64,000 bases of DNA from Pseudooceanicola pacificus (GTDB lineage Bacteria > Pseudomonadota > Alphaproteobacteria > Rhodobacterales > Rhodobacteraceae). The stretch is from contig NZ_WNXQ01000007.1 of the NCBI RefSeq assembly GCF_009789075.1, forward strand, positions 124,001-188,000. The letters run 5' to 3'. A model generated the notes under the pieces. That model did not search any database. It had not been told where the DNA came from and was given only the letters and a program-made list of their open reading frames with translations. This document shows, piece after piece, positions 1 to 64,000 of this stretch (the first letter of the stretch is position 1; each line of letters opens with the position of its first letter). The translations under genes and the position numbers were made by a program.

Positions 1-1521
1 CTTGCCGATCTGCGCCTTGCCCTTCAGCCCGCAGGCCAGGCCGATATCGACGTTGCGATCCTCGTAGGACTTGATCCAGGCGGTGTTCTTCATCTCGCCC
101 TTGGGCAGGAACGGCCCCGCCTCCATCGAGGTGTGGATCTCGTCGCCCGTCCGGTCCAGGAAGCCGGTGTTGATGAAGGCGACCCGGGCCTTGGCCGCCC
201 GGATGCATTCCTTGAGGTTCACGCTGGTGCGGCGTTCCTCGTCCATGATGCCCAGCTTGACGGTGTTCCGCTTCAGCCCCAGCATCGCCTCGACCCGGGT
301 GAAGATCTCGTCGGCAAAGGCGACTTCCTCGGGCCCGTGCATCTTGGGCTTGACCACATAGACCGATCCTTCGGTGGAATTCCGGTCGCCGCCGCTCTTG
401 CCCAGGTCATGCATGGCGCAGAGCGTGGTGACGGCCGCATCCATCAGCCCCTCGAACACCTCGGCCCCGTCCGCATCGAGGATGGCGGGGTTGGTCATCA
501 GGTGGCCGACGTTGCGCACCAGCATCAGCGACCGGCCCTTGACCCGCAGCAACTCGCCGTCCTGCATGGTGAATTCCATGTCGGGATTCAGCCTGCGGGT
601 GAAGGAGGTGCCGCCCTTGCTCACGCTTTCGGCCAGGTCGCCCTTCATCAGGCCCAGCCAGTTGGCATAGGCGAGCGTCTTTTCCTCGGCATCCACCGCC
701 GCGACGCTGTCCTCGCAATCCATGATCGCGGACATCGCGCTTTCCAGCCGCACGTCGGAAATCCCGGCCCGGTCCTGCTGGCCCACGGGCGTGTCGTGAT
801 CCACGACCACCTCGATCAGCAGCCCGTTCCGGCGCAGCAGCACCCGCAGCGGGGCCTGCGCATCCTCGCGCCAGCCCTGGAACTGCCCCGGATCGGCCAG
901 CCCCGCCGGCCCGCCCTCGGTCGCGGCGACCAGCGCCCCGTCATTCACCGACAGCCCGGTGACATCCGCCCAGGAGGCGCGTTTGAGCGGCACCACCGCG
1001 TCCAGATGCGCCTTGGCCCAGGCGATCACCCGGGCGCCGCGTTTGGTGTCGTAGCCCCCGCCATGCGGCAGGTCGCCAAGCGCGTCGGTGCCGTAGAGCG
1101 CATCGTAAAGCGATCCCCACCGGGCATTGGCCGCGTTCAGCGCGTAACGCGCATTGGTCACCGGCACCACCAGCTGCGGCCCCGGAATGCGCGCGATCTC
1201 GGGGTCGACATGTTCCGTCTCGATCTCGAAATCCGGCCCCTCGGGCACCAGATAGCCGATCTCTTCCAGAAAGGCGCGATAGGCCGCCGCGTCATGCGGC
1301 TGGCCCCGGCGTTCCACATGCCAGGCGTCGATCTGCTGCTGCATCGCCTCGCGGGTGTCCAGCAGGGCGCGGTTTTTCGGCGTCAGGTCCGCGACCATCG
1401 CGGCAAAGCCCGACCAGAAGGCATCCGCGCTCACCCCGGTGCCCGGCAGCGCCTTTTCGGCGATGAACCGATGCAGGATCTCTGCCACCTGCAGCCCGTA
1501 GACCTCGACCCTGTCCGCCAT
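1..1521 (-). CDS. glcB: Malate synthase G (partial, C-terminus beyond left edge)
   Basis: Malate synthase G condenses glyoxylate with acetyl-CoA to make malate in the cytosolic glyoxylate shunt. The first 507 codons are present; the family is usually about 720 residues, so the C-terminal third lies outside the window. Recognisable blocks include [30 protein letters not shown] and [20 protein letters not shown], all typical of the G isoform. The start is an ATG preceded by GAGGTG at a normal distance. The gene is transcribed away from the arsR gene at 1692, leaving a 170-base divergent spacer with a palindrome-like site at 1585-1601. No break is seen in the visible part. Confidence 0.96.
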
Positions 1522-1584
1522 GATGCACCTCGCTTGCCCGGATATCGTGGCAAAACTACAGGCAAGCCCCCCCTGCCACAAGGC

Positions 1585-1601
1585 GGTAAAGATATCTTAC
1601 C
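1585..1601. promoter_or_regulatory. Imperfect palindrome upstream of glcB, candidate operator
   Basis: GGTAAAGATATCTTACC has 5-bp arms (GGTAA/TTACC) around a GATATC core. It lies 64 bases upstream of the malate synthase start in the spacer shared with the arsR gene. Position and AT-richness within GC-rich DNA suggest a regulator site. The regulator is not known; binding is inferred only from symmetry. Confidence 0.35.
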
Positions 1602-1691
1602 AATCCCGGGCGCCGGGGCCGGACCCGCAATAGTTAGCTCATCGCCTCACTTTTTGCTTCCCCTTGGATCCGCTCCGAGTTACTTAGGCAC

Positions 1692-2033
1692 ATGGCTAAG
1701 CATGACCCCGGACTCGACCACATCTTCACCGCCCTGGGCGACCCGACCCGGCGGGCGATCCTTGCCCGGCTGGCGCAGGGGCCCGCCAGCGTCACCGACC
1801 TGGCCGCGCCGTTCGACATGGCCCTGCCCTCGTTCATGGGCCATCTGAAACGGCTGGAGGCCGCGGGCCTTGTCGCCAGCCACAAGGACGGCCGTGTGCG
1901 CACCTGCGCCCTGCAACCCCAGGCCCTGGGCCCCGCCGCCGACTGGATCGCCGAACAGCGCGCGATCTGGGAGGCCCGTCTGGACCGCCTCGATGCCTTT
2001 GTCCTCTCACTTGCGAAGGAACAGAAAGAATGA
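1692..2033 (+). CDS. ArsR-family winged-helix regulator
   Basis: A 113-residue one-domain DNA-binding protein. The N-terminal DHIFTALGDPTRRAILARL segment and the following helix-turn-helix with LPSFMGHLKRLEAAGLV are typical of ArsR-type repressors. No metal-binding cysteine pair is seen, so it is not a classical metal sensor. Its stop overlaps the start of the next gene (ATGA), which encodes a double SRPBCC protein. This ArsR plus SRPBCC pairing is common in bacteria and suggests coupled expression and possibly regulation by a small organic ligand, which is inference. No clear Shine-Dalgarno precedes the ATG. Confidence 0.9.
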   Translation: MAKHDPGLDHIFTALGDPTRRAILARLAQGPASVTDLAAPFDMALPSFMGHLKRLEAAGLVASHKDGRVRTCALQPQALGPAADWIAEQRAIWEARLDRLDAFVLSLAKEQKE

Positions 2034-2932
2034 CCACCGACCTGCACCTGAACCGCGTCATCGCCGCGCCGCGTGACCTCGTCTGGGCCTGCTGGACCGA
2101 CCCCAAGCTGCTGGTGCACTGGTTCTGCCCCAAGCCGCACCAGACCACCGCGGCCGAGATCGACCTGCGCCCCGGCGGCATCTTCCGGACGGTGATGAAG
2201 GTCGGCGACCAGGTGATGGACAATTCCGGCGTGTTCCTGGAGGCCGTGCCGACGCGGAAACTGGTCTGGACCGATGCCTTCACCCCCGGATGGCACCCCA
2301 ATCCCGACCCGTTCATGACCGCGATCCTGGAATTTTCGGACCACCCCGAGGGCACGCAATACGATGTCACGGTGCGGCATTTCTCGGCCGAGAAGGCAAA
2401 AAGCCATGAGGATATGGGCTTTTATGGCGGCTGGGGCACCGTGGCCGACCAGCTTGGCGCCTATGCCCGCTCGATGCAGGGGCCCAGGCCCGATCACGAG
2501 ATCACGAGCACGCGCGTCATCAACGCACCGCCCGCGCTGGTCTGGGAAAGCTGGACCAACCCCGACCTGCTGCCTAAGTGGTTCGGGCCCAACGGCTATC
2601 ACTGCGAAACCCACGAGATCGACATCCGCCCCGGCGGGCGCTGGCGGTTCGACATGGTCGGCCAGGGCATGCGTTTTCCGAACCTGCACGAATTCGGCGA
2701 GGTCGAGCCCGGCAAGCGCCTGACCTACCGGCTGTCGGGCTTTGACGACATGCGCCACCATGCCGATGTGACTGTGGAGTTCACGCCCGAAGGCGCTGGC
2801 ACGCGGGTCACCATGCGGATGAGCTTTGTCGACATGACCACGCGCGACGCGATGCAATTCGGCGCGCTGGAAAAGGGTTACGAGACGCTGGCCAAGCTGG
2901 AGGCCACGGCGCAGAGCCTGCCCGCCGCCTGA
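2030..2932 (+). CDS. Tandem SRPBCC (AHSA1-like) domain protein
   Basis: The 300-residue protein holds two consecutive SRPBCC/AHSA1-type domains, about residues 1-150 and 158-295. Each begins with the same pattern: RVIAAPRDLVWACWTDPKLL in the first copy and RVINAPPALVWESWTNPDLL in the second, each followed by W-F, a DLRPGG or DIRPGG turn and a long C-terminal helix. Such domains form a hydrophobic cavity for small ligands. It is translationally coupled to the ArsR gene by a 4-base overlap. Most homologues next to ArsR genes have a single domain, so this looks like an internal duplication and fusion. The ligand is unknown. Confidence 0.88.
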   Translation: MTTDLHLNRVIAAPRDLVWACWTDPKLLVHWFCPKPHQTTAAEIDLRPGGIFRTVMKVGDQVMDNSGVFLEAVPTRKLVWTDAFTPGWHPNPDPFMTAILEFSDHPEGTQYDVTVRHFSAEKAKSHEDMGFYGGWGTVADQLGAYARSMQGPRPDHEITSTRVINAPPALVWESWTNPDLLPKWFGPNGYHCETHEIDIRPGGRWRFDMVGQGMRFPNLHEFGEVEPGKRLTYRLSGFDDMRHHADVTVEFTPEGAGTRVTMRMSFVDMTTRDAMQFGALEKGYETLAKLEATAQSLPAA

Positions 2933-2976
2933 TCCGCCCCGGCGGCCTGCCCCGCGACATGCTGGGCCCGACATGC

Positions 2977-3008
2977 AAAACGCCCGCGACCTGGCAGGGT
3001 CACGGGCG
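2977..3008 (-). terminator. Rho-independent terminator of the small membrane protein gene
   Basis: A stem of about 12 bp (CGCCCGYGACC arms at 2981-2992 and 2997-3008) is followed on the minus strand by TTTT (2977-2980). It lies just beyond the 3' end of the minus-strand gene at 3035 and also faces the SRPBCC gene end, so it may work in both directions. Confidence 0.6.
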
Positions 3009-3034
3009 GTTTCGGGCCGGGGGTCGGCTGGCGG

Positions 3035-3232
3035 TCACATCGCGGGCTCTGCCGCGCCGGTGCGCCCGTCGATCCGGATATCGGCGCCCTGCGGCGCATC
3101 CCCGCCGGATACGGCGGTGATCGCGACAAGGGCACCCGCCAGCGCGCCAAACAGAGCCGAGACGAAGATGCCCCAGATCGGAGTGCCGTGTTTGCGGGCC
3201 TGGGTCTGCAGCGACATGTCGGGAGCGGACAT
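3035..3232 (-). CDS. Small single-pass membrane protein, function unknown
   Basis: A 65-residue protein with one predicted membrane segment (about residues 18-40, WGIFVSALFGALAGALVAIT) between a polar N-terminus and a short acidic tail. The start is supported by a perfect AGGAGG six bases before the ATG, and a terminator-like hairpin follows the stop, which argues for a real gene despite its size. It is divergent from pepN across a 175-base spacer. I do not recognise a family. The N-terminus and the tail lie on opposite sides of the membrane, but which side is which cannot be fixed. Confidence 0.6.
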   Translation of the reverse strand: MSAPDMSLQTQARKHGTPIWGIFVSALFGALAGALVAITAVSGGDAPQGADIRIDGRTGAAEPAM

Positions 3233-3407
3233 GGAATTCCTCCTTGCTCGATGGTCTGTGCGGTTTGTCTCTGACTGCCCAACGCATCCCCCCCTGATGC
3301 GGTTTCATCGCGCAGTTGCCGGGGCGCAACCGCAGGCGGATCCCTGCCGGTCTTGCTTTTCCCGTTCCGGTGCCCCAGCAATGGGCCAAACCTGACGGGA
3401 GACGACG

Positions 3408-5957
3408 ATGAAGGACACTACAGGCGCCACGATCTACCTGAAGGATTACACTCCGCCCGCCTATCTGGTGGATGACGTGCACCTGACCTTCGCCCTCGCG
3501 CCCGAGGCCACCCGCGTGCGCAGCACCATCCGGTTCCGCCCCAACCCCGAGGCCGCCGGGCGCGACTTCTTCCTGCATGGCGAAGAGCTGACGCTGATCT
3601 CGGCCAGCATCGACGGCACCCCCGTTACGCCCGAGGTGACGCCCGAGGGCCTGACCTGCGCCGTGCCCGACGCCCCCTTCACCTGGGAATCCGAGGTCGA
3701 GATCGCCCCCGCCCGGAACACCGCGCTGGAGGGGCTCTATATGTCGAACGGCATGTACTGCACCCAGTGCGAGGCCGAAGGTTTCCGCAAGATCACCTAT
3801 TACCCCGACCGGCCCGACGTGATGGCCACCTTCACCGTGCGCGTGGAATCCGACCTGCCCGTCATGCTGTCCAACGGCAATCCCGGCGACAGCGGCCCGG
3901 GCTTTGCCGAATGGCACGACCCCTGGCCCAAACCCGCCTATCTTTTCGCCCTGGTCGCGGGCGAGCTGGTGAACCACCCCGACAGGTTCACCACCGCCTC
4001 GGGCAAAGAGGTCGAGCTGAACATCTGGGTCCGCCCGGGCGACGAGGACAAATGCGCCTTTGGCATGGATGCGCTGAAACGCTCGATGAAATGGGACGAG
4101 GATGTCTATGGCCGGGAATACGACCTCGACATCTTCAACATCGTGGCGGTCGACGATTTCAACATGGGCGCGATGGAAAACAAGGGGCTGAACGTCTTCA
4201 ACTCCTCCTGCGTCCTGGCCTCGCCCGAGACCTCGACCGACATGAACTTCGAGCGGATCGAGGCGATCATCGCGCATGAGTATTTCCACAACTGGACGGG
4301 CAACCGCATCACCTGCCGCGACTGGTTCCAGCTGTGCCTCAAGGAGGGGCTGACGGTCTTTCGCGACAGCCAGTTCACCGCCGACATGCGCTCTGAGCCG
4401 GTCAAGCGGATCACCGATGTCATCGCCCTGCGCGCCCGCCAGTTCCGCGAGGACAACGGCCCGCTGGCCCATCCGGTTCGGCCGGAAAGCTTTCAGGAAA
4501 TCAACAACTTCTATACCGCCACAGTATATGAGAAAGGCGCCGAGGTCATCGGCATGCTCAAGCGTCTCGTGGGGGACGAAGGCTATGCCACGGCGCTGGA
4601 TCTCTACTTCGAGCGCCACGACGGACAGGCCTGCACGATCGAGGACTGGCTCAAGGTGTTCGAGGATTCGACCGGGCGCGATCTGACCCAGTTCAAACGC
4701 TGGTATTCGCAGGCCGGCACCCCGCGACTGAAGGTTGACGAAAGCTATGCAGACGGCACCCTGACGCTGACCTTCACCCAAGAGACCCCGCCCACCCCGG
4801 GCCAGCCCGACAAGCTGGCGCAGGTGATCCCGGTGGCCGTCGGCCTGCTGGGCCCGAACGGGGACGAGGTGCAGCCCACGACCCTGCTGGAGGTGACGGA
4901 GGCGGAACAGAGCTTCACCTTCACCGGGCTGGCGGCGAAGCCCGTGCCCTCGATCCTGCGCGGGTTTTCCGCCCCGGTGATCCTGCAGCGCGAGACGGAC
5001 AATGCCGAACGCGCCTTCCTGCTGGCCAATGACACCGACGCCTTCAACAAGTGGGAGGCCGGGCGCGCCCTGGCCCGCGACGTGCTGCTGCGGATGCTGA
5101 ACGAGGGCACGCGCCCCGATCCGGCCTTCCTCGGCGCGCTTTCCTCGGCGCTGGCCGATGACAGCCTCGACCCGGCATTCCGCGCGCTGGTTCTGGCCCT
5201 GCCGTCAGAGGACGACCTGGCCCAGGCCCAGGTCGACGCCGGGCGCGTACCCGACCCGCAGGCGATCCACGAGGCGCGCCAGCGCATGTTCGACGCGATG
5301 GCCGACACGCTGCACGACCAGCTGGCCGAGGCCTACGAGGTCTATCAGGTGCCCGGCGACTACACGCCCGGCGCCCAGCACACCGCCGCGCGCGCCCTGA
5401 CCAATGTCGCCCTGTCGCTGCTGTCGCGGCGCGACGGGGGCAAGCTGGCGCAGGCGCAATACGACAGCGCCGACAACATGACGCAGCAGCTTTCGGCCCT
5501 GTCCTCGCTGCTGATCGCCGGGGCGGGCGATGCGGCGCTTGCGGCCTTCGAGCAGCAGTGGAAACATGACCGGCTGGTGATGGACAAATGGTTCTCGCTC
5601 CAGATCACCCATGCCAAACCGGCCGAGGTGGCCGAGGTCACCGACCGGCTGACCCAGCACCCCGATTTCAGCATGAAGAACCCCAACCGGTTCCGCGCCG
5701 TCTTTGGCGCGCTGGCGATGACTCCGGCCGGGTTCCACCATGCCTCGGGCGCCGGCTACAGGCTGATGGCGGACTGGCTGATCCAGCTGGACGCGCTGAA
5801 CCCGCAGACCACGGCGCGGATGTGTTCCGCCTTCGAGACCTGGCGCCGCTATGACGCCGATCGCCAGCAGATGATCACCGACGAGCTGCGCCGCATCGCC
5901 GCCCGCCCGGGCCTCAGCCGCGATACGGGCGAGATGGTGGGCCGGATTCTTGGCTGA
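3408..5957 (+). CDS. pepN: Aminopeptidase N (M1 zinc metallopeptidase)
   Basis: An 849-residue cytosolic enzyme that removes N-terminal amino acids from peptides, of the length usual for the proteobacterial PepN type. The substrate-recognition GAMEN motif is at about residue 254, and the zinc site HEYFHNW begins at residue 290 with the NWTGNR extension and a downstream glutamate in the LKEGLT segment. The C-terminal half is the helical domain of PepN. Start: ATG after GGGAGACGACG. The last codons overlap the TTG start of a short-chain dehydrogenase, so the two are probably cotranscribed and translationally coupled. Confidence 0.97.
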   Translation: MKDTTGATIYLKDYTPPAYLVDDVHLTFALAPEATRVRSTIRFRPNPEAAGRDFFLHGEELTLISASIDGTPVTPEVTPEGLTCAVPDAPFTWESEVEIAPARNTALEGLYMSNGMYCTQCEAEGFRKITYYPDRPDVMATFTVRVESDLPVMLSNGNPGDSGPGFAEWHDPWPKPAYLFALVAGELVNHPDRFTTASGKEVELNIWVRPGDEDKCAFGMDALKRSMKWDEDVYGREYDLDIFNIVAVDDFNMGAMENKGLNVFNSSCVLASPETSTDMNFERIEAIIAHEYFHNWTGNRITCRDWFQLCLKEGLTVFRDSQFTADMRSEPVKRITDVIALRARQFREDNGPLAHPVRPESFQEINNFYTATVYEKGAEVIGMLKRLVGDEGYATALDLYFERHDGQACTIEDWLKVFEDSTGRDLTQFKRWYSQAGTPRLKVDESYADGTLTLTFTQETPPTPGQPDKLAQVIPVAVGLLGPNGDEVQPTTLLEVTEAEQSFTFTGLAAKPVPSILRGFSAPVILQRETDNAERAFLLANDTDAFNKWEAGRALARDVLLRMLNEGTRPDPAFLGALSSALADDSLDPAFRALVLALPSEDDLAQAQVDAGRVPDPQAIHEARQRMFDAMADTLHDQLAEAYEVYQVPGDYTPGAQHTAARALTNVALSLLSRRDGGKLAQAQYDSADNMTQQLSALSSLLIAGAGDAALAAFEQQWKHDRLVMDKWFSLQITHAKPAEVAEVTDRLTQHPDFSMKNPNRFRAVFGALAMTPAGFHHASGAGYRLMADWLIQLDALNPQTTARMCSAFETWRRYDADRQQMITDELRRIAARPGLSRDTGEMVGRILG

Positions 5958-6699
5958 CCGGACGCTCCTGATCACCGGCGCCAGCTCGGGCATCGGGGCC
6001 GCCACGGCACGCATGGCCGCCGCGCCGGGGGTCACCCTGCTGCTGCACTACGGCAGCAACCGCGCGGGGGCCGAGGCGGTGGCGGCCGAGCTGCGCGGCA
6101 AGGGCGCCACCGCCCACCTGCTGCAATGCGATTTCGCCCGCCCCGAGGGGATCGAGGCGATGTTCGCCCGGGCCGCACCGCTGGCCGACCCCTCCCTGCC
6201 GCTGCACCTGGTGAACAATGCCGGGATCGTCGACTCCACCGCCAGCATCGCCGAGATGACGCCCGAGCGGCTGACCCGCATGTTCACGGTCAACATCACC
6301 TCGGCCATCCTGGCCGCGCGCGGCGCGGTTGCCCTGATGCGGCGCGGCACGGCGGGCGGGGCCATCGTCAATATCTCCTCCGCCGCGGCCCGGCTGGGAT
6401 CGGGCAACCAGTTCCTGGATTATGCCGCATCGAAGGGCGCGATCGACACCTTCACCCTGGGCCTGGCCGACGAGCTGGCGCCCGAGGGCATCCGCGTGAA
6501 CGCCGTGCGCCCCGGGCTGATCGACACCGATATCCATGCCAAGGGGGGCGAGCCCGACCGCGCCGCGCGGCTGGCACCCAATGTGCCCCTGCGCCGCACC
6601 GGCCGCGCGGACGAGATCGCCGAGGCCATCCTGTGGCTGCTGTCCGATCGCGCCTCCTATGTCACGCGGTCGATCCTGGACGTCACCGGCGGGCGCTAG
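5950..6699 (+). CDS. Short-chain dehydrogenase/reductase (SDR), TTG start
   Basis: A classical SDR of 249 residues that should use NAD(P)(H) to oxidise or reduce an unidentified substrate. The cofactor motif TGASSGIG is at about residues 9-16, NNAG follows the fourth strand, and the catalytic Ser/YAASK block is intact. The C-terminal DVTGGR ending is typical of FabG-like members. The only upstream start in frame is a TTG inside the last codons of pepN, so translation is probably coupled to pepN. The substrate is unknown; YgfF/FabG-like enzymes are the nearest guess. Confidence 0.88.
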   Translation: MADRTLLITGASSGIGAATARMAAAPGVTLLLHYGSNRAGAEAVAAELRGKGATAHLLQCDFARPEGIEAMFARAAPLADPSLPLHLVNNAGIVDSTASIAEMTPERLTRMFTVNITSAILAARGAVALMRRGTAGGAIVNISSAAARLGSGNQFLDYAASKGAIDTFTLGLADELAPEGIRVNAVRPGLIDTDIHAKGGEPDRAARLAPNVPLRRTGRADEIAEAILWLLSDRASYVTRSILDVTGGR

Positions 6700-6982
6700 C
6701 GAGAGCGGCGCGCAAGGGCCGACAAAGGTTCACGATATGGGCGGCATTGTGGCGGCCCTGACGACTGGTTCCGGCCGCCGCGCCCGGGGGGTGCACCGGT
6801 ATCGGGCCAAGCGCCTTGTGGCACATCGAAATACCTGCATTCAGCCTCCATCCGGGGCGCTGTCGGCCGCTTTCCGCCGCCCCATCGACGCCGCCGTTTT
6901 TCGCCATAACTCCTGAAACGGGCCACGTTTCGGCCCGAATGCCCGCGCATGATGAAACTCCTAGATATAGATGGAGCGCCCG

Positions 6983-8314
6983 ATGCGCGGACTACGCCTG
7001 CCTTCCCTGATCCCCACCCGAGTCCTGCGGGCCGCCGGTGTGCGCGGCGAAGCCAAGGAAGACAAGCGTGGCGCGCCCAAGGCCGCATCGCGCAGCCAGA
7101 CCGACGCTGTGGGGCTGGCGCAATTCGCCATGAGCTTCAGGCGCGGGCGCCGCGACGAGGTCAATCCGCGCCGCCAGATCGTGATGCCGGTGCGCGATCC
7201 GATGGACGAGGCGAACATGATCCGCACCTTCACCGGCAAGGGCCAGTTCCTTGTCCGGCAGGAACAGTGGGACGTGCTGGGCCGCCTGATCCGCGAAACC
7301 GACGCCAACCGCGAAACCACCTCCAGCGGGCTCAGCCTGGCCGGCCTGCTGGCCCGCGGCGCCCGCCGTGACGCGGTCGAGGCCGCGCGCGCCACGATCT
7401 CGCAGGGCCTGCTGCCCTGCGGCTCCATCGCGTCGGGGCTGGACGAGGCGGTGGAAGAGAACCCGAAATGCTGGGGCGTGGCGCTGGTCGCCGCACAGGC
7501 GCATATGGACATCGGCCTGGCCTGGCGGGGCAATCGTCCGCTGACCGGGCGGCCCAATTGCGACAAGCCGCAGTTCCTTTACCATTTCAAGCGCGCCGCC
7601 GACATCCTGGACCAGTACTGCGCGGTCGAGGAAAACAGCGCCGTCCTGGCCGAAGCGCGCTGCGACCTGCTGCTCGGCGAGCCCGAGGCCCCTTCGCGCG
7701 TGGCCGACGATTACGAGGATCTGATCGACCTGGATCCGGCCAACCCGCGCCACATGCGCCGCATGGGCGTGCACCTGCTGCCGCGCTGGTTCGGCTCGTA
7801 CGAGCTGCTCGACGACCTGGCCCACGAAACCGCCGAGCGGACCGAGGATGTCTGGGGCGATGGCGGCTATTCCTGGGTCTGGATGGACGTGCTGCGCGCC
7901 GTGCCCGAGGCCGCCGCGCGGCTGGATGTCGACCGCTTCGTCGCCGGGCTGCACGATATCCTGGATGCCAATCCCAGCCAGAATTATGCCAACCTGCTGG
8001 CCGCCTATTGCGGTGTGGCCATGTCGCCGGAAACCACGCCCGACGACATCTCGCCCGCCGCGCGCGACGTGCGGGGCGAGATCAACGACTGCATGGGCTG
8101 GATCGTCTCGGACCACCTGCGCGAACTGCACCCGACCCCCTGGGCCGAGGCGCAGCATTCCCCCTTCGCCACCCTGCCGCCGGTCAACGAGCTGGCCGAA
8201 CGGGGCGAGCTGAACGCCCGCGCGCTGATCTCGCAGCAGTTCCACGACGCGATTGCCGCCGGGCGCACCGTCACCTTCTCGGAAAACGGCATCGAGGTGC
8301 AGGCCCCCGCCTGA
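6983..8314 (+). CDS. Conserved-looking hypothetical protein, helical repeat-like
   Basis: A soluble protein of about 443 residues with no signal peptide or membrane segment. The first 60 residues are basic and probably disordered; the rest is alpha-helical and rich in Ala, Leu, Asp and Arg with helix-pair spacing reminiscent of TPR-like folds (for example the stretch with YEDLIDLDPANPRHMRRMGV). An ATG also exists at 6971, but the ATG at 6983 has GGAG at a good distance and is preferred. The 283 bases before it hold no gene that I can support. Codon use matches its neighbours. I do not recognise a function; it stands alone between an SDR gene and gatB. Confidence 0.7.
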   Translation: MRGLRLPSLIPTRVLRAAGVRGEAKEDKRGAPKAASRSQTDAVGLAQFAMSFRRGRRDEVNPRRQIVMPVRDPMDEANMIRTFTGKGQFLVRQEQWDVLGRLIRETDANRETTSSGLSLAGLLARGARRDAVEAARATISQGLLPCGSIASGLDEAVEENPKCWGVALVAAQAHMDIGLAWRGNRPLTGRPNCDKPQFLYHFKRAADILDQYCAVEENSAVLAEARCDLLLGEPEAPSRVADDYEDLIDLDPANPRHMRRMGVHLLPRWFGSYELLDDLAHETAERTEDVWGDGGYSWVWMDVLRAVPEAAARLDVDRFVAGLHDILDANPSQNYANLLAAYCGVAMSPETTPDDISPAARDVRGEINDCMGWIVSDHLRELHPTPWAEAQHSPFATLPPVNELAERGELNARALISQQFHDAIAAGRTVTFSENGIEVQAPA

Positions 8315-8570
8315 CGCCCGCCCCACCCGCTTGGTGTGCCGGCCCCCGCGCCGGCACCTCGCCCGACCGCCTGGCGCCCCCGACGGCCCCGCACCAACGG
8401 CATGGCCGCACGGCCCCGGGCATCCCGCTCCCGCACCCCCCGCTTACCCCGCCAGCCCGCCAGCCCGCAGCTTCCCCGGCTTCCGCAAGGCCGCCGCCCC
8501 CGCGCCCCTTGCCCCGCGCGCGGGGCTGGCCTAGAACCTCGTCCATTCCATCCGCCGGAAAGGACGTTCC

Positions 8571-10082
8571 ATGCTGGACCTCACCTACGAGACCCCGAAA
8601 CCCAAGGTGATCGCGGGCGCGAAACACGACTGGGAACTGGTCATCGGGATGGAGGTGCACGCCCAGGTGTCCTCGCAGGCCAAGCTCTTCTCGGGCGCCT
8701 CGACCCAGTTCGGGGCGGAACCCAATTCCAACGTCGCCTTTGTCGACGCCGGCATGCCCGGCATGCTGCCCGTGATCAACGAGGGCTGCATCGCCCTGGC
8801 GGTCAAGACCGGGCTGGGGCTGAAGGCGCAGATCAACCTGAACTCGGCCTTCGACCGCAAGAACTACTTCTACCCCGATCTGCCGCAGGGCTATCAGATC
8901 AGCCAGCTTTACCACCCCATCGTCGGCGAGGGCGAAGTGCTGGTCGACATGGCCCCCGGCGTGGCCCGGCTGGTGCGGATCGAACGCATCCACCTGGAAC
9001 AGGACGCCGGCAAGTCGATCCACGACATGGATCCCAACATGTCCTTTGTCGACCTCAACCGCACCGGCGTCGCGCTGATGGAGATCGTCTCGCGCCCCGA
9101 CATCCGCGGGCCCGAGGAAGCGGCGGCCTATATCTCGAAGCTGCGCCAGATCCTGCGCTACCTCGGCACCTGCGACGGCAACATGCAGAACGGCAACCTG
9201 CGGGCGGATGTGAACGTCTCGGTCTGCCGGGTCGGGCAATACGAGAAATACCAGCAGACGCAGGATTTCTCGCATCTGGGCACGCGCTGCGAGATCAAGA
9301 ACATGAACTCCATGAGGTTCATCCAGCAAGCCATTGATTACGAAGCAAGACGCCAGATCCAGATCCTGGAATCGGGCGGCCAGATCGTGCAGGAAACCCG
9401 GGGCTTCGACCCCGATACGGGCGAGACGCGCAGCCAGCGCTCCAAGGAAGAGGCGCATGATTACCGCTACTTCCCCGATCCCGACCTGCTGCCGCTGGAA
9501 ATCGAACAGGCCTGGGTCGACGATATCGCCGCCACCCTGCCGGAACTGCCCGACGCCAAGAAGGCGCGGTTCGTCAAGGTCTTCGGCCTGTCGGAATACG
9601 ATGCCTCCGTGCTGACGGCCGAGGCGGAAAATGCCGCGTATTTCGAAAAGGTTGCCGAAGGAAACGAAGGCAAGCTGGCGGCCAACTGGGTGATCAACGA
9701 ACTGTTCGGGCGGCTCAAGAAGGACGACCTGGACATCACCGAAAGCCCCATCGGGCCGGAACGTCTGGGCCAGATCTGCGCGCTGATCACCAAGGGCGAC
9801 ATCAGCGGCAAGATCGCCAAGGATGTCTTTGAAATCGCGTATACATCCGACCGCGACCCGGGCGAGATCGTCGAAACGGAAGGGATGAAGCAGGTCACCG
9901 ATACCGGCGCCATCGAAGCCGCCGTGGACGAGGTGATCGCCGCCAACCCCGCGCAGGTGGAAAAGGCCAAGCAGAACCCCAAGCTGGCGGGCTGGTTCGT
10001 GGGTCAGGTGATGAAGGCCACCGGCGGCAAGGCCAACCCGGCCGCGGTCAACCAGCTGGTCAGCCAGAAGCTGGGCCTCTGA
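8571..10082 (+). CDS. gatB: Asp-tRNA(Asn)/Glu-tRNA(Gln) amidotransferase subunit B
   Basis: GatB (503 residues) is the kinase/transfer subunit of the GatCAB complex that converts misacylated Glu-tRNA(Gln) or Asp-tRNA(Asn) to the amide form. The N-terminal [19 protein letters not shown], the [16 protein letters not shown] block and [17 protein letters not shown] are family hallmarks, and the C-terminal tRNA-binding GatB/YqeY domain ends at [12 protein letters not shown]. Length is normal. ATG follows GGAAAGGACG. GatA and GatC are not next to it, as is usual in this group. A GC-rich hairpin without a U tract (10131-10149) lies downstream. Confidence 0.98.
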
Positions 10083-10225
10083 TCCGGGCGTCTGGACGGG
10101 CCTGCAGGACTGGCCTCCGGGACTGGCCTCCGGGGCGGTTTCCGCCCCGCCGCGCCATCCCGGTGTTTACCTTTCGGCAGGGAGATCCTACCACCTTCGG
10201 AACGCATGACCGACGGGAGGCAAGG

Positions 10226-10711
10226 ATGGACGGAGCCGAGGCGCCACAGCGCATGATGAGCGATTACATGGAGATCAAGCCGGAGTGGATCGACCACAAC
10301 GGCCATCTCAACATGGCCTATTACGGCGTGCTGTTCGACCACGGCAGCTCTTTCGCCTTCCGCCGCATGGGGTTCGGCCCCGCCTATCGCAGGGAATCGG
10401 GGCATACGACCTTCGAGGCCGAATACCGCATCCGCTACCGGCGCGAGCTGAAGCTGGGCGACCGGGTGCGCGCCTCGTTCCACCTGCTGGATGCGGGCAG
10501 CCGGGCGATCCACTATTGCCAGGAACTGTTTCACGAAGATGGCTGGGTCGCCGCCACCGGCGAGGGCGTCAACCTGCATATCGACCGCTCCGGCCCCCGG
10601 GTTGCGCCCTACCCGCCGCAGATCGTCGAGAAGATCGCCGCCCTGCTTGAGGACTGCCGCAGCATGCCTGTGCCCGACTGGGTCGGCGCCCCGATGGGGA
10701 TCCGCAAGTGA
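10226..10711 (+). CDS. Hotdog-fold acyl-CoA thioesterase, copy 1
   Basis: A 161-residue single hotdog domain of the 4-hydroxybenzoyl-CoA thioesterase/YbgC type, expected to hydrolyse an acyl-CoA in the cytosol. The core motif EWIDHNGHLNMAYYGVLFDH contains the usual catalytic Asp/His region. The start at 10226 is chosen because GGGAGGCAAGG precedes it; an upstream in-frame start at 10163 has no such signal. The stop overlaps the GTG start of a very similar second gene, so the pair looks like a tandem duplication in one operon. The substrate is unknown. Confidence 0.85.
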   Translation: MDGAEAPQRMMSDYMEIKPEWIDHNGHLNMAYYGVLFDHGSSFAFRRMGFGPAYRRESGHTTFEAEYRIRYRRELKLGDRVRASFHLLDAGSRAIHYCQELFHEDGWVAATGEGVNLHIDRSGPRVAPYPPQIVEKIAALLEDCRSMPVPDWVGAPMGIRK

Positions 10712-11175
10712 GCGTCTTCATCTCGTCCCTGATGTCGTTGAAGCCGGAATGGATCGACTTCAACGGCCATCTCAACATGGCCTATTACAACGTGCTTTTC
10801 GACCTCGGCTGCGACGAGGCCTGGGAGCAGTTCGGCTTTGGCCCCGCCTATCGCGAGCGCACCGGGCATACGACCTTTGCCGCCGAACACCGCACCCGCT
10901 ACGTGCGCGAACTGGCGCCGGAGTCCCGGGTGCGGGTGTCCTTCCACATGCTGGACGTGGGGCCCAAGGCCTTCCACTACTGCCAGGAGCTGCGGCACGA
11001 GGATGGCTGGCTTCCGGCCACCGGCGAGGGCGTCTCGCTGCATGTCGACCAGTCCGGGCCGCGGGTGGCGCCCTATCCGCCCGAGATCCTGGAGCGGCTG
11101 AACGCGATGCTCAAGCAGCATGCCGGCGAGCCGGTGCCGGAATGGGTCGGCTCGCGGATGGGCATCCGCAAGTAG
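10708..11175 (+). CDS. Hotdog-fold acyl-CoA thioesterase, copy 2 (GTG start)
   Basis: A 155-residue paralogue of the preceding gene, sharing almost the same core (EWIDFNGHLNMAYYNVLFD), FHYCQEL, ATGEGVSLHVDQSGPRVAPYP and the identical ending MGIRK. It begins at a GTG overlapping the preceding stop by four bases. An internal ATG at 10732 is possible. The aligned His/Asn change just before GHLNMAYY (DHNGH against DFNGH) lies at the active-site loop and may separate their substrates, which is inference. No other gene is in the unit. Confidence 0.84.
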   Translation: MSVFISSLMSLKPEWIDFNGHLNMAYYNVLFDLGCDEAWEQFGFGPAYRERTGHTTFAAEHRTRYVRELAPESRVRVSFHMLDVGPKAFHYCQELRHEDGWLPATGEGVSLHVDQSGPRVAPYPPEILERLNAMLKQHAGEPVPEWVGSRMGIRK

Positions 11176-11370
11176 CGCGCGCCCCGGGGCATGGCGGTGC
11201 ATCGCCCGCCTGCCCCGGCGCAGCGAGCGGGCGATATGCGTGAGGGCGGTGCCGGGCTGACTGCGGCCCGGTTGGCTGTGCGGCGCCGGTTCGCCCCGCG
11301 TCTCTGCCCCGGGGAACGGATCCGGCGCCGGGGCGGGCTTCCACCCGGCACGCGCGGCCGCCGCCCGGGG

Positions 11371-12525
11371 TCAGAGCACCATCGCGATGGTGCGGGTCTT
11401 GGCAACCGTCTCGTCATATTCCAGCGCCGGGTCCGAGGCCGCGACGATGCCGCCGCCGACATGCAGGAAGATGCGCCCGCCCGAGACGCGCGCCGAACGC
11501 AGGTTCACGTAAAGCGCGGTGCAGCCGTCGATCCCGCGCGGGCCAAGGTAGCCGGTGTAAAAGCCCCGGGTCGTGCCCTCCTCGGCCAGGATGAAATCGC
11601 GCGCGGGCGCCTTGGGCATGCCGCAAACGGCCGAGGTGGGATGCAGGCGGCGCAGCAGGTCGGCCAGCTGCGCGGGGTCTGCCGCAGGCGCGGTGAAGTC
11701 GGATCGCAGGTGACACAGGTTCGCGGCCTGCACCGTGGCGGCGGGGGTTTCGCTGACACCGGAAATCCCGGCCTCGATAAAGGCCGCGCGGATGAACTCC
11801 GACACCAGCGCCTGTTCGTCGACGATCTTCTGCGGCCAGGTCAGGGTCGCGATATCCGTGCCCGCCTCGGGCCACTGGGTCCCGGCCAGCGCCATGGTGC
11901 CAAGACCGCCGGCGCTGCTTTCCAGCAGCACCTCGGGCGTCGCGGTCAGCCAGGTGCCCGTGGGCGCGGAAGAGACCAGCGAAACGAAGGCATGGGGATG
12001 GACCCGGGCCAGCGCCTCGGCCAGGTCGGCCAGGTCGTGATCGGGGGCCAGGTCGCGCGGCTCGATCCGCGACAGGACGATCTTGTCGACGCCGCCGCGT
12101 TCGATCTCGGCCACGGCGCGGGCGACACGGGCCTCGTATTCGGCACGCGGGGTGGCATCGGGGGCCGGCAGGGCATCGGGCGCGGCGCGGACCGGGGCGC
12201 CCTGGGGCAAAGCGGCGAACGCGCGCTGCGCATCCGTCACCGGCTGGCCGCCCAGCGTGATGCCGTCGCGATAGAGATACCCGCCGGGCAGCAGCGCCAC
12301 ATCCGCCGGGATCAGCCAGGCGAGGTTCCCGTCAACGCTGTCAAAGGGCGCCATGACAAAGCCCGGGACCGGGATCGCGTCGAAAACCGGAACCTCGACC
12401 GGCGCATCCAGCCCGACCACCAGCGAAAACGCCTCGCCATAGGGCGGACGCCACAGGGCAAAGGGATAGCCAGCGGCCACGGCACGAGAGAGCGCGGCGC
12501 GCAGCTCGGGGGTCAGGTCGGTCAT
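11371..12525 (-). CDS. Isochorismate synthase (MenF/EntC/DhbC family)
   Basis: A 384-residue chorismate-utilising enzyme expected to convert chorismate to isochorismate. Evidence includes KIVLSRIEPRDL, WLTATPEVLLE, the MALAGTQWP segment, TSAVCGMPKA and the C-terminal FLHVGGGIVAASDPALEYDE with the metal-binding glutamates. ATG 12525 has GAGGAG six bases upstream. Isochorismate feeds catechol siderophores, menaquinone or salicylate, but no partner genes for any of these lie nearby, so the pathway is open. Upstream on the same strand is a decayed flavin monooxygenase. An anthranilate or aminodeoxychorismate synthase role is less likely given the GMPKA block. Confidence 0.88.
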   Translation of the reverse strand: MTDLTPELRAALSRAVAAGYPFALWRPPYGEAFSLVVGLDAPVEVPVFDAIPVPGFVMAPFDSVDGNLAWLIPADVALLPGGYLYRDGITLGGQPVTDAQRAFAALPQGAPVRAAPDALPAPDATPRAEYEARVARAVAEIERGGVDKIVLSRIEPRDLAPDHDLADLAEALARVHPHAFVSLVSSAPTGTWLTATPEVLLESSAGGLGTMALAGTQWPEAGTDIATLTWPQKIVDEQALVSEFIRAAFIEAGISGVSETPAATVQAANLCHLRSDFTAPAADPAQLADLLRRLHPTSAVCGMPKAPARDFILAEEGTTRGFYTGYLGPRGIDGCTALYVNLRSARVSGGRIFLHVGGGIVAASDPALEYDETVAKTRTIAMVL

Positions 12526-12651
12526 CGGGTTCTCCTCGGCTCTGTGCCGCCGAGATGTCGCCCCGCATCTGCCGGGTGTAAAGGGCGTAATCGACCGACA
12601 GCACATCACGCGCCATCCGGGCAGGTCCGCCGCTGGGGGTCGCGATGCGTG

Positions 12652-13260
12652 CCGCTTGGCGACGTCGGGCTTGATGTCGGGATAGCTGTGGCCGCTGCAG
12701 GGCCGCGGCGTCTGACTGTGTGGGTCGCATGTTCGCGCCACATCGGATGCGCCGGGCGCGGCAGTCCGAACCGTCGCTGGTCGCCGGCACCCGGCCGGAT
12801 CAGTCGCACCACCAGCCGGCGTGCGATAGGGGCCGGCAGGCGCCGCCTGCGCACCGGAAGGCCGGTCCATTGGCCGACCCTGGGATGCCCATCAGGTCTT
12901 TCGGCATCACCCGGGCGGACCGGCAGGTCGAAACGCTCACCTGCCCGGCCCTGCGCGCCGGACCGACCGCGCAATTCGCGGCGGAGTTGCCACAGCCCAC
13001 CACCAGCCCCCGCGTGCCGTCAAAGGGCGCGGCGGTGCGGTTGTCCTGCGGATGGATCGAGGGGCCGTCGAAAGTGCATGGAAAATCGGGAAACCGCGGA
13101 TCCCACAGATGGCCGTTGGCGGCGATGGCATGGGCGCAATCGCGCCACGCGCCGATGTCGGGCCCGATCCCGAAGATGTCGAAGGCTAGGCCCCGCTCCC
13201 AGAGCGCCCTGGCCAAGGTGACGGCCGGGGACCCGGCGCCGATGATGCAGATATCGACCA
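12652..13260 (-). pseudogene. Decayed flavin-containing monooxygenase (class B FMO-like) fragment
   Basis: No intact reading frame covers this stretch, but pieces of one family occur in order in three frames. From the right: an FAD-binding DICIIGAGSPAV with ALWERGLAFDIF, then directly IAANGHLWDPRFPDF (about 100 family residues between them are missing), then the NADPH-binding GLVVGCGNSAANCAV with ARVMPKDLMGIP; next, in another frame, RRFGLPRPAHPMWREHAT; then, in a third, GHSYPDIKPDV. The C-terminus is absent. An internal deletion, at least two frameshifts and substitutions within motifs (GCGNSA for GxGNSA, SARVMPK for SAWVMPK) mark an old remnant. The rest of the 911-base gene-free stretch (12526-13436) holds nothing else I can support. 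Confidence 0.75.
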
Positions 13261-13436
13261 GTCCGGCCCTTCAGATTGTCCCTGGGGAACGCATCGGCAT
13301 CCGGCCCGGCCCCCCCCGCGTCATCGCCCGCCCTTGCAAACCCGGGCGGGGCGCGCTGTTCCCCGTCAGGGCCGCCCCGGTTGACTCCACAGGGCTGACG
13401 CCGCCCAATGCGACCGACAGGAACAGGGAGCCGAAG

Positions 13437-14219
13437 ATGCCTCAGGTCGCCACAGCCGCCGCCCGCGTGGCCTTCATGATCGGCGACCCGATTGCCCATG
13501 CGGTGATGCCGCTCAAGGTGAACCAATGGGCCCGCGACACCGGCACCGACGTGATGATGACCCCGCTGAAGATCGCGCCCGAGGATGTGGCCGGGTTCTT
13601 CGCCACGCTCCGGCGGCTGGACAACTGCCTGGGCAGCGTCGTCACCGCCCCGCACAAGCACGCCGCCCTGCAGGCGGTGGACGCGCTGAGCGCGGACGCG
13701 CGGCTGGTCGGCGCGGTGAACGTGGTGATCCGGCGGGCAGACGGGCGGTTGCTGGGCGACAATACCGACGGGCCCGGCTTTGTCGCCGCGATGCAGGCGC
13801 AAGGGATCGACCCCCGCGGCCTGAACGCCCTGCAGTTCGGCTGCGGCGGCGCGGGGGCCAGCATCGCCGCGCGGCTGGTGCGGGACGGCGCAGGGGTGAC
13901 GCTCTGCGATCCGGCGCCCGGCAAGGCGCAGGCGCTGGCCGAACGCCTGGGCGGCGGGGCGCGGGCGATCGGGGCGCCGGACAGCGTCGCGGGCTACGGG
14001 CTGGTGGTCAACGCCTCCACCGTCGGGCTGGACGGGGTGTCGATGGTGCACGACCTCGCCGGGCTGGAACCGGGCACGCTGGTGGGCGATGTGGTGACCA
14101 AACCGCCGGTGACGCCTTTCCTGGAACGGGCCCGCCTGCTGGGGGCCCGGATCCAGCCGGGGGCCGCGATGGCAACGGCCCAGATCCCCCTGATCCTGAC
14201 GCGGTTCGGCATCACGTGA
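13437..14219 (+). CDS. Shikimate dehydrogenase-like oxidoreductase (AroE family, divergent pocket)
   Basis: A 260-residue AroE-fold protein. It keeps the catalytic lysine in APHKHAAL, the GAVNVV and GDNTDGPGF blocks and the QFGCGGAGAS nucleotide-binding loop. Yet the N-terminal substrate motif, normally GxPIxHSxSPxxHN, reads GDPIAHAVMPLKVN, losing both shikimate-binding serines, and the Asn before TxPHK is replaced by Ser (GSVVTAPHK). It therefore probably acts on another substrate, perhaps a quinate or aminoshikimate analogue. ATG follows GGGAG. It heads an apparent operon with an ABC importer and an FAD oxidoreductase, which supports a catabolic role. Confidence 0.82.
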   Translation: MPQVATAAARVAFMIGDPIAHAVMPLKVNQWARDTGTDVMMTPLKIAPEDVAGFFATLRRLDNCLGSVVTAPHKHAALQAVDALSADARLVGAVNVVIRRADGRLLGDNTDGPGFVAAMQAQGIDPRGLNALQFGCGGAGASIAARLVRDGAGVTLCDPAPGKAQALAERLGGGARAIGAPDSVAGYGLVVNASTVGLDGVSMVHDLAGLEPGTLVGDVVTKPPVTPFLERARLLGARIQPGAAMATAQIPLILTRFGIT

Positions 14220-14326
14220 CCAAGCGGTTTCCCTAGGAAATTCAGCTATCAAGGCCTTTCCTCGGCAGGCGAATTGCGCCAGTGTTCCTGTACTCGGGCG
14301 GCCTGCCGCCCGGCAAGTTCAGAGCC

Positions 14327-14346
14327 TTGGCGCCACTTGGCGTCAC
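14327..14346 (+). repeat. Tandem 10-bp direct repeat before the ABC importer genes
   Basis: TTGGCGCCAC is followed directly by TTGGCGTCAC, 37 bases upstream of the importer binding-protein start. Two head-to-tail decamers about one helical turn apart could be a regulator site. No matching regulator gene is adjacent, so this is a weak call. Confidence 0.3.
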
Positions 14347-14382
14347 GATCGACCGGCGCGGCCTCGCGCCAAGGGAGGAAAC

Positions 14383-15414
14383 ATGACATTCAAGGCAATC
14401 ACACGGCGGGCCTGGCTCGCGGGTGTTTCGGCCATCGCGGCCGGAACCATGACGCTGGGCGCAGGCGCGGCCGCGGCACAGGACAAGGTCGTCCTGGGCG
14501 CGCTGCGCTTCACCAGCCACGCGGCGGGCTTCATCGCCTACGAGAAGGGCTATTTCAAGGACGAGGGGCTGGACGTCAGCTTCGAGTTCTTCCAGGCCGC
14601 GCAGCCGATCGCCGTGGCAACCGCAGGCGGTGACGTCGATTTCGGCGTCGCGGGCGTGACCGGCGGCCTGATGAACCTGGCCGAAAAGGACGCGATCCGC
14701 ATCGTCGCCGGTGTCCTGCACGAAAAGAAGGGCGTCGACGGCATGATGGTCATGGCCTCGAACAAGGCCTATGACGAGGGGCTGACCACCGTGCCGGGGA
14801 TCAAGGGCCATTCGATGGCGATGACCCAGGTCGGTTCGACTTTCCACTACATGACCAGCCGGATTGCCGACAAGGAAGGCTTCACCATCCAGGACATGAA
14901 GATGGTGCCGCTGCAAAAGGTCGGCTCGATGGTGGCCGCGCTGAAATCGGGCCAGGTCGACGCCATGATCATGGTGCCCCATGTGGCCAAGCCGCTGGTC
15001 GCCGCCGGTGCCGCGCATGAGCTGGGCTGGCTCTACGATTATGCCGAATACCAGATCTCGACCCTGTTCACCTCGGTCGACAATATCGAGAACAACCGCG
15101 ACATGGTCGAGCGCTTCATCCGCGCCTATGCCAAGGGGATCGCCGAGTTCAACCGGGTGATGCTGTCCCCCGATGCCGACCCGGCCGAGCTGGACGAGAT
15201 GACCCGCATGATCGCGAAATACGTGTCGCCCGACAAACCCTACGAGGACGCCAAGACCTCCATCCAGCAGGGCGCGATGAACCTGAACGAGGGCGCTGCC
15301 CTCAACAAGACCGACGTGGCCGCCCAGATGCAGTGGTTCAAGGACGAGGGGCTGGTGCAGTCCGACCTCTCCGTGGATCAGCTGGTCGACGACAGCTTCG
15401 TCAAGAATTACTGA
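14383..15414 (+). CDS. NitT/TauT-type ABC transporter substrate-binding protein
   Basis: A 343-residue periplasmic binding protein of the SsuA/ThiY-like family. The N-terminus has a twin-arginine-like signal (ITRRAWLAGVSAIAAG) ending near AAAAQ-D at about residue 32. Family features are FTSHAAGFIAYEKGYFKDEG, the AQPIAVATAGGDVDFGV hinge and SMVAALKSGQVDAMIM. AGGGAGG precedes the ATG. It is followed by an ATPase and, after a gap, a permease, giving a full importer. The family carries sulfonates, pyrimidines, nitrate and aromatic acids; the ligand here is not predictable, though the AroE-like and FAD enzymes suggest an organic ring compound. Confidence 0.9.
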   Translation: MTFKAITRRAWLAGVSAIAAGTMTLGAGAAAAQDKVVLGALRFTSHAAGFIAYEKGYFKDEGLDVSFEFFQAAQPIAVATAGGDVDFGVAGVTGGLMNLAEKDAIRIVAGVLHEKKGVDGMMVMASNKAYDEGLTTVPGIKGHSMAMTQVGSTFHYMTSRIADKEGFTIQDMKMVPLQKVGSMVAALKSGQVDAMIMVPHVAKPLVAAGAAHELGWLYDYAEYQISTLFTSVDNIENNRDMVERFIRAYAKGIAEFNRVMLSPDADPAELDEMTRMIAKYVSPDKPYEDAKTSIQQGAMNLNEGAALNKTDVAAQMQWFKDEGLVQSDLSVDQLVDDSFVKNY

Positions 15415-15432
15415 GCGAAGGGACCGAGGGGC

Positions 15433-16200
15433 ATGGATCTGCGCGTTGACGGGCTGTCTCACTGGTATGGCGATCTTGAGGTGCTGCGCGGCATCGACCT
15501 GGAGATCAACCAGGGTGAAATCGTCTGCGTGATCGGCCCCTCGGGCTGTGGCAAGTCCACCTTGCTGAGGCTACTGGGCGGGCTGGAACAGCCCGGCCAG
15601 GGCCAGGTCCTGCAGGTGGGAGAGCCGCCGGCCGGCTCTCTCAACCCGCTGACCTATGTCTTCCAGGATTTCGCCCTGCTGCCGTGGCGCACGGTGGAGG
15701 GCAATGTCTCTCTCGTCCTCGAAGGTCACGGGCTGGCCGCAGAGGAGATCGAGGCGCGCATCGCCGACGTGCTGGCGCGCACCCGGCTGAGCGATTTCCG
15801 CAAGGCGGTGCCCAAGCAGCTGTCCGGCGGGATGAAACAGCGCGTCGCCATCGCGCGGGCGCTGTCGGTGAACCCCGCCGTGCTGCTGATGGACGAACCG
15901 CTATCGGCGCTCGACAGCCAGACACGCGAGCTGTTGATGGACGATCTGATCGACCTCTGGACACGCGAGAATTTCACCTCGTGCTACATCACCCACAATC
16001 TGAACGAGGCGGTGAGGCTGGGGCACAAGGTCGTCGTCCTGTCGCGCCGGCCCGGGGTGATCCGCGAGGTGGTCGAGATCGACATCCCCCTGTCCGAACG
16101 CCTGGTCTCGGACCCGCGTATCGGGACGTTGCAGAAACAGCTCTGGGACATGATGCGCGAAGAGGCGCAGAGCGCGGATATGGAACTGGCCGATGAGTGA
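15433..16200 (+). CDS. NitT/TauT-type ABC transporter ATP-binding protein
   Basis: A 255-residue cytosolic ATPase of the SsuB/TauB type. Walker A GPSGCGKST is at residues 35-43, the Q-loop in TYVFQDFALLPW, the signature LSGGMKQR, and Walker B with VLLMDEPLSALD. The intervening H-loop (YITHNLNEAV) is intact. It starts 18 bases after the binding-protein stop with a GGGACCGAGGGGC leader. The stop region reads ATGAGTGA, the kind of overlap usually seen with a following permease, yet the intact permease begins only 425 bases later. Confidence 0.93.
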   Translation: MDLRVDGLSHWYGDLEVLRGIDLEINQGEIVCVIGPSGCGKSTLLRLLGGLEQPGQGQVLQVGEPPAGSLNPLTYVFQDFALLPWRTVEGNVSLVLEGHGLAAEEIEARIADVLARTRLSDFRKAVPKQLSGGMKQRVAIARALSVNPAVLLMDEPLSALDSQTRELLMDDLIDLWTRENFTSCYITHNLNEAVRLGHKVVVLSRRPGVIREVVEIDIPLSERLVSDPRIGTLQKQLWDMMREEAQSADMELADE

Positions 16201-16625
16201 GGCGGTGGACAGGGTCCGCCGGTCTCACGCGGTCCGCCGGTCGCCGCGGGATGCTCATGCCAGAAAGTTGCCAGCGAAGGGTGCGCCCTTCACCCCAAAA
16301 GGCCGTCTGCCAGATCAACGGAACTGTCACAGGCGGCGGCATATCGAACGGTGCCCGTCCGGCGCTATCGCGCGTTCGGCCCTGAACCCCTCCACCAGAG
16401 GGTTTCCGGGACGGGCCTCACCCCTCCCCCCGGGAAGGCGCCTGGCGATGCCATACACCGCATGTGCGACGAATGTGCTGTCGAGCGCCCACCATAGCAC
16501 TCGCCGCGCGCATGCCCTCCCGGGGTCGGGCGGCGCCCTTCCCTCCCGGATCGAAACGTCGGAGTCCCGGTCTGCCACACCAACCGGCATCCCATTCCAC
16601 TCCTCCTCCACAACGGAGCCCCGTC
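16201..16625. other. 425-base gene-free gap inside the ABC operon
   Basis: I see no supportable gene on either strand. A reading frame begins at an ATG overlapping the ATPase stop (16193) and runs about 145 codons, but its translation is rich in Arg, Pro and Ser with no family pattern and looks like shadow coding. The position of that ATG is where a permease would normally start. The gap may be the remains of an insertion or a lost gene. A CGGAG signal for the next permease is at its right end. Confidence 0.5.
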
Positions 16626-17447
16626 ATGGCTGATCTCACCACAGGCACCACCGCCCCCGCCCCCGCGCAACCGGTGAAGTTCCGGGGCGGCGGGTTCCTT
16701 CCGAAACCGCGCCGCTTCGTCGGGCTTGCGGTCTTTGTCGTCCTGATCGTGCTGTGGGAGCTCGGCTCGCGCGCCGGGGTGATCTCGGCGCTGGTCCTGC
16801 CCGCCCCGTCCGAAGCCTGGGGCGCCTTCATGGACCTGGTGAATTCAGGCAACCTCTGGAAACACCTCTCGGCCTCGCTGCAGCGGCTGATCATCGGTTT
16901 CATCTGCGGCACCGCGCTTGGCCTGACCGTGGGCACGCTGGTGGGCCTGTCCTCCTATGCCCGGGCCGGGATCGCGCCGCTGGTCTCGGCGATCTTCCCG
17001 ATCCCCAAGATCGCGCTGCTGCCGCTCTTCATCATCTGGTTCGGCATCGGCGAAGGGTCCAAGGTCGCCACCATCCTCTTTGGCTGCTTCTTCCCCACCG
17101 TCATCGCCACCTATGGCGGCATCGACAGCGTGGACCGGGCGCTGATCCGCATGGGGCAGAGCTTTGGCCTGTCGCGCTGGCACATCATCCGCAAGATCGT
17201 GCTGCCCGCCGCCCTGCCCGCGATCCTGTCGGGCATGCGCATCAGCGCCTCTATCTCGATCATCCTGCTGGTCGCGGCGGAAATGATCGGCGCGGAATAC
17301 GGCATCGGCGCCTATGTCCTGCTGGCGGGCAACCTGATGGCGACGGATCAGCTGATCGCGGGCGTGGCGATGCTGTCGATCCTGGGCCTGACGGTGAACT
17401 GGCTCATCACCCGCGCCGAAAAGCACTTCCTGAGCTGGAGGAACTGA
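16626..17447 (+). CDS. NitT/TauT-type ABC transporter permease
   Basis: A 273-residue inner-membrane permease of the SsuC/TauC type with about six hydrophobic segments, beginning with VGLAVFVVLIVLWELGSRAG. The cytoplasmic EAA loop is seen as RMGQSFGLSRWHIIRKIVLP followed by AALPAILSGMRI. It ends in a basic tail (AEKHFLSWRN) one base into the next gene. The start is the ATG after GGAG. With the binding protein and ATPase it completes one importer, despite the 425-base spacer upstream. Confidence 0.92.
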   Translation: MADLTTGTTAPAPAQPVKFRGGGFLPKPRRFVGLAVFVVLIVLWELGSRAGVISALVLPAPSEAWGAFMDLVNSGNLWKHLSASLQRLIIGFICGTALGLTVGTLVGLSSYARAGIAPLVSAIFPIPKIALLPLFIIWFGIGEGSKVATILFGCFFPTVIATYGGIDSVDRALIRMGQSFGLSRWHIIRKIVLPAALPAILSGMRISASISIILLVAAEMIGAEYGIGAYVLLAGNLMATDQLIAGVAMLSILGLTVNWLITRAEKHFLSWRN

Positions 17448-18718
17448 TGCCCCGTTCCGAAACCGATTATGACGTTGTGATCGCGGGCGGCGGCGCGGGC
17501 GGCGTGGGCGCGGCCATCGGGGCGGCCAGGGCCGGTGCCCGGGTTGCGCTGGTCGAGAAATACGGCTTCCTCGGCGGGGCCGCGACCAATGCGCAGGTGC
17601 TGGCCTATTGCGGCTTCTTCCACCAGGGCGGCGCGCAGGCGATCCAGGCCGTCGCAGGCGCGGGCGAGACGGTGCTGGAGGAAATGCGCCGCATGGGCGT
17701 GGATTGCCAGCCCTACCATTCGCCCACTACCGGCAACTGGATCGTGCTGCTGGACCCGGAGCGGCTGAAGGTGGCGCTGGACCGCGTGCTGGCCGCGCAT
17801 GGCGTGACCGTGCTGCTGCATGCGCGCGTCGCCGCCGCATCCCGTACCGCCGAGGCGATCGAAAGCGTGACGGTTGCCGGAATGGACGGACGCTCGCGCC
17901 TGATCGCGGAAAGCTTTGTCGACGCCAGCGGGGATGCGAACCTGGCGCTGGTTGCGGGCGTGCCGATGCGGCTTGGCGATGGCGAGGGCCGCCTGCAGGC
18001 CTTCACCATGCCGCTCAGAATTGGCGGCATTGCAGCCGAAACCAGAATTGATCGCGACAAATTTAGAGAGGCTGTCGATCTCTTCAATCTCCGGTCAAAA
18101 TGGAAAATCCATCGCAGTGATGGCGGCATTTTCACACGGGTTCCCGCCTCGTCCGACTTCTGGTGGCTGATCATCGACCGCGACATGCCCGATCTCTCTT
18201 CGGCCAGCTTTACCCGGGCGGAACAGACCGGGCGCGAAATGGCGCTGATGCTGGTCGAGGTGCTGCGCGAAACTGTGGAGGGGTTCGGGAATGCATGGCT
18301 TGCCCAGACCGGTCCGCAGATCGGCGTACGCGAAACGCGACATCCCGCCGCGCGTTATGAAATCTGCCATGACGATGTGATCAGGGGGCGCCTGCGCGAT
18401 GACGGCGTGGCGCGCGCGGCATGGCCCATCGAATTGCATTCCGAGGCGGGCAAGCCGATCTACGAACATGTCGGCGGCAAAGGATATTATCACATTCCGA
18501 TGGACGCATTGCACGCCAGGGGATTGGGCAATCTGTGGTACGCCGGCCGGGTGATCGGCGCCGACCCCAGGGCCTATGGATCGACCCGCGTGATGGGCAC
18601 CGCCTTCGCCAGCGGAGAGGCCGCGGGCGTCGCGGCAGCGCTGACCGCGCGCAAGGGCGTTGCGCCCGATCCCGGCGAGGTGCAGGCGCAGCTCAAGGCG
18701 CAGGGAGCGCTCATTTAG
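17447..18718 (+). CDS. FAD-dependent oxidoreductase (FAD_oxidored family)
   Basis: A 423-residue flavoprotein. The N-terminal Rossmann motif is YDVVIAGGGAGGVGAAIGAA followed by the acidic end of strand two in VALVEKYGFLGGAATNA, a signature of the family related to fumarate-reductase/thiazole-type flavoproteins. A second FAD segment, NLWYAGRVIGADPRAYGSTR with GTAFASGEAAGVAAAL, is near the C-terminus. It starts in the permease stop (TGATG) with GGAGG upstream and is last in the operon, before a strong terminator. It probably oxidises the imported compound; the reaction cannot be named. Confidence 0.88.
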   Translation: MPRSETDYDVVIAGGGAGGVGAAIGAARAGARVALVEKYGFLGGAATNAQVLAYCGFFHQGGAQAIQAVAGAGETVLEEMRRMGVDCQPYHSPTTGNWIVLLDPERLKVALDRVLAAHGVTVLLHARVAAASRTAEAIESVTVAGMDGRSRLIAESFVDASGDANLALVAGVPMRLGDGEGRLQAFTMPLRIGGIAAETRIDRDKFREAVDLFNLRSKWKIHRSDGGIFTRVPASSDFWWLIIDRDMPDLSSASFTRAEQTGREMALMLVEVLRETVEGFGNAWLAQTGPQIGVRETRHPAARYEICHDDVIRGRLRDDGVARAAWPIELHSEAGKPIYEHVGGKGYYHIPMDALHARGLGNLWYAGRVIGADPRAYGSTRVMGTAFASGEAAGVAAALTARKGVAPDPGEVQAQLKAQGALI

Positions 18719-18781
18719 TCATTCAGCTGGGATTTCCATGCCTTGTGCGGCGTCCGGCGCCGCGAGGCATCAGGCTGGCGA

Positions 18782-18819
18782 GGCAAGGGGGTGTACATAA
18801 TGACCACCCCCTTTTGCCA
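18782..18819 (+). terminator. Rho-independent terminator after the ABC/FAD operon
   Basis: GGGGGTG (18787-18793) pairs perfectly with CACCCCC (18805-18811) across an 11-base loop and is followed by TTTT. The outer GGCAA/TTGCC can extend the stem. It lies 69 bases after the oxidoreductase stop. Confidence 0.85.
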
Positions 18820-18888
18820 GCGGGCCCGTACTGCGCCAGACGATGTGGAAAGTGAGTGAGACATTCCCGCCTGCCGCCCGGGCCTTGC

Positions 18889-19209
18889 TCACTTTATAAG
18901 GTAATCGTCCAGCGATTTGCCTTCGTCGAGCAGTTGTTTGACCCAGCCGGGCTGACGGCCACGGCCGCTCCAGGTCTGTGTCGGGTCTGCGGGATCACGG
19001 TATTTCGGCGGATTGACCTTGCGGCTCTTCGAGGACTGGCCCGTCAGTTCCGAAAGGGAGAACCCCATTTCAAGAGCTTTCTGCTCAACCGCGGCCAGAG
19101 CCTTTTTCCGTTCCCGATCCTGGTAGGTCTTGATAGCCACATCGACATCCTTGCGCAGTTTCCGCAGCTCATCGAGAGACTTGCTTTCCAGATCGATACT
19201 CATGCTCAT
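18889..19209 (-). CDS. H-NS family nucleoid protein (HvrA-like)
   Basis: A 106-residue DNA-binding protein. The N-terminal two thirds is a charged coiled-coil-like oligomerisation region, and the C-terminal DNA-binding domain carries the hallmark TWSGRGRQPGWV followed by LDDYLIK. The family binds curved AT-rich DNA and silences or tunes genes; in Rhodobacter capsulatus HvrA modulates photosynthesis and nitrogen genes. The start at 19209 follows GGAAAG; a second ATG two codons later is possible. The gene and its 375-base upstream region are clearly richer in AT than the surroundings. Confidence 0.93.
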   Translation of the reverse strand: MSMSIDLESKSLDELRKLRKDVDVAIKTYQDRERKKALAAVEQKALEMGFSLSELTGQSSKSRKVNPPKYRDPADPTQTWSGRGRQPGWVKQLLDEGKSLDDYLIK

Positions 19210-19290
19210 TCTTTCCAGTTTTACAAATAACACGATCGCCATACATCAATGGCGACCAATATCCGGAGTTGATTTCCAGATATATGATGG

Positions 19291-19317
19291 AATGTAACGA
19301 GGTTTTGAAACTGTCAA
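19291..19317 (-). promoter_or_regulatory. Candidate sigma-70 promoter for the H-NS gene
   Basis: On the minus strand TTGACA (19312-19317) is followed after 15 bases by TACATT (19291-19296), about 80 bases before the start codon. The -35 is perfect; the -10 matches four of six and spacing is short. The surrounding DNA is AT-rich. Confidence 0.4.
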
Positions 19318-19442
19318 TAGCGGAGCCTGAACTGACACAAAATCTCTTTGAAACGGAACGTCAGATGACCGACAGGTAGAAATACAGGCTGATGCCATTA
19401 TCATCGGAACGGATCACAAATACGCCATTTCCGATGAAACTA

Positions 19443-19480
19443 GACGCCGCTTGGCGTCAATGCATTTTCCCAAGGGAAAA
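19443..19480. repeat. Two consecutive short hairpins in the AT-rich spacer
   Basis: GACGCC-GCTT-GGCGTC (19443-19458) is followed by TTTTCCC-AA-GGGAAAA (19465-19480). They lie in the 375-base gap between the H-NS gene and trpE(G). No gene is seen in the gap; a small RNA is possible but unsupported. Confidence 0.4.
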
Positions 19481-19530
19481 TTGAGAAACATTCTATTAAA
19501 AGGCGAAAATCCGCCAAATGGAATCGCGTC

Positions 19531-19557
19531 AAAGGATCGGCGAACTATCGCCGATCC
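19531..19557 (-). terminator. Rho-independent terminator after trpE(G)
   Basis: A perfect 10-bp stem, GGATCGGCGA with TCGCCGATCC (19534-19557), has a four-base loop and is followed on the minus strand by TTT. It begins 28 bases after the trpE(G) stop. The short U tract makes it moderate rather than strong. Confidence 0.65.
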
Positions 19558-19584
19558 CCGGAAGCGTAATACCCGATTTTTTGG

Positions 19585-21762
19585 TCAGACCGCTGCGCGG
19601 TCGCGCTGGTTCTGGTGGCTGGTCAGCCGCCCCACCACATTCTCGATGATCCGCATCCCGGCATCCTGCCCGAGGGACATGATGCTTTCGGGATGGAACT
19701 GGACCGCGGCCACCGGAAGCGAGCGGTGCTCGATCCCCATGACCACCTCGTCGGATGTGGTGGCGGTGACCGTCAGCTCGTCCGGCAGGGTGTCGCGGCG
19801 GGCGTGCAGCGAGTGGTAGCGCCCGATGGTGATCTGCTCGGGCAGGCCGGCAAAGACCGTGCCCGGGCTGTGCACCGTGATGCGCGAGGGCTTGCCATGC
19901 ATCGGGTCGTCCAGCTGGTCGAGCGTCGCACCGTAGTAATCCGCAATCGCCTGCAGGCCCAGACAGACCCCGAACAGCGGCAGACCGCGATCCAGGACCT
20001 GGGCAATGGTGGTGCGGCAGTCGAAATCCGAAGGGTTCCCCGGCCCGGGCGACAGCACCACCAGATCGGGGCGGAACCGGTCGAAGACCTCGCCCGACAG
20101 CGGGGTGCGCGTGGTCAGCACCTCGGCCCCCGTCTGGCGGAAATAGTTGGCGAGGGTGTGCACAAAGGAATCCTCGTGATCGACCAGAAGGATGCGCCGC
20201 CCCTTCCCGACCGGCAGCCGCCAGTCGTCGCCACCGCTCTCGTTCGCCTTGACGTCACCGCGGATGGCGGCGCGCATGGCGCTGGCCTTCAGCTCGGTCT
20301 CGGCCTCTTCCTCGTCCGGGTCGCTGTCGTTCAGCAGGGTCGCGCCCGCCCGCACCTCGGCCACACCGTTCTTGATGCGGATGGTGCGCAGGGTCAGGCC
20401 GGTGTTCATGTCGCCGTCGAACTGGATCGCGCCCACGGCGCCGCCATACCAGAACCGCGTGCTCTTTTCATGGCTCTCGATAAAGCGCATGGCCCAGAGC
20501 TTGGGCGCGCCCGTCACCGTCACGGCCCAGGCGTGGGACAGGAAGGCGTCAAAGGCATCCATGCCCTCGCGCAGCCGCCCCTCGATATGGTCGACGGTGT
20601 GGATCAGGCGCGAATACATCTCGATCTGCCGCCGTCCGATGACGCGGACGGACCCCGGCTCGCACACCCGGCTCTTGTCGTTGCGGTCGACGTCGGAGCA
20701 CATCGTCAGCTCGCTCTCGTCCTTCTTGGACTGCAGCAGCTTGAGGATCTGTTCGCTGTCCTCGATGGCATCCACACCGCGTTTGATGGTGCCGGAAATC
20801 GGGCAGGTCTCGACCCGGCGGCCGGTGACGCGCACGAACATCTCGGGGCTGGCGCCGACAAGGTATTCCTGCTCGCCCAGGTTCATCATGAAACCGAACG
20901 GCGCCGGGTTGATCTTCTTCAGACGCTTGAAGATGGCCGAGGGCGCATCGTTGCACGGCTCATAGAACACCTGCCCCGGGACCACCTCGAACAGGTCGCC
21001 GCGGCGAAAGCTCTTCTTGGCCTCGCGCACCAGTTCGGCATATTCGCCCGGCGCATGGTCGCCGCGCGGCAGATCCGACGGGCCCTTGCGGAACGGTTCG
21101 GCCACGCCGCCCGAGGTCAGGCCCTCGGTGGACAGATCGCCCTGCGCGAAATCGTAGCTGTAGGTAAAGGCGCGCGCCGAATAGTGGTCGTTGACCAGCA
21201 GCGTGTCGATCAGGAACAGCACCAGGTCGCGCTGGTCGTCGGGGCGTTTCAGCTTCAGCTCGATCGGTTCGAACTGGAAGGCGAGGTCATAGCCGAAGGC
21301 GCCGTAGAGGCCCAGGTGGCTGTCCTCCTCGGTTTCGAACAGCGCCGTGATGGCCCGCAGAACCGAAAAGACCGACGGCGCGCGCGAACGCTCTTCCTCG
21401 TTATAGACGCGGTCGGGCGTGCGGATGGTCAGCGCGATGACGTCCTGCCGGTCATCCAGCCGCGCGATGGCGGGCAGCCCGTCCAGCACCGGGCGGATGA
21501 TCCGCAGCAGCACCTCGCCGCGGGCGTTCAGGGCGCGCAGGGCCATATCGCGGCCGCGCGCCTCGATCATCAGCGGCGGTTCCGAAAAGCCGAATTCCCA
21601 CCGGGTGTAGCGCCCGGGATATTCGTAGTTCGAGCTGAAGAGCGCCCCGCGATGGCTGTCCAGCCGTTCGGCCAGCTCCTCGGACGAGGTGATATAGGTT
21701 GCGGGGGATTCGCGTCGGGAAACTGTGACGCCCCCGGTGGTGACGAAAGTCAGGTCGGTCAT
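19585..21762 (-). CDS. trpE(G): Fused anthranilate synthase TrpE(G)
   Basis: A 725-residue fusion of the synthase and glutamine amidotransferase subunits that makes anthranilate from chorismate and glutamine, first step of tryptophan synthesis. Residues 1-510 are TrpE, with the [14 protein letters not shown] tryptophan-pocket region, [10 protein letters not shown] and [20 protein letters not shown]. Residues 530-725 are TrpG, with the nucleophile in GVCLGLQA (Cys near 600) and FHPES (His near 690). The layout is that of the rhizobial TrpE(G). There is no good Shine-Dalgarno; the ATG overlaps the stop of a short upstream frame. A possible tryptophan-rich leader precedes it. Confidence 0.95.
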
Positions 21763-21817
21763 GTCGCTGTGATCTCATGTGCTGGGGCCGGGATGCCCCG
21801 GTGGACGATGCAAAGGG

Positions 21818-21883
21818 TCAGTGGATCGATGGGCGGCGCCATCGCCAGTCCTTGGTCCTGATTTGCCATCGTAGTATGCACAT
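21818..21883 (-). CDS. Candidate tryptophan leader peptide (trpL-like)
   Basis: A 21-codon frame upstream of trpE(G) encodes a peptide with three tryptophans, two of them in the stretch KDWRWRRPSIH before the stop. It ends 56 bases before trpE(G). The Trp codons overlap a hairpin (CGATGG-CGCCGC-CCATCG), and a second GC-rich hairpin (GGGGC-ATCCCG-GCCCC) follows. This is the arrangement expected for tryptophan attenuation, known for rhizobial trpE(G). However, no U tract follows the second hairpin and the Shine-Dalgarno is distant, so the call is tentative. Confidence 0.4.
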   Translation of the reverse strand: MCILRWQIRTKDWRWRRPSIH

Positions 21884-21925
21884 GGGTCGAATGATATCCT
21901 GCGTCGCGCAGCTGACGGGCACCAT

Positions 21926-21954
21926 GCTCTAGCAAGCAGCGCGATGGTTGTAAA
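21926..21954 (-). promoter_or_regulatory. Candidate promoter of the trpE(G) leader transcript
   Basis: On the minus strand TTTACA (21949-21954) is separated by 17 bases from TAGAGC (21926-21931). It would start transcription about 35 bases before the leader peptide start. The -35 matches five of six, the -10 three of six. Confidence 0.4.
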
Positions 21955-22058
21955 CATGCGGAAAGCCGCCGGTCAGCGCAAGATCCGCTTGTGGACGGAC
22001 CTACGCCCCCCATAGTGGGTGCCAATTGATTGACTTAATTTGTTTACGCGAGGTCGTG

Positions 22059-23078
22059 ATGACTCAGCCGCTTGCCCCTTTGCCGGACCGTCCGTTGAAT
22101 GTCTGCGTTGTCGGGCCGGGGGCCATAGGCGGTGTGATCGCGGCCCGCCTGGCCCTGGCGGAAAAGGGCGGCGCCCTGGGGGCTGTCTCGGTGGTGGCGC
22201 GTGGCTCTCATCTCAAGGCGATCCGCACCTATGGCCTGCGCATCACCACGCCCGATCAGCCCGATCCGCTTGCCCTGCCCGTCACCGCTGTCGAGAACCC
22301 GGCAGAGCTGCCGCCGCAGGACCTTGTCATCACCGCGCTGAAGGGGCACCAGATCCCGGCGATGGCCGCGCGCCTGTCGCGTCTGCTGGCCCCGCACGGG
22401 CGCATCATGCCCGTGGTGAACGGCGTGCCCTGGTGGTACCCGCTGCCCGACGGCCAGGGCGGGTTTCACGGCGCCGAAGAGGTCGATCCCGGCGGTGTGC
22501 TCTGGCGCGACATCGGCCCCGAACGGGCGATTGGCGCCATCGCCTATTTCGGCGCCTCGGTGCCCGAGCCGGGGCTGGTTGCGCTCGAGATCGAGGGCTA
22601 TCTGGATATCGGCCGCCTGCCGGGCGAGGACCGGGCGGATGTCGACCGGGTGGCAGAGCTGCTGCGCGGGGCGGGCTGGATGATCCGCACGACCGAGCCT
22701 TACCAGAATTCGCTCTGGACCAAGCTGTTCAGCAACTGCGCCTTCAATTCGGTTGCGGCGGTCACCCGCGTGGCCTCGGCGCGCGCCATGCAGGATCCGG
22801 TGCTGCGCGCGCTGGCCGGCGACATCATGGAAGAGGTCCGCGCCATCGCCGCCGCCGAGGGGGCCGAGATCCGCATGACCACCGAAAAGCGCCTGGACCT
22901 GGCCGAGCGCAATGCCAGCTTCAAACCCTCGACCCTGCAGGATCTGGAAAAGGGCCGCCACATGGAGCTGGAGCCGATCTTTGGCGCCACCATCGCCGTG
23001 GCCAAGGCGCGCGGCATCCCCTGCCCCAAGCTGGAACTGATGACAGCGATCCTGCGCGCGGTGCAAGAGACGCTCTGA
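22059..23078 (+). CDS. panE: 2-dehydropantoate 2-reductase (ketopantoate reductase) family protein
   Basis: A 339-residue NADPH-dependent reductase expected to convert ketopantoate to pantoate for coenzyme A synthesis. The nucleotide-binding loop is CVVGPGAIGGVIAARLA near residue 20; the catalytic lysine region is TEPYQNSLWTKLFSNCAFN, and the C-terminal helical domain carries the conserved Glu in a KGRHMELEPIFG segment. ATG 22059 is preceded by GAGG. It stands alone, divergent from trpE(G). Many family members outside pan operons act on other 2-oxo acids, so the specific substrate is less sure than the fold. Confidence 0.85.
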   Translation: MTQPLAPLPDRPLNVCVVGPGAIGGVIAARLALAEKGGALGAVSVVARGSHLKAIRTYGLRITTPDQPDPLALPVTAVENPAELPPQDLVITALKGHQIPAMAARLSRLLAPHGRIMPVVNGVPWWYPLPDGQGGFHGAEEVDPGGVLWRDIGPERAIGAIAYFGASVPEPGLVALEIEGYLDIGRLPGEDRADVDRVAELLRGAGWMIRTTEPYQNSLWTKLFSNCAFNSVAAVTRVASARAMQDPVLRALAGDIMEEVRAIAAAEGAEIRMTTEKRLDLAERNASFKPSTLQDLEKGRHMELEPIFGATIAVAKARGIPCPKLELMTAILRAVQETL

Positions 23079-23100
23079 CCCGCCGCATCCGGACTATTGG

Positions 23101-23262
23101 GTCCGGCCGCCGGGACGGGTCCGGCTGTAGGTCCGGGTCCGGGTCCGGCTGACAGTACGGGTACGGTTACGGGTACGGTTACGGGTACGGGTACGGGTAC
23201 GGGTACGGGTACGGGTACGGGTACGGGTACGGGTACGGGTACGGGTACGGGTACGGGTACGG
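23101..23262. repeat. Hexanucleotide tandem repeat array (GTACGG/GTCCGG)
   Basis: From 23155 to 23262 there are 18 uninterrupted hexamers: 16 GTACGG and 2 TTACGG. The same six-base register extends left to 23101 as GTCCGG copies with degenerate units. It begins 22 bases after the panE stop, between convergent genes, and has no spacers, so it is not CRISPR. Reading frames through it give Gly-Thr, Arg-Thr or Pro-Val dipeptide runs without start signals. Such arrays arise and change length by replication slippage. Confidence 0.95.
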
Positions 23263-23310
23263 GGAGGCCGTGCCCTGAGCCGCCCTGTCCGGTCAACCAC
23301 CAGATCAGGA

Positions 23311-23530
23311 TTTGCAAAGACCGCTTTGCAAACGCCCCTGTGCAGAACGCGTTTTGCAAAGAGTGATTTGCATCATGCGGTTTGCAAAAAGGGACCGGAC
23401 ACCGGACACGCCATCCGGCGCAAGCCTCCCGGACCCCGGGTCACAGCTGTGCCAGACCCCGGTTCAGGGAACCTGAGCACAGCACAGCCCCGGAAGCGCC
23501 TTTACAAAACGCGGCCCGAGACTTTGCAAA
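23311..23530. repeat. 14-bp iteron-like array with a TTTGCAAA palindrome core
   Basis: Six consecutive 14-base units (23311, 23325, 23339, 23353, 23367, 23381) each begin with TTTGCAAA or a close variant (TGTGCAGA at 23339, TTTGCATC at 23367). Two more occurrences follow at 23501 (TTTACAAA) and 23523. The unit length is not a multiple of three, so coding is unlikely. The array lies between the 3' ends of convergent genes. The palindromic core and fixed phase resemble a multi-copy protein-binding site, but none is known to me with this sequence. Confidence 0.85.
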
Positions 23531-23544
23531 CACCTCGCACCAGC

Positions 23545-24126
23545 TCAGCGCAGCCCGTCCATCGCCTTGATATCGGACACCGCCAGCCCGCCAACCCGGT
23601 CGTGGATGCGCGGGCCACAGGACATGGCAAGAGCCAGCAGCAGCTCGTCATCGCGCGGGCCGTCGGGCAACCCGACCTCCATCGCGTCGAAATGCGAGCG
23701 CACATAGGCCGCGTTGATATGGCCAAGCGGCACGTCGATCCGGCTGCCCGGCCCGCCCTGTTTCATCGCCGAGGGCACGATGGCCAGCGCCTCGCCCAGC
23801 CGTTCGCGCATCGCATAGCCGCCCGGCACGTGCCAGAGGGCCGTATGCTCCAGCTCTCCGCGCGTGCCGCACATGGCGGCCTTGCCGTAACCGTCGATGC
23901 CCTCGCGCCCGCCCATGACCTCGATCAGGCGGTCGGTCATCATCAGGCCGAGCGGCTTCAGCGCCTCCATCCCCGGCTGGATATCGGCGGTGTAGCTGCC
24001 CGCATAGGGGTTGCGCACCAGGGCGACAATGGCCCCGCGCCGGCGCGGTACGGTGGCCACCGGTCCGCCGTCATGGGCGATGTCCTCTAGAAAAATCATC
24101 GTCTTGCGCAGGGTGAATTCAGTCAT
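23545..24126 (-). CDS. Amino acid synthesis family protein (AA_synth, PF06684-like)
   Basis: A 193-residue soluble protein matching the family named amino acid synthesis, whose real reaction is unclear. Features are LEDIAHDGGP, a conserved VRNPYAGSYTADIQPGM, YGKAAMCGTRGELEHTALWH and SRIDVPLGHINAAYVRSHFD. The start at 24126 lies within ATGACTGA, overlapping the previous stop by eight bases. It is last in the molybdenum-hydroxylase operon. Constant association with UPF0280 and catabolic genes suggests a hydrolase or isomerase step in N-compound breakdown, which is inference. Confidence 0.85.
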   Translation of the reverse strand: MTEFTLRKTMIFLEDIAHDGGPVATVPRRRGAIVALVRNPYAGSYTADIQPGMEALKPLGLMMTDRLIEVMGGREGIDGYGKAAMCGTRGELEHTALWHVPGGYAMRERLGEALAIVPSAMKQGGPGSRIDVPLGHINAAYVRSHFDAMEVGLPDGPRDDELLLALAMSCGPRIHDRVGGLAVSDIKAMDGLR

Positions 24127-24949
24127 GTCCAGCATCCGTTACCAGTTTTCCAATTCCGCCGACCAGCCGGAACCGCCCCTGCAGCTCCAGCCGTGCCCCG
24201 CCGATCAGCCCGCGTGAAACCAGCCCCTCGGCATAGGTCGCGCCACGGGCCAGGGCCTCTTCGATCTCGGCCTCGCTCAGCGCGCCGACCCCGGTGGTGA
24301 CGGGCCGGTCGCCCAGGTCGCTGTCGGGCGAGAGCTGACTGGCCGGGACGCGGGTCACGGCCGGGTGGCCCGGCAGGTCGATCCGGTTCGCGATCATCGT
24401 GGCCGCCGCATCCGCCAGGGCCGCCGAACGCGCAACCGCGGTCACCGCATCGGCCATGCCCAGCGAATGCGACCGCCCGCCCCAGCCCGAGGTCGCCATG
24501 CCGCGCCAGGGGGTCTGCGCGTCGATCCGGATGGTGCCGCCGGGCATTGCGGCCCTGATCTCTTGCCTTGGCGTGAGGTGAAAGGCCACGTCGCCGCCGT
24601 TGTTCACCCAGGCCAGGGTCACCTCGCGGAAATGGGACATGCTGGCGAGGATCTCGTCGGCCACGGCCCCGGCGACGGCGGCCATCGGGGTGATGAACTC
24701 GGGCTTGAAATGCACCGTGGCGCTGCGCATCCGGCGGGCGACATGGCCCAGCAGGGGCGGCGAATCTGCCCGGCGCAGCGCGGGCAGTTCAGAGACCAGT
24801 TCCTGCAGCAGCCCCTCGAACCGGGCGGCGGCGGCGGCCATCGCCTGGGCCCGGGCCGCGCCTTCGGCCTTGACGATCAGGTCGATCGGGCCTTCGTGCA
24901 GATGCATCCGCTCGCCATCCGGCAACATGCGGATCTGGGGGCCGGTCAT
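24119..24949 (-). CDS. UPF0280 family protein
   Basis: A 276-residue soluble protein of the UPF0280 family, whose function is not established; the fold is related to ApbE-like flavin transferases. Diagnostic stretches are LHEGPIDLIVKAEG near residue 20, EFITPMAAVAGAVADEIL, the NNGGDVAFHL motif and TSGWGGRSHSLGMADAVTAV. Start and stop overlap its neighbours (ATGA with the upstream gene), so it is translated with the reductase-like gene before it. An ApbE-like role in flavin attachment to a partner in this operon is possible but unproven. Confidence 0.88.
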   Translation of the reverse strand: MTGPQIRMLPDGERMHLHEGPIDLIVKAEGAARAQAMAAAAARFEGLLQELVSELPALRRADSPPLLGHVARRMRSATVHFKPEFITPMAAVAGAVADEILASMSHFREVTLAWVNNGGDVAFHLTPRQEIRAAMPGGTIRIDAQTPWRGMATSGWGGRSHSLGMADAVTAVARSAALADAAATMIANRIDLPGHPAVTRVPASQLSPDSDLGDRPVTTGVGALSEAEIEEALARGATYAEGLVSRGLIGGARLELQGRFRLVGGIGKLVTDAGHD

Positions 24950-26409
24950 GCCCCGTCGCGGCCCGGCAGGCGGCGGTTGCTGGCCCCGTATTCGTTGCCC
25001 GTGGCGAGGATGTCGTCGAGATCGCGCACCGCGCCGTCATGGCCCCCGAGCGCGCGATAGCTGTCGCGCGGCAGGGTGAATTCCAGCGGCGCAACCAGCG
25101 CCGGCGTGGGCACATAGCCAAAGCTGCCGGGCGGCAGCTGCGTCACGTCGGTCATCAGGGTGATGCCGCCGCCGGGCCAGACATAGGCCGGCGCGCCGCC
25201 CACCGTCACGCGGACCTCGCCCGACTGCACCGCCCGGGTCAGCCGGACCGGGTTGCGCGTGGCGCCCGAGCGCAGCGATCCCCCCGCCCCCGCGGCGAAA
25301 AGCACGGTGCAGAGCGCGGGTTCGCAATTCTCGGCGATCAGGGCGACGGTCTGCTGCAGCGCCTCGGGCATCGGCTGCGGCTGCGGCTGCAGCGCTTCGT
25401 CCAGCACGTAATAGGCCGAATGCTCGCCGGTGGTCGAAACCATCAGCAGGGTCAGCCCGGGGCGCGCGCCCTTTTTCTCCAGCCAGGGGTTCAGGATCGA
25501 CAGCGGATCCTCGATATCGGTGCCGCCCCAGCCCAGCCCCGGTTCGGCCACGCGGAAATAGCGCCCCGGGGTCGAGCGGTGGCCCCGGATGCGGATGCCG
25601 GTGTCGGGCCAGCCCAGCACCTTGCCCGCCTGATGTTCCGAAACCACGCCGGTGATATGGTCATCGACCACCACCACCTCGTCCACCAGCCCGTGCCATT
25701 GCGCGGCGAACATGCCGATGGTGGCCGATCCGCAGCCCACGCGCATCCGTTCCTCGCGCTTGCCGTCGACGACGGGCGGCTGGCCGGCCTGCACGGTGAC
25801 CTGCGCGCCGCCTTCGATCTGCAGCTCCACCGCCTCGCAGTTGCACAGCGCCAGCAGCGTGTCGCAGGTCGCGCGGCCCTCGGCCTTGGACCCGCCGGTC
25901 AGGTGCTCGACCCCGCCGAGCGAAAGCATCTGCGAGCCGTATTCCGAGGTGACGACCAGCCCGACAACCTCGCCCCGGGCCAGGACGCGCGCGCCCTCGT
26001 GGCCCAGGTGGCGGTCGGTGTCGATCTTCACCTTCACGCCGCAGTAGGAATAGATCGCCTCGGTCACTACGGTGACAAAATCCACCCCGTCGAACTGGCG
26101 CGACACGATGAAGGGCGCGGGCTTGTAGTCCGGATAGGTCGTGCCCGCCCCGATGGCCGTCACCGTCACGCCGTCATCGGCCAGCAGCCTGCCGTCCCAG
26201 TCACGCGCCAGGAAGGGGCGCAGGGGCGTTCCCTTTGCTTCGGCCGCGTCGAGGATCGTCAGCGGGTCGCAGCGCACGATCTGCCCGCCGTGGTTGGCAT
26301 AGCGGTCGCAGGCGCCGGTGCGCCCTTCGGCCACGTAGCACATCACCGGGCAGGCATCGCAGCGGACCTTGTCCGCCGCCGCGGGTTTCTGGGGGGTCAC
26401 GTCGTTCAT
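24946..26409 (-). CDS. 6-hydroxynicotinate reductase-like iron-sulfur protein
   Basis: A 487-residue protein resembling the 6-hydroxynicotinate reductase of anaerobic nicotinate fermentation, which reduces the ring to a tetrahydro-oxo lactam. Near the N-terminus CDACPVMCYVAEGRTGAC (C-x2-C-x3-C-x9-C) should bind an iron-sulfur cluster. Other marks are YSYCGVKVKIDTDRHLG, LTGGSKAEGRATCDTLLALC and RVGCGSATIGMFA. ATG 26409 is preceded by GGAAGG at a slightly long distance. It follows the molybdenum hydroxylase by 46 bases and overlaps the UPF0280 gene. Substrate specificity is transferred by family name only. Confidence 0.8.
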   Translation of the reverse strand: MNDVTPQKPAAADKVRCDACPVMCYVAEGRTGACDRYANHGGQIVRCDPLTILDAAEAKGTPLRPFLARDWDGRLLADDGVTVTAIGAGTTYPDYKPAPFIVSRQFDGVDFVTVVTEAIYSYCGVKVKIDTDRHLGHEGARVLARGEVVGLVVTSEYGSQMLSLGGVEHLTGGSKAEGRATCDTLLALCNCEAVELQIEGGAQVTVQAGQPPVVDGKREERMRVGCGSATIGMFAAQWHGLVDEVVVVDDHITGVVSEHQAGKVLGWPDTGIRIRGHRSTPGRYFRVAEPGLGWGGTDIEDPLSILNPWLEKKGARPGLTLLMVSTTGEHSAYYVLDEALQPQPQPMPEALQQTVALIAENCEPALCTVLFAAGAGGSLRSGATRNPVRLTRAVQSGEVRVTVGGAPAYVWPGGGITLMTDVTQLPPGSFGYVPTPALVAPLEFTLPRDSYRALGGHDGAVRDLDDILATGNEYGASNRRLPGRDGA

Positions 26410-26455
26410 GGCGTAGGGGCCTTCCGGGCCGTGGCGGCCTTTGCAGGGAGGGGGG

Positions 26456-29191
26456 TCATGCCGATGCCTCCGCCGCGCGGATCGCGGCCAGCACCCGGTG
26501 CGGCAGGGCCGGCAGGCGCGCCACGCGGGCGCCCGAGGCATCGCGGATCGCGTTCAGGATCGCCGGGGCGGTGGGGATCAGCACGTGTTCGCCCAGCCCC
26601 TTGGCGCCCATCGGCCCCTCGGGGTCGGGCACCTCGACCAGGATCGGCACGATCTCGGGCATGTCGCCGGTGGTGGGGATCAGGTAATCGTGCAGGTTCT
26701 CGGTCCGCCCGGGGATGTAATCCTCCATCAGCGCCATGCCGAGGCCCTGGGCGATGCCGCCCTGGATCTGCCCCTCGGCCAGCAGCGGGTTGATCACCCG
26801 CCCCAGGTCATGCGCGGCGGTGATGCGGGTGACGCGGGTGGTGCCAAGGACCATGTCGACCTCGACTTCGGCGATCTGGGCGCCGTAGCCATAGACCGCA
26901 TAGGGCGTGCCCTGCCCGTTTTCGTCCAGCGGCGCGGTTGGCGGGTCATAGCTTTCTTCGACCGACAGGGCATAGCCGCGCGCATCCGTCTGCAGCGCCG
27001 CCAGGTCCACGGTCGAGCTGCCGCGCGCATCGCTGACCGTGACCGTGCCGCGCTCAAGCTGCAGCCGGGCGTCGGGCGCGCGATTGGTCATGGCGAGGAT
27101 CCGGGCCCTGAGCGCCTGCCCCGCCAGCATGGCCGCCTTGCCCGACACATAGGTCTGGCGCGAGGCCGAGGTCTTGCCGCCATCCGGGGTCAGCCCGGTG
27201 TCCGGCCCGATCAGCTCGATCCGTTCGACCGGCAGGCCAAGCGCATCGGCGCAGATCTGCGGGATCACGGTGTTGGAGCCCTGGCCGATATCCGTCGCCC
27301 CCTGATGCAGCACCAGCCGCCCCTCGCCCGTCAGGCCAAGCCGCATGGTCGAGGGGTTGGGCAGCGAGGTATTGCCGCAGCCGTACCAGCACGAGGCCAC
27401 GCCGATCCCCCGCCGCAGGGTGCTGCCCCGCGCGTTGAAGGCCGCGGACTCGGCCAGCGCAAGGTCCCAGTGCGGGGCCAGCGCGTCCAGGCAGGCGCCG
27501 ATGCCGATGCCGCCCAGATATTGCCCGCAGACCGTGGGATCGCCGTCGCCAAGCGCGTTCAGCCGGCGAAAGGCCAGCCGGTCCATCCCGCAGGCCGCCG
27601 CGAGATCGTCATAGAGCGCTTCCTGCAGCACCGCCGCCTGTGGCACGCCAAAGCCCCGGAAGGCGCCCGAGACGGGGCCGTTGGTGTGCATCGCCCGCGT
27701 CTCGGCCCGGTAGTTGGGCGTCAGATAGGGGCCCGAGGCATGCACCGGCACCCGGTTCGCCACGGTCGGCCCCCAGCTGGCATAGGCGCCGGTGTTGAAG
27801 GTCCCGTCGAATTCCATGCCCACCACGCGGCCTTCGGCATCCGTGCCGATCCGCGCCCGCATCCGTGCCGGATGGCGCTTGGTGGTCGATTGCATGGATT
27901 CCGAGCGGGTGTAGGTCATCCGGCAGACCTGCCCGGTCTTCAGCGCCGCCAGCCCGATCAGCGGTTGCAGCGAGACGTCGAGCTTCGAGCCGAAGCCCCC
28001 GCCGGTGCCCGAGGGCAGGATGCGGATCCGTTCCATCGGCAGGGCCAGCAGGCGCGAGAGGTCTTCCTGGTCCATCACCGGGGCCTGGGTGCAGGCCCGG
28101 ATCATCAGCACGTCGCCCTCGACCCAGGCCAGGCCCGCCTCCGGCTCGATATAGGCATGTTCCACATAGGTCGTGTCGGCCTCGGCCTCGGCCAGATGCA
28201 CCGCAGCGGCCAGCGCGCCCTCAGGATCGCCGCGACAGACGCGGCCGCGGGTCAGCACATTGTCGGGCCGGGAGTCCTGCACCGCGCGCGCGCCCTCGGC
28301 GGTCAGCGGGTCGGTCACGGGGTCGAGCGGCTGCCATTCCACCGGAAAGGATGCGAGGTCCAGCGTTTCCGCGATCCAGGCGGGGGCCACGACGATGGCC
28401 ACCGCCTCGCCCCGGAACCGCGTCTCGGTCTCGGCCAGGGCGGGCTGGTCGGCAAAGGGCGGGATCACGCCAAACCGGTTCTCGCCGGGCAGGTCGGCGG
28501 CGGTAAAGACCTGCACCTGCCGCGCCCGCGCCCATTGGGCCAGGTTGCCAAAGGTGAACCGCGCCGCCGGATGCGGCGAGCGGATCGCCCTGACGATCAG
28601 CGCGCCTTCGGGCTGGGGATCGGCGCCGAACTGTTCGGTGCCCAGCACCTTGGGCAGACCGTCGCGGCGCGGCAGACGTGCCCCGACAGCCTGCCCCGCC
28701 GGGGTCTCCGCCGGGGTTGTGTCGGGCGTGCCGGCATCGCAGACGGCGTCGATGATCTTGGTATAGCCGGTGCAGCGGCAAAGGACGCCGCCAAGCGCCT
28801 CCTCCACCTCGTCCCGGCTGGGCGCGGCGCGGCGCGACAGCAGCGCGGCGGCGGCCATCAGCATGCCCGGCGTGCAGATGCCGCATTGCGCCGCCCCATG
28901 CCGCAGAAAGGCGGCCTGCAGGGAGGACACCACGCCGCCCTCGGCCAGCCCCTCGACCGTGGTGACATGGCGCCCCTCGGCCTGGGCCAACGGCGTCAGG
29001 CAGGCGCAGCGCGCCTCGCCGTCGATCAGCACGGTGCAGGCGCCGCAATCCCCGGCGTCGCAGCCGGATTTCGTGCCGGTCAGCTGCAGCTCGCTCCGCA
29101 GCACCTCGGACAGGCGGCGCAGCGGCGCGGCGGCGACCTGGCAGGGCTGTCCGTTCACGGTCAGGCGGGCGGTGGCGGGATGTCCGGTCAT
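26456..29191 (-). CDS. Molybdenum hydroxylase: [2Fe-2S] and molybdopterin subunits fused
   Basis: A 911-residue xanthine dehydrogenase-family protein. Residues 1-150 carry two [2Fe-2S] sites: GCDAGDCGACTVLIDG with a further Cys, and CGICTPGM with LCRCTGYT. Residues 170-911 form the molybdopterin-cytosine-dinucleotide domain, with GTGGGFGSKLD, AFRGFGVPQA, GATDIGQGSNTV and the catalytic glutamate in AKGLGEHV. These enzymes hydroxylate N-heterocycles or aldehydes using water. The usual separate small subunit is fused here and the FAD subunit is the next gene upstream (ATGA overlap). Nicotinate or a related ring is the suggested substrate from context. Confidence 0.92.
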   Translation of the reverse strand: MTGHPATARLTVNGQPCQVAAAPLRRLSEVLRSELQLTGTKSGCDAGDCGACTVLIDGEARCACLTPLAQAEGRHVTTVEGLAEGGVVSSLQAAFLRHGAAQCGICTPGMLMAAAALLSRRAAPSRDEVEEALGGVLCRCTGYTKIIDAVCDAGTPDTTPAETPAGQAVGARLPRRDGLPKVLGTEQFGADPQPEGALIVRAIRSPHPAARFTFGNLAQWARARQVQVFTAADLPGENRFGVIPPFADQPALAETETRFRGEAVAIVVAPAWIAETLDLASFPVEWQPLDPVTDPLTAEGARAVQDSRPDNVLTRGRVCRGDPEGALAAAVHLAEAEADTTYVEHAYIEPEAGLAWVEGDVLMIRACTQAPVMDQEDLSRLLALPMERIRILPSGTGGGFGSKLDVSLQPLIGLAALKTGQVCRMTYTRSESMQSTTKRHPARMRARIGTDAEGRVVGMEFDGTFNTGAYASWGPTVANRVPVHASGPYLTPNYRAETRAMHTNGPVSGAFRGFGVPQAAVLQEALYDDLAAACGMDRLAFRRLNALGDGDPTVCGQYLGGIGIGACLDALAPHWDLALAESAAFNARGSTLRRGIGVASCWYGCGNTSLPNPSTMRLGLTGEGRLVLHQGATDIGQGSNTVIPQICADALGLPVERIELIGPDTGLTPDGGKTSASRQTYVSGKAAMLAGQALRARILAMTNRAPDARLQLERGTVTVSDARGSSTVDLAALQTDARGYALSVEESYDPPTAPLDENGQGTPYAVYGYGAQIAEVEVDMVLGTTRVTRITAAHDLGRVINPLLAEGQIQGGIAQGLGMALMEDYIPGRTENLHDYLIPTTGDMPEIVPILVEVPDPEGPMGAKGLGEHVLIPTAPAILNAIRDASGARVARLPALPHRVLAAIRAAEASA

Positions 29192-30048
29192 GTGGCGGCC
29201 CCCTCGGCCAGTCGGGTCAGGCAGCGGCGCAGCAGTTCCACCGCCGCCGTGCCGCGATAGGCCGCATCGGCGCGCGGGTCGTCGATGGGCGCAAGCTCCG
29301 GCAGGATCAGCGCCGGGTCGATGGCCGCGCCCGCCGCGCCCGGGGTCAGGCCCTGCAGCGCCGCCTCCTGCACCGCAAGACGGCGGGCGGTGGCGGAACA
29401 GGCGCCGACGGCCAGCGCGGCCGTCGCGATCCGGCCCTCGCCGTCGAGGACGATGCGCACGGCGGTCATGGCGATCGAGATCACAAGGTAGCGCCGCGCC
29501 CCCAGCTTGGCAAAACAGGAAACGCCCTGCCCCGCGGCATCCGGGACCAGCACGGCCGACAGCAGCTCGTCGGGCCGCCGCGCGGTCTGGCGCGGGCCGG
29601 TCAGGAAATCAGCCAGCGGCAGGCGGCGCGTTCCGGCGGTCGAGGCCAGCTCGACCAATGCATCCAGCGCCAGCAGCGGCGGCACCCCGTCGGCGGCGGG
29701 CGAGGCATTGCAGAGATTGCCGCCCACCGTGCCGGCATTCTGGATCTGGACCGATCCGACCTCGCGCGCGGCCTGTTTCAGGGCGTCGAAGGCGGGCGGC
29801 AGCGCGGCGTGCAAGACCGCGCTCCAGCTGGTGGTCGCGCCGATGCGCCAACCCTCGGGCGTGCGGGTGATGCCGTGCAGTCCGGCGACGGCGGTCAGAT
29901 CGAGCACCGGGCCGGACAGGCTCGCCCGCTGGGTGGCGGGGAAGAGGTCGGTGCATCCCGCCGCGGGCACCGCGCCAGAGGCGACGACGCGCAGCGCCTC
30001 GCCCAGGTCATGGGGCCTATGGAACGTCACGTCGCCTATGGTAGACAA
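29188..30048 (-). CDS. Molybdenum hydroxylase FAD-binding subunit (TTG start)
   Basis: A 286-residue FAD subunit of the CoxM/XdhB type. The flavin loop VASGAVPAAGCTDLFP is near residue 30; QIQNAGTVGGNLCNASPAAD near residue 105 is the second FAD motif, and a CO-dehydrogenase flavoprotein C-terminal domain follows. It passes electrons from the iron-sulfur centres of its fused partner to an acceptor. A TTG six bases after GGGAGG is the best start; no in-frame ATG has a better signal. It is first in the minus-strand operon and divergent from the MarR gene. Confidence 0.9.
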   Translation of the reverse strand: MSTIGDVTFHRPHDLGEALRVVASGAVPAAGCTDLFPATQRASLSGPVLDLTAVAGLHGITRTPEGWRIGATTSWSAVLHAALPPAFDALKQAAREVGSVQIQNAGTVGGNLCNASPAADGVPPLLALDALVELASTAGTRRLPLADFLTGPRQTARRPDELLSAVLVPDAAGQGVSCFAKLGARRYLVISIAMTAVRIVLDGEGRIATAALAVGACSATARRLAVQEAALQGLTPGAAGAAIDPALILPELAPIDDPRADAAYRGTAAVELLRRCLTRLAEGAAT

Positions 30049-30082
30049 GACACACCTCCCCGTTTCCGCAATGGCGCTGCCG

Positions 30083-30102
30083 CGTTTGTTGGTGTACAAA
30101 CG
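30083..30102. promoter_or_regulatory. 20-bp inverted-repeat operator in the divergent MarR spacer
   Basis: CGTTTGTTGGTGTACAAACG has perfect 7-bp arms separated by six bases. It lies 34 bases from the start of the molybdenum-hydroxylase operon and 61 bases from the MarR start. Size and symmetry suit a MarR dimer. A similar 20-mer lies before the importer operon (35815). Confidence 0.7.
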
Positions 30103-30163
30103 GATTTTGGAGCCGCAAGCCCTATCATGTCAAGGTGGGGCAGCAGATCGAAGGGCCAAGCGG

Positions 30164-30586
30164 ATGGCGGACGATACCAAAGGCTATGTTCTGGACAATC
30201 AGGTCGGCTACCTGCTGCGCCGCGCAACGCAGCGGCACATCGGTATCTTCGGCCAGGCCCTGCCCGAGCTGACGCCGACCCAGTTCGCCGCCCTGGCCAA
30301 GATTTGCGAGCTGGGGGCGGTGTCGCAGAACGCGCTCGGCCGGGCCACGGCGATGGATGCGGCGACGATCAAGGGCGTGGTCGACCGGCTGCGGGACAAG
30401 GGGCTCATCGCCTCGACCCAGGACGCGAACGACAAGCGGCGCCTGCTGCTGGCGGCCTCGGACGAGGGGCGCGCGCTCTACGAGTCGCTTACCGCCACCG
30501 CCCTGCGCATCAGCGCCGAAACGCTGGAACCGCTGTCAGAGGACGAGCGCATCGCCTTTGTCGAGATGCTGGCCCGGCTGGGCTGA
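30164..30586 (+). CDS. MarR-family transcriptional regulator
   Basis: A 140-residue winged-helix dimer-type regulator. The family core is LTPTQFAALAKI, SQNALGRATAMDAATIKGVV (recognition helix) and RLRDKGLIASTQDANDKRRL with the wing, then a long C-terminal dimerisation helix. No membrane or ligand domain besides the MarR fold. It is divergent from the molybdenum-hydroxylase operon with a 115-base spacer that holds a perfect inverted repeat, so it probably controls that operon and itself in response to a catabolic ligand. Its 3' end faces livF, 30 bases away. Confidence 0.93.
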   Translation: MADDTKGYVLDNQVGYLLRRATQRHIGIFGQALPELTPTQFAALAKICELGAVSQNALGRATAMDAATIKGVVDRLRDKGLIASTQDANDKRRLLLAASDEGRALYESLTATALRISAETLEPLSEDERIAFVEMLARLG

Positions 30587-30616
30587 CGGCCCGGGTCGCG
30601 CCCCTGGGCCAACCGG

Positions 30617-31312
30617 TCACACACCCAGATGAGCGCGCAGCCGCGACGGATCGGCGGCCAGGGCCGCGGCATCCAGATCCTCCAGATTCCGCCCGTTCTC
30701 GATCACGTGCACGTGATCGGCCATCGCCAGAACCGCATCGATTCGCTGCTCGACCAGCAGCACGATGGCCCCGCTGTCGCGCATCCGCAGGATGACCTGG
30801 CGGATCGCCTCGATCATCGAGGGCTGCAGCCCCTCGGTCGGTTCGTCCAGCAGCAGCAGCCGGGGCCTGAGGCAGAGCGCACGGGCAGTGGCCAGCATCT
30901 GCTGCTCGCCGCCCGACAGGGTATCGGCCCTCTGGGCCAGCCGCTCGCGCAGACGGGGGAACAGCTCCAGCACCTCCTCGCGCGTGTCAGGGCCGCTCTT
31001 GCGGGTCATCAGGCCGACGGTCAGGTTCTGGGCCACCGTCAGCTCTCCGAACAGCCGCCGCCCCTGCGGGATGTAACCGACACCCCGGCGCGGCACCTCA
31101 TGCGCCGGCAGGCCCGAAAGCGGCGCTCCGTCCAGCGTGATCGTCCCGGCGGTGACCGGCAGCAGGCCCATGATCGCCTTCATCGTGGTGGTCTTGCCGG
31201 CCCCGTTGCGCCCCATCAGGCAGGTGATCTGCCCCGGCGCCGCGCGCAGCGACAGCGCGCGCAGCACGGTGGCCGGGCCGTAGCCCGCGGTGATGCCGTC
31301 GATCTCTAGCAT
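30617..31312 (-). CDS. livF: Branched-chain-type ABC transporter ATP-binding protein LivF
   Basis: A 231-residue ATPase of the LivF group. Walker A GRNGAGKTT near residue 35, signature TLSGGEQQML, Walker B with LLLLDEPTEGLQP, and the GVGYIPQGRRLF motif typical of LivF. It is the last gene of the minus-strand importer operon, separated from livG by a 177-base spacer occupied by a large inverted repeat. It powers uptake by the LivH/LivM channel. The importer is named for amino acids, but context suggests an N-heterocycle or its fragments. Confidence 0.93.
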   Translation of the reverse strand: MLEIDGITAGYGPATVLRALSLRAAPGQITCLMGRNGAGKTTTMKAIMGLLPVTAGTITLDGAPLSGLPAHEVPRRGVGYIPQGRRLFGELTVAQNLTVGLMTRKSGPDTREEVLELFPRLRERLAQRADTLSGGEQQMLATARALCLRPRLLLLDEPTEGLQPSMIEAIRQVILRMRDSGAIVLLVEQRIDAVLAMADHVHVIENGRNLEDLDAAALAADPSRLRAHLGV

Positions 31313-31350
31313 GACGGCCCGCCCTGCCCCGGTCGGCGCTGCGCGCCGAA

Positions 31351-31434
31351 GCCTCCGGCGGGAGTATTTGGAACGAGATGAAGACAGGGCGCATCCACGG
31401 GCTTCATCTCGTCGGAAATACTCCCGCCGGAGGC
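31351..31434. repeat. Pair of 33-bp intergenic repeats in inverted orientation
   Basis: The left arm (31351-31383) begins GCCTCCGGCGGGAGTATTT and ends ACGAGATGAAG; the right arm (31402-31434) is its reverse complement with three mismatches in the middle. The loop is 18 bases. It lies between livG and livF and could fold into a very long RNA hairpin. Single copies of the same element occur at 37400, 54730 and 58669. Confidence 0.92.
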
Positions 31435-31489
31435 CTCAAATCCATGTCCCGCCGCCGGGCACCCTTGCCGCGCCGGGGCGGAGAGCCGA

Positions 31490-32221
31490 TCACGCATCCG
31501 CGCCTCCTGTCCCGAGATAGGCCGCCTGCACGTCGGCATTGGCGTGGATCTCGGCGGGCGTGCCCTCGGCCAGCACCTCGCCGAAGTTCAGCACGGTGAT
31601 CCGGTCGGCCAGTTCCATGACCACGGCCATGTTGTGCTCGATCAGCAGGATCGTGGTCTCGGCGGCAAGTTCGCGGATCAGCACCTTGAAGGCCGCGATC
31701 TCGCTTTCCGCCAGGCCCTGGGTCGGCTCGTCCAGGATCATCAGGCGGGGTTTCTGGGCCAGCCCCATGGCGATCTCCAGAAGGCGCTGGTGGCCGTAGG
31801 ACAGATCCTCGGCCGCGTCATCGGCCCTGTCGCCCAGCCCGACCCGCGCCAGGGCCTGCGTCACCGCCCCGTCCACCGCCGCGGCATCGCCGCCCAGGCG
31901 GCGGCGCGCGGCCAGGGCCACGTTCTCGTGCACCGAGAGGCGCGAGAAGACCGAGGTGATCTGGAAGGTATAGGCCATCCCCCGCGCGACCCGGGCATGG
32001 GCCGGCAGGTCGGTCACATCGGCGCCGTCGAAGGCGATGCGCCCGCCGGTGGGCGGGATGCGCCCGATCAGCATCGAGACGAAGGTGGTCTTGCCCGCGC
32101 CATTGGGCCCGATCAGGGCGCGCACCTCGTTCGGGGGCAGGTCGAAATCCACGTTCGACACCGCCTGCAGCCCGTGAAAGGCGCGCGACAGCCCCCGGGT
32201 CGAAAGGATCGGCGCGCTCAT
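31490..32221 (-). CDS. livG: Branched-chain-type ABC transporter ATP-binding protein LivG
   Basis: A 243-residue ATPase of the LivG group, partner of LivF. Walker A GPNGAGKTTFVSML near residue 38, signature LSYGHQRLLEIAMGLA (the Tyr variant usual in urea/amide-type LivG proteins), Walker B LMILDEPTQGLAE, and an H-loop IEHNMAVVMELAD. ATG 32221 overlaps the livM stop (ATGA). The RLSVHENVALAAR segment is also typical. Confidence 0.94.
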   Translation of the reverse strand: MSAPILSTRGLSRAFHGLQAVSNVDFDLPPNEVRALIGPNGAGKTTFVSMLIGRIPPTGGRIAFDGADVTDLPAHARVARGMAYTFQITSVFSRLSVHENVALAARRRLGGDAAAVDGAVTQALARVGLGDRADDAAEDLSYGHQRLLEIAMGLAQKPRLMILDEPTQGLAESEIAAFKVLIRELAAETTILLIEHNMAVVMELADRITVLNFGEVLAEGTPAEIHANADVQAAYLGTGGADA

Positions 32222-33153
32222 GGCAGGCCCTTCCACAGCCGGCGGCGCAGCTCGCCCGCGATGCCCTGCGGGGCAAACAGCGTCAGGCCGATCAGCACCA
32301 GGCCCGCGATCAGCATATAGGCCTCGGTGAAGCCCGAGGAGAGGTCGATCAGGTAGAACATGAACAGCGTCCCCAGCAGCGGCCCGACCACCGTGCCCGC
32401 CCCGCCCAGCAACACCCACAGCAGCGGGAAGATCGAATATTGCACCCCCGCGAAGCTGGCCCCGGCATAGCCGAAGAGCAGCCCGTAGGCCGCGCCCCCG
32501 GCGGCCGAGATCGTGCCCGAGATCACCAGCGCGCTCAGCTTGGCGCGGAAGGTGTCATAGCCCAGCAGGCGGGCGCGTTCCTCGTTCTCGCGGATGGCGA
32601 CAAACACCCGCCCCGCCGGGCGGCGCACCAGGCGCAGGGTCAGCAGCAGCACCGCCGAGAACAGCAGCCAGGCCGCGATATAGCGGTTGCCGGGATCGCT
32701 GAGGTCGATGCCGAAAAGCGTCCGGTCCACGGCCTGGATGACAAACCCCTCGTCCCCGCGCGTCCATTCGCCGAAGTAGAGGATGGCGAGGTAGCAGGCC
32801 TGGCTGAACATCAGCGTCACGATCATGAACGAGACACCCGCCGTGCGCAGCGCCAGCAGGCCCACGACCAGCGACAGCCCCGCCCCCGCGGCCAGCCCGG
32901 TCAGCATGGCCGGCAGCGCGCCCGCGTCGGCCAGGCGGATCGCCAGCCCCATGCCGTACATGCCGGCGGCAAAGAACATGGCATGGCCCAGCGACAGCAG
33001 CCCGGTATATCCGAAGGCGATGTTGTAGCCCATGGCATAGACCGCCAGCACCATGATCCGCGCCATGTTGCCGTGATGATAGGCCGGCAGCAGGACATTG
33101 CCCGCCAGCAGCACGGCCAGCAGGCCGAGGTGGAGGATCAGCGCCCGGCTCAT
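32218..33153 (-). CDS. livM: Branched-chain-type ABC transporter permease LivM
   Basis: A 311-residue inner-membrane protein with about eight to nine hydrophobic segments. Family marks are YNIAFGYTGLLSLGHAMFFA near residue 45, FVAIRENEERARLLGYDTFR (cytoplasmic coupling loop) and LLWVLLGGAGTVVGPLLGT. The start at 33153 lies in an ATGA overlap with livH; longer upstream extensions in frame run through livH and are not coding. Forms the channel with LivH. Confidence 0.94.
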   Translation of the reverse strand: MSRALILHLGLLAVLLAGNVLLPAYHHGNMARIMVLAVYAMGYNIAFGYTGLLSLGHAMFFAAGMYGMGLAIRLADAGALPAMLTGLAAGAGLSLVVGLLALRTAGVSFMIVTLMFSQACYLAILYFGEWTRGDEGFVIQAVDRTLFGIDLSDPGNRYIAAWLLFSAVLLLTLRLVRRPAGRVFVAIRENEERARLLGYDTFRAKLSALVISGTISAAGGAAYGLLFGYAGASFAGVQYSIFPLLWVLLGGAGTVVGPLLGTLFMFYLIDLSSGFTEAYMLIAGLVLIGLTLFAPQGIAGELRRRLWKGLP

Positions 33154-34076
33154 CGCGCCCTGGCCCCGAACAGGCCCTGCGGGCGGAACACCAGCACCAG
33201 GGCGACCAGCAGTGTGGCGATGATCTTGGCCAGCGTGGGCGAGAAGAAGACCGAGATGATGCCGTCGGACATGCCGATCAGCACCGCCGCGACGATGGTG
33301 CCCGGCAGCGAGCCCAGCCCGCCGATGATCACCACGATGAAGGACAGCAGCAGGGCGTCGCCGCCCATCAGGTAATGCGCCTGCTGGATCGGCACGATCA
33401 GCACCCCGGCCAGGGCCGCCAGCCCTGCCCCGATGCCGAAGACCGCCGCATAGACCCGTTCGACCGGGATGCCGAAGGCGGTGGCCATCTCGCCGTCGAG
33501 CTGGGTGGCGCGCATGATCAGACCGGCCTTGGACCGGCTCATCAGCAGCCAGACCGCCAGGATCACGGCCACCGCCGCAATGATGACGAACAGCTTGTAC
33601 GAGGTGGTCGACAGCCCCCAGGGGAAATAGATGGCCAGACCGCCGTCGCCCCATTCGAGCCAGGGCAGCGCGATCCGCTGATTGAACGGCGGCTCGACCG
33701 GCTGGGCATTGGGGCCATAGGTCATCAGCGCCACCTGCTGGATCACGTAGAGCAGCCCGATGGTGGCCACGATGGTGCGTTCGGGATCGTAGTCGATGCG
33801 CTTGAGGATGGTCATGTCGGCCAGTGCCGCCAGCCCGCCGACCAGCAGCGGGGCCAGGATCAGCGCGGCGACAAAGCCGATGGCCGGGCCGCCGCCCACG
33901 TGCTGGGCCACGAACCAGGCGACCACCGCGCCCAGCATGTAGAATTCGCCATGCGCCACGTTCACCACGCGCATCACGCCGAAGACGAGGCTGAGGCCCG
34001 AGGCGGTCAACGCCAGCACCGCCGCCATGACGGCGCCCTCGAGCATCGCGAGCATCAGATAGGGGCCGAAATCCAT
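33150..34076 (-). CDS. livH: Branched-chain-type ABC transporter permease LivH
   Basis: A 308-residue inner-membrane permease. It begins with a hydrophobic LMLAMLEGAVMAAVLALTAS, followed by SLVFGVMRVVNVAHGEFYML, a LivH hallmark, and contains ATQLDGEMATAFGIPVERVY as the coupling loop and FIVVIIGGLGSLPGTIVAA near the C-terminus. It is three bases downstream of the VOC gene stop and overlaps livM by four bases, so the operon is tightly packed. Confidence 0.95.
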   Translation of the reverse strand: MDFGPYLMLAMLEGAVMAAVLALTASGLSLVFGVMRVVNVAHGEFYMLGAVVAWFVAQHVGGGPAIGFVAALILAPLLVGGLAALADMTILKRIDYDPERTIVATIGLLYVIQQVALMTYGPNAQPVEPPFNQRIALPWLEWGDGGLAIYFPWGLSTTSYKLFVIIAAVAVILAVWLLMSRSKAGLIMRATQLDGEMATAFGIPVERVYAAVFGIGAGLAALAGVLIVPIQQAHYLMGGDALLLSFIVVIIGGLGSLPGTIVAAVLIGMSDGIISVFFSPTLAKIIATLLVALVLVFRPQGLFGARAR

Positions 34077-34079
34077 GCG

Positions 34080-34457
34080 TCAGGTCTTGGTACGGATCTG
34101 CCAGCTGAGCCCGAAGCGGTCGGTCACCCAGGCATAGCGCTCGGCAAAGGGATAGCTGTCCAGCGGCATCATCACCTTGCCGTCCTCGGCCAGCGCGGCA
34201 TAGAGGCGGTCGACCTCCTCGGAGCTGTCGCAGGTCAGGTAGAAGGACAGGCTGGCGGTCAGGTCGAAATCGTGCACGGCAGGGCTGTCGAGCACCATGA
34301 TCTCGGTCCCCGCCACCTCCAGCCGCCAGAGTTGCGGCGCGCCCGCCCCGTCATTCTGCACCACCTCGGCCCGGGCATCGGGCAGGATGGCGCAATAGGT
34401 CTCGACCGCCTCGGCGGCCGTACCCTGGAACATCACGAACGGGGCGAGCGACGCCAT
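34080..34457 (-). CDS. VOC-superfamily protein (PhnB-like) within the liv operon
   Basis: A 125-residue single-unit VOC fold of the PhnB/3-demethylubiquinone-methyltransferase-like group: PFVMFQGTAAEAVETYCAIL at the start, a central LWRLEVAGTEIMVLDSPAVHDF, then SEEVDRLYAALAEDGKVMMP and WVTDRFGLSWQI. It sits 4 bases after the binding-protein stop and 3 bases before livH, an unusual place for a soluble protein inside an importer operon. It may be an enzyme or binding factor for the imported compound. Metal ligands cannot be assigned with confidence. Confidence 0.85.
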   Translation of the reverse strand: MASLAPFVMFQGTAAEAVETYCAILPDARAEVVQNDGAGAPQLWRLEVAGTEIMVLDSPAVHDFDLTASLSFYLTCDSSEEVDRLYAALAEDGKVMMPLDSYPFAERYAWVTDRFGLSWQIRTKT

Positions 34458-34461
34458 CGGT

Positions 34462-35754
34462 TCAGAAGCTCATCGAGGTGTAATCGACCTCGTCGGGATA
34501 GAGCGTATCGTCGATGCTGGCGGTGTGCTGGACCATCAGCTTGCCGCCCTCGACCTTGGAAATGTACTGCTGGCCGAACACCTGGTGGGTCTTGCCGTTG
34601 AACAGCTTGGGCCCCTGCGGATGGGCGGCGCCGGCCTCCATCTCGGACATGGCCTCGACCGCCTCGACCAGTTTCTGCCGGTCGGCGGTGGAGGCATAGC
34701 CCGAGGCCTCCATCCCCGCCTTGATGACATGCAGGGTTTCCCAGCACCCGAACATATGCGCCGAGGTCGAGACATCCTTGGGATCGCTCACGCTGGCGCC
34801 GTTCGCGTCGATGCCGACGGCGTCACGGTAGGCTTTGACGTAATCCGGCGCATCGGGCTGCAGGTAGCGGGGGTTGCCCTCCCAGAAATAGCTGCCGTCG
34901 AGGAATTCGAGCCCCGGCGAGGACATGTCGACCGCCTCCAGCGAGTCGATGAAGCCGAAGAGCTGCGGCGCGGAGGGGCCGAAGAACTCGCCCAGTTCCT
35001 TGACGAAGGTCAGCACGGCGGGGCCGACCATGACGTGATAGATCACCTCGGTGTCGCGGGGGATCTTGGGGAAATACTTGGTGAACGAGGTTTCGGTCGG
35101 CGGGATCGCGATCTGCGCCAGCACCTCGCCGCCCGCCTTTTCGATGGCCGGGGTCAGGTTGTCGCGGTGATCGTAGCCAAAGGCGAAATCGGGGAAGATC
35201 ATCGTGACCTTCTTGCCCAGCGTGTCGGTGATGAAGGGGGCCATCGCCTGGATCTGGCTTTTCACATCGGTGATGCCGGGCTGCAGCGTCCAGCGGTTCA
35301 GCATGCCGGATGCGACGTGGTGCCCCTCGGAGACCACGAAATAGGGCAGCTTCAGCTCTCCGGCGCGGGGGGCCGAGCCGATCACCACATGCGAGAACAG
35401 CGTGCCGAAGGCGATGTCGCAGTTGGACTGGTTGGCGAATTTCTCCAGCACCTCCGCGCCGCGCTTGGGATCGGTGCCGTCATCCTCGGTCACCAGTTCG
35501 ACCATGCGGCCGTTGATCCCGCCCTCGGCGTTGATCTTCTCGACCGCGGCGACCGAGGTCCGCTCGTACCAGCGGCCATAGGCGGCACCGATTCCGGTGG
35601 CGTGTTTCTGGAACCCGATGCGGATCGGCTCGGCCGTCTGGGCATGGGTGTAGCGCGCCCAGAGCGGCAGTGCGGTGGCGGCACCGGCAACGCCGAGCGT
35701 CTTGAGAACCGAGCGGCGGTTGGGCGTGATTAGGCGATCTGAAGACTTGGTCAT
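34462..35754 (-). CDS. Branched-chain-type ABC transporter substrate-binding protein
   Basis: A 430-residue periplasmic binding protein of the LivK/amide-binding (peripla_BP_6) type. The N-terminus has a twin-arginine signal (NRRSVLKTLGVAGAATALPL) with likely cleavage near HAQ-T. Then EPIRIGFQKHATGIGAAYGR, EKINAEGGINGRMVELVTED and DGTDPKRGAEVLEKF, all typical. It is first in the importer operon and has a candidate operator 61 bases upstream. Ligand not predictable; the related proteins bind amino acids, amides, urea and aromatic acids. Confidence 0.93.
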   Translation of the reverse strand: MTKSSDRLITPNRRSVLKTLGVAGAATALPLWARYTHAQTAEPIRIGFQKHATGIGAAYGRWYERTSVAAVEKINAEGGINGRMVELVTEDDGTDPKRGAEVLEKFANQSNCDIAFGTLFSHVVIGSAPRAGELKLPYFVVSEGHHVASGMLNRWTLQPGITDVKSQIQAMAPFITDTLGKKVTMIFPDFAFGYDHRDNLTPAIEKAGGEVLAQIAIPPTETSFTKYFPKIPRDTEVIYHVMVGPAVLTFVKELGEFFGPSAPQLFGFIDSLEAVDMSSPGLEFLDGSYFWEGNPRYLQPDAPDYVKAYRDAVGIDANGASVSDPKDVSTSAHMFGCWETLHVIKAGMEASGYASTADRQKLVEAVEAMSEMEAGAAHPQGPKLFNGKTHQVFGQQYISKVEGGKLMVQHTASIDDTLYPDEVDYTSMSF

Positions 35755-35814
35755 CTCTGGTCATCCCTGTTGAGAACGATGTGCCGACCCCTTGTAGCCG
35801 GGGCTCTGCAATGC

Positions 35815-35834
35815 AGTCTGTATGTATACAAACG
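35815..35834. promoter_or_regulatory. MarR-like operator before the liv importer operon
   Basis: AGTCTGTATGTATACAAACG matches the operator at 30083 in the right half (GTATACAAACG against GTGTACAAACG) and keeps five of seven bases in the left arm with the same six-base spacer. It lies 61 bases upstream of the binding-protein start, a promoter-proximal place. Shared control by the MarR protein is inference. Confidence 0.5.
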
Positions 35835-35861
35835 AGTTGTCCAGAATTTTGGCACCTGCAA

Positions 35862-37232
35862 TCAGCCGCCACGGGGCGAGGCGAGCAGCCAGAGCCCGAA
35901 AAGCGTGTAGATCACCATGAAAAGCGCCAGGGGAATCTGGGAAACTGCCGCTTTTCCGTGCGTTCCGAACAGCGACAGCGCCCGGACATGGGCCATCAGC
36001 ACCGCGATCATGTGCCCCAGGACCACCGCGGCGGCCTGGCTCAGCCAGATCACCTGCACCGTGTCGCGGGTGTTGAAGAATCCCGTGGTGACCCGATGCC
36101 CGGCCAGCCCCAGCAGGTTCCAGCCCTGCCCGAAGGGATCGTTGAGCTGCAGGCCCAGATATTGCCCGTCGACCAGCGCCGTGGGCAGGTAATGCGCCAC
36201 GTGATAGCCAAGCGCGATCGGCAGGATCGACGGGGCCAGCGCACGAAAGGCCAGGGCCAGCGGCAGGTCCGATTCGGCCAGGATCAGCCCCGCCTTGATC
36301 GTCGCGGCAAAGGCGGCGACCAGCAGGAGGCAGGCAGCGGCGAGGCCCGCAAGCGACGTGCCCACGACCGAGGACCGGCCCGAGAATTCCAGCGGGTTCA
36401 CGCCGATCAGGCCGAACCACCAGAAGGTCTCGTTCAGCCCGTCGAAGGTGCCGATGCCAAGCGCGAGAATCAGGAAGACCGCCATGCCGGTGGCGGGCCG
36501 GGGCGCCGCGATCCAGCGCCAGCCCGGCAGGCCGATGGCGATCCCGCCCCGCCGCCGCCCGAACGGCGCCATGCCGGCATAGGCGCGGGCGAGCACGCTC
36601 AGCGGCTCTACCCGGAACAGCCAGCGCGGCCCGCAGGCCATCACGCCCGCCATGTTCACCGCCCAGTAGACAGCCGCGATCCGCGCCAGCCTCTCGGGCG
36701 CTGCCGGGGCCGGGTCGGCCAGCAGGAAGGCGGCAAAGACCATCAGCATCGCCACCGCCGGCCAGGCGCCCAGACGGCGCGGCAGGTGCAGGCGGGCATG
36801 GCGGCGGCGGCGCAGCCACCAGAGCGCGACCCAAGGGTTGGCGCGGCGCCAGATGTCGCCAAAGAGGCCCTGCGCGGTCAGCAGGAAAATCCAGAACCCG
36901 CTCCACAGCATCAGCGGCATGGCATTATGCGTCGGGTCCTGCGACCTGGTCACGCCCTCGGCCACCATCCAGAGGAAGACCGCAAGGCCGATGCCCCCCG
37001 CAACCGGCGCCCCCGGGCCTGCCGGGCGCGGCGCGACTCGCACGGGCCGGAACAGCGCGCGGGCGGCGCCCGGCGGAACCAGGGCAATCAGGATGACCGT
37101 CGCGATCACCGAGGCCACGCCGCCCGCGATATAGAGGTCGGTCGGCAGCAGCAGGACAAAGCCCTGTTCGGACGCATGGGCCGAGGCCCGGCCGGGGAGC
37201 AGCAGGAGAGGGAGAAGCCAGCGCCGTGTCAT
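35862..37232 (-). CDS. Polytopic membrane protein of unknown function
   Basis: About 456 residues with a signal-like start (RRWLLPLLLLPGRASAHASE) and roughly nine to ten hydrophobic segments. An HASEQGF motif just after the signal, NETFWWFGLIGVNPLEFSG and YHVAHYLPTALVDGQYLGLQ with conserved-looking His residues stand out; they could bind metal or haem. Similar multi-pass proteins are sometimes labelled fenitrothion hydrolase, but I cannot support that reaction. The ribosome site is weak. It ends 108 bases before the importer operon on the same strand and may be cotranscribed with it or separate. Confidence 0.75.
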   Translation of the reverse strand: MTRRWLLPLLLLPGRASAHASEQGFVLLLPTDLYIAGGVASVIATVILIALVPPGAARALFRPVRVAPRPAGPGAPVAGGIGLAVFLWMVAEGVTRSQDPTHNAMPLMLWSGFWIFLLTAQGLFGDIWRRANPWVALWWLRRRRHARLHLPRRLGAWPAVAMLMVFAAFLLADPAPAAPERLARIAAVYWAVNMAGVMACGPRWLFRVEPLSVLARAYAGMAPFGRRRGGIAIGLPGWRWIAAPRPATGMAVFLILALGIGTFDGLNETFWWFGLIGVNPLEFSGRSSVVGTSLAGLAAACLLLVAAFAATIKAGLILAESDLPLALAFRALAPSILPIALGYHVAHYLPTALVDGQYLGLQLNDPFGQGWNLLGLAGHRVTTGFFNTRDTVQVIWLSQAAAVVLGHMIAVLMAHVRALSLFGTHGKAAVSQIPLALFMVIYTLFGLWLLASPRGG

Positions 37233-37399
37233 GGGGCGATTGTCCCGCACGGCCGGGGGAATGCAAGATGCGACGATGCCGCGCGGAAAGGTGCCGCCGG
37301 TCCGCCGCCCCGCCGGAGTGAGGGGACGATAGCGGGTGGCTTGCGCGGGCCGGGTCTTGCGGATGATCGGTTGTTGCGCTGTCGGCAAGGCGCGGATTT

Positions 37400-37421
37400 G
37401 AGTATTTGTGACGAGATGAAG
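37400..37421 (+). repeat. Truncated copy of the 33-bp intergenic repeat
   Basis: GAGTATTTGTGACGAGATGAAG is the right two thirds of the element found twice at 31351-31434 and again at 54730 and 58669. The GC-rich left end is degraded. It sits in the 307-base divergent spacer before hyuA, which holds no gene. Confidence 0.7.
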
Positions 37422-37508
37422 GATCGTGTTGCTCTGCCGGGCGGCAGGGGCCGAGAGCGGGGCGGTTGGCGGCCTGGATCATTGACAAAGGGCCGCGCCG
37501 CTGAAAAT

Positions 37509-37524
37509 CATTTGCACACAAATG
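37509..37524. promoter_or_regulatory. Perfect 16-bp palindrome just before hyuA
   Basis: CATTTGCACACAAATG has 6-bp arms and a four-base centre, ending 15 bases before the hyuA start and next to its GGAGG ribosome site. Half-sites (CAAAYG) resemble those of the MarR operator at 30083, but the spacing differs, so it may be for another regulator or a variant site. Binding here would block translation-start-proximal transcription. Confidence 0.5.
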
Positions 37525-37539
37525 GATTTGGAGGCTGGC

Positions 37540-39588
37540 ATGGCGGAACAGGTGATCGGCGTCGACGTCGGGGGGACGTTCACCGACCTCGTGCTGGTCG
37601 ATCCCTCCAGCGGGGCGGTACGGCTGGCCAAGGTGCCCTCGACGCTGGACAACCAGGCGGGCGGGGTCATGGCCGCAACGCGGGAGGCCGGGGCCGACCT
37701 GGGCGCGGTGGCGCTGGTGGTGCATGGCACGACCACCACGACCAACGCCGTGCTGGAGCGCAAGCTGGCGCGGACCGGCCTGATCACCACCGCAGGCTTC
37801 CGCGACGTGCTGGAGCTGGGGCGGCGCACCCGGCCGCAGGCCTACGGCATGAAGGGAGAGTTCCGCCCCGTGATCCCGCGCGACCTGCGCCGCGAGGTGC
37901 CAGAGCGGATGGATGCCCAGGGCCGCGTGGTCACCGCGCTGGACGAGGATGCGCTGAAACGCGAGGCGCGGGCCCTGCTGGAGGCGGGATGCGTCTCGGT
38001 TGTGGTGCATTTCCTGCATGCCTATGCCAACCCGGCGCATGAGCTGAGGGCGGGCGAGATCCTGGCCGAGGTCTGGCCGAACGATCATGTCACCCTGGGC
38101 CACGCCCTGCTGTCGGAAAGCCGCGAGTTCGAGCGCGGGGTGACGGCGGCGGTCAATGCCTCGGTCCAGCCGCTGCTGGAGCGCTATGTCTCGCGCCTGG
38201 CCGGGGAGCTGGCCGCGGGCGGGTATCGTGGCGAGCTGCTGGTGATGAACGGCAATGGCGGTATGGTCTCGGCCGGCAAGGTGGCGCGCGAGGCGGCCAA
38301 GACGGTGATGTCGGGCCCGGCCTCGGGGGTCATGGCGGCGGCCTTCACCGGGCGGGCGGCGGGCATGCCGGATCTGCTGACCTATGACATGGGCGGCACC
38401 TCGACCGACGTGGCGCTGATCCGCGGGGCGGAGCCTGCGGTGTCGAACGAGATCGAGATCGAATATGCCATGCCGATCCATGTGCCGATGGTCGACGTGC
38501 GCACCGTGGGCGCCGGTGGCGGGTCGATCGCGCGGGTCAATGCGGCGGGGCTGCTGGAGGTCGGGCCGCACAGCGCGGGGGCCGTGCCGGGGCCGATCTG
38601 CTATGGCCGCGGCGGGACCGAGCCGACGATTTCCGACGCCAATCTCCTGTTGGGCCGGCTGGACCCGTCGCGGCTGAAATCGGTCGAAGGCGGCGTGACC
38701 CTGGAGCGGGTGCGTCAGATTTTCGACGAAAATCTGGGCGCGCCACTGGGCCTGACGCCCGAGGAGGCGGCCGAGGCCGTGGTGCGCATGGCCAATGTCA
38801 GGATGGCCGGGGCGATCCGCATGGTCTCGGTCTCGCTGGGCGCCGATCCGCGCGATTTCGCGCTCTTCGCCTTTGGTGGCGCGGGGCCCTTGCATGCCTG
38901 CGCCCTGGCCCGCGAGCTGGGCGTGCCGCGCGTTCTGGTCCCCGCCCGCCCCGGCATCACCAATGCGCTCGGCTGCGTGGTGGCCGACCTGCGGCACGAT
39001 TTCGTCACCACGCTGAACCGTCCGCTCGACAGGTTGCACATGGAGGACCTCGCCGCCGTGCTGCAGGCGCAGGAGGCCGAGGGCCGCGCCCTGATCGCCC
39101 GCGAGACCGTACCCCTGCGCGAGGTCCGCCGGGTCCTGTCGCTCGACATGCAGTTCATCGGCCAGACGCATCTGCTGCGGGTGGCGCTCGACGGGCCCGG
39201 GATCACCCGCGAGGCCCTGCAGGCGAAGTTCGAGGAGGTCTACTGGAACCGCTTCCGCGTGCGTCTCGACACGATCCGCGCCTCGGTGGTCAACGCCAAT
39301 TGCTCGGTCATCGGGGTGCGCGAACCGCTGGACCTGTCGGTGCTGATCGACCCCGCCGGACGGCGCGCGACCGTGGCAGAGGCCCTGCGCACCCGGCGCG
39401 ACGTGATCTTTGACGGCGCCGCGCATGACACGCCGGTCTACCTGCGCGATGCCCTGCCGCTGGAGGCCGAGATCACCGGGCCGGCGGTGATCGAGCAGAT
39501 GGATACCACGATCCTGATCCCGCCGGGCGATGTCGCGCGGGGGGACAGGCTGGGCAATATCATCGTGCATGTCGGGGCGGCGGGGTGA
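37540..39588 (+). CDS. hyuA: Hydantoinase/oxoprolinase family subunit A
   Basis: HyuA-type ATP-dependent amidohydrolase subunit, 682 residues, usual for the family. The phosphate-binding IGVDVGGTFTDLVLVD is near residue 6, followed by VVHGTTTTTNAVLERK, LLTYDMGGTSTDVALIRG in the ATPase core and DVRTVGAGGGSIARVNAAGL. With HyuB it hydrolyses cyclic amides such as 5-oxoproline, N-methylhydantoin or related lactams at the cost of ATP (some relatives carboxylate ketones instead). ATG follows GGAGG. Its position beside a ring-hydroxylating and ring-reducing operon fits lactam opening. Confidence 0.93.
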   Translation: MAEQVIGVDVGGTFTDLVLVDPSSGAVRLAKVPSTLDNQAGGVMAATREAGADLGAVALVVHGTTTTTNAVLERKLARTGLITTAGFRDVLELGRRTRPQAYGMKGEFRPVIPRDLRREVPERMDAQGRVVTALDEDALKREARALLEAGCVSVVVHFLHAYANPAHELRAGEILAEVWPNDHVTLGHALLSESREFERGVTAAVNASVQPLLERYVSRLAGELAAGGYRGELLVMNGNGGMVSAGKVAREAAKTVMSGPASGVMAAAFTGRAAGMPDLLTYDMGGTSTDVALIRGAEPAVSNEIEIEYAMPIHVPMVDVRTVGAGGGSIARVNAAGLLEVGPHSAGAVPGPICYGRGGTEPTISDANLLLGRLDPSRLKSVEGGVTLERVRQIFDENLGAPLGLTPEEAAEAVVRMANVRMAGAIRMVSVSLGADPRDFALFAFGGAGPLHACALARELGVPRVLVPARPGITNALGCVVADLRHDFVTTLNRPLDRLHMEDLAAVLQAQEAEGRALIARETVPLREVRRVLSLDMQFIGQTHLLRVALDGPGITREALQAKFEEVYWNRFRVRLDTIRASVVNANCSVIGVREPLDLSVLIDPAGRRATVAEALRTRRDVIFDGAAHDTPVYLRDALPLEAEITGPAVIEQMDTTILIPPGDVARGDRLGNIIVHVGAAG

Positions 39589-39946
39589 TGCGGGACCGCA
39601 ACCATACGGCGGCGTCTACTTTCGGGAGTGACGTGGCGAAACGGTCCAGGCGGATCGCGAGCAAGGTGTTGCTATGGCTGTCTTCCGGCCCGGGAATTGC
39701 CCCCGCGCGGGCAGGTCGCCCGGGCCGGCAGGGCACAGGCAGGCCGGTCCTACGTCCCTCGATAAGACCGCTCCACGCCGCAGGACCATACGATTTCGTA
39801 CTGACTTTGAGGCGCGCCCGCCTGGAATCTCCGTACGCATGCGTCCGTCTTCGCCCGCCATCCGCCAGCGATATTCCATACGCCCCCGTCCAGCCGCGTG
39901 ACGCACCGCTCGCGCTGGCCGCCACATCCAAGGGAAAGCCCGTCGC
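39589..39946. other. 358-base gap between hyuA and hyuB without a recognisable gene
   Basis: hyuA and hyuB are usually contiguous. Here the gap contains frames on both strands (for example 39585-39950 plus) whose translations are Arg/Pro-rich without any family pattern or ribosome site. Base composition is slightly less GC-rich in the middle. I see no clear promoter or terminator. A small unknown gene or an insertion remnant is possible. Confidence 0.5.
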
Positions 39947-41692
39947 ATGACCCTCGATCCGATCACCCTTTCCGTCATCCAGGCCGGGCTGCAGCAGGTC
40001 TGCGACGAGATGGACCTCTCCTTCTCGCGCGCCGCCTTTTCGCCGGTGATCGCCGAGGCCAACGACCGCTCGGACGGGATCTACGCCGCCGAGGACGGCG
40101 CGCTGATCGCACAGGGTTCACAGGGGCTGCCGGTCTTTGTCGGCACGATGCAATATTCCACCCGGGTGCTGGTCGAACGGATCCGCGATGGCGTGACGGC
40201 GGCCCCGGAACCGGGCGACATCTACATCGTCAACGATCCCTATCTCGGCGGCACGCATCTGATGGACGTGCGCTTTGCCATGCCCTTCTGGCGCGATGGC
40301 CGGATCTTCTGCTGGCTGTCCAACACGGGCCACTGGCCCGATACCGGCGGCGCGGTGCCAGGGGGCTTTTCGGCCTCGGCCACCAGCGTCGAACAGGAGG
40401 GGCTGCGCCTGCCGCCCGTGCGCCTGTTCAAGCGCGGCCAGCTCGACCACGAGATCTATGCCATCATCTGCTCCAATATCCGGGTGGCCGACCAGCGCAT
40501 CGGCGACGTGCAGGCCCAGGCGGCGGCGCTCAAGGTGGGCGAGGCACGGCTGGGCGAGTTGATGGACCGCTACGGCGACGACACCGTGCGCGCCGCCATC
40601 GCCGAGCTGCGCAGCCGGGCCGCGCAGCAGATGCGCGCCTTTGTCGCCGAGATCCCCGAGGGGCGGCACGAGGCGGTGGCCTGGGTCGACAGCGACGGCG
40701 TGACCCCCGAGCCGCTGGAAATCTGCCTGGCGGTGACGCGGCGGGACGGGCGGCTGGTTTTCGACTTCACCGGCTCCTCGGCGCCCTGCACGGGGCCGAT
40801 GAATTCGGTCCTCGCCACCACGCTGTCCTCGGTCTATCTGGCGATGCGGCACATCTTTCCCGAGGTGCCGATCAGCGCCGGGGCCTTCGAACCGCTGGAG
40901 GTGACCGGCGTGGCCGGCACCTTCCTTGATGCGCAATACCCGCGCCCGGTCTCGGGCTGCGCGGCCGAGGTCAGCCAGCGCATCGCCGAGGCGGTCTTTG
41001 CCGCCCTGGCCCCCGCCCTGCCCGACCGGGTGACCGCGGCCCCCGCCGGCACCTCGGGCAACTTCGCCCTGGGCGGGCACGACCCGGAGCGCGGGCGGGA
41101 TTTTGTCATGTACCAGCTTTCGGGCGGCGGCTACGGCGGCAATGCCGATCACGACGGGCTGTCCAACGGCTGTTCCACCATCGGCATCTCCAAGGCCCCG
41201 CCGGTGGAAATCATGGAGCAGCAGTTTCCCGTCCTGTACCGCCATTACCGCCTGCACGAGGGATCGGGCGGCGCCGGGCGGCATCGCGGCGGCTTCGGGC
41301 TGGATTACGCGGTCGAGCTGCGGCGCGGTGCGGCGCGGGCGAGTTTCGTGATGGATCACGGGCGGTTCGGGCCGCAGGGCGCGCAGGGCGGATCGGACGG
41401 GGCGGTGAACCGGGTCGAGGTGATCCGCGACGGCGTGGTGCATGTCCCCCCGCATCTGTCCAAGGAGCAGGACATCGCGCTGGCCCCCGGCGACGTGGTG
41501 CATGTGTGCACCCCGGGCGGCGGCGGCTGGGGCGATCCGATGACGCGCGACCCCGCGGCTGTGGCCGAGGACGTGAGGCTGGGCCGCTACACGCCCGCGC
41601 AGGCGCTTGGCCTGTTCGGCGTCTCGGTGGACGCTTCGGGCAGGCTCGACGCCACGGCCACCCGCACCGAACGGACCCGCACGCCAGGCTGA
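39947..41692 (+). CDS. hyuB: Hydantoinase/oxoprolinase family subunit B
   Basis: HyuB-type partner, 581 residues. Family marks are LDPITLSVIQAGLQQVCDEM at the start, IYIVNDPYLGGTHLMDVRF, WLSNTGHWPDTGGAVPGGFS with the conserved histidine, FDFTGSSAPCTGPMNSVLA and the C-terminal PGGGGWGDPMTRDP. Together with HyuA it forms an ATP-dependent cyclic-amide hydrolase. GGGAAAG precedes the ATG. The preceding 358-base gap is unusual, but the reading frame is intact, so the complex should be functional. Confidence 0.93.
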   Translation: MTLDPITLSVIQAGLQQVCDEMDLSFSRAAFSPVIAEANDRSDGIYAAEDGALIAQGSQGLPVFVGTMQYSTRVLVERIRDGVTAAPEPGDIYIVNDPYLGGTHLMDVRFAMPFWRDGRIFCWLSNTGHWPDTGGAVPGGFSASATSVEQEGLRLPPVRLFKRGQLDHEIYAIICSNIRVADQRIGDVQAQAAALKVGEARLGELMDRYGDDTVRAAIAELRSRAAQQMRAFVAEIPEGRHEAVAWVDSDGVTPEPLEICLAVTRRDGRLVFDFTGSSAPCTGPMNSVLATTLSSVYLAMRHIFPEVPISAGAFEPLEVTGVAGTFLDAQYPRPVSGCAAEVSQRIAEAVFAALAPALPDRVTAAPAGTSGNFALGGHDPERGRDFVMYQLSGGGYGGNADHDGLSNGCSTIGISKAPPVEIMEQQFPVLYRHYRLHEGSGGAGRHRGGFGLDYAVELRRGAARASFVMDHGRFGPQGAQGGSDGAVNRVEVIRDGVVHVPPHLSKEQDIALAPGDVVHVCTPGGGGWGDPMTRDPAAVAEDVRLGRYTPAQALGLFGVSVDASGRLDATATRTERTRTPG

Positions 41693-41807
41693 CAGTTGCC
41701 GGGCTTTGGCCCCGGCGCAGGGCACCCTGCGGTCACGGATGGGTCTGAACCTTGCGCCCGCTCGCGCCGGGCTGACAGGTGCCGGGCCTCACCCCCGGCG
41801 CAGGGCG
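41687..41807 (+). repeat. Two copies of a ~38-bp hairpin repeat after hyuB
   Basis: Copies begin at 41687 and 41770 (83 bases apart), each GGCTGACAGNTGCCGGGC, then a variable loop, then CCCGGCGCAGGGC. Arms GCCGGG/CCCGGC are kept while the loop differs (CTTTGGC against CCTCACC), so a hairpin is conserved. The first copy overlaps the hyuB stop. No U tract follows, so they are not classical terminators. The rest of the 462-base spacer to the next gene holds nothing I can support. Confidence 0.7.
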
Positions 41808-42154
41808 CGGGTCGGTCGTTGGCGGGACAGGTCGACACGCACCCCTAGCCCTGGCTGATTGCCGCCACGCCGCGATCCCGGTTCCGGTCACCCGGCTGTC
41901 ACGTGGGGACTCGGACCGGACCGCCCCATGCGCCCAACTGAAATCTTCCGGGCCTCGGGCCCCCTGCCGGCCCGGGGACGAGGCGCAAAGGCGGCTGCGC
42001 GCCACCCCTGTCACACATACATGTCCGTGACGCAGCGGCACGAAACCACCGCGCGGAAAGCAATTCCATTTCCCCAGCACGGGGCATAGCATGGGGCCAG
42101 ACTGACCGCCCGGACCCCGGTCCGGGCAGACGGAACGGCCAAGGGAGGAACCAA

Positions 42155-43162
42155 ATGGCAGTGCCCCCAATCCTGCAGAACCTGCGGATCCCGCTGATCG
42201 GCAGCCCGCTTTTCATCATCTCGAACCCCGATCTGGTGCTGGCCCAGTGCAAGGCCGGAATCGTCGGCGCCTTTCCCGCGCTGAACGCGCGCGAAAAGGA
42301 AGGCGAGCCGATCGAGCTGGACCGCTGGCTGACCCATATCAGCGAGGAGCTGGACCGGCACAACCAGTCCAACCCGGACTATCCCGCCGCGCCCTATGCG
42401 GTGAACCAGATCGTGCATCGGTCCAACGCCCGGCTGGAACGGGATGTCGAGATCTGCGTCAAGCACAAGGTCCCGGTCTGGATCACCTCGCTGGGCGCGC
42501 AGCCCTGGGTCTACGAGGCCGCGCATTCCGTGGGCGCGGTGGTCCTGCATGACATCATCAACGACACCTTCGCCCACAAGGCCATCGAAAAGGGCGCCGA
42601 CGGGCTGATCGCTGTTGCCGCCGGTGCGGGTGGCCATGCGGGGTCGCAATCCCCGCTGGCCCTGGTGGCCGAGATCCGCGAATGGTTCGACGGTCCGCTC
42701 TACCTGTCCGGCGCCATCGCCAGGGGCGACTCGATCCTGGCGGCCCTCGCCATGGGGGCTGACGGCGGTTACGCCGGGTCGGCCTTCATCGCGACGGAAG
42801 AGGCCAATGCGGTGCCGGGCTACAAGGAGATGATCGCGGGCTACGGCGCCTCGGACATCGTCTATTCCAACCTGTTCACCGGGGTCTGGGGGAACTATCT
42901 CAAGCCCTCCATCGCCAATGCGGGCATGGATCCGGACGCGCTGGAACGCTCGGACCCCTCGGCGATGAACTTCGGCTCGGGCGAAGGGTCCAAGGCCAAG
43001 AAGTGGAAAGACATCTGGGGCTCCGGCCAGGGGATCGGCGCGGTCAAGGGCATCGTGCCGACCGCCGAACTGGTCGACCGCCTGGCACGCGAGTTCGACG
43101 AGGCACAGGCCCGGCTGGCCGGCCAACTCGGCTGGCAGAGTCACGCGGCCGCGGCGGAATAA
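42155..43162 (+). CDS. Nitronate monooxygenase-like flavoprotein
   Basis: A 335-residue FMN-dependent TIM-barrel protein of the nitronate monooxygenase/enoyl-reductase II family. Marks are PLIGSPLFIISNPDLVLAQC at the start, the flavin phosphate site AAGAGGHAGSQSPLALV, and LSGAIARGDSILAALAMGAD with GYAGSAFIAT. True nitronate oxidation is proven for few members; others are FMN oxidases or reductases, so specificity is open. GGGAGGAACC precedes the ATG. It lies downstream of hyuB, past a 462-base spacer, and may belong to the same catabolic locus or be independent. Confidence 0.88.
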   Translation: MAVPPILQNLRIPLIGSPLFIISNPDLVLAQCKAGIVGAFPALNAREKEGEPIELDRWLTHISEELDRHNQSNPDYPAAPYAVNQIVHRSNARLERDVEICVKHKVPVWITSLGAQPWVYEAAHSVGAVVLHDIINDTFAHKAIEKGADGLIAVAAGAGGHAGSQSPLALVAEIREWFDGPLYLSGAIARGDSILAALAMGADGGYAGSAFIATEEANAVPGYKEMIAGYGASDIVYSNLFTGVWGNYLKPSIANAGMDPDALERSDPSAMNFGSGEGSKAKKWKDIWGSGQGIGAVKGIVPTAELVDRLAREFDEAQARLAGQLGWQSHAAAAE

Positions 43163-43207
43163 GGCCCGGCCCACGCCGCGCCGTCGGGGGCCGCAAGAAC
43201 CGATTTC

Positions 43208-43254
43208 GGGCAGCGCGGGTGTCTTGCGACACCACCGGAAGGGCTGCGCTGCCC
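43208..43254. other. Two-tier stem-loop between the NMO gene and htpX
   Basis: GGGCAGCGC (43208-43216) pairs with GCGCTGCCC (43246-43254), enclosing an inner hairpin GGTGTC-TTGC-GACACC. The outer stem has nine and the inner six perfect pairs. No U tract follows. The 332-base spacer around it has no gene I can support. It could be a 3' stabiliser or factor-dependent termination site. Confidence 0.5.
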
Positions 43255-43494
43255 CCTCCCCGGCCCTTTCGCCCGTTCGGGGAACGCCGGACCGCCCGCG
43301 TTGGATCACCGACAGGCGGGGCGTTCGGCAAGCCATGAGCGCCCGGGTTGCCGCCAGCGGTTGTGTCCGGATGTGATGGAACACGCCTGTGACAGCCGCA
43401 CCGCCTGCGCGCTGCAGACCCTCCGTTGCGGAGACATCTACACTCCCTATATCTGACAGGCCCGCGCATGAACGGGCGAGCGGAGGCGATGGCA

Positions 43495-44445
43495 ATGGGA
43501 TATTTCAAGACAGCCCTGCTGATGGCGGCGATGACCGCCCTCTTCATGGGGATCGGCTACCTGATGGGTGGCGCGGGCGGCGCGCTGATCGCGCTTGTCG
43601 TGGCCGCGGGCATGAACGTCTTCACCTGGTGGAACTCGGACAAGATGGTCCTGCGCATGCACAATGCGCAGCTGCTCGGCCCGCGCGACCGCTTCGGCCT
43701 TTATGACATGGTGAGCGAGCTGGCCGCGAACGCCCGGCTGCCCACGCCGGCCGTCTACCTGATCGAGACCGACCAGCCGAACGCCTTTGCCACCGGGCGC
43801 AACCCCGGAAATGCCGCCGTGGCGGTGACCTCGGGCCTGCTGCGCACGCTGTCGCGCGAGGAACTGGCGGGCGTGGTCGCGCATGAGCTGGCCCATATCC
43901 GAAACCACGACACCGCAATCATGACCGTGACCGCAACCTTTGCCGGTGCGATCTCGATGCTGGCGAACTTCGCCCTGTTCTTTGGCGGCACACGCGAAAG
44001 GCTGGGGCTGATCGGCACGCTGGCGATGATGATCCTGGCCCCGATGGCCGCGGCGCTGGTGCAGATGGCGATCTCGCGCACGCGGGAATATGCCGCCGAC
44101 AAGGCGGGGGCCGAGATCTGCGGCCATCCGCTCTGGCTCGCCTCGGCGCTGGAACGGATCCAGCAGGGCGCGGCGCGTGTCGACAACATGGCGGCGGAAC
44201 GGCACCCGGCGACGGCGCATATGTTCATCATCAACCCGCTGCACGGGCAGCGGATGGACAACCTCTTTGCCACCCACCCGGCGACCGAAAACCGCGTGGC
44301 GGCTCTGCGCGCCATGGCCGGCGCCGATGACCGGGCCCCTGCCCGCCGGGCCCCGCGCAGCGATGCGGGCGCCGCCCCCTGGGGCGGTTCGGCCCCCGCC
44401 GCACGCGAGCAACCGAAGCGGCGCGGCAGCGGTCCCTGGGGCTGA
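43495..44445 (+). CDS. htpX: Protease HtpX homologue (M48 zinc metalloprotease)
   Basis: An inner-membrane zinc protease for quality control of membrane proteins. It has 316 residues, with two N-terminal membrane segments (about 4-22 and 25-45), the zinc motif in [13 protein letters not shown] near residue 130, two further hydrophobic segments and the third ligand in [16 protein letters not shown]. The C-terminal 40 residues (Ala, Pro, Arg-rich) are a lineage extension. Start 43495 is chosen because GGAGG lies eight bases upstream; ATGs at 43489 and farther upstream are too close or lack a signal. Confidence 0.94.
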
Positions 44446-44517
44446 CCCGGCCCGACGGTCGGCCCGGCCGCGCGCGAACCGGGGCGGCCCCTTTGGCCCG
44501 CCCCCCCGCGAAACGCC

Positions 44518-45195
44518 TCAGTCGAAGCCGTGAAAGGTCGCCATCTCGCCCACGCCCCGGCGGACCGACTTGACCCCGTTGGCCGAAAAACTCTCGTCCG
44601 GCCAGCCGAGGGCGACACAGGTCAGGATCACCTGGTCCTCGGGGATGCGGGCATGCTCGCGCACCACCGGCGACTGCATGATGCCCTGCCCGTTGATCAC
44701 CGCGCCCAGGCCCCGGCTCCAGGCCGCCAGCACCAGGCCATAGGTCACGGCCCCCGCGTCGAAGATCGCCACCGGCCCGTGCTCGTCCAGCGCCTTGTCA
44801 TAGGTCACCACAACCGAGACCGGCGCGTCGAACTGGCGAAAGCCGCGCATCACCCAGTCCTGCCGCCGCTCGGCATCGTGGCGCTCGATCCCCATGGCCG
44901 CGAAGAGCTGCTTGGCGATTTCGACCTGGCGGTCGCGATGCACGCCCTCGTATTTGCCATGCGCCCTGATCTCGCGCGAGGGCGGCACGCCAGCCAGCAT
45001 CCGCTCGGTATTGCCGGCGCGCACCTTCTCCAGCGGCGCGCCCGTCAGCACATGCAGGTGCCAGGGCTGGGTGTTCATCGAGGACGGCGCGCAATTGGCC
45101 AGTTCGATCACCTCTTCCAGCAGCGCCTGGGGCACCGGATCCGGCCTGAACCCGCGGATCGAGCGGCGCTGCCGCATGGTTTCGTCGATTTGCAT
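44518..45195 (-). CDS. Nitroreductase family FMN protein
   Basis: A 225-residue flavoprotein of the NfnB/Nfsb-like superfamily. MRQRRSIRGFRPDPVPQALL, CAPSSMNTQPWHLHVLTG (FMN contact), VTYGLVLAAWSRGLGAVI and CVALGWPDESFSANGVKSVR are diagnostic. The start at 45195 has GGGGAG six bases upstream; longer frames to 45345 read through the end of the upstream gene region. It is last of a minus-strand series with acyl-CoA dehydrogenases, 85 bases after them. Substrate unknown; quinone, nitro- or ene-reduction are all possible. Confidence 0.88.
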   Translation of the reverse strand: MQIDETMRQRRSIRGFRPDPVPQALLEEVIELANCAPSSMNTQPWHLHVLTGAPLEKVRAGNTERMLAGVPPSREIRAHGKYEGVHRDRQVEIAKQLFAAMGIERHDAERRQDWVMRGFRQFDAPVSVVVTYDKALDEHGPVAIFDAGAVTYGLVLAAWSRGLGAVINGQGIMQSPVVREHARIPEDQVILTCVALGWPDESFSANGVKSVRRGVGEMATFHGFD

Positions 45196-45280
45196 CTGTG
45201 GCTCCCCTTGTGACGGAACCGGGCCGCCAGGGTCCACCCCGGCAGCCCGCCCGAATTTTCGTCGAAAATTCGCCGCCCGG

Positions 45281-46387
45281 TCAGGCGGCGAGACCCCCGG
45301 CCTCGCAGAGGCGATCCATATGGAAATCCCGGTCGCCCCAGGCAATCTCCAGCATGGTCAGCCGCTTGAAGTAATGGCCGATGGCATATTCCATCGTCAT
45401 CCCGACGCCGCCATGCAGCTGGATCGCCATCTGCCCGACATAGCGCGAGGCGTCGCACATCTTGACCTTGGCGGTCGACAGCGCAAGGTCGCGGGTCGTC
45501 ACGTCCTCGTCCTCGCACATCAGCGCGGCATACATCGCCATCGACTTGACCTGCTCCTTCTCCACCACCGCCTGGGCCGCGATGTGCTGCAGGGCCTGGA
45601 AGGTGCCGATGGGCCGGCCGAACTGCTCGCGCTCCTTGATATAGGCCACGGTCAGGTCGATCGCCTTCTCCATCGCGCCAAGCGCCTCGCCGATGCTGGC
45701 GGCCAGCGCCTTGGACTCGGCCATGCCGATCGCGACATCGGCAGGGATCCCGCCGGCCAGCTTCTCGGCCGGGGTCCCGTCGAAGGTCAGCTCCGAGGCG
45801 CGCTGTTCGTCCTGGGTGCGGTAGCTGCGCGCCTCCATCCCCCCGGCGCCCTTGCGCACCATGTAAAGGCCGGTCGCGCCCGAGGCATCCAGCGCGGTGA
45901 CAAAGATCAGATCGGCCTCTTCACCGTAGCTCACCACCGTCTTGGTCCCCGACAGCTTGCCGCCGTTCTCCTGCGTCTGGATGCCCTCGCCCCGGTCGAT
46001 CATGCCGGTTTCGAGATGCGCCCAGGTCGGCACGATCTCGCCCGCGATCAGCCCCTCGATGACACCGGCCTGCTGCTCGGCCGATCCGGCCTTGAGCAGC
46101 GCGGGCGCGATGGCGATGGCTTCCAGCCAGGGCTCCACGGTGATCGCGCTGCCCATGGCCTCGGCCACCAGCATCGTCTCGGCCGCGGTGCCGCCGATGC
46201 CGCCCTCTTCCTCGGAAAACGGCAGGGCAAAGAGGCCCATATCGGCATAGCCCTGCCAGATCGCACGGTCGAATCCCGTGGGCATCGCCACGAATTTCTG
46301 TCTTTTGTCAAAGGCATAGCGGTCGGCCAGGAAGCGCGAGAGGCTTTCCGACAGCATCCGCTGTTCGTCGTTCAGTTCAAAGTTCAT
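45281..46387 (-). CDS. Acyl-CoA dehydrogenase, small partner of a pair (PimD-like)
   Basis: A 368-residue acyl-CoA dehydrogenase fold protein: FELNDEQRMLSESLSRFLAD at the N-terminus, GGTAAETMLVAEAMGSAIT, then LALSTAKVKMCDASRYVGQM and QLHGGVGMTMEYAIGHYFKR with the flavin-contacting QLHGG. It lies nine bases after a second acyl-CoA dehydrogenase gene; such small/large neighbours often form heterotetramers, as PimC/PimD for pimeloyl-CoA. FAD-dependent alpha-beta oxidation of an acyl-CoA is expected. Start ATG 46387 is supported by its short distance from the upstream stop. Confidence 0.88.
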   Translation of the reverse strand: MNFELNDEQRMLSESLSRFLADRYAFDKRQKFVAMPTGFDRAIWQGYADMGLFALPFSEEEGGIGGTAAETMLVAEAMGSAITVEPWLEAIAIAPALLKAGSAEQQAGVIEGLIAGEIVPTWAHLETGMIDRGEGIQTQENGGKLSGTKTVVSYGEEADLIFVTALDASGATGLYMVRKGAGGMEARSYRTQDEQRASELTFDGTPAEKLAGGIPADVAIGMAESKALAASIGEALGAMEKAIDLTVAYIKEREQFGRPIGTFQALQHIAAQAVVEKEQVKSMAMYAALMCEDEDVTTRDLALSTAKVKMCDASRYVGQMAIQLHGGVGMTMEYAIGHYFKRLTMLEIAWGDRDFHMDRLCEAGGLAA

Positions 46388-46396
46388 GGTTCAGCC

Positions 46397-47590
46397 TCAC
46401 AATCCAAGGATCGCCTTGGAGATGATCCCCTTCTGCACCTGGTCGGACCCGCCGTAGATGCTGGATTTGCGGAAGTTGAAGTAGTTGGGCGCCGCGCGCA
46501 CCGTCCACTCCGGCCCGACAAGCGCATTGCCGCCCTCGTCGTCGATCCAGGGCGCGGCCTGTTCGCCCGCCGCCTCGACGTAGAGCTCGGTCATGCGCTG
46601 CACCATCTGGGCGCCCTTGATCTTGATCACGCTGGTCGCGGGATCGGGCTTGGACTGGTCCGCCCCGGCCTCGATCCCCGAGAGCACGCGCATCACCGTC
46701 ATCTCCAGCGCCTTCAGCTCGATCTGCGCCTCGACGAACTTGTCGCGGAACCGCGGGTGATCCCAGAGCGGCTTTCCCCGGACGATGCGCTTCTGGGCGA
46801 TCTCCTTCAGCTCTTTCAGCTTGGCCTGGCTGGCCCCGACGCGCGGCGCGCCCAGGCGTTCGTTGCCCAGCAGGAACTTGGCATAGGTCCAGCCCTTGTT
46901 GACCTCGCCCACCATGTTCTCGGCCGGGACCTTGACGTTGTCGAAGAAGACCGAGTTGATCTCATGCCCGCCATCCATCGTCTGGATCGGATGCACGGTG
47001 ACGCCCGGGCTCTTCATGTCGATCAGCAGGAACGAGATGCCTTCCTGCTTCTTGCCCTCGTTCGAGGTGCGCACCAGCGCGAAGATCCAGTCGGCATGCT
47101 GGGCCAGTGTGGTCCAGGTCTTCTGCCCGTTCACGATCCAGTTCTCGCCGTCGAATTCCGCCTTGGTCTTGAGAGAGGCGAGATCCGAGCCCGAGCCGGG
47201 TTCCGAAAAGCCCTGGCACCACCAGTCGTCCAGATTGGCGATGCGCGGCAGGAAGCGTTTCTTCTGTTCGTCATTGCCGAACTGGATGATCACCGGGCCG
47301 ACCATGTTCACGCCGAAGCCCAGCGGATCGGGCGCCGGCGCGCTCTGGTTTTCCTGCTGGAAGATATAGACCTGCGTCACCGACCAGCCCGGCCCGCCCC
47401 ATTCGGCCGGCCAGCGCGGCGTGGCCCAGCCCTTGGTGTTCAGCATCCGCTGCCACTGGATGGTCATTTCCTTGGTCGGCGGATTGCCGAGCTTCATGTA
47501 TTCGCGCGTCTCGTCCGGCAGGTTGGCGTCGATGAAATCGCGCACCTCCTGGCGAAAGGCCTCCTCCTCGGGAGTGAATTTCAGGTCCAT
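46397..47590 (-). CDS. Acyl-CoA dehydrogenase, large partner of a pair (PimC-like)
   Basis: A 397-residue acyl-CoA dehydrogenase: FTPEEEAFRQEVRDFIDANL, WPAEWGGPGWSVTQVYIFQQ, then WWCQGFSEPGSGSDLASLKT (substrate/FAD loop), VNGQKTWTTLAQHADWIFAL and the C-terminal SSIYGGSDQVQKGIISKAIL. This is the pattern of the large PimC-type subunit. It is 39 bases downstream of an acyl-CoA ligase and 9 bases upstream of the small partner. Together they should dehydrogenate the CoA ester made by the ligase. Specific acid unknown; dicarboxylic or cyclic acids are plausible from the family. Confidence 0.9.
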   Translation of the reverse strand: MDLKFTPEEEAFRQEVRDFIDANLPDETREYMKLGNPPTKEMTIQWQRMLNTKGWATPRWPAEWGGPGWSVTQVYIFQQENQSAPAPDPLGFGVNMVGPVIIQFGNDEQKKRFLPRIANLDDWWCQGFSEPGSGSDLASLKTKAEFDGENWIVNGQKTWTTLAQHADWIFALVRTSNEGKKQEGISFLLIDMKSPGVTVHPIQTMDGGHEINSVFFDNVKVPAENMVGEVNKGWTYAKFLLGNERLGAPRVGASQAKLKELKEIAQKRIVRGKPLWDHPRFRDKFVEAQIELKALEMTVMRVLSGIEAGADQSKPDPATSVIKIKGAQMVQRMTELYVEAAGEQAAPWIDDEGGNALVGPEWTVRAAPNYFNFRKSSIYGGSDQVQKGIISKAILGL

Positions 47591-47629
47591 ATGTCCTCCT
47601 CCTCGGGCGCGTGCGCCCCCTGGTTCCGG

Positions 47630-49294
47630 TCAGGCCTCGGCGGCCTGGCGTTTGGTTTTTTCCTCGTCCTTCAACATCTTGCGCGACGCCTTGCCGACCG
47701 AGGTGCGGGGCAGCTCGGTGCGGAACTCCAGGTGGCGCGGCACCTCGTGGCGGCCCAGCTTGTCCTGCAGAAAGGCCTGCAGCGCCTCCAGCGTGAAGGG
47801 CTCCGCCCCCTGGTTCAGCACCACGAAGGCCTTGGCGCTTTCGCCGCGATAGGCGTCGGGCACGCCGATCACCAGCGCCTCGGCCACGTCGGGGTGCATG
47901 TGGATCGCGTTCTCGATGGTCAGCGGATAGACGTTGAACCCGCCCGACAGGATCAGGTCCTTCTTGCGGTCGACGATGTAGAAATACCCGTCCTCGTCCA
48001 TGTAGCCGATATCGCCGGTCAGCAAGTAGCCGTCGACAAAGGCCTCGCGGGTTTCCTCGGGCTTGTGCCAATAGGCCTCGGTCACGGCGGGGGATTTGAA
48101 GATGATCTCGCCGGTCTCGCCCGGGGCCAGGCGGCGGGTGGCGTCCTCGATATCGACAATGGCCATGTCGCAGCCCGGCAGCGGGATGCCGATGGTGCCC
48201 AGCTTCTCGTCCGGCATGGTCCGGGGCACCGAGGTGCCGTTGGACGCGGTTTCGGTCATGCCCCAGCCGCCGCGCAGCTTCAGCCCGGTCAGCTGGCGGA
48301 TGCGGTTGTAGACCTCGACCGGCAGCGGCGCCCCGCCCGAGCCGATGTATTCCAGGCTCGACAGGTCGCGCTTGTCGATATCGGGCAGCTGCATGATCGC
48401 GATCCAGGTCGTCGGCACCCCGCCACACGAGGCGATGCGGTGCTTTTCGATATCGTCCACCACCGAGGCCGCGTCGAAGCGCAGGCGCAGGTGCATCTGC
48501 CCGCCCTCCATCGTCCGTTTCAGCATCGCCGAGGTCAGCCCCATGATGTGAAACAGCGGCGCGTAGAGCATCCCGGGCTTGCCGGGGCCGGAATTCTCCT
48601 CGACCGCGCTGAGGTGGTTGTAGGTCTGCACCGATGCCGAAAGGTTGCCATGCGTCAGCACCGCCGCCTTGGGCGTGCCCGTGGTGCCGCCGGTGAACTG
48701 CAGCAGCGCGACCTCGTCCAGCGCCATCACGGGCGGGTCATAGGGCGCGCCCTCATGGCCCGCCATCAGTTCCTCGACCGCATGCATGCCGGGGGGAACC
48801 GGGCAGTCGCGGCCCCGGGCCGACACCGGATCGGGACACAGGTAGACCGGCGGAAAATCGGGCTGCTGCACCAGGTTGCGGAACTGGCCCGAAAATTCCG
48901 GCGTGGTGAGCGAGATCACCATCTTGGCATCGACGTCATGCACCTTGTGCGCGATCTCGGCCTCGGCATCCAGCGGCGACAGATGCGTCACCGCCGCGCC
49001 CGCCGTCATCACGCCGAAGAAGAAGATCGGATGCCAGGGCGCGTTCGGCAGGTGCAGCGCCACCCGGTCGCCGCGTTTGATCCCCGCTGCCGTGAGCCCC
49101 GCCGCCACCTGCGCCGCCAGCGCGCGCATCTGCCCATAGGTGAAGGACTTGCCGTAATATTCGAAATGGGTCAGATCGGCGAAACGCTCGAACGACCGCT
49201 TGAGCATGGTGTTCAGGCAGACCTTCTCGGGCACGAAGAAGGGGTCGACCCCCTCGTTGTAATGCTGGGCCCAAAGGGGCACGTCACGCTGCAT
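47630..49294 (-). CDS. AMP-dependent acyl-CoA ligase
   Basis: About 554 residues. It activates a carboxylic acid to its CoA thioester through an acyl-adenylate. Motifs: ALLQFTGGTTGTPKAAVLTH (phosphate loop), GWGMTETASNGTS, YLLTGDIGYMDEDGYFYIVD and RKKDLILSGGFNVYP, and the C-terminal catalytic lysine region RTSVGKASRKML. Two adjacent ATGs (49297, 49294) follow GGGAGGAC; the second has the better distance. It is first in the operon with paired acyl-CoA dehydrogenases and a nitroreductase. Similar to long-chain or dicarboxylate (PimA-type) ligases. Confidence 0.91.
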   Translation of the reverse strand: MQRDVPLWAQHYNEGVDPFFVPEKVCLNTMLKRSFERFADLTHFEYYGKSFTYGQMRALAAQVAAGLTAAGIKRGDRVALHLPNAPWHPIFFFGVMTAGAAVTHLSPLDAEAEIAHKVHDVDAKMVISLTTPEFSGQFRNLVQQPDFPPVYLCPDPVSARGRDCPVPPGMHAVEELMAGHEGAPYDPPVMALDEVALLQFTGGTTGTPKAAVLTHGNLSASVQTYNHLSAVEENSGPGKPGMLYAPLFHIMGLTSAMLKRTMEGGQMHLRLRFDAASVVDDIEKHRIASCGGVPTTWIAIMQLPDIDKRDLSSLEYIGSGGAPLPVEVYNRIRQLTGLKLRGGWGMTETASNGTSVPRTMPDEKLGTIGIPLPGCDMAIVDIEDATRRLAPGETGEIIFKSPAVTEAYWHKPEETREAFVDGYLLTGDIGYMDEDGYFYIVDRKKDLILSGGFNVYPLTIENAIHMHPDVAEALVIGVPDAYRGESAKAFVVLNQGAEPFTLEALQAFLQDKLGRHEVPRHLEFRTELPRTSVGKASRKMLKDEEKTKRQAAEA

Positions 49295-49567
49295 CATGTC
49301 CTCCCATGTTCTGTGTCCGGCGCGGCCCGGTTGCCCGGACCTCTCCTCGCGCCGCGCGGCCCCGGGGCCGCATTCTCCCTGCCCCGAGCGTAGAGCATCG
49401 CACGCGCCCCGGTCAGCCGAAATTCGAAACCACGGATGTGGGCGAATGCCCCGCCGGCGGGCAGAGGCAAGCACCGGGCCGGCCTCGGCAGGTGGCTGTC
49501 ATTGGCGCTCTGCGGCGTGACCGGGGCGTTCGGCACGTCTATGCTCCTCCTGTCGGCGCAACCGACC

Positions 49568-49584
49568 TTTCCGCGTTGCGGAAA
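49568..49584. promoter_or_regulatory. 17-bp perfect inverted repeat upstream of the acyl-CoA ligase operon
   Basis: TTTCCGCGTTGCGGAAA has perfect 7-bp arms with a three-base centre. It lies in the 395-base divergent spacer, about 275 bases before the ligase and 106 before the CoA transferase. A near-identical site is upstream of the TRAP operon (63655). The symmetry suits an IclR-like dimer, which is inference. The left part of the spacer (49295-49560) has no gene. Confidence 0.6.
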
Positions 49585-49638
49585 ACTGTTCTGCGTCATA
49601 CACAGGCTAGAAAGGACCGGCGGCAGCGTCAATATCTA

Positions 49639-49654
49639 TTGACCGGGCGGTCAA
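49639..49654. promoter_or_regulatory. TetR-type operator before the CoA transferase genes
   Basis: TTGACCGGGCGGTCAA has 7-bp arms around GG. It ends 35 bases before the CoA transferase start, close to where a promoter should be. The GACCG-N2-CGGTC core resembles sites of TetR-family repressors of acyl-CoA metabolism. No TetR gene is in the window. Confidence 0.5.
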
Positions 49655-49689
49655 CAAGTTGAACCATGTGACGAATATGTGGAGGAGCC

Positions 49690-50385
49690 ATGCTCGATCG
49701 AAGGTGCGACAGCGTCGAAAAGGCGCTTGAGGGAATCAAGGACGGATCACGGATCATGGTGTCCGGTTTCGGCGAGGCCGGCCGGCCGAACATGCTGATC
49801 AAGGGCCTGATCGACTCGGGTGTGAAGGACATCGAACTGGTGTCGAACAATGCCGGCGCGGGCTACGAGGGGCTGGCCATGCTCTTCCGCCACAAGATGG
49901 TGCGCAAGCTCTACTGCTCGTTCCCGCGCGGCTCGATGGGCGCCGAGGTCAAGAAATGGGTCGAGGAAGGCGGGCTTGAAATCGAGGTCATGCCCCAGGG
50001 CACCCTGGCCGAGCGCATCCGCGCCGCCGGCTGCGGCATCCCGGCCTTCTACACGCCCACGGCCTATGGCACCAAGCTGGCCGAGGGCAAGGAAACCCGC
50101 ATGTTCGACGGCGTCGGCCATGTGCTGGAAACCGCGCTGAAGGCCGACGTGGCGCTGGTCAAGGCCTACAAGGCCGACCGCTGGGGCAACCTGACCTACC
50201 TGAACCTCGCCCGCAATTTCGCGCCCCTGATGGCGATGGCCGCCACGACATCCATCGTCGAGGCCGACGAGATCGTCGAACTGGGCGCGCTGGAACCGAA
50301 CATCATCGTCACCCCGGGCATCTGCGTGGATCGCCTGGTCACATCCCGCCGCATCGCGGAAAACGAATGGGGGACTGCAGCATGA
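49690..50385 (+). CDS. CoA transferase subunit A (family I)
   Basis: A 231-residue alpha subunit of a 3-oxoacid/3-oxoadipate-type CoA transferase. GSRIMVSGFGEAGRPNMLIK carries the oxyanion-loop glycines, followed by LVSNNAGAGYEGLAML, and RGSMGAEVKKWVEEGG with PQGTLAERIRAAGCGIPAFY. It moves CoA between succinyl-CoA and an acid, together with the next gene (ATGA overlap). GGAGGAG precedes the ATG. The locus faces an acyl-CoA ligase/dehydrogenase operon, so the substrate is probably a 3-oxo acid formed there. It could be named PcaI, ScoA or AtoD; I cannot choose. Confidence 0.9.
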   Translation: MLDRRCDSVEKALEGIKDGSRIMVSGFGEAGRPNMLIKGLIDSGVKDIELVSNNAGAGYEGLAMLFRHKMVRKLYCSFPRGSMGAEVKKWVEEGGLEIEVMPQGTLAERIRAAGCGIPAFYTPTAYGTKLAEGKETRMFDGVGHVLETALKADVALVKAYKADRWGNLTYLNLARNFAPLMAMAATTSIVEADEIVELGALEPNIIVTPGICVDRLVTSRRIAENEWGTAA

Positions 50386-51059
50386 CACCGCTTACCCGTG
50401 AAGGCATCGCCGCGCGCCTGGCGCAGGATATCTCGGACGGCTGGCACGTGAACCTCGGCATCGGCATGCCGGAACAGGTCGCCAACTACCTCCCCGAAGG
50501 GCGCGACATCCTGCTGCATTCGGAAAACGGCATCCTGGGCATGGGCCCCACCCCGCCCGAGGGGCAGGAGGACGAGACCCTGGTGAACGCCGGCAAGAAG
50601 CCGATCACCATGCTGCCGGGCGCCTCGATCTTCGACCATGCCCTCAGCTTCGGGCTGGTGCGCGGCGGGCATCTGCAGCTCTGCGTCCTGGGCGCCTATC
50701 AGGTGGCCGAGAACGGCGATATCGCCAACTGGTCGCGTGAGGACAACGATCCCATCGCCTCGGTCGGCGGCGCGATGGATCTGGCGGTCGGCGCGCAGCG
50801 CATCTGGGTGACGATGCAGCACAACGACAAATCGGGCGCGCCCCGGATCCTGGAACACTGCACCTATCCCCTGACCGGCGTCGGCTGCGTCAAGCGCATC
50901 TACACCGACCTGGCCGTGATCGACGTCACGCCCGAGGGCTTTCTGGTGACCGAGATCATCGACGGCATGACCCCCAAGGAACTGCAGGACCGCTCGGGTG
51001 CAAGGCTGCGCTTTGCCGATGGCGTGGGCAAGCTGCTCGACCAGACCCGGGCCGCCTGA
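50382..51059 (+). CDS. CoA transferase subunit B (family I)
   Basis: A 225-residue beta subunit. The catalytic glutamate is in LLHSENGILGMGPTP near residue 50, after NLGIGMPEQVANYLPEGRD. Other marks are DHALSFGLVRGGHLQLCVLG and NWSREDNDPIASVGGAMDLA. Start ATG 50382 overlaps the subunit A stop. Length is normal. Forms the heteromeric transferase with the previous gene; a thioesterase follows 68 bases later. Confidence 0.92.
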   Translation: MTPLTREGIAARLAQDISDGWHVNLGIGMPEQVANYLPEGRDILLHSENGILGMGPTPPEGQEDETLVNAGKKPITMLPGASIFDHALSFGLVRGGHLQLCVLGAYQVAENGDIANWSREDNDPIASVGGAMDLAVGAQRIWVTMQHNDKSGAPRILEHCTYPLTGVGCVKRIYTDLAVIDVTPEGFLVTEIIDGMTPKELQDRSGARLRFADGVGKLLDQTRAA

Positions 51060-51127
51060 TCCGGCACTGAGCGACCACGACGCGCGCGCCACCCCGGCGC
51101 GCGTGTTTCCATGTGAGAGGAGCACGG

Positions 51128-51586
51128 ATGACCGACGACACCGCCATCGAACCGCAGGAGCACGCCGGCATGTACAAGCTGGGCGGGTTCAACCAGATGC
51201 TGGGGTTCCGCTTCATCGAACGCGGCGACGGCTGGCTGAAGGGAGAGCTGGAGCTGGGCCCGCAGCATTACAACAAGGCCGAGTTCACCCACGGCGGGGT
51301 CTATGCGGCGGTGCTCGACAGCGCCTCGACCGGCGCGGGGCTCTATTGCCCCTATCCCGGACGGCTCCGCAAATGCGCGACGCTCTCGCTCACGGTGAAC
51401 TACGTGGGCATGTCGCGCACCGGCAAGCTGCATGTCGCGGCCAAGGTCACCTCGGGCGGGCGCAAGATCTTCTCGGCCGAGGCCGAGGTGCGCGACGACG
51501 AGGGCAAGCTCTGCGCCCATTCCATCGGGACCTTCAAATACCTCCGTGGCAGCGACGACCCCAAGGGCGTACCCGCTGGCGAGTGA
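51128..51586 (+). CDS. Hotdog-fold thioesterase (PaaI family)
   Basis: A 152-residue PaaI-type acyl-CoA thioesterase. The active-site region is KAEFTHGGVYAAVLDSASTG, with an aspartate in the following helix, and the strand LSLTVNYVGMSRTGKLHVAA is typical. ATG follows GAGAGGAGCACGG. It comes after the CoA transferase pair and probably releases free acids or removes dead-end CoA esters. It is not closely similar to the two thioesterases at 10.2-11.2 kb. Confidence 0.88.
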   Translation: MTDDTAIEPQEHAGMYKLGGFNQMLGFRFIERGDGWLKGELELGPQHYNKAEFTHGGVYAAVLDSASTGAGLYCPYPGRLRKCATLSLTVNYVGMSRTGKLHVAAKVTSGGRKIFSAEAEVRDDEGKLCAHSIGTFKYLRGSDDPKGVPAGE

Positions 51587-51868
51587 GCCCAGGACATCCA
51601 GAATGCGATATTTTTGGAAATAATCCGGCGCATTTTGCAGGGATAGTTTCACAATAGGAACAATTCCGGCTTTCGGACCGATCGCCGCGCGCCCCGGGCG
51701 CACACTCCGGAACCCCGCCCCGCAACGGTCATCCACCAGACCCGCGCCGCCTCTGAACTAGGGCCCCGGTGCCGCCCCCCGGCCCGCCCGCTGTGGCCGC
51801 CGGGGCGGCCCCCCTCAACCACCCGCACCTTCCCGCTCAGAATCATCGCATACCCAAGGAATTGCGGC

Positions 51869-51897
51869 TTGAAAGGTCAGGCGGCGAGGACTACCTT
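51869..51897 (+). promoter_or_regulatory. Candidate promoter for infC
   Basis: TTGAAA (51869-51874) is followed after 17 bases by TACCTT (51892-51897), giving a short 5' leader before the start codon. The -35 is fair and the -10 weak (three of six). The remaining 280 bases back to the thioesterase gene hold no feature I can support. Confidence 0.4.
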
Positions 51898-51935
51898 GCG
51901 CCCTCAAATCTCTCAACCATCGAAGGAACGACAAA

Positions 51936-52478
51936 CTGGCTCGCAGACCCCACAACGCTCCGCCGACACGCGACACCGGGCCCCGCATCAACGACAAGAT
52001 CCGCGCTCCTGAAATCCGCCTGATCGGCGCCGAGGGAGAGAACGTCGGAGTGGTTACCCCCTCCCGCGCCATGCAACTGGCCGAAGACGCCGGGCTGGAC
52101 CTTGTCGAGATCTCCCCGAACGCGACGCCGCCGGTCTGCAAGATCATGGATTTCGGCAAGTTCAAATACGAACAGCAGAAGCGCGAGTCCGAGGCCCGCA
52201 AGAAGCAGAAGATCATCGAGGTGAAGGAGGTGAAGTTCCGCCCCAACACCGATGTGCACGACTATGAGGTCAAGATGCGCAACGTGGTCCGCTTCCTCGA
52301 GAACGGCGACAAGGTCAAGGTGACCCTGCGCTTCCGCGGCCGCGAGATGGCCCACCAGAACCTGGGCCGCGAGCTGCTGGAACGCGTGGCCGAGGACGTG
52401 AAGGAAATCGGCAAGGTCGAGAACATGCCGAAGATGGAAGGCCGCCAGATGGTCATGATGATCGGCCCGACCAAGTAA
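51936..52478 (+). CDS. infC: Translation initiation factor IF-3, apparent CTG start
   Basis: IF-3 binds the 30S subunit, checks start-codon pairing and prevents subunit joining. The 180-residue product begins [20 protein letters not shown] after the start and has the N-domain [14 protein letters not shown], the lysine-rich linker [13 protein letters not shown] and the C-domain [17 protein letters not shown]. No ATG, GTG or TTG fits this N-terminus; AAGGA lies eight bases before a CTG in the correct frame. A rare start is expected for infC, because IF-3 represses its own non-AUG message. rpmI and rplT do not follow. Confidence 0.9.
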
Positions 52479-52502
52479 CGGCACCGCCATCGCGACGAAC
52501 AG

Positions 52503-52532
52503 GGCCCGGCGCATTCCGCGACCGGGCCTTTT
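52503..52532 (+). terminator. Rho-independent terminator of infC
   Basis: GGCCCGG (52503-52509) pairs with CCGGGCC (52522-52528) and is followed by TTTT. It lies 24 bases after the infC stop. It also faces the ftsB 3' end. Confidence 0.85.
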
Positions 52533-52566
52533 CATTGTCCGATAGTCGAAACCGCAAGGCGCGGGA

Positions 52567-52866
52567 TCAGCGGATGACGATCTCGTCCGTGCGCAGCAGG
52601 CCCAGAACGTCGCGCGCCTGCTGGTCCAGCAGGTCCAGGTCCAGGTATTCGTCCGACAGGCGGCGGGTCAGGTTTTCCATATGCGCGACCTCGGCGTTCA
52701 ACTCGTCCCGCTGGGCGGTCAGCACGTCCTTCTCGGCCAGGATCTCGGCCCGGCGGAACAGCCCGTAATCCCCCTGCACGGCGGCAAAGGTGAAATAGAG
52801 CCCGAGGCTCAGCGCCACGGCAAAGAATACGAGAACCCCGACGGCGGGACGTTTGCTGATGGTCAT
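52567..52866 (-). CDS. ftsB: Septum formation initiator FtsB/DivIC-like protein
   Basis: A 99-residue bitopic inner-membrane protein of the divisome. Residues about 9-28 (GVLVFFAVALSLGLYFTFAA) form one membrane segment, followed by a periplasmic leucine-zipper coiled coil (AEILAEKDVLTAQRDELNAE) and the RRLSDEYLDLDLLDQQAR segment typical of the family. It links FtsL and FtsQ in septum synthesis. ATG follows GAGAGGCAGAGC. It is alone here, convergent with infC and divergent from the AidB-like gene. Confidence 0.88.
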   Translation of the reverse strand: MTISKRPAVGVLVFFAVALSLGLYFTFAAVQGDYGLFRRAEILAEKDVLTAQRDELNAEVAHMENLTRRLSDEYLDLDLLDQQARDVLGLLRTDEIVIR

Positions 52867-53028
52867 GCTCTGCCTCTCGTGCCGCCTCTGACGGGCGGCC
52901 TGCTCGCAACAGTATGACACAGCTGATTCGCGATGTGAATCGCCTTTTTTCCTTGGCCCGATCACGTTTTCCGCAAGCACTGGCCCGGCCTCCCGATCCC
53001 TGTCATCCTGTGGGCGGAGGATCACCCC

Positions 53029-54651
53029 ATGCGCACATCCCGGCCCCGCAGCCACCAGCCGACCCACGAGGTGACGAACCAGCCCGACCCGCGCGGTGCC
53101 CGCGACCTGTGGGCGCAGGACCGGGTGCTGCGCGACCACGCCGCCGCCGCCGGGGCGGATGGCGCGGCCCTGGCCGGGGCCGGCATCGCCTTTGGCACCG
53201 CAGAGGCGCTGCACGATGCCGCCGAGGCCCGCCGCGACCCGCCCCGGCTGGTGACCTATGACCGCGCGGGCCGCCGCGTGGACGAGGTGCATTTCGCCCC
53301 CGGCTACCACGCCACGATGACGCGCGGCCTGGCCCAGGGCTATGCCGCCCGCGCCTGGGAGGATGCGCCGGGCGGCCATGCCACCCATGCCGCGCTGACC
53401 TACATGCTCTCGCAGGTCGAACCCGGCTGCTGCTGCCCGATGACCATGACCTATGCCGCCGTGCCGGCGCTTTCGGCCGCGCCCGACCTCGCCGCGCTCT
53501 GGCAGCCGCGCCTCATTTCGCGCGGATACGACCCGCGCCCCCTGCCCGCCGGCGACAAGGCCTCGCTCACCCTCGGGATGGCGATGACCGAGAAACAGGG
53601 CGGATCGGACGTGCGCGCCAACACCACCCGGGCCGAACGCGCGGGCGATCACTACCTGTTGACCGGGCACAAATGGTTCTGCTCGGCCCCGATGTCCGAC
53701 GGGTTCCTCACGCTGGCACAGGCGCCCGAGGGGCTGACCTGCTTCCTTGTGCCCCGCTGGCTGGAGGGCGAGCGCAATCCCTTTGCCCTGCAGCGGCTGA
53801 AGGCCAAGCTGGGCAACCACGCCAATGCCTCCTCCGAGGTCGAATTTGCCGGCACCCGGGCCTGGCGCCTGGGGGACGAGGGCGCCGGGGTCAAGACCAT
53901 CATCGAGATGGTGCACCACACCCGGCTCGACACCGCGGTGGCCCCCGCCGGGCTGATGCGCGCCGCCCTGGCCGAAGCCCATTGGTGGGCCTCGGGCCGC
54001 ACGGCGTTCCAGCGCCGCCTGATCGACCAGCCGCTGATGCGCGCCGTTCTGGCCGATCTGACACTCGATCAGGAGGGCGCGGCGGCGCTGGCCTTCACCG
54101 CCGCGCGCGCCTTCGACGGCAGGTCCGAGGAGGACCGCGCCCTGGCCCGCATCGCCGTGGCCCTGGCGAAATACCTCAACAACAAGCTCTGCCCGCAGGT
54201 CACCTATGAAGCGATGGAGTGCCTCGGCGGCATGGGCTATGTCGAGGACACCCCGATGCCCATGCTCTACCGCGAGGCGCCGCTGAACGGCATCTGGGAA
54301 GGCTCGGGCAATGTGATCTGCCTCGACATCCTGCGCACCCTCGCCCGCGCCCCGGAGGCGGGCGAGGCGCTCACCGCCAGCCTGATGGGCGCGGCCGGCG
54401 CGGATGCCCGGTTCGACGCCGCGCTCAAGGCCCACGCCACCCGCTGGCCGGGCCCGCCCGAAGAGGCCGAGGCCCGCTGGTTCGCCGAAAGCCTCGCCCG
54501 CCTGCTGGCCGCCGCCGCCCTGATCCGCCATGCCCCGCCCGCCGTGGCCGACGCCTATTGCGCCACCCGCCTGACCGGCGAGCGCGGCCGCACCGCAGGC
54601 GCGATCCCGGCCGCGGACCACGGCGCCATCCTGGCGCGCCTCGACAGCTGA
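53029..54651 (+). CDS. aidB: AidB-like acyl-CoA dehydrogenase family protein
   Basis: A 540-residue flavoprotein of the AidB group, which in E. coli is part of the adaptive response to alkylation and binds DNA. THEVTNQPDPRGARDLWAQD at the start, SLTLGMAMTEKQGGSDVRAN (AidB-specific flavin loop), HKWFCSAPMSDGFLTLAQAP and AMECLGGMGYVEDTPMPMLY with LNGIWEGSGNVICLDILR are all typical. Length equals the E. coli protein. Whether it responds to alkylation here cannot be told; no ada or alkB is nearby. Confidence 0.9.
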   Translation: MRTSRPRSHQPTHEVTNQPDPRGARDLWAQDRVLRDHAAAAGADGAALAGAGIAFGTAEALHDAAEARRDPPRLVTYDRAGRRVDEVHFAPGYHATMTRGLAQGYAARAWEDAPGGHATHAALTYMLSQVEPGCCCPMTMTYAAVPALSAAPDLAALWQPRLISRGYDPRPLPAGDKASLTLGMAMTEKQGGSDVRANTTRAERAGDHYLLTGHKWFCSAPMSDGFLTLAQAPEGLTCFLVPRWLEGERNPFALQRLKAKLGNHANASSEVEFAGTRAWRLGDEGAGVKTIIEMVHHTRLDTAVAPAGLMRAALAEAHWWASGRTAFQRRLIDQPLMRAVLADLTLDQEGAAALAFTAARAFDGRSEEDRALARIAVALAKYLNNKLCPQVTYEAMECLGGMGYVEDTPMPMLYREAPLNGIWEGSGNVICLDILRTLARAPEAGEALTASLMGAAGADARFDAALKAHATRWPGPPEEAEARWFAESLARLLAAAALIRHAPPAVADAYCATRLTGERGRTAGAIPAADHGAILARLDS

Positions 54652-54729
54652 GGCCCCCGCCCTGCGGACAAGACCGTCAACGCCTTCGCATTGCCTTGCG
54701 ACTGGCCGGCTTCGCCCTCCCGCAGGTCC

Positions 54730-54844
54730 GCCTCCGGCGGGAGTATTTTGGACGAGATGAAGCCTGGTGCCGGTTCCCCGGCTTCCTCTGGCCCGAAATA
54801 TCCCGGGGGAGTCCGCGCGCAGCGCGGGCGGGGGCAGCGCCCCC
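54730..54844. repeat. Two intergenic repeat elements (33 bp and 67 bp) after the AidB-like gene
   Basis: 54730-54762 is a full copy of the 33-bp element (GCCTCCGGCGGGAGTATTTT start, GAGATGAAG end). 54778-54844 is a 67-bp element in the minus orientation with two hairpins: GGGGGC-GCT-GCCCCC and CCGCGC-TGC-GCGCGG, ending GAGGAAGCCGG. The 67-bp element recurs at 58839 with paired changes that keep the second stem. The 575-base spacer contains no gene I can support. Confidence 0.85.
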
Positions 54845-55178
54845 TTCCGGGGGTCAAACCCCGAACAGCAAAAGGGCAATGGATCGACCGATCCAGCCGG
54901 ACCATCACTTGTTTCGGGAGCGCCGCAAATCATGGGCGGACCGGGCGCCCCTCGCTCCTCCAACCGGCAAGGCCCCGACCGATGCGGACCGGCACGAGGG
55001 CTGTCCCCGACGCCCCCAAACGGGTGAAGCGGCCTGGTCGCGCGCCCGCGTCCCGTCCAACCGTCCTATTGTTCCGCCAGCCGCCTCCGCCTGCCCATCG
55101 GGTCGTCGCGGGCTTCCGCCATGCGCCGCACCCTCACCGCCGCGCCGAGACGGCCGGCACAAGGCACGGCCCCAAACG

Positions 55179-55202
55179 AAAACGCACCGCCGAAGCGGTG
55201 CG
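55179..55202 (-). terminator. Rho-independent terminator of the aldolase gene (UUCG loop)
   Basis: On the minus strand an 8-bp stem CGCACCGC/GCGGTGCG closes on TTCG, a very stable tetraloop, and is followed by TTTT. It lies 25 bases after the aldolase stop. Confidence 0.88.
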
Positions 55203-55226
55203 CCCTCATCCGTCCTGTCCCGGCTC

Positions 55227-56123
55227 TCAGCCCGCGACCGAAGCCGCGTGGATGCTGTCGACCGTCCCGGCCAGCGTCGTGTCGAAATCGCTGTCCGCCT
55301 GCTGCGCCGACAGCCCCTCGGTCAGCGCGCGCGAGAACGAGGCAATCACACCGGTGTTCTGCGACAGGCGCCGGTTGGCCTCGTCACGCGAATAGCCGCC
55401 GGACAGGGCGACGACGCGCATCACCTTGGGATGGTCCACCAGCGTCTTGTAGTGGTTCGCCACCTCGGGCAGCGTCAGCTTGAGCATGATCTCCTGCCCC
55501 TCGGGCAGCAGGTCGAGCTGCTTGGAGATTTCGCCCAGCAGGATGATCTCGGCCTCGGACTTGTCGGGGATCGAGATCGTCACCTCGGGCTCGATGATCG
55601 GCATCAGCCCGTGGCCGAGGATCTGCTTGCCCACCTCGAACTGCTGCGCCACGACCGCGGCAATGCCCGAGGGCGAGGCCGCGTCGATGACCGAGCGCAT
55701 CTTGGTCCCGAAGATCCCCTTGGAAACCGCCTTTTCCAGCAGCGCGTCCAGCTCGGGCATCGGCTTCATCAGCTTCACGCCGTCGGCCTCGTCCGCCAGG
55801 CCCTTGTCGACCTTGAGGAAAGGCACCACGCCGCGGTCTTCCCACAGGAACTGCGCCGAGGGTTTGCCGTCGATATCGCCGTCCATGGTGCGTTCGAACA
55901 GGATGGCGCCGATCACCTTCTCGCCGCTGAAGGCGGGCGATTTCACGATCCGCGCGCGCATCTCGTGGATCAGCGAATACATCTCCGCCTCGCCGTCATA
56001 GGCGTCTTCCTCGATACCGTAAAGCTTGAGCGCCTTGGGGGTGGACCCGCCGCTCTGATCCAGCGCGGCGATGAAACCGCCCGCCGTGCGCATCTGTTCT
56101 GCCTGTTTCTCGTTTGCCATCAT
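55227..56123 (-). CDS. fda: Fructose-bisphosphate aldolase class I
   Basis: A 298-residue Schiff-base aldolase of the bacterial class I type, interconverting fructose-1,6-bisphosphate with glyceraldehyde-3-phosphate and dihydroxyacetone phosphate. Signs: [20 protein letters not shown] near residue 15, the ILFERTMDG segment, [35 protein letters not shown] around the catalytic lysine and [17 protein letters not shown]. Two adjacent ATGs (56123, 56120) follow GGCGGA. It lies downstream of pgk on the same strand with about 100 bases between, and has its own terminator. Confidence 0.93.
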
Positions 56124-56227
56124 AAATTCCGCCTAAAATCCCTGTCTTTCCCGGCCCCGCAGGGGCTCCCTTCGCTTCTAGGCGAGCGGCCCTGCGGTTG
56201 CAATTACGGTGGCGCTAACGCCGGCCC

Positions 56228-57412
56228 TCAGCCGCCAAGCGCGGCCACGCCCGGCAGGGTCTTGCCTTCCATCCACTCCAGGAACGCCCCCCCGGCGGTG
56301 GAGATATAGGTGAAATCCCCGGAAACTCCGGCCGCGTTCAGCGCCGCCACGGTGTCGCCGCCGCCCGCGACCGAGATCAAGCTGCCCGCCCTGGTCATCT
56401 CCGCCGCCTTCTGCGCGGCGGCCACGGTTGCGGTGTCGAATGGCGCGATCTCGAAGGCGCCAAGCGGGCCGTTCCAGATCAGCGTCTTCGCATTCGACAT
56501 GGCATCGGCAATCCGCGCCACGCTCTCGGGGCCTGCATCCAGGATCATCGCATCCGCGGGGCAGCCGGTGGCGGGCACCGTCTCATGCGCCGCGCCTGCC
56601 TTGAACTCGCGCGCCACAACCACATCCGAGGGCAGGATGATGGTGCAGCCCAGATCCATCGCCTTCAGGCGGATCTGCTTGGCGGTCTCGGTCATGTCAT
56701 GTTCGGCCAGGGACTTGCCGATATCGATCCCCTCGGCGGCGAGGAAGGTATTGGCCATGCCGCCCCCGATCACCAGCCGGTCGACCTTTTCCAACAGGTT
56801 GCCCAGCAGGTCGAGCTTGGTCGACACCTTGGCCCCGCCCACCACGGCCATCACCGGCCGCTGCGGCTGGCCAAGCGCGGCCTCCAGCGCCTCCAGCTCG
56901 GCCTGCATCAGACGGCCGGCGCAGGAGGGCAGCAGATGCGCCAGCGCCTCGGTCGAGGCATGCGCCCGGTGGGCGGCCGAGAAGGCGTCGTTGCAGAAGA
57001 TGTCGCCCAGTCTGGCGAGACGTTCGGCCAGGGCGGGGTCGTTCTGTTCCTCGCCCGGATGGAAACGGATGTTCTCCAGCAGCAGAATCTCGGCGTTGCG
57101 CTGCTCCTCCGTGCCCTGTTCCAGCGCCTCCAGCGTCTCGACGAAGGCGACCGAATGGCCAAGGACCGCGCGCAGCGCCGAAAGGGTGACCCGCAGGCTC
57201 ATCTCGGGCACGACCTTGCCCTTGGGGCGGCCGAAATGCGCGATCAGAATCGGCTTGCCGCCGGCGCGCACGATATCCTCCACCGTCGGCGCGATGCGCT
57301 CGATCCTGGTGGCGTCGGTGACCTTGCCGCCCTCGACCGGCACGTTGATGTCCACTCGGACCAGCACGGTCTTGCCGCCCAGGTCCATGTCATCCAGCGT
57401 CTTCCAGCCCAT
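56228..57412 (-). CDS. pgk: Phosphoglycerate kinase
   Basis: A 394-residue glycolytic enzyme that transfers a phosphate from 1,3-bisphosphoglycerate to [23 protein letters not shown] and [12 protein letters not shown] at the N-terminus, [49 protein letters not shown] and the C-terminal [16 protein letters not shown] nucleotide loop are all present. ATG 57412 follows GGGAG at a slightly long distance. With the downstream aldolase it forms a lower-glycolysis/gluconeogenesis pair; gap is not in the window. Confidence 0.97.
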
Positions 57413-57542
57413 CCGGCGGCACTCCCTTGCATTGCGTCGCCGGTTTCCTGCCCGCTCCCCACGCATCCGTCAACAGGCCCCGGCTTGGCAATCCGCCGCA
57501 GGGCCACTATGGGTTGCCGGAACGACACCAAAGGAGGCCCCG

Positions 57543-58049
57543 ATGGCCGAGATCAAGGACCCCGAGAACACCATCCTTCTGGAACTGAAAGGCGGCACCG
57601 TCACCATCGAGCTGCTGCCCGACATCGCCCCCAAGCACGCCGAGCGGATGAAGGAACTGGCCCGGGCCGGCGCCTACGACAACGTAGCCTTCCACCGGGT
57701 GATCGAGGGCTTCATGGCCCAGACCGGCGACGTGGCCCACGGCAACATGGAACAGGATTTCAACATCCGCATGGCCGGCACCGGCGGCTCGGACCTGCCG
57801 AACCTGCCGGCGGAATTCTCGAACATCCCGCATGACCGGGGCACTCTCGGCGCGGCGCGGTCGCAGAATCCGAACTCGGCCAATTCGCAGTTCTTCATCA
57901 ACTTCAAGGACAACCATTTCCTCAACCGCCAGTACACGGTCTACGGCCGGGTCATCGGCGGCATGGAACATGTCGATGCCATCGCGCGGGGCGAACCGCC
58001 CGCGGCGCCGGACCGGATGATCTCGGTCAAGGTGGCCGCCGATGCGTAA
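57543..58049 (+). CDS. ppiB: Cytoplasmic peptidyl-prolyl cis-trans isomerase (cyclophilin)
   Basis: A 168-residue cyclophilin that speeds proline isomerisation during folding. VAFHRVIEGFMAQTGDVAHG holds the catalytic arginine, NSANSQFFINFKDNHFLNRQ the substrate-binding phenylalanine, and YGRVIGGMEHVDAIARG the C-terminal part. No signal peptide. AAAGGAGG precedes the ATG perfectly. The stop overlaps the start of a second, exported cyclophilin by eight bases, so the two are coupled. Confidence 0.95.
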   Translation: MAEIKDPENTILLELKGGTVTIELLPDIAPKHAERMKELARAGAYDNVAFHRVIEGFMAQTGDVAHGNMEQDFNIRMAGTGGSDLPNLPAEFSNIPHDRGTLGAARSQNPNSANSQFFINFKDNHFLNRQYTVYGRVIGGMEHVDAIARGEPPAAPDRMISVKVAADA

Positions 58050-58593
58050 CGCGGCCCTGGCCCTGGCACTGACCCTGGCGGCGGGCCCCGCGCTCGCCAC
58101 CGGCCTCAAGATCGAGGTCGCCGGCGAGGCACAGGGCACCATCACCATCGACCTGTTCGAGGATGTCGCCCCCGGGCACGTCGCCCGGATCACCGAACTC
58201 GCGGAAAAGGGCGCCTATGACAATGTCGCCTTTCACCGGGTGATCGAGGGCTTCATGGCCCAGACCGGCGACGTGCAGTTCGGCAAGATGGGCGGCGACA
58301 TGCGCCTGGCCGGGCGCGGCGATTCCGGCATGCCCGATCTCAAGGCCGAATTCTCCGACATCCCCTTTGACCGGGGCATCGTCGGGATGGGGCGCAAGGC
58401 GGACCCGGACAGCGCCAATGCGCAGTTCTTCATCATGTTCGCCCCGGGCTACCACCTGAACGGCCAGTACACCGTCGTGGGCAAGGTGACCTCGGGCATG
58501 GACGTGGTCGACGCGATCAAGCGCGGCACCGGGGCGAATGGCGCCGTGATCGGCGCGCCCGATTACATGGCAACCGTCACGGTCACCGACTGA
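58042..58593 (+). CDS. Exported (periplasmic) peptidyl-prolyl cis-trans isomerase (cyclophilin)
   Basis: A 183-residue cyclophilin with a Sec signal peptide (RNAALALALTLAAGPALAT, cleavage near residue 19). The core repeats the catalytic VAFHRVIEGFMAQTGD and NAQFFIMFAPGYHLNGQYTV. It should assist folding in the periplasm. ATG lies inside the last codons of the cytoplasmic paralogue, an arrangement that arose by duplication and gain of a signal. No later gene joins the unit; a repeat-rich spacer follows. Confidence 0.93.
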   Translation: MRNAALALALTLAAGPALATGLKIEVAGEAQGTITIDLFEDVAPGHVARITELAEKGAYDNVAFHRVIEGFMAQTGDVQFGKMGGDMRLAGRGDSGMPDLKAEFSDIPFDRGIVGMGRKADPDSANAQFFIMFAPGYHLNGQYTVVGKVTSGMDVVDAIKRGTGANGAVIGAPDYMATVTVTD

Positions 58594-58668
58594 CGGCAGG
58601 AGGCACCGGCGCAAGGCCGGTGCACCACCCCCCGGCTGCCCCGCCGGCCGAAGGCACGCAGCCCCACC

Positions 58669-58905
58669 CTTCATCTCGTCCGAAATACTCCCGCCGGAGG
58701 CTCCGACACGGGCCACCGGCGGTGACCGCGGATTGACTCCGGACCCTTCCACGGCTTTCGCCCCGTGCAAGGGGCGCGAAGGAAAGCCGAGGGCGCATGT
58801 CCCGGGATCGCGCGGCGGGCAAGCCGGCGGCCCGGGATGGGGGCTCTGCCCCCGCCGCACCTGCGGTGCGACTCCCCCGGCATATTTCCGGCAAGAGGAA
58901 GCAGG
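58669..58905. repeat. 33-bp and 67-bp intergenic repeat elements before the TRAP operon terminator
   Basis: 58669-58701 is a full 33-bp element in the minus orientation (CTTCATCTCGTCCGAAATAC start). 58839-58905 is the 67-bp element in the plus orientation: hairpin GGGGGC-TCT-GCCCCC, hairpin CGCACC-TGC-GGTGCG, then CATATTTCCGGCAAGAGGAAG-like tail. The 432-base spacer between the convergent cyclophilin and TRAP genes holds no gene. Confidence 0.85.
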
Positions 58906-58972
58906 GGCGCGGCACCTGTCCCGGGCGCCCGCACCCGGTCCTGCCGGAGGCGGGACCGGGGACATGGAACAA

Positions 58973-58999
58973 GGCCGCGCCCGGCAGGGCGCGGCCTTT
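58973..58999. terminator. Bidirectional terminator between cyclophilin and TRAP genes
   Basis: A perfect 10-bp stem, GGCCGCGCCC with GGGCGCGGCC, closes on a four-base loop. It is followed by TTTCCTTT on the plus strand and TT on the minus strand. It lies 29 bases past the TRAP large-permease stop. Confidence 0.8.
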
Positions 59000-59025
59000 C
59001 CTTTGGATCAGGCTGCCGCAGCGGC

Positions 59026-61380
59026 TCAGTTTGGCATCAGGTTCGGCACGATGGTCACGATGCCCGGCACGAACCACAGGATCGCCAGCCCCACCACCTG
59101 GATCAGCACGAAGGGCACGATGCCGCGGTAGATGTGCCCCGTGGTGACCGAGGCCGGCGCCACCCCGCGCAGGTAGAACAGCGCGAAGCCGAAGGGCGGG
59201 GTCAGGAACGAGGTCTGCAGGTTCACCGCGATCATGATCGTCACCCATTTCGGATCGAAGGTCCCGCCGTAGATCACCGGCCCCACGATCGGGATCACGA
59301 TGTAGATGATCTCGAGGAAATCCAGCACGAAGCCCAGGATGAACAGCACCAACATCACCAGCAGGAACACCGTGAACTCGTTGTCGAAGCTGCGCAGGAA
59401 GGTCTGGATGTAGTGCTCGCCCCCGAAGGAGATCACCACCAGGTTCAGCAGCTGCGAGCCGATCAGGATGGTGAAGACCATCGAGGTCACCTTGGCCGTC
59501 TCGCGCACCACCGGGCTGAGGACGCCGCCCTTGAACAGCACCCAGCCCGAATAGGCCAGACCGAAGGCCGCATAGAGGAAGCAGCCATAGGCCACGAGGA
59601 AGGCGATCCAGTTTTCGAGCCCGACCGAACTGGAGTTGATCCGCACGTCGAAATTCGCGCCGATCAGGATCATGATCACCACCGCGAAGGTCGCGTTGAT
59701 GATGATCCGCCCCGACTGCCCGCGCTCGCGCAGCTTGCGGTAGGCGGCCAGCATGATCGCACCTGCCGCGCCGAGCGCCGCCGCCGGTGTCGGGTTGGTG
59801 ATGCCCCCCAGGATCGAGCCCAGCACCGCCACGATCAGGACCAGCGGCGGAAAGACCACGCGGATCAGCTCGTTCTCGGCCAGACGCATCGCCGCGTGGC
59901 GGCAGCCCCAGAGGGTCACAGCCAGAGGCAGCGCGATGATCAGGAAGGTCGACATCGCCGAAGTGTCCGGCCGGATGAAGAAGACATCCGCCAGCAGCCC
60001 CAGCACCGCGCCCGCCGCCCCGATGATCAGCGGCTCGGCATTGGCCGAGGGCTTGGCCCCGCGCGCCGCCGCCAGCACCAGCATCAGCAGCACGAAGATC
60101 GTGGCCACGCCGGTGCCGATCGGCGCCGCCTCGGCCAGTTTGAACTGGCGCAGCTGTTCGACCTGTTCCGCGCTCAGCCGGACGCTTTCGGTCTGCCCGC
60201 CCGCAGCGGTGATGGCCTGCTGCTGCTGGACGGCCAGGTCCCATTTGGCCTGGCCGTGCAGCTCGATCATCGCCGCCCGGCAGGAGTCCGAGACATTGGT
60301 GCGCAGCACCGCGCCCTGCGACGCCTCGGAGAAGGCATCGACCTGCAGCGACTGCGACCCGATCACGCCGACCTCGGCCAGCAGGAAGGCCCCGCCGATC
60401 ACCAGCACGGGCACCAGGACGAACCAGGTCATGGTCTCGCCCCGGGTGCGCGCCTCGCCGCCGGCATATTCGACATGGACAGCGGGTGCCTTGGACGGGT
60501 TGAACAGCGCGAAGCAGAAGGCATAGCCGGCATAGAGCACAGCCAGCAGGATCCCCGGCAGCATCGCCGCCTGGAACAGCGTGCCGACCGAGACAACCGC
60601 CGGGCGGCCCAGATAGGTCAGCGCGTCGGAGCAGCCGAAGCTGTGCGCCCGTGCCTCCTGCGCGGCCGAGTAGAGGTCGCCCGCCAGGGTGCCCAGCAGG
60701 ACGATCACGATGGACGGCGGGATGATCTGCCCCAGCGTGCCCGAGGCCGCGATGACCCCGGTGGACAGTTCGGGCGAATAGCCGTTGCGCAGCATGGTCG
60801 GCAGCGACAGCAGGCCCATGGTCACCACGGTGGCGCCCACGATCCCGGTGGAGGCCGCGAGGAAGGCGCCCACGACGACAACCGACACGGCCAGGCCGCC
60901 CGGCAGCGGGCCGAAGACGCGCGCCATGGTGGTCAGCAGATCGTTGGCGATCTTCGACCGCTCCAGCGTGATGCCCATCATCACGAACATCAGCACCGCC
61001 AGCAGCGTCTCGATCGACTGCCCGGCAAAGACGCGTTCGTTCATCCGGTTCACGATGAAGGACAGGTTGCGGTCCATCGCGGTTTCCCAGCCCCGTTCGA
61101 ACAGCGGCTGCGCCACGGTCGGCAGGTCCGGGTAGCGGAAGGTGGATATGCTGTCGGGTCTGACACCCGCCGCGACGAGGTCGCGATAGGCCTGCGATCC
61201 CGCATCCACCACGTTGTGGACCAGCACCCCGGTGCTGTCGAGGAAGGCGATGATGGTGAAGGCAAAGACGCCGGCGCCCGAGATGGCAAAGGCGACGGGG
61301 AAGCCCGAGAGAATACCGGCGAAAAGGCTGAGAAAGACGATGATCAGCCCGATCTCGACGCCGTCCAGTCCGAATAGCAT
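59026..61380 (-). CDS. TRAP transporter large permease (DctM), extended form
   Basis: The sodium-coupled channel subunit of a TRAP importer. At 784 residues it is much longer than the usual 430. The N-terminal half has GVEIGLIIVFLSLFAGILSG and ASGTLGQIIPPSIVIVLLGT; the second conserved half begins near residue 530 with GGITNPTPAAALGAAGAIML and ends with TSFLTPPFGFALFYLRGVAP. Between them, roughly residues 240-500, are extra hydrophobic segments and a soluble, Gln-rich stretch (AKWDLAVQQQQAITAAGGQT). Long DctM proteins occur with keto-acid-type binding proteins. It lies 14 bases after the small permease. Confidence 0.92.
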   Translation of the reverse strand: MLFGLDGVEIGLIIVFLSLFAGILSGFPVAFAISGAGVFAFTIIAFLDSTGVLVHNVVDAGSQAYRDLVAAGVRPDSISTFRYPDLPTVAQPLFERGWETAMDRNLSFIVNRMNERVFAGQSIETLLAVLMFVMMGITLERSKIANDLLTTMARVFGPLPGGLAVSVVVVGAFLAASTGIVGATVVTMGLLSLPTMLRNGYSPELSTGVIAASGTLGQIIPPSIVIVLLGTLAGDLYSAAQEARAHSFGCSDALTYLGRPAVVSVGTLFQAAMLPGILLAVLYAGYAFCFALFNPSKAPAVHVEYAGGEARTRGETMTWFVLVPVLVIGGAFLLAEVGVIGSQSLQVDAFSEASQGAVLRTNVSDSCRAAMIELHGQAKWDLAVQQQQAITAAGGQTESVRLSAEQVEQLRQFKLAEAAPIGTGVATIFVLLMLVLAAARGAKPSANAEPLIIGAAGAVLGLLADVFFIRPDTSAMSTFLIIALPLAVTLWGCRHAAMRLAENELIRVVFPPLVLIVAVLGSILGGITNPTPAAALGAAGAIMLAAYRKLRERGQSGRIIINATFAVVIMILIGANFDVRINSSSVGLENWIAFLVAYGCFLYAAFGLAYSGWVLFKGGVLSPVVRETAKVTSMVFTILIGSQLLNLVVISFGGEHYIQTFLRSFDNEFTVFLLVMLVLFILGFVLDFLEIIYIVIPIVGPVIYGGTFDPKWVTIMIAVNLQTSFLTPPFGFALFYLRGVAPASVTTGHIYRGIVPFVLIQVVGLAILWFVPGIVTIVPNLMPN

Positions 61381-61394
61381 TGTCTAGCGTCCCT

Positions 61395-62288
61395 TCAATG
61401 CGTGCCTTCGTAGGCCTCTTCGCCCTCGCCCAGCGTGTCGCGGTCGAGGTAGCGGCCTTCGGATGCGGGGCCTTCCACCAGTTCGAGGTACGAGCGGTAG
61501 AAGAAGGTGATGGCCTGCAGGATGACCAGTGCCACGAAGGCCAGGATCAGGATCTTGAACATGAAGTAGGCGTTGAAGCCATCGGGGCTGAAGCCCACGG
61601 TTTCCACGTTCCATTTCACGATCTTGGACTTGCGCATCATCAGGTCCAGCTGGTCGCTGGCCGAGACCTTGGGCGTGATCAGGTGCCGCCAGAGGAAGAA
61701 CCAGGAATACATCCACGTCAGCACCGCCGCGGGGATCATCAGGAAGATCGCGCCGAACATGTCGACCGCGCGCTTGGCGCGGAATTTCAGCGGTGCGTAG
61801 ACCAGATCGACCCGGACATGGCTGCCCTGGACAAAGGCATAGGCGACGCAGAGCGCAACCACCACGGCGTTCCAGAATTTCAGCCCCTCGGACCACCAGC
61901 CGACCGAATAGGTCAGCCCCAGGCCAAGCGGCGCGACCGAGATCTCGCCCAGCCGGAATATCGACTGCAGGAAGACGACCATGGTCTGCTGCGCCACCAT
62001 GATCAGGCCGGCCCAGGCCGCGATACGCCCGATCCCGTTCGAGATGCCCTCGAACACCCTGACGCAGCCCCACATGAACTTGCGCCAGATCAGCCCGGCA
62101 ATGGTGACGACCAGGAAGATGTCGAAGACGGCAAAGAACAGCTCGACCGAGCCGCCGTAATAGATGAAGCGGATCAGGGCTTCCTTGTCGGACCAGTCCA
62201 GCCAGAGGGCCGGATGCGTGATCGCATAACCGATGTGATAGAAGCCGAGACCGATTTGCGTCGCCAGCCACGCGAGAGCGTCCAGCAT
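61395..62288 (-). CDS. TRAP transporter small permease (DctQ), extended form
   Basis: A 297-residue four-helix-type subunit that pairs with the large permease; most DctQ proteins are near 170-220 residues. It has an N-terminal ~60-residue extension before the membrane part (FFAVFDIFLVVTIAGLIWRK), then RIAAWAGLIMVAQQTMVVFL, GSHVRVDLVYAPLKFRAKRA (DctQ-typical) and VLTWMYSWFFLWRHLITPKV, with a large loop before the last helix. It follows the binding-protein gene after a 73-base spacer holding a strong hairpin. Confidence 0.9.
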   Translation of the reverse strand: MLDALAWLATQIGLGFYHIGYAITHPALWLDWSDKEALIRFIYYGGSVELFFAVFDIFLVVTIAGLIWRKFMWGCVRVFEGISNGIGRIAAWAGLIMVAQQTMVVFLQSIFRLGEISVAPLGLGLTYSVGWWSEGLKFWNAVVVALCVAYAFVQGSHVRVDLVYAPLKFRAKRAVDMFGAIFLMIPAAVLTWMYSWFFLWRHLITPKVSASDQLDLMMRKSKIVKWNVETVGFSPDGFNAYFMFKILILAFVALVILQAITFFYRSYLELVEGPASEGRYLDRDTLGEGEEAYEGTH

Positions 62289-62310
62289 CGCCTGTCCCCC
62301 CTGTATGACA

Positions 62311-62337
62311 GGCTGCGCATCACAGGGATGCGCAGCC
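62311..62337 (-). other. Strong intercistronic hairpin between TRAP binding protein and permease genes
   Basis: GGCTGCGCAT pairs perfectly with ATGCGCAGCC around a seven-base loop in the spacer between the binding-protein and DctQ genes. No U tract follows. Such hairpins often protect the upstream message end and lower permease expression relative to the binding protein; this role is inferred. Confidence 0.75.
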
Positions 62338-62361
62338 GTGTTTCAGACCCGGAAGGGTCTG

Positions 62362-63447
62362 TTACATGCCGTTCACGCGCGAACGCTCGTTCACGTAGAA
62401 GGCGTCCGACACCGAGGTCCAGGCCGAGGTCGAGTTCATCGACGCTTCGGCCGAGGCACGGATCTTGGCGAAGAGCTCGTCGCCCATGAACTCGTCCAGC
62501 GCCTCTTTCGAAGCCTGGCCGAAGGCGTCCCAGACGTCGTCCGGGAATTCCATGACCTGGATGCCGGTGTTCTTCAGGCGCTGCAGCGCCGGGCCGTTGT
62601 TGGCGATGAACAGGGCATAGTTGGCCTGGTGATCCTCGGCAGCGGCCATTTCGACCATCTTCTGTTGCGCGGGGCTCAGCCCGTCGAAGACTTCGAGGTT
62701 CATCGCGATCGACAGGGCCGAACCCGGCTCGTGGAAGCCTGCGGGGTAGTAGTATTTGCAGACTTCCTGCAGGCCGAGCTTTTCATCCGACCAGGGGCCG
62801 ATCCACTCGGTGCCGTCCAGCGCGCCGGTCGACAGGGCCTGATAGATCTCGCCACCCGGCAGCACCTGCACCGAAGCGCCGAGACGGCCGAGCGCCTGGC
62901 CACCCAGGCCGGGCATGCGGAACTTGAGGCCCTTGAAGTCGTCAACCGACTCGATGGGCTTGCGGAACCAGCCGCCACCCTGCGCGCCGGTCTGGCCCGC
63001 GATGAACGACTTGAGGCCGAAGATCTCGCCCAGCTCGTGGTGCAGGGCCATGCCGTCGCCGGCATAGTACCAGGTCATCATCTCGGGCGCGGTCATGCCG
63101 AAGGGCGCCACGGTGAAGAACTGGAAGGCCGGGTGCTGGCCGGTGAAGTAGTAATCGGCACCGTGGTAGATGTCCGCCTGGCCCGAGGTGACCGCGTCGA
63201 ACACCTCGAACGCGCCGACGAGTTCGCCCGCCGCCTTCACGTCGACGGTGATCGCACCGTCGGACATGGCAGTCAGGTTGTCCGCGAACCGCATGACCGA
63301 ATCCCACACGCCGGCCAGGCCGCGGGGCCAGGTCGTCACCATGGTCAGGGTCATGTTGCCCTGCGCGATCGCCGGAGCGGCCAGTGTGCTGGCAGCCGCG
63401 GCGGTCCCGCCGAGTGCAGACGTCTTCAGAAAGGAACGACGATCCAT
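62362..63447 (-). CDS. TRAP transporter solute-binding protein, TakP-like
   Basis: A 361-residue periplasmic DctP-family protein. A twin-arginine-type signal (DRRSFLKTSALGGTAAAAST) ends near AIAQ-G. ELVGAFEVFDAVTSGQADIY, LKFRMPGLGGQALGRLG (arginine that salt-bridges a carboxylate), LPGGEIYQALSTGALDGTEW and YYYPAGFHEPGSALSIAMN closely resemble the Rhodobacter sphaeroides TakP, which binds pyruvate and other 2-oxo acids. Related proteins bind lactate. GGGAGGATATTTTC precedes the ATG. First gene of the operon, divergent from a Cache-domain sensor. Confidence 0.93.
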   Translation of the reverse strand: MDRRSFLKTSALGGTAAAASTLAAPAIAQGNMTLTMVTTWPRGLAGVWDSVMRFADNLTAMSDGAITVDVKAAGELVGAFEVFDAVTSGQADIYHGADYYFTGQHPAFQFFTVAPFGMTAPEMMTWYYAGDGMALHHELGEIFGLKSFIAGQTGAQGGGWFRKPIESVDDFKGLKFRMPGLGGQALGRLGASVQVLPGGEIYQALSTGALDGTEWIGPWSDEKLGLQEVCKYYYPAGFHEPGSALSIAMNLEVFDGLSPAQQKMVEMAAAEDHQANYALFIANNGPALQRLKNTGIQVMEFPDDVWDAFGQASKEALDEFMGDELFAKIRASAEASMNSTSAWTSVSDAFYVNERSRVNGM

Positions 63448-63654
63448 GAAAATATCCTCCCGGTATTCAAGAACGCCGGGGACTCCCCTCCCCGACGGAT
63501 CGTTGCAAGTCCCCGGACACTATCCGCAGGTCGGAATTCGGGAAATACCAAAGATTACGTATATGCCCGCATTAAATGCAGGTCCCGGAGACGAAACCGG
63601 CCAATTGGGCAGGCAGAGAACACGCTGTTGGGCAGGCGGACGGCAGATCGCACC

Positions 63655-63671
63655 TTTCCGCATTGCGGAAC
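63655..63671. promoter_or_regulatory. Inverted repeat in the TRAP/sensor spacer, same motif as 49568
   Basis: TTCCGCATTGCGGAA (63656-63670) has perfect 6-bp arms and three central bases and differs from the site at 49568 only in one central base and one outer base. It is 39 bases before the sensor start and 208 before the TRAP binding-protein gene. Confidence 0.55.
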
Positions 63672-63709
63672 GCTAGGAATCATCCGGTTTTGGCGGTACA
63701 TCAGCGCAA

Positions 63710-64000
63710 ATGCAGAACCTGACCGCACGTTTGCCGCTGAGTTCGGGCGCCAAGCTTTTCCTGCTGGCGACCCTGCCGCTGATCGTCGCGATCGCGGCCA
63801 TCGCGCCGCTGGTCGCGCATCAGAGCAACGCACTGGCCGAACGCGAGATCGCTGCGCTGGAACGCCAGCTGATCGAGGCCAAGAAGGCCGAACTGCGCAA
63901 CTACGTGACCCAGGCGCGCAACGGGTTCAACTGGATCTACGGCAATGCCGGCCCGGATGACGAGGCCGCCAAGCAGAAGGTGCTGCAGATCCTGGCCGCG
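63710..64000 (+). CDS. Cache-domain sensor protein (partial, cut by right edge)
   Basis: The first 97 codons of a membrane sensor, probably a histidine kinase or methyl-accepting type protein. Residues about 13-37 (GAKLFLLATLPLIVAIAAIA) form the first membrane segment; then a helix NALAEREIAALERQLIEAKK and AELRNYVTQARNGFNWIYGN begin a single Cache domain as found in dicarboxylate/oxo-acid sensors. It is divergent from the TRAP operon and may control it. Start ATG is the first in frame; the ribosome site is poor. The output domain is outside the window. Confidence 0.8.
   Translation, partial: MQNLTARLPLSSGAKLFLLATLPLIVAIAAIAPLVAHQSNALAEREIAALERQLIEAKKAELRNYVTQARNGFNWIYGNAGPDDEAAKQKVLQILAA

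Follow-up and report, generated by a model that had tools for sequence, protein, structure and literature searches.

What could a run of short palindromes, repeated every 14 bp, be doing between the ends of two convergent genes? The window analyzed here, a 64,000-nucleotide stretch of Pseudooceanicola pacificus DNA that is part of contig G000:C20, carries such a run. Its core, the octamer TTTGCAAA, occurs exactly at 23311, 23325, 23353, 23381 and 23523 of the window sequence, and two-mismatch copies at 23339 and 23367 (the units TGTGCAGA and TTTGCATC) complete the 14-bp register. The array, which spans 23311 to 23388 and is assigned to neither strand, thereby consists of six units, four of them exact, in steps of exactly 14 bp (23311, 23325, 23339, 23353, 23367, 23381). 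The cores are kept, while all six spacers are unlike one another. Further along, a TTTACAAA core at 23501 and the TTTGCAAA at 23523 make up a paired site, TTTACAAA-N14-TTTGCAAA (23501 to 23530, likewise unstranded), with a spacing of 22 bp and one mismatch relative to the canonical pair described below. When the 281-bp region was shuffled at constant composition 5000 times, allowing each site up to two mismatches, the longest chain in 14-bp steps was two sites, against six observed. In 20000 shuffles, one exact octamer appeared in 22 and more than one in none, against five observed. The array is therefore a genuine feature, and the original prediction of six units with an exact 14-bp period and of two further cores at 23501 and 23523 is borne out; it had not remarked on the 22-bp spacing of the latter.

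The placement between gene ends was also described correctly. A 2-dehydropantoate 2-reductase-like (ApbA/PanE) gene on the + strand (22134 to 23078; the start is that of our own gene-calling script, and the ORF list gives 22026) forms the left flank of the convergent gap and ends at 23078. On the right, a PF06684 "amino acid synthesis" gene on the - strand (23545 to 24135), which served as the anchor of our syntenic comparison, ends at 23545, so that the paired site at 23501/23523 adjoins its 3′ end. A search limited to the sigma-70 consensus gave no promoter-like match on either strand of 23050-23600, a terminator scan of the same interval gave no match, and neither did an Rfam search of 22900-23700. 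The gap also holds a run of about 22 copies of the hexamer GGTACG (23130-23263), some 50 bp from the array. Further away, a segment of about 464 bp is tandemly repeated at 10277-11177 with 75% matches, and a gene for an H-NS-type protein (PF00816) lies at 18889-19242, about 4 kb from the array.

Across the genome of this organism (G000), whose assembly is 66.85% complete, TTTGCAAA is found in 36 places, compared with 11 for the reversed octamer, and is clustered at several loci. The 14-bp register recurs in another TTTGCAAA array (L019; G000:C18, 4094-4196), which also occupies a convergent gap and is flanked by genes for a PfkB-type kinase and an enoyl-CoA hydratase. The translated frames beyond this second array appear repetitive, and its enoyl-CoA hydratase had no match at E 1e-60 in the G002 or G021 chromosomes. 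Two other loci do not look like promoters: at L020, 24-bp TTTGCAAA pairs lie past a biotin-carboxylase-like gene, and L017 has a one-mismatch 22-bp pair as well as a 24-bp pair, of which the 24-bp pair lies inside a gene (deoB by eye). An exact 14-bp pair was found in none of the 21 other genomes of the genus, and the 14-bp repetition has so far been seen in G000 alone.

Dispersed paired sites are built around this octamer, mostly in the form TTTGCAAA-N14-TTTGCAAA, with the two octamers 22 bp apart. Pairs of the form TTTGCAAA-N{1,30}-TTTGCAAA were present in 18 of the 22 genus genomes (G000 included), and the reversed control was absent from all 22. Exact N14 pairs occurred in 13 of the 22 and were missing from G000 and eight others (G001, G006, G008, G013, G014, G016, G017 and G020); at 64% GC, about 5e-5 such pairs are expected by chance per 4.3 Mb. 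Among 199 genomes sampled from the family, of which 197 belong to other genera, 11, all other-genus, carried one to three exact pairs, and the reversed control matched in one of the 199. As exact N14 pairs are absent from eight other genus genomes and from 186 of the 197 other-genus genomes, the system is not universal. On a tree of ScfR, a short-chain acyl-CoA regulator considered below, the pairs occur on deep branches and are absent at several tips, which suggests, with some branches weakly supported, that they are ancestral and have been lost repeatedly.

To describe the context of these sites, pair flanks were fetched from the genus genomes and genes were called with our own script (the G015 gap pair was taken from stretch L038 and not from a separate flank). 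The 22-bp spacing is dominant, with 32 non-coding and 23 coding instances, and orthologous sites vary among 21, 22 and 24 bp (L104 versus L155 and L172; L105 and L173 versus L156). A 17-bp-spaced TTTGCAAA pair conserved in three genomes (L091, L116, L142), between a gene of 134-140 aa and a BioY-like gene (by eye), represents a further spacing class. With G000 included, 106 octamer clusters fell in tandem gaps (42), genes (36), convergent gaps (14), divergent gaps (10) and at stretch edges (4). Orthologous sites of several genomes were counted separately, so these and the following context counts are not independent events, and since ScfR operators share this octamer as their core, some of the counted clusters, mostly those of other spacings, are probably promoter sites. 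The 74 clusters of the 20-24 bp spacing class were coding (30), tandem (28), convergent (12), divergent (1) or at an edge (3), and the 32 clusters of other spacings were tandem (14), divergent (9), coding (6), convergent (2) or at an edge (1). Among non-coding, non-edge clusters, divergent gaps accounted for 1 of 41 in the 20-24 bp class versus 9 of 25 in the others (Fisher P 4e-4). The only two convergent clusters outside the 20-24 bp class are the two 14-bp arrays of G000. Within the same class, 13 of the 28 tandem-gap clusters lie no more than 25 bp from a stop codon and 4 no more than 25 bp from a start; for 3 of those near a stop codon, the next start falls inside the 25-bp limit too. The original prediction had held that the array is not a typical promoter operator of the flanking genes, and this fits best with a site family that largely avoids divergent gaps.

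Pairs inside genes are under selection at the DNA level. In 22 of the 36 in-gene clusters the site reads ..T TTG CAA A..... TTT GCA AA., and it does so in unrelated proteins. The hosts, named by eye, include a hydantoinase-like protein in seven genomes, RsmH, GlnE and a sulfatase in three each, and an indolepyruvate oxidoreductase in two; the GlnE sites are of a different frame type. The in-gene sites are built from the rare codons TTT (17% of Phe), TTG (3.5% of Leu), GCA (5% of Ala) and CAA (10% of Gln). The window contains a region matching the 683-690-aa hydantoinase-like protein (37528 to 39582, + strand), from which the in-gene TTTGCAAA-N14-TTTGCAAA of the seven congeners is absent; there, TLERVRQIFDEN codes for TLQTVRDIFAK.

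The position of the N14 sites on the chromosome was determined in G002 (a 3.73-Mb contig) and G021 (4.37 Mb, complete), with parS as the origin marker and the terminus taken as the point opposite parS. With parS at 2.92 of 3.73 Mb in G002 and at 3.22 of 4.37 Mb in G021, the opposite points are at 1.056 Mb and 1.035 Mb, respectively. Allowing up to two mismatches, there are 12 N14 places in G002 and 16 in G021, compared with 0 for the reversed control. All 12 places in G002 lie within 0.245-1.515 Mb, and 15 of the 16 in G021 lie within 0.487-1.916 Mb, the other being a two-mismatch site near parS at 3.33 Mb. Under the assumption that sites are independent, the mean distance from the parS-opposite point is 0.36 Mb in G002 against 0.93 Mb for a uniform distribution (11 merged sites, P about 1.4e-4; P 0.0045 for the 8 sites with at most one mismatch), and 0.41 Mb in G021 against 1.09 Mb (14 merged sites, 0 of 200000 draws). 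GC skew, sampled in 20 stretches per chromosome, turns from positive to negative between the samples that begin at 0.933 and 1.120 Mb in G002 and at 0.873 and 1.092 Mb in G021, and its sign is as expected from parS in 20 of 20 and 17 of 20 samples, respectively. In these two chromosomes, N14 pairs are thus clustered at the replication terminus. Among the ten draft congeners that have both parS and an exact N14 pair, none carries such a pair on the parS contig, a raw count over contigs of any size.

Outside the genus, the same comparison was made in G130 and G173, the two of the 11 pair-bearing other-genus genomes that have three pairs on a long contig, and here the terminus was placed by GC skew alone. 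In G130 (a 1.34-Mb contig), the three pairs are at 480, 497 and 844 kb, and the sign of the skew changes between the 450 and 540 kb samples. In G173 (4.08 Mb), pairs lie at 1.22, 1.92 and 2.12 Mb and the skew, which is noisy (in 3 of 18 samples its sign is not the one that a single origin and terminus would give), turns between 2.07 and 2.30 Mb. Three of the six pairs are inside the skew-turn interval and the others are 0.2-0.4, 0.3-0.4 and 0.9-1.1 Mb off, so that these two other genera are in broad agreement with terminus clustering. The original prediction had raised clustering near ori, ter or plasmid rep genes. For the site family in G002 and G021 the answer is ter.

How does the window itself relate to this arc? 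As the G000 genome is 66.85% complete and neither an exact parS nor a full-score ihfA was found in it, the terminus position of its contigs comes from synteny. The coordinates of the PF06684 ortholog, 1.503 Mb in G002 and 1.867 Mb in G021, fall inside the site-bearing arcs of both, and by this comparison the window's contig would lie near its own terminus. The PF06684 protein was matched in 15 congeners, and in 11 of these the convergent PanE-like partner was within the fetched stretch. A 21-22 bp pair with at most two mismatches is present in 5 of these 11 gaps (G004, G009, G010, G015, G019), with two such pairs each in G015 and G019; in the other six, that of G002 included, there is no 20-24 bp pair within two mismatches. 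The window's own gap, which lacks an exact N14 pair as does the rest of G000, retains one pair of this kind with one mismatch, at 23501/23523. The sequence around the paired cores is not kept across the congener gaps. An array unique to one strain and decaying freely in close relatives had been named as the sign of neutral slippage. On this point the result is mixed. The exact 14-bp pair is indeed unique to G000 in the genus, but free neutral decay of the gap's sites is not the pattern seen, as the cores persist in 5 of 11 relatives and their surroundings do not.

Slippage is accordingly a very unlikely origin for the array. The gap is repeat-prone, as the 22-copy GGTACG run about 50 bp away attests, and the exact 14-bp pair is limited to G000 within the genus; however, cores are kept while spacers differ, the same 14-bp form recurs at the second G000 locus, and paired cores are retained at the orthologous gap of relatives. 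Somewhat less improbable, though still quite unlikely, is an RNA hairpin or bidirectional transcription terminator between the convergent genes. The + strand of 23300-23400 folds better than 200 of 200 shuffles (z -3.98), the - strand is surpassed by 1 of 200 (z -2.82), a core in L038 sits in the loop of a GC-rich hairpin, and nearly half of the tandem-gap clusters of the 20-24 bp class are close to a stop codon. A high fold score is nevertheless expected of palindrome copies, which must pair with each other, and the 23490-23548 and L038 stretches fold no better than shuffles. Moreover, the terminator scan and Rfam gave no match at the array, 30 of the 74 clusters of the 20-24 bp class are inside genes, and an RNA element leaves the terminus clustering unexplained. 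The original description of the array as iteron-like was not supported: none of the six annotated neighboring genes is a replication gene, and congeners retain the gene pair. A plasmid iteron or replication origin was rejected, with no initiator among the six neighbors and with spacers that differ; that the PF06684 ortholog is carried on a 4.37-Mb chromosome in G021 and on a 3.73-Mb contig in G002 also counts against it. In a plasmid search, the GGTACG stretch alone matched, to two Streptomyces plasmids among the plasmids searched.

A more substantial rival, although in our view an unlikely one, is that the short-chain acyl-CoA regulator ScfR/PccR uses the array as a group of operators, either at a nearby promoter or as a titrating decoy. 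Paired near-identical boxes are typical of ScfR-family sites in the available text of PMC10370305, and Mycobacterium tuberculosis PrpR recognizes TTTGCAAA plus a variant according to that of PMC6765138. G000 encodes ScfR (PF09856, 236.7 bits; PF06114 and HTH domains), whose own promoter contains two TTTGCAAA, and further copies lie before pccB-like and pyruvate-carboxylase-like (by eye) genes and beside a biotin-carboxylase-like gene. The stretch before scfR contains TTTGCAAA in 20 of 21 genomes, and autoregulation of scfR through this upstream octamer is probable. The octamer before scfR (L028, L182-L201) is also present in genomes without an exact N14 pair. The array shares the paired TTTGCAAA-like boxes of ScfR-family operators but does not lie upstream of a regulated promoter, and its convergent gap gave no match to the sigma-70 consensus on either strand. 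In addition, promoter-type sites are spaced otherwise (25 at pccB, 29 at scfR) and lie in divergent or tandem gaps, which the 20-24 bp class, at 1 of 41 against 9 of 25, does not share for divergent gaps, and there are genomes with an unchanged ScfR recognition helix that have no N14 sites. A titrating decoy would still be conceivable. ScfR as the sole explanation was favored early and was weakened once spacing and context split into two classes.

We therefore consider it reasonably probable that the array is part of a terminus-domain site cluster that is matS-like in behavior and has been elaborated in this species, and the octamer sites probably help organize the terminus end of the chromosome. 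The original prediction had proposed a nucleoid, partition, replication or silencing protein as the binder; a nucleoid- or partition-type protein agrees with sites that are terminus-clustered and largely avoid divergent gaps. In the canonical site, about two helical turns separate the two TTTGCAAA palindromes, and octamers are commonly spaced 20-24 bp apart. We hypothesize that a helix-turn-helix protein would occupy each octamer as one dimer and an octamer pair as a dimer of dimers. Such complexes, spread over about 1.3-1.4 Mb around the terminus, could bridge each other and perhaps also the division machinery, and the terminus would in this way be drawn together and positioned ahead of division, as by MatP-matS in enteric bacteria and by ZapT in Caulobacter. 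At the window locus, the near-canonical pair at 23501/23523 would have been kept and supplemented by a run of extra octamers in 14-bp steps. Although the 14-bp period differs from the canonical 22-bp spacing, the two forms may be functionally alike.

Protein binding to these sites is predicted, and the candidate binders are an ScfR-family regulator, which shares the octamer, or ZapT. ScfR is encoded in 21 of the 22 genus genomes, including genomes without N14 pairs, and a MerR-type gene beside ihfA, a likely ZapT ortholog, is found in every one of the 21 congeners that have a full-score ihfA. As both genes are present with or without the pairs, and their HTH regions are similar in either case, co-occurrence was abandoned as a route to the binder; a second, weaker PF09856 paralog was likewise considered and discriminates nothing. 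We regard it as doubtful that a CoA-ester-sensing tetrameric ScfR-family regulator, or its paralog, doubles as the terminus-organizing protein. In that case, sites of 25-37 bp at promoters would control propionyl-CoA genes, sites of 20-24 bp in the terminus would fold the chromosome end, and the 14-bp arrays would be a high-occupancy form belonging to this species.

The proposed terminus sites resemble, and depart from, several known systems. Like matS, they are short and palindromic, number about ten or more, and are restricted to a broad terminus arc (directly in G002 and G021 for the N14 family, through synteny only for the window array). matS sites themselves are kept irrespective of coding status, and so are these, with 30 of the 74 clusters of the 20-24 bp class in genes and in rare codons. 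Instead of the single 13-mer of matS, however, two TTTGCAAA octamers make up the site, with a usual spacing of 22 bp. To our knowledge, enteric bacteria and Vibrio are the only groups for which a sequence-defined terminus-domain site is known. The accessible portion of PMC7188993 describes matS as a 13-mer and the MatP domain as 800 kb, and reports MatP from Enterobacteriaceae and Vibrionaceae only. For ZapT of Caulobacter crescentus, excerpts of PMC7188993 and PMC7858052 give 10 ChIP positions, mostly in ORFs and strongly terminus-biased, and in the former no consensus motif was found. Our sites are similarly alphaproteobacterial, often in genes and terminus-biased, but they have a defined TTTGCAAA motif, and the likely ZapT ortholog occurs in genomes lacking exact pairs as well. 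With the ScfR/PccR/PrpR/RamB operators they share the octamer (TTTGCAAA in PrpR) and the two-box layout, the boxes of class 2 RamB having an 18-bp spacer in the available text of PMC6765138 and PMC10370305. The known operators described there are located upstream of the genes they regulate, whereas sites of the 20-24 bp class are largely missing from divergent gaps and the N14 sites among them are concentrated at the terminus. In the open-access literature, we found no paper with both TTTGCAAA and "replication terminus" and no description of this site family; TTTGCAAA and Rhodobacter occur together only in the PrpR paper (PMC6765138), and the available parts of PMC9836097 and PMC6315104 contain no such motif.

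That terminus sites and the operator of a metabolic regulator have a core in common came as a surprise. If one ScfR-family protein did serve both, acyl-CoA status would be tied to chromosome organization and division. A defined motif present about ten times per chromosome in these roseobacters makes terminus organization in the alphaproteobacteria directly testable.
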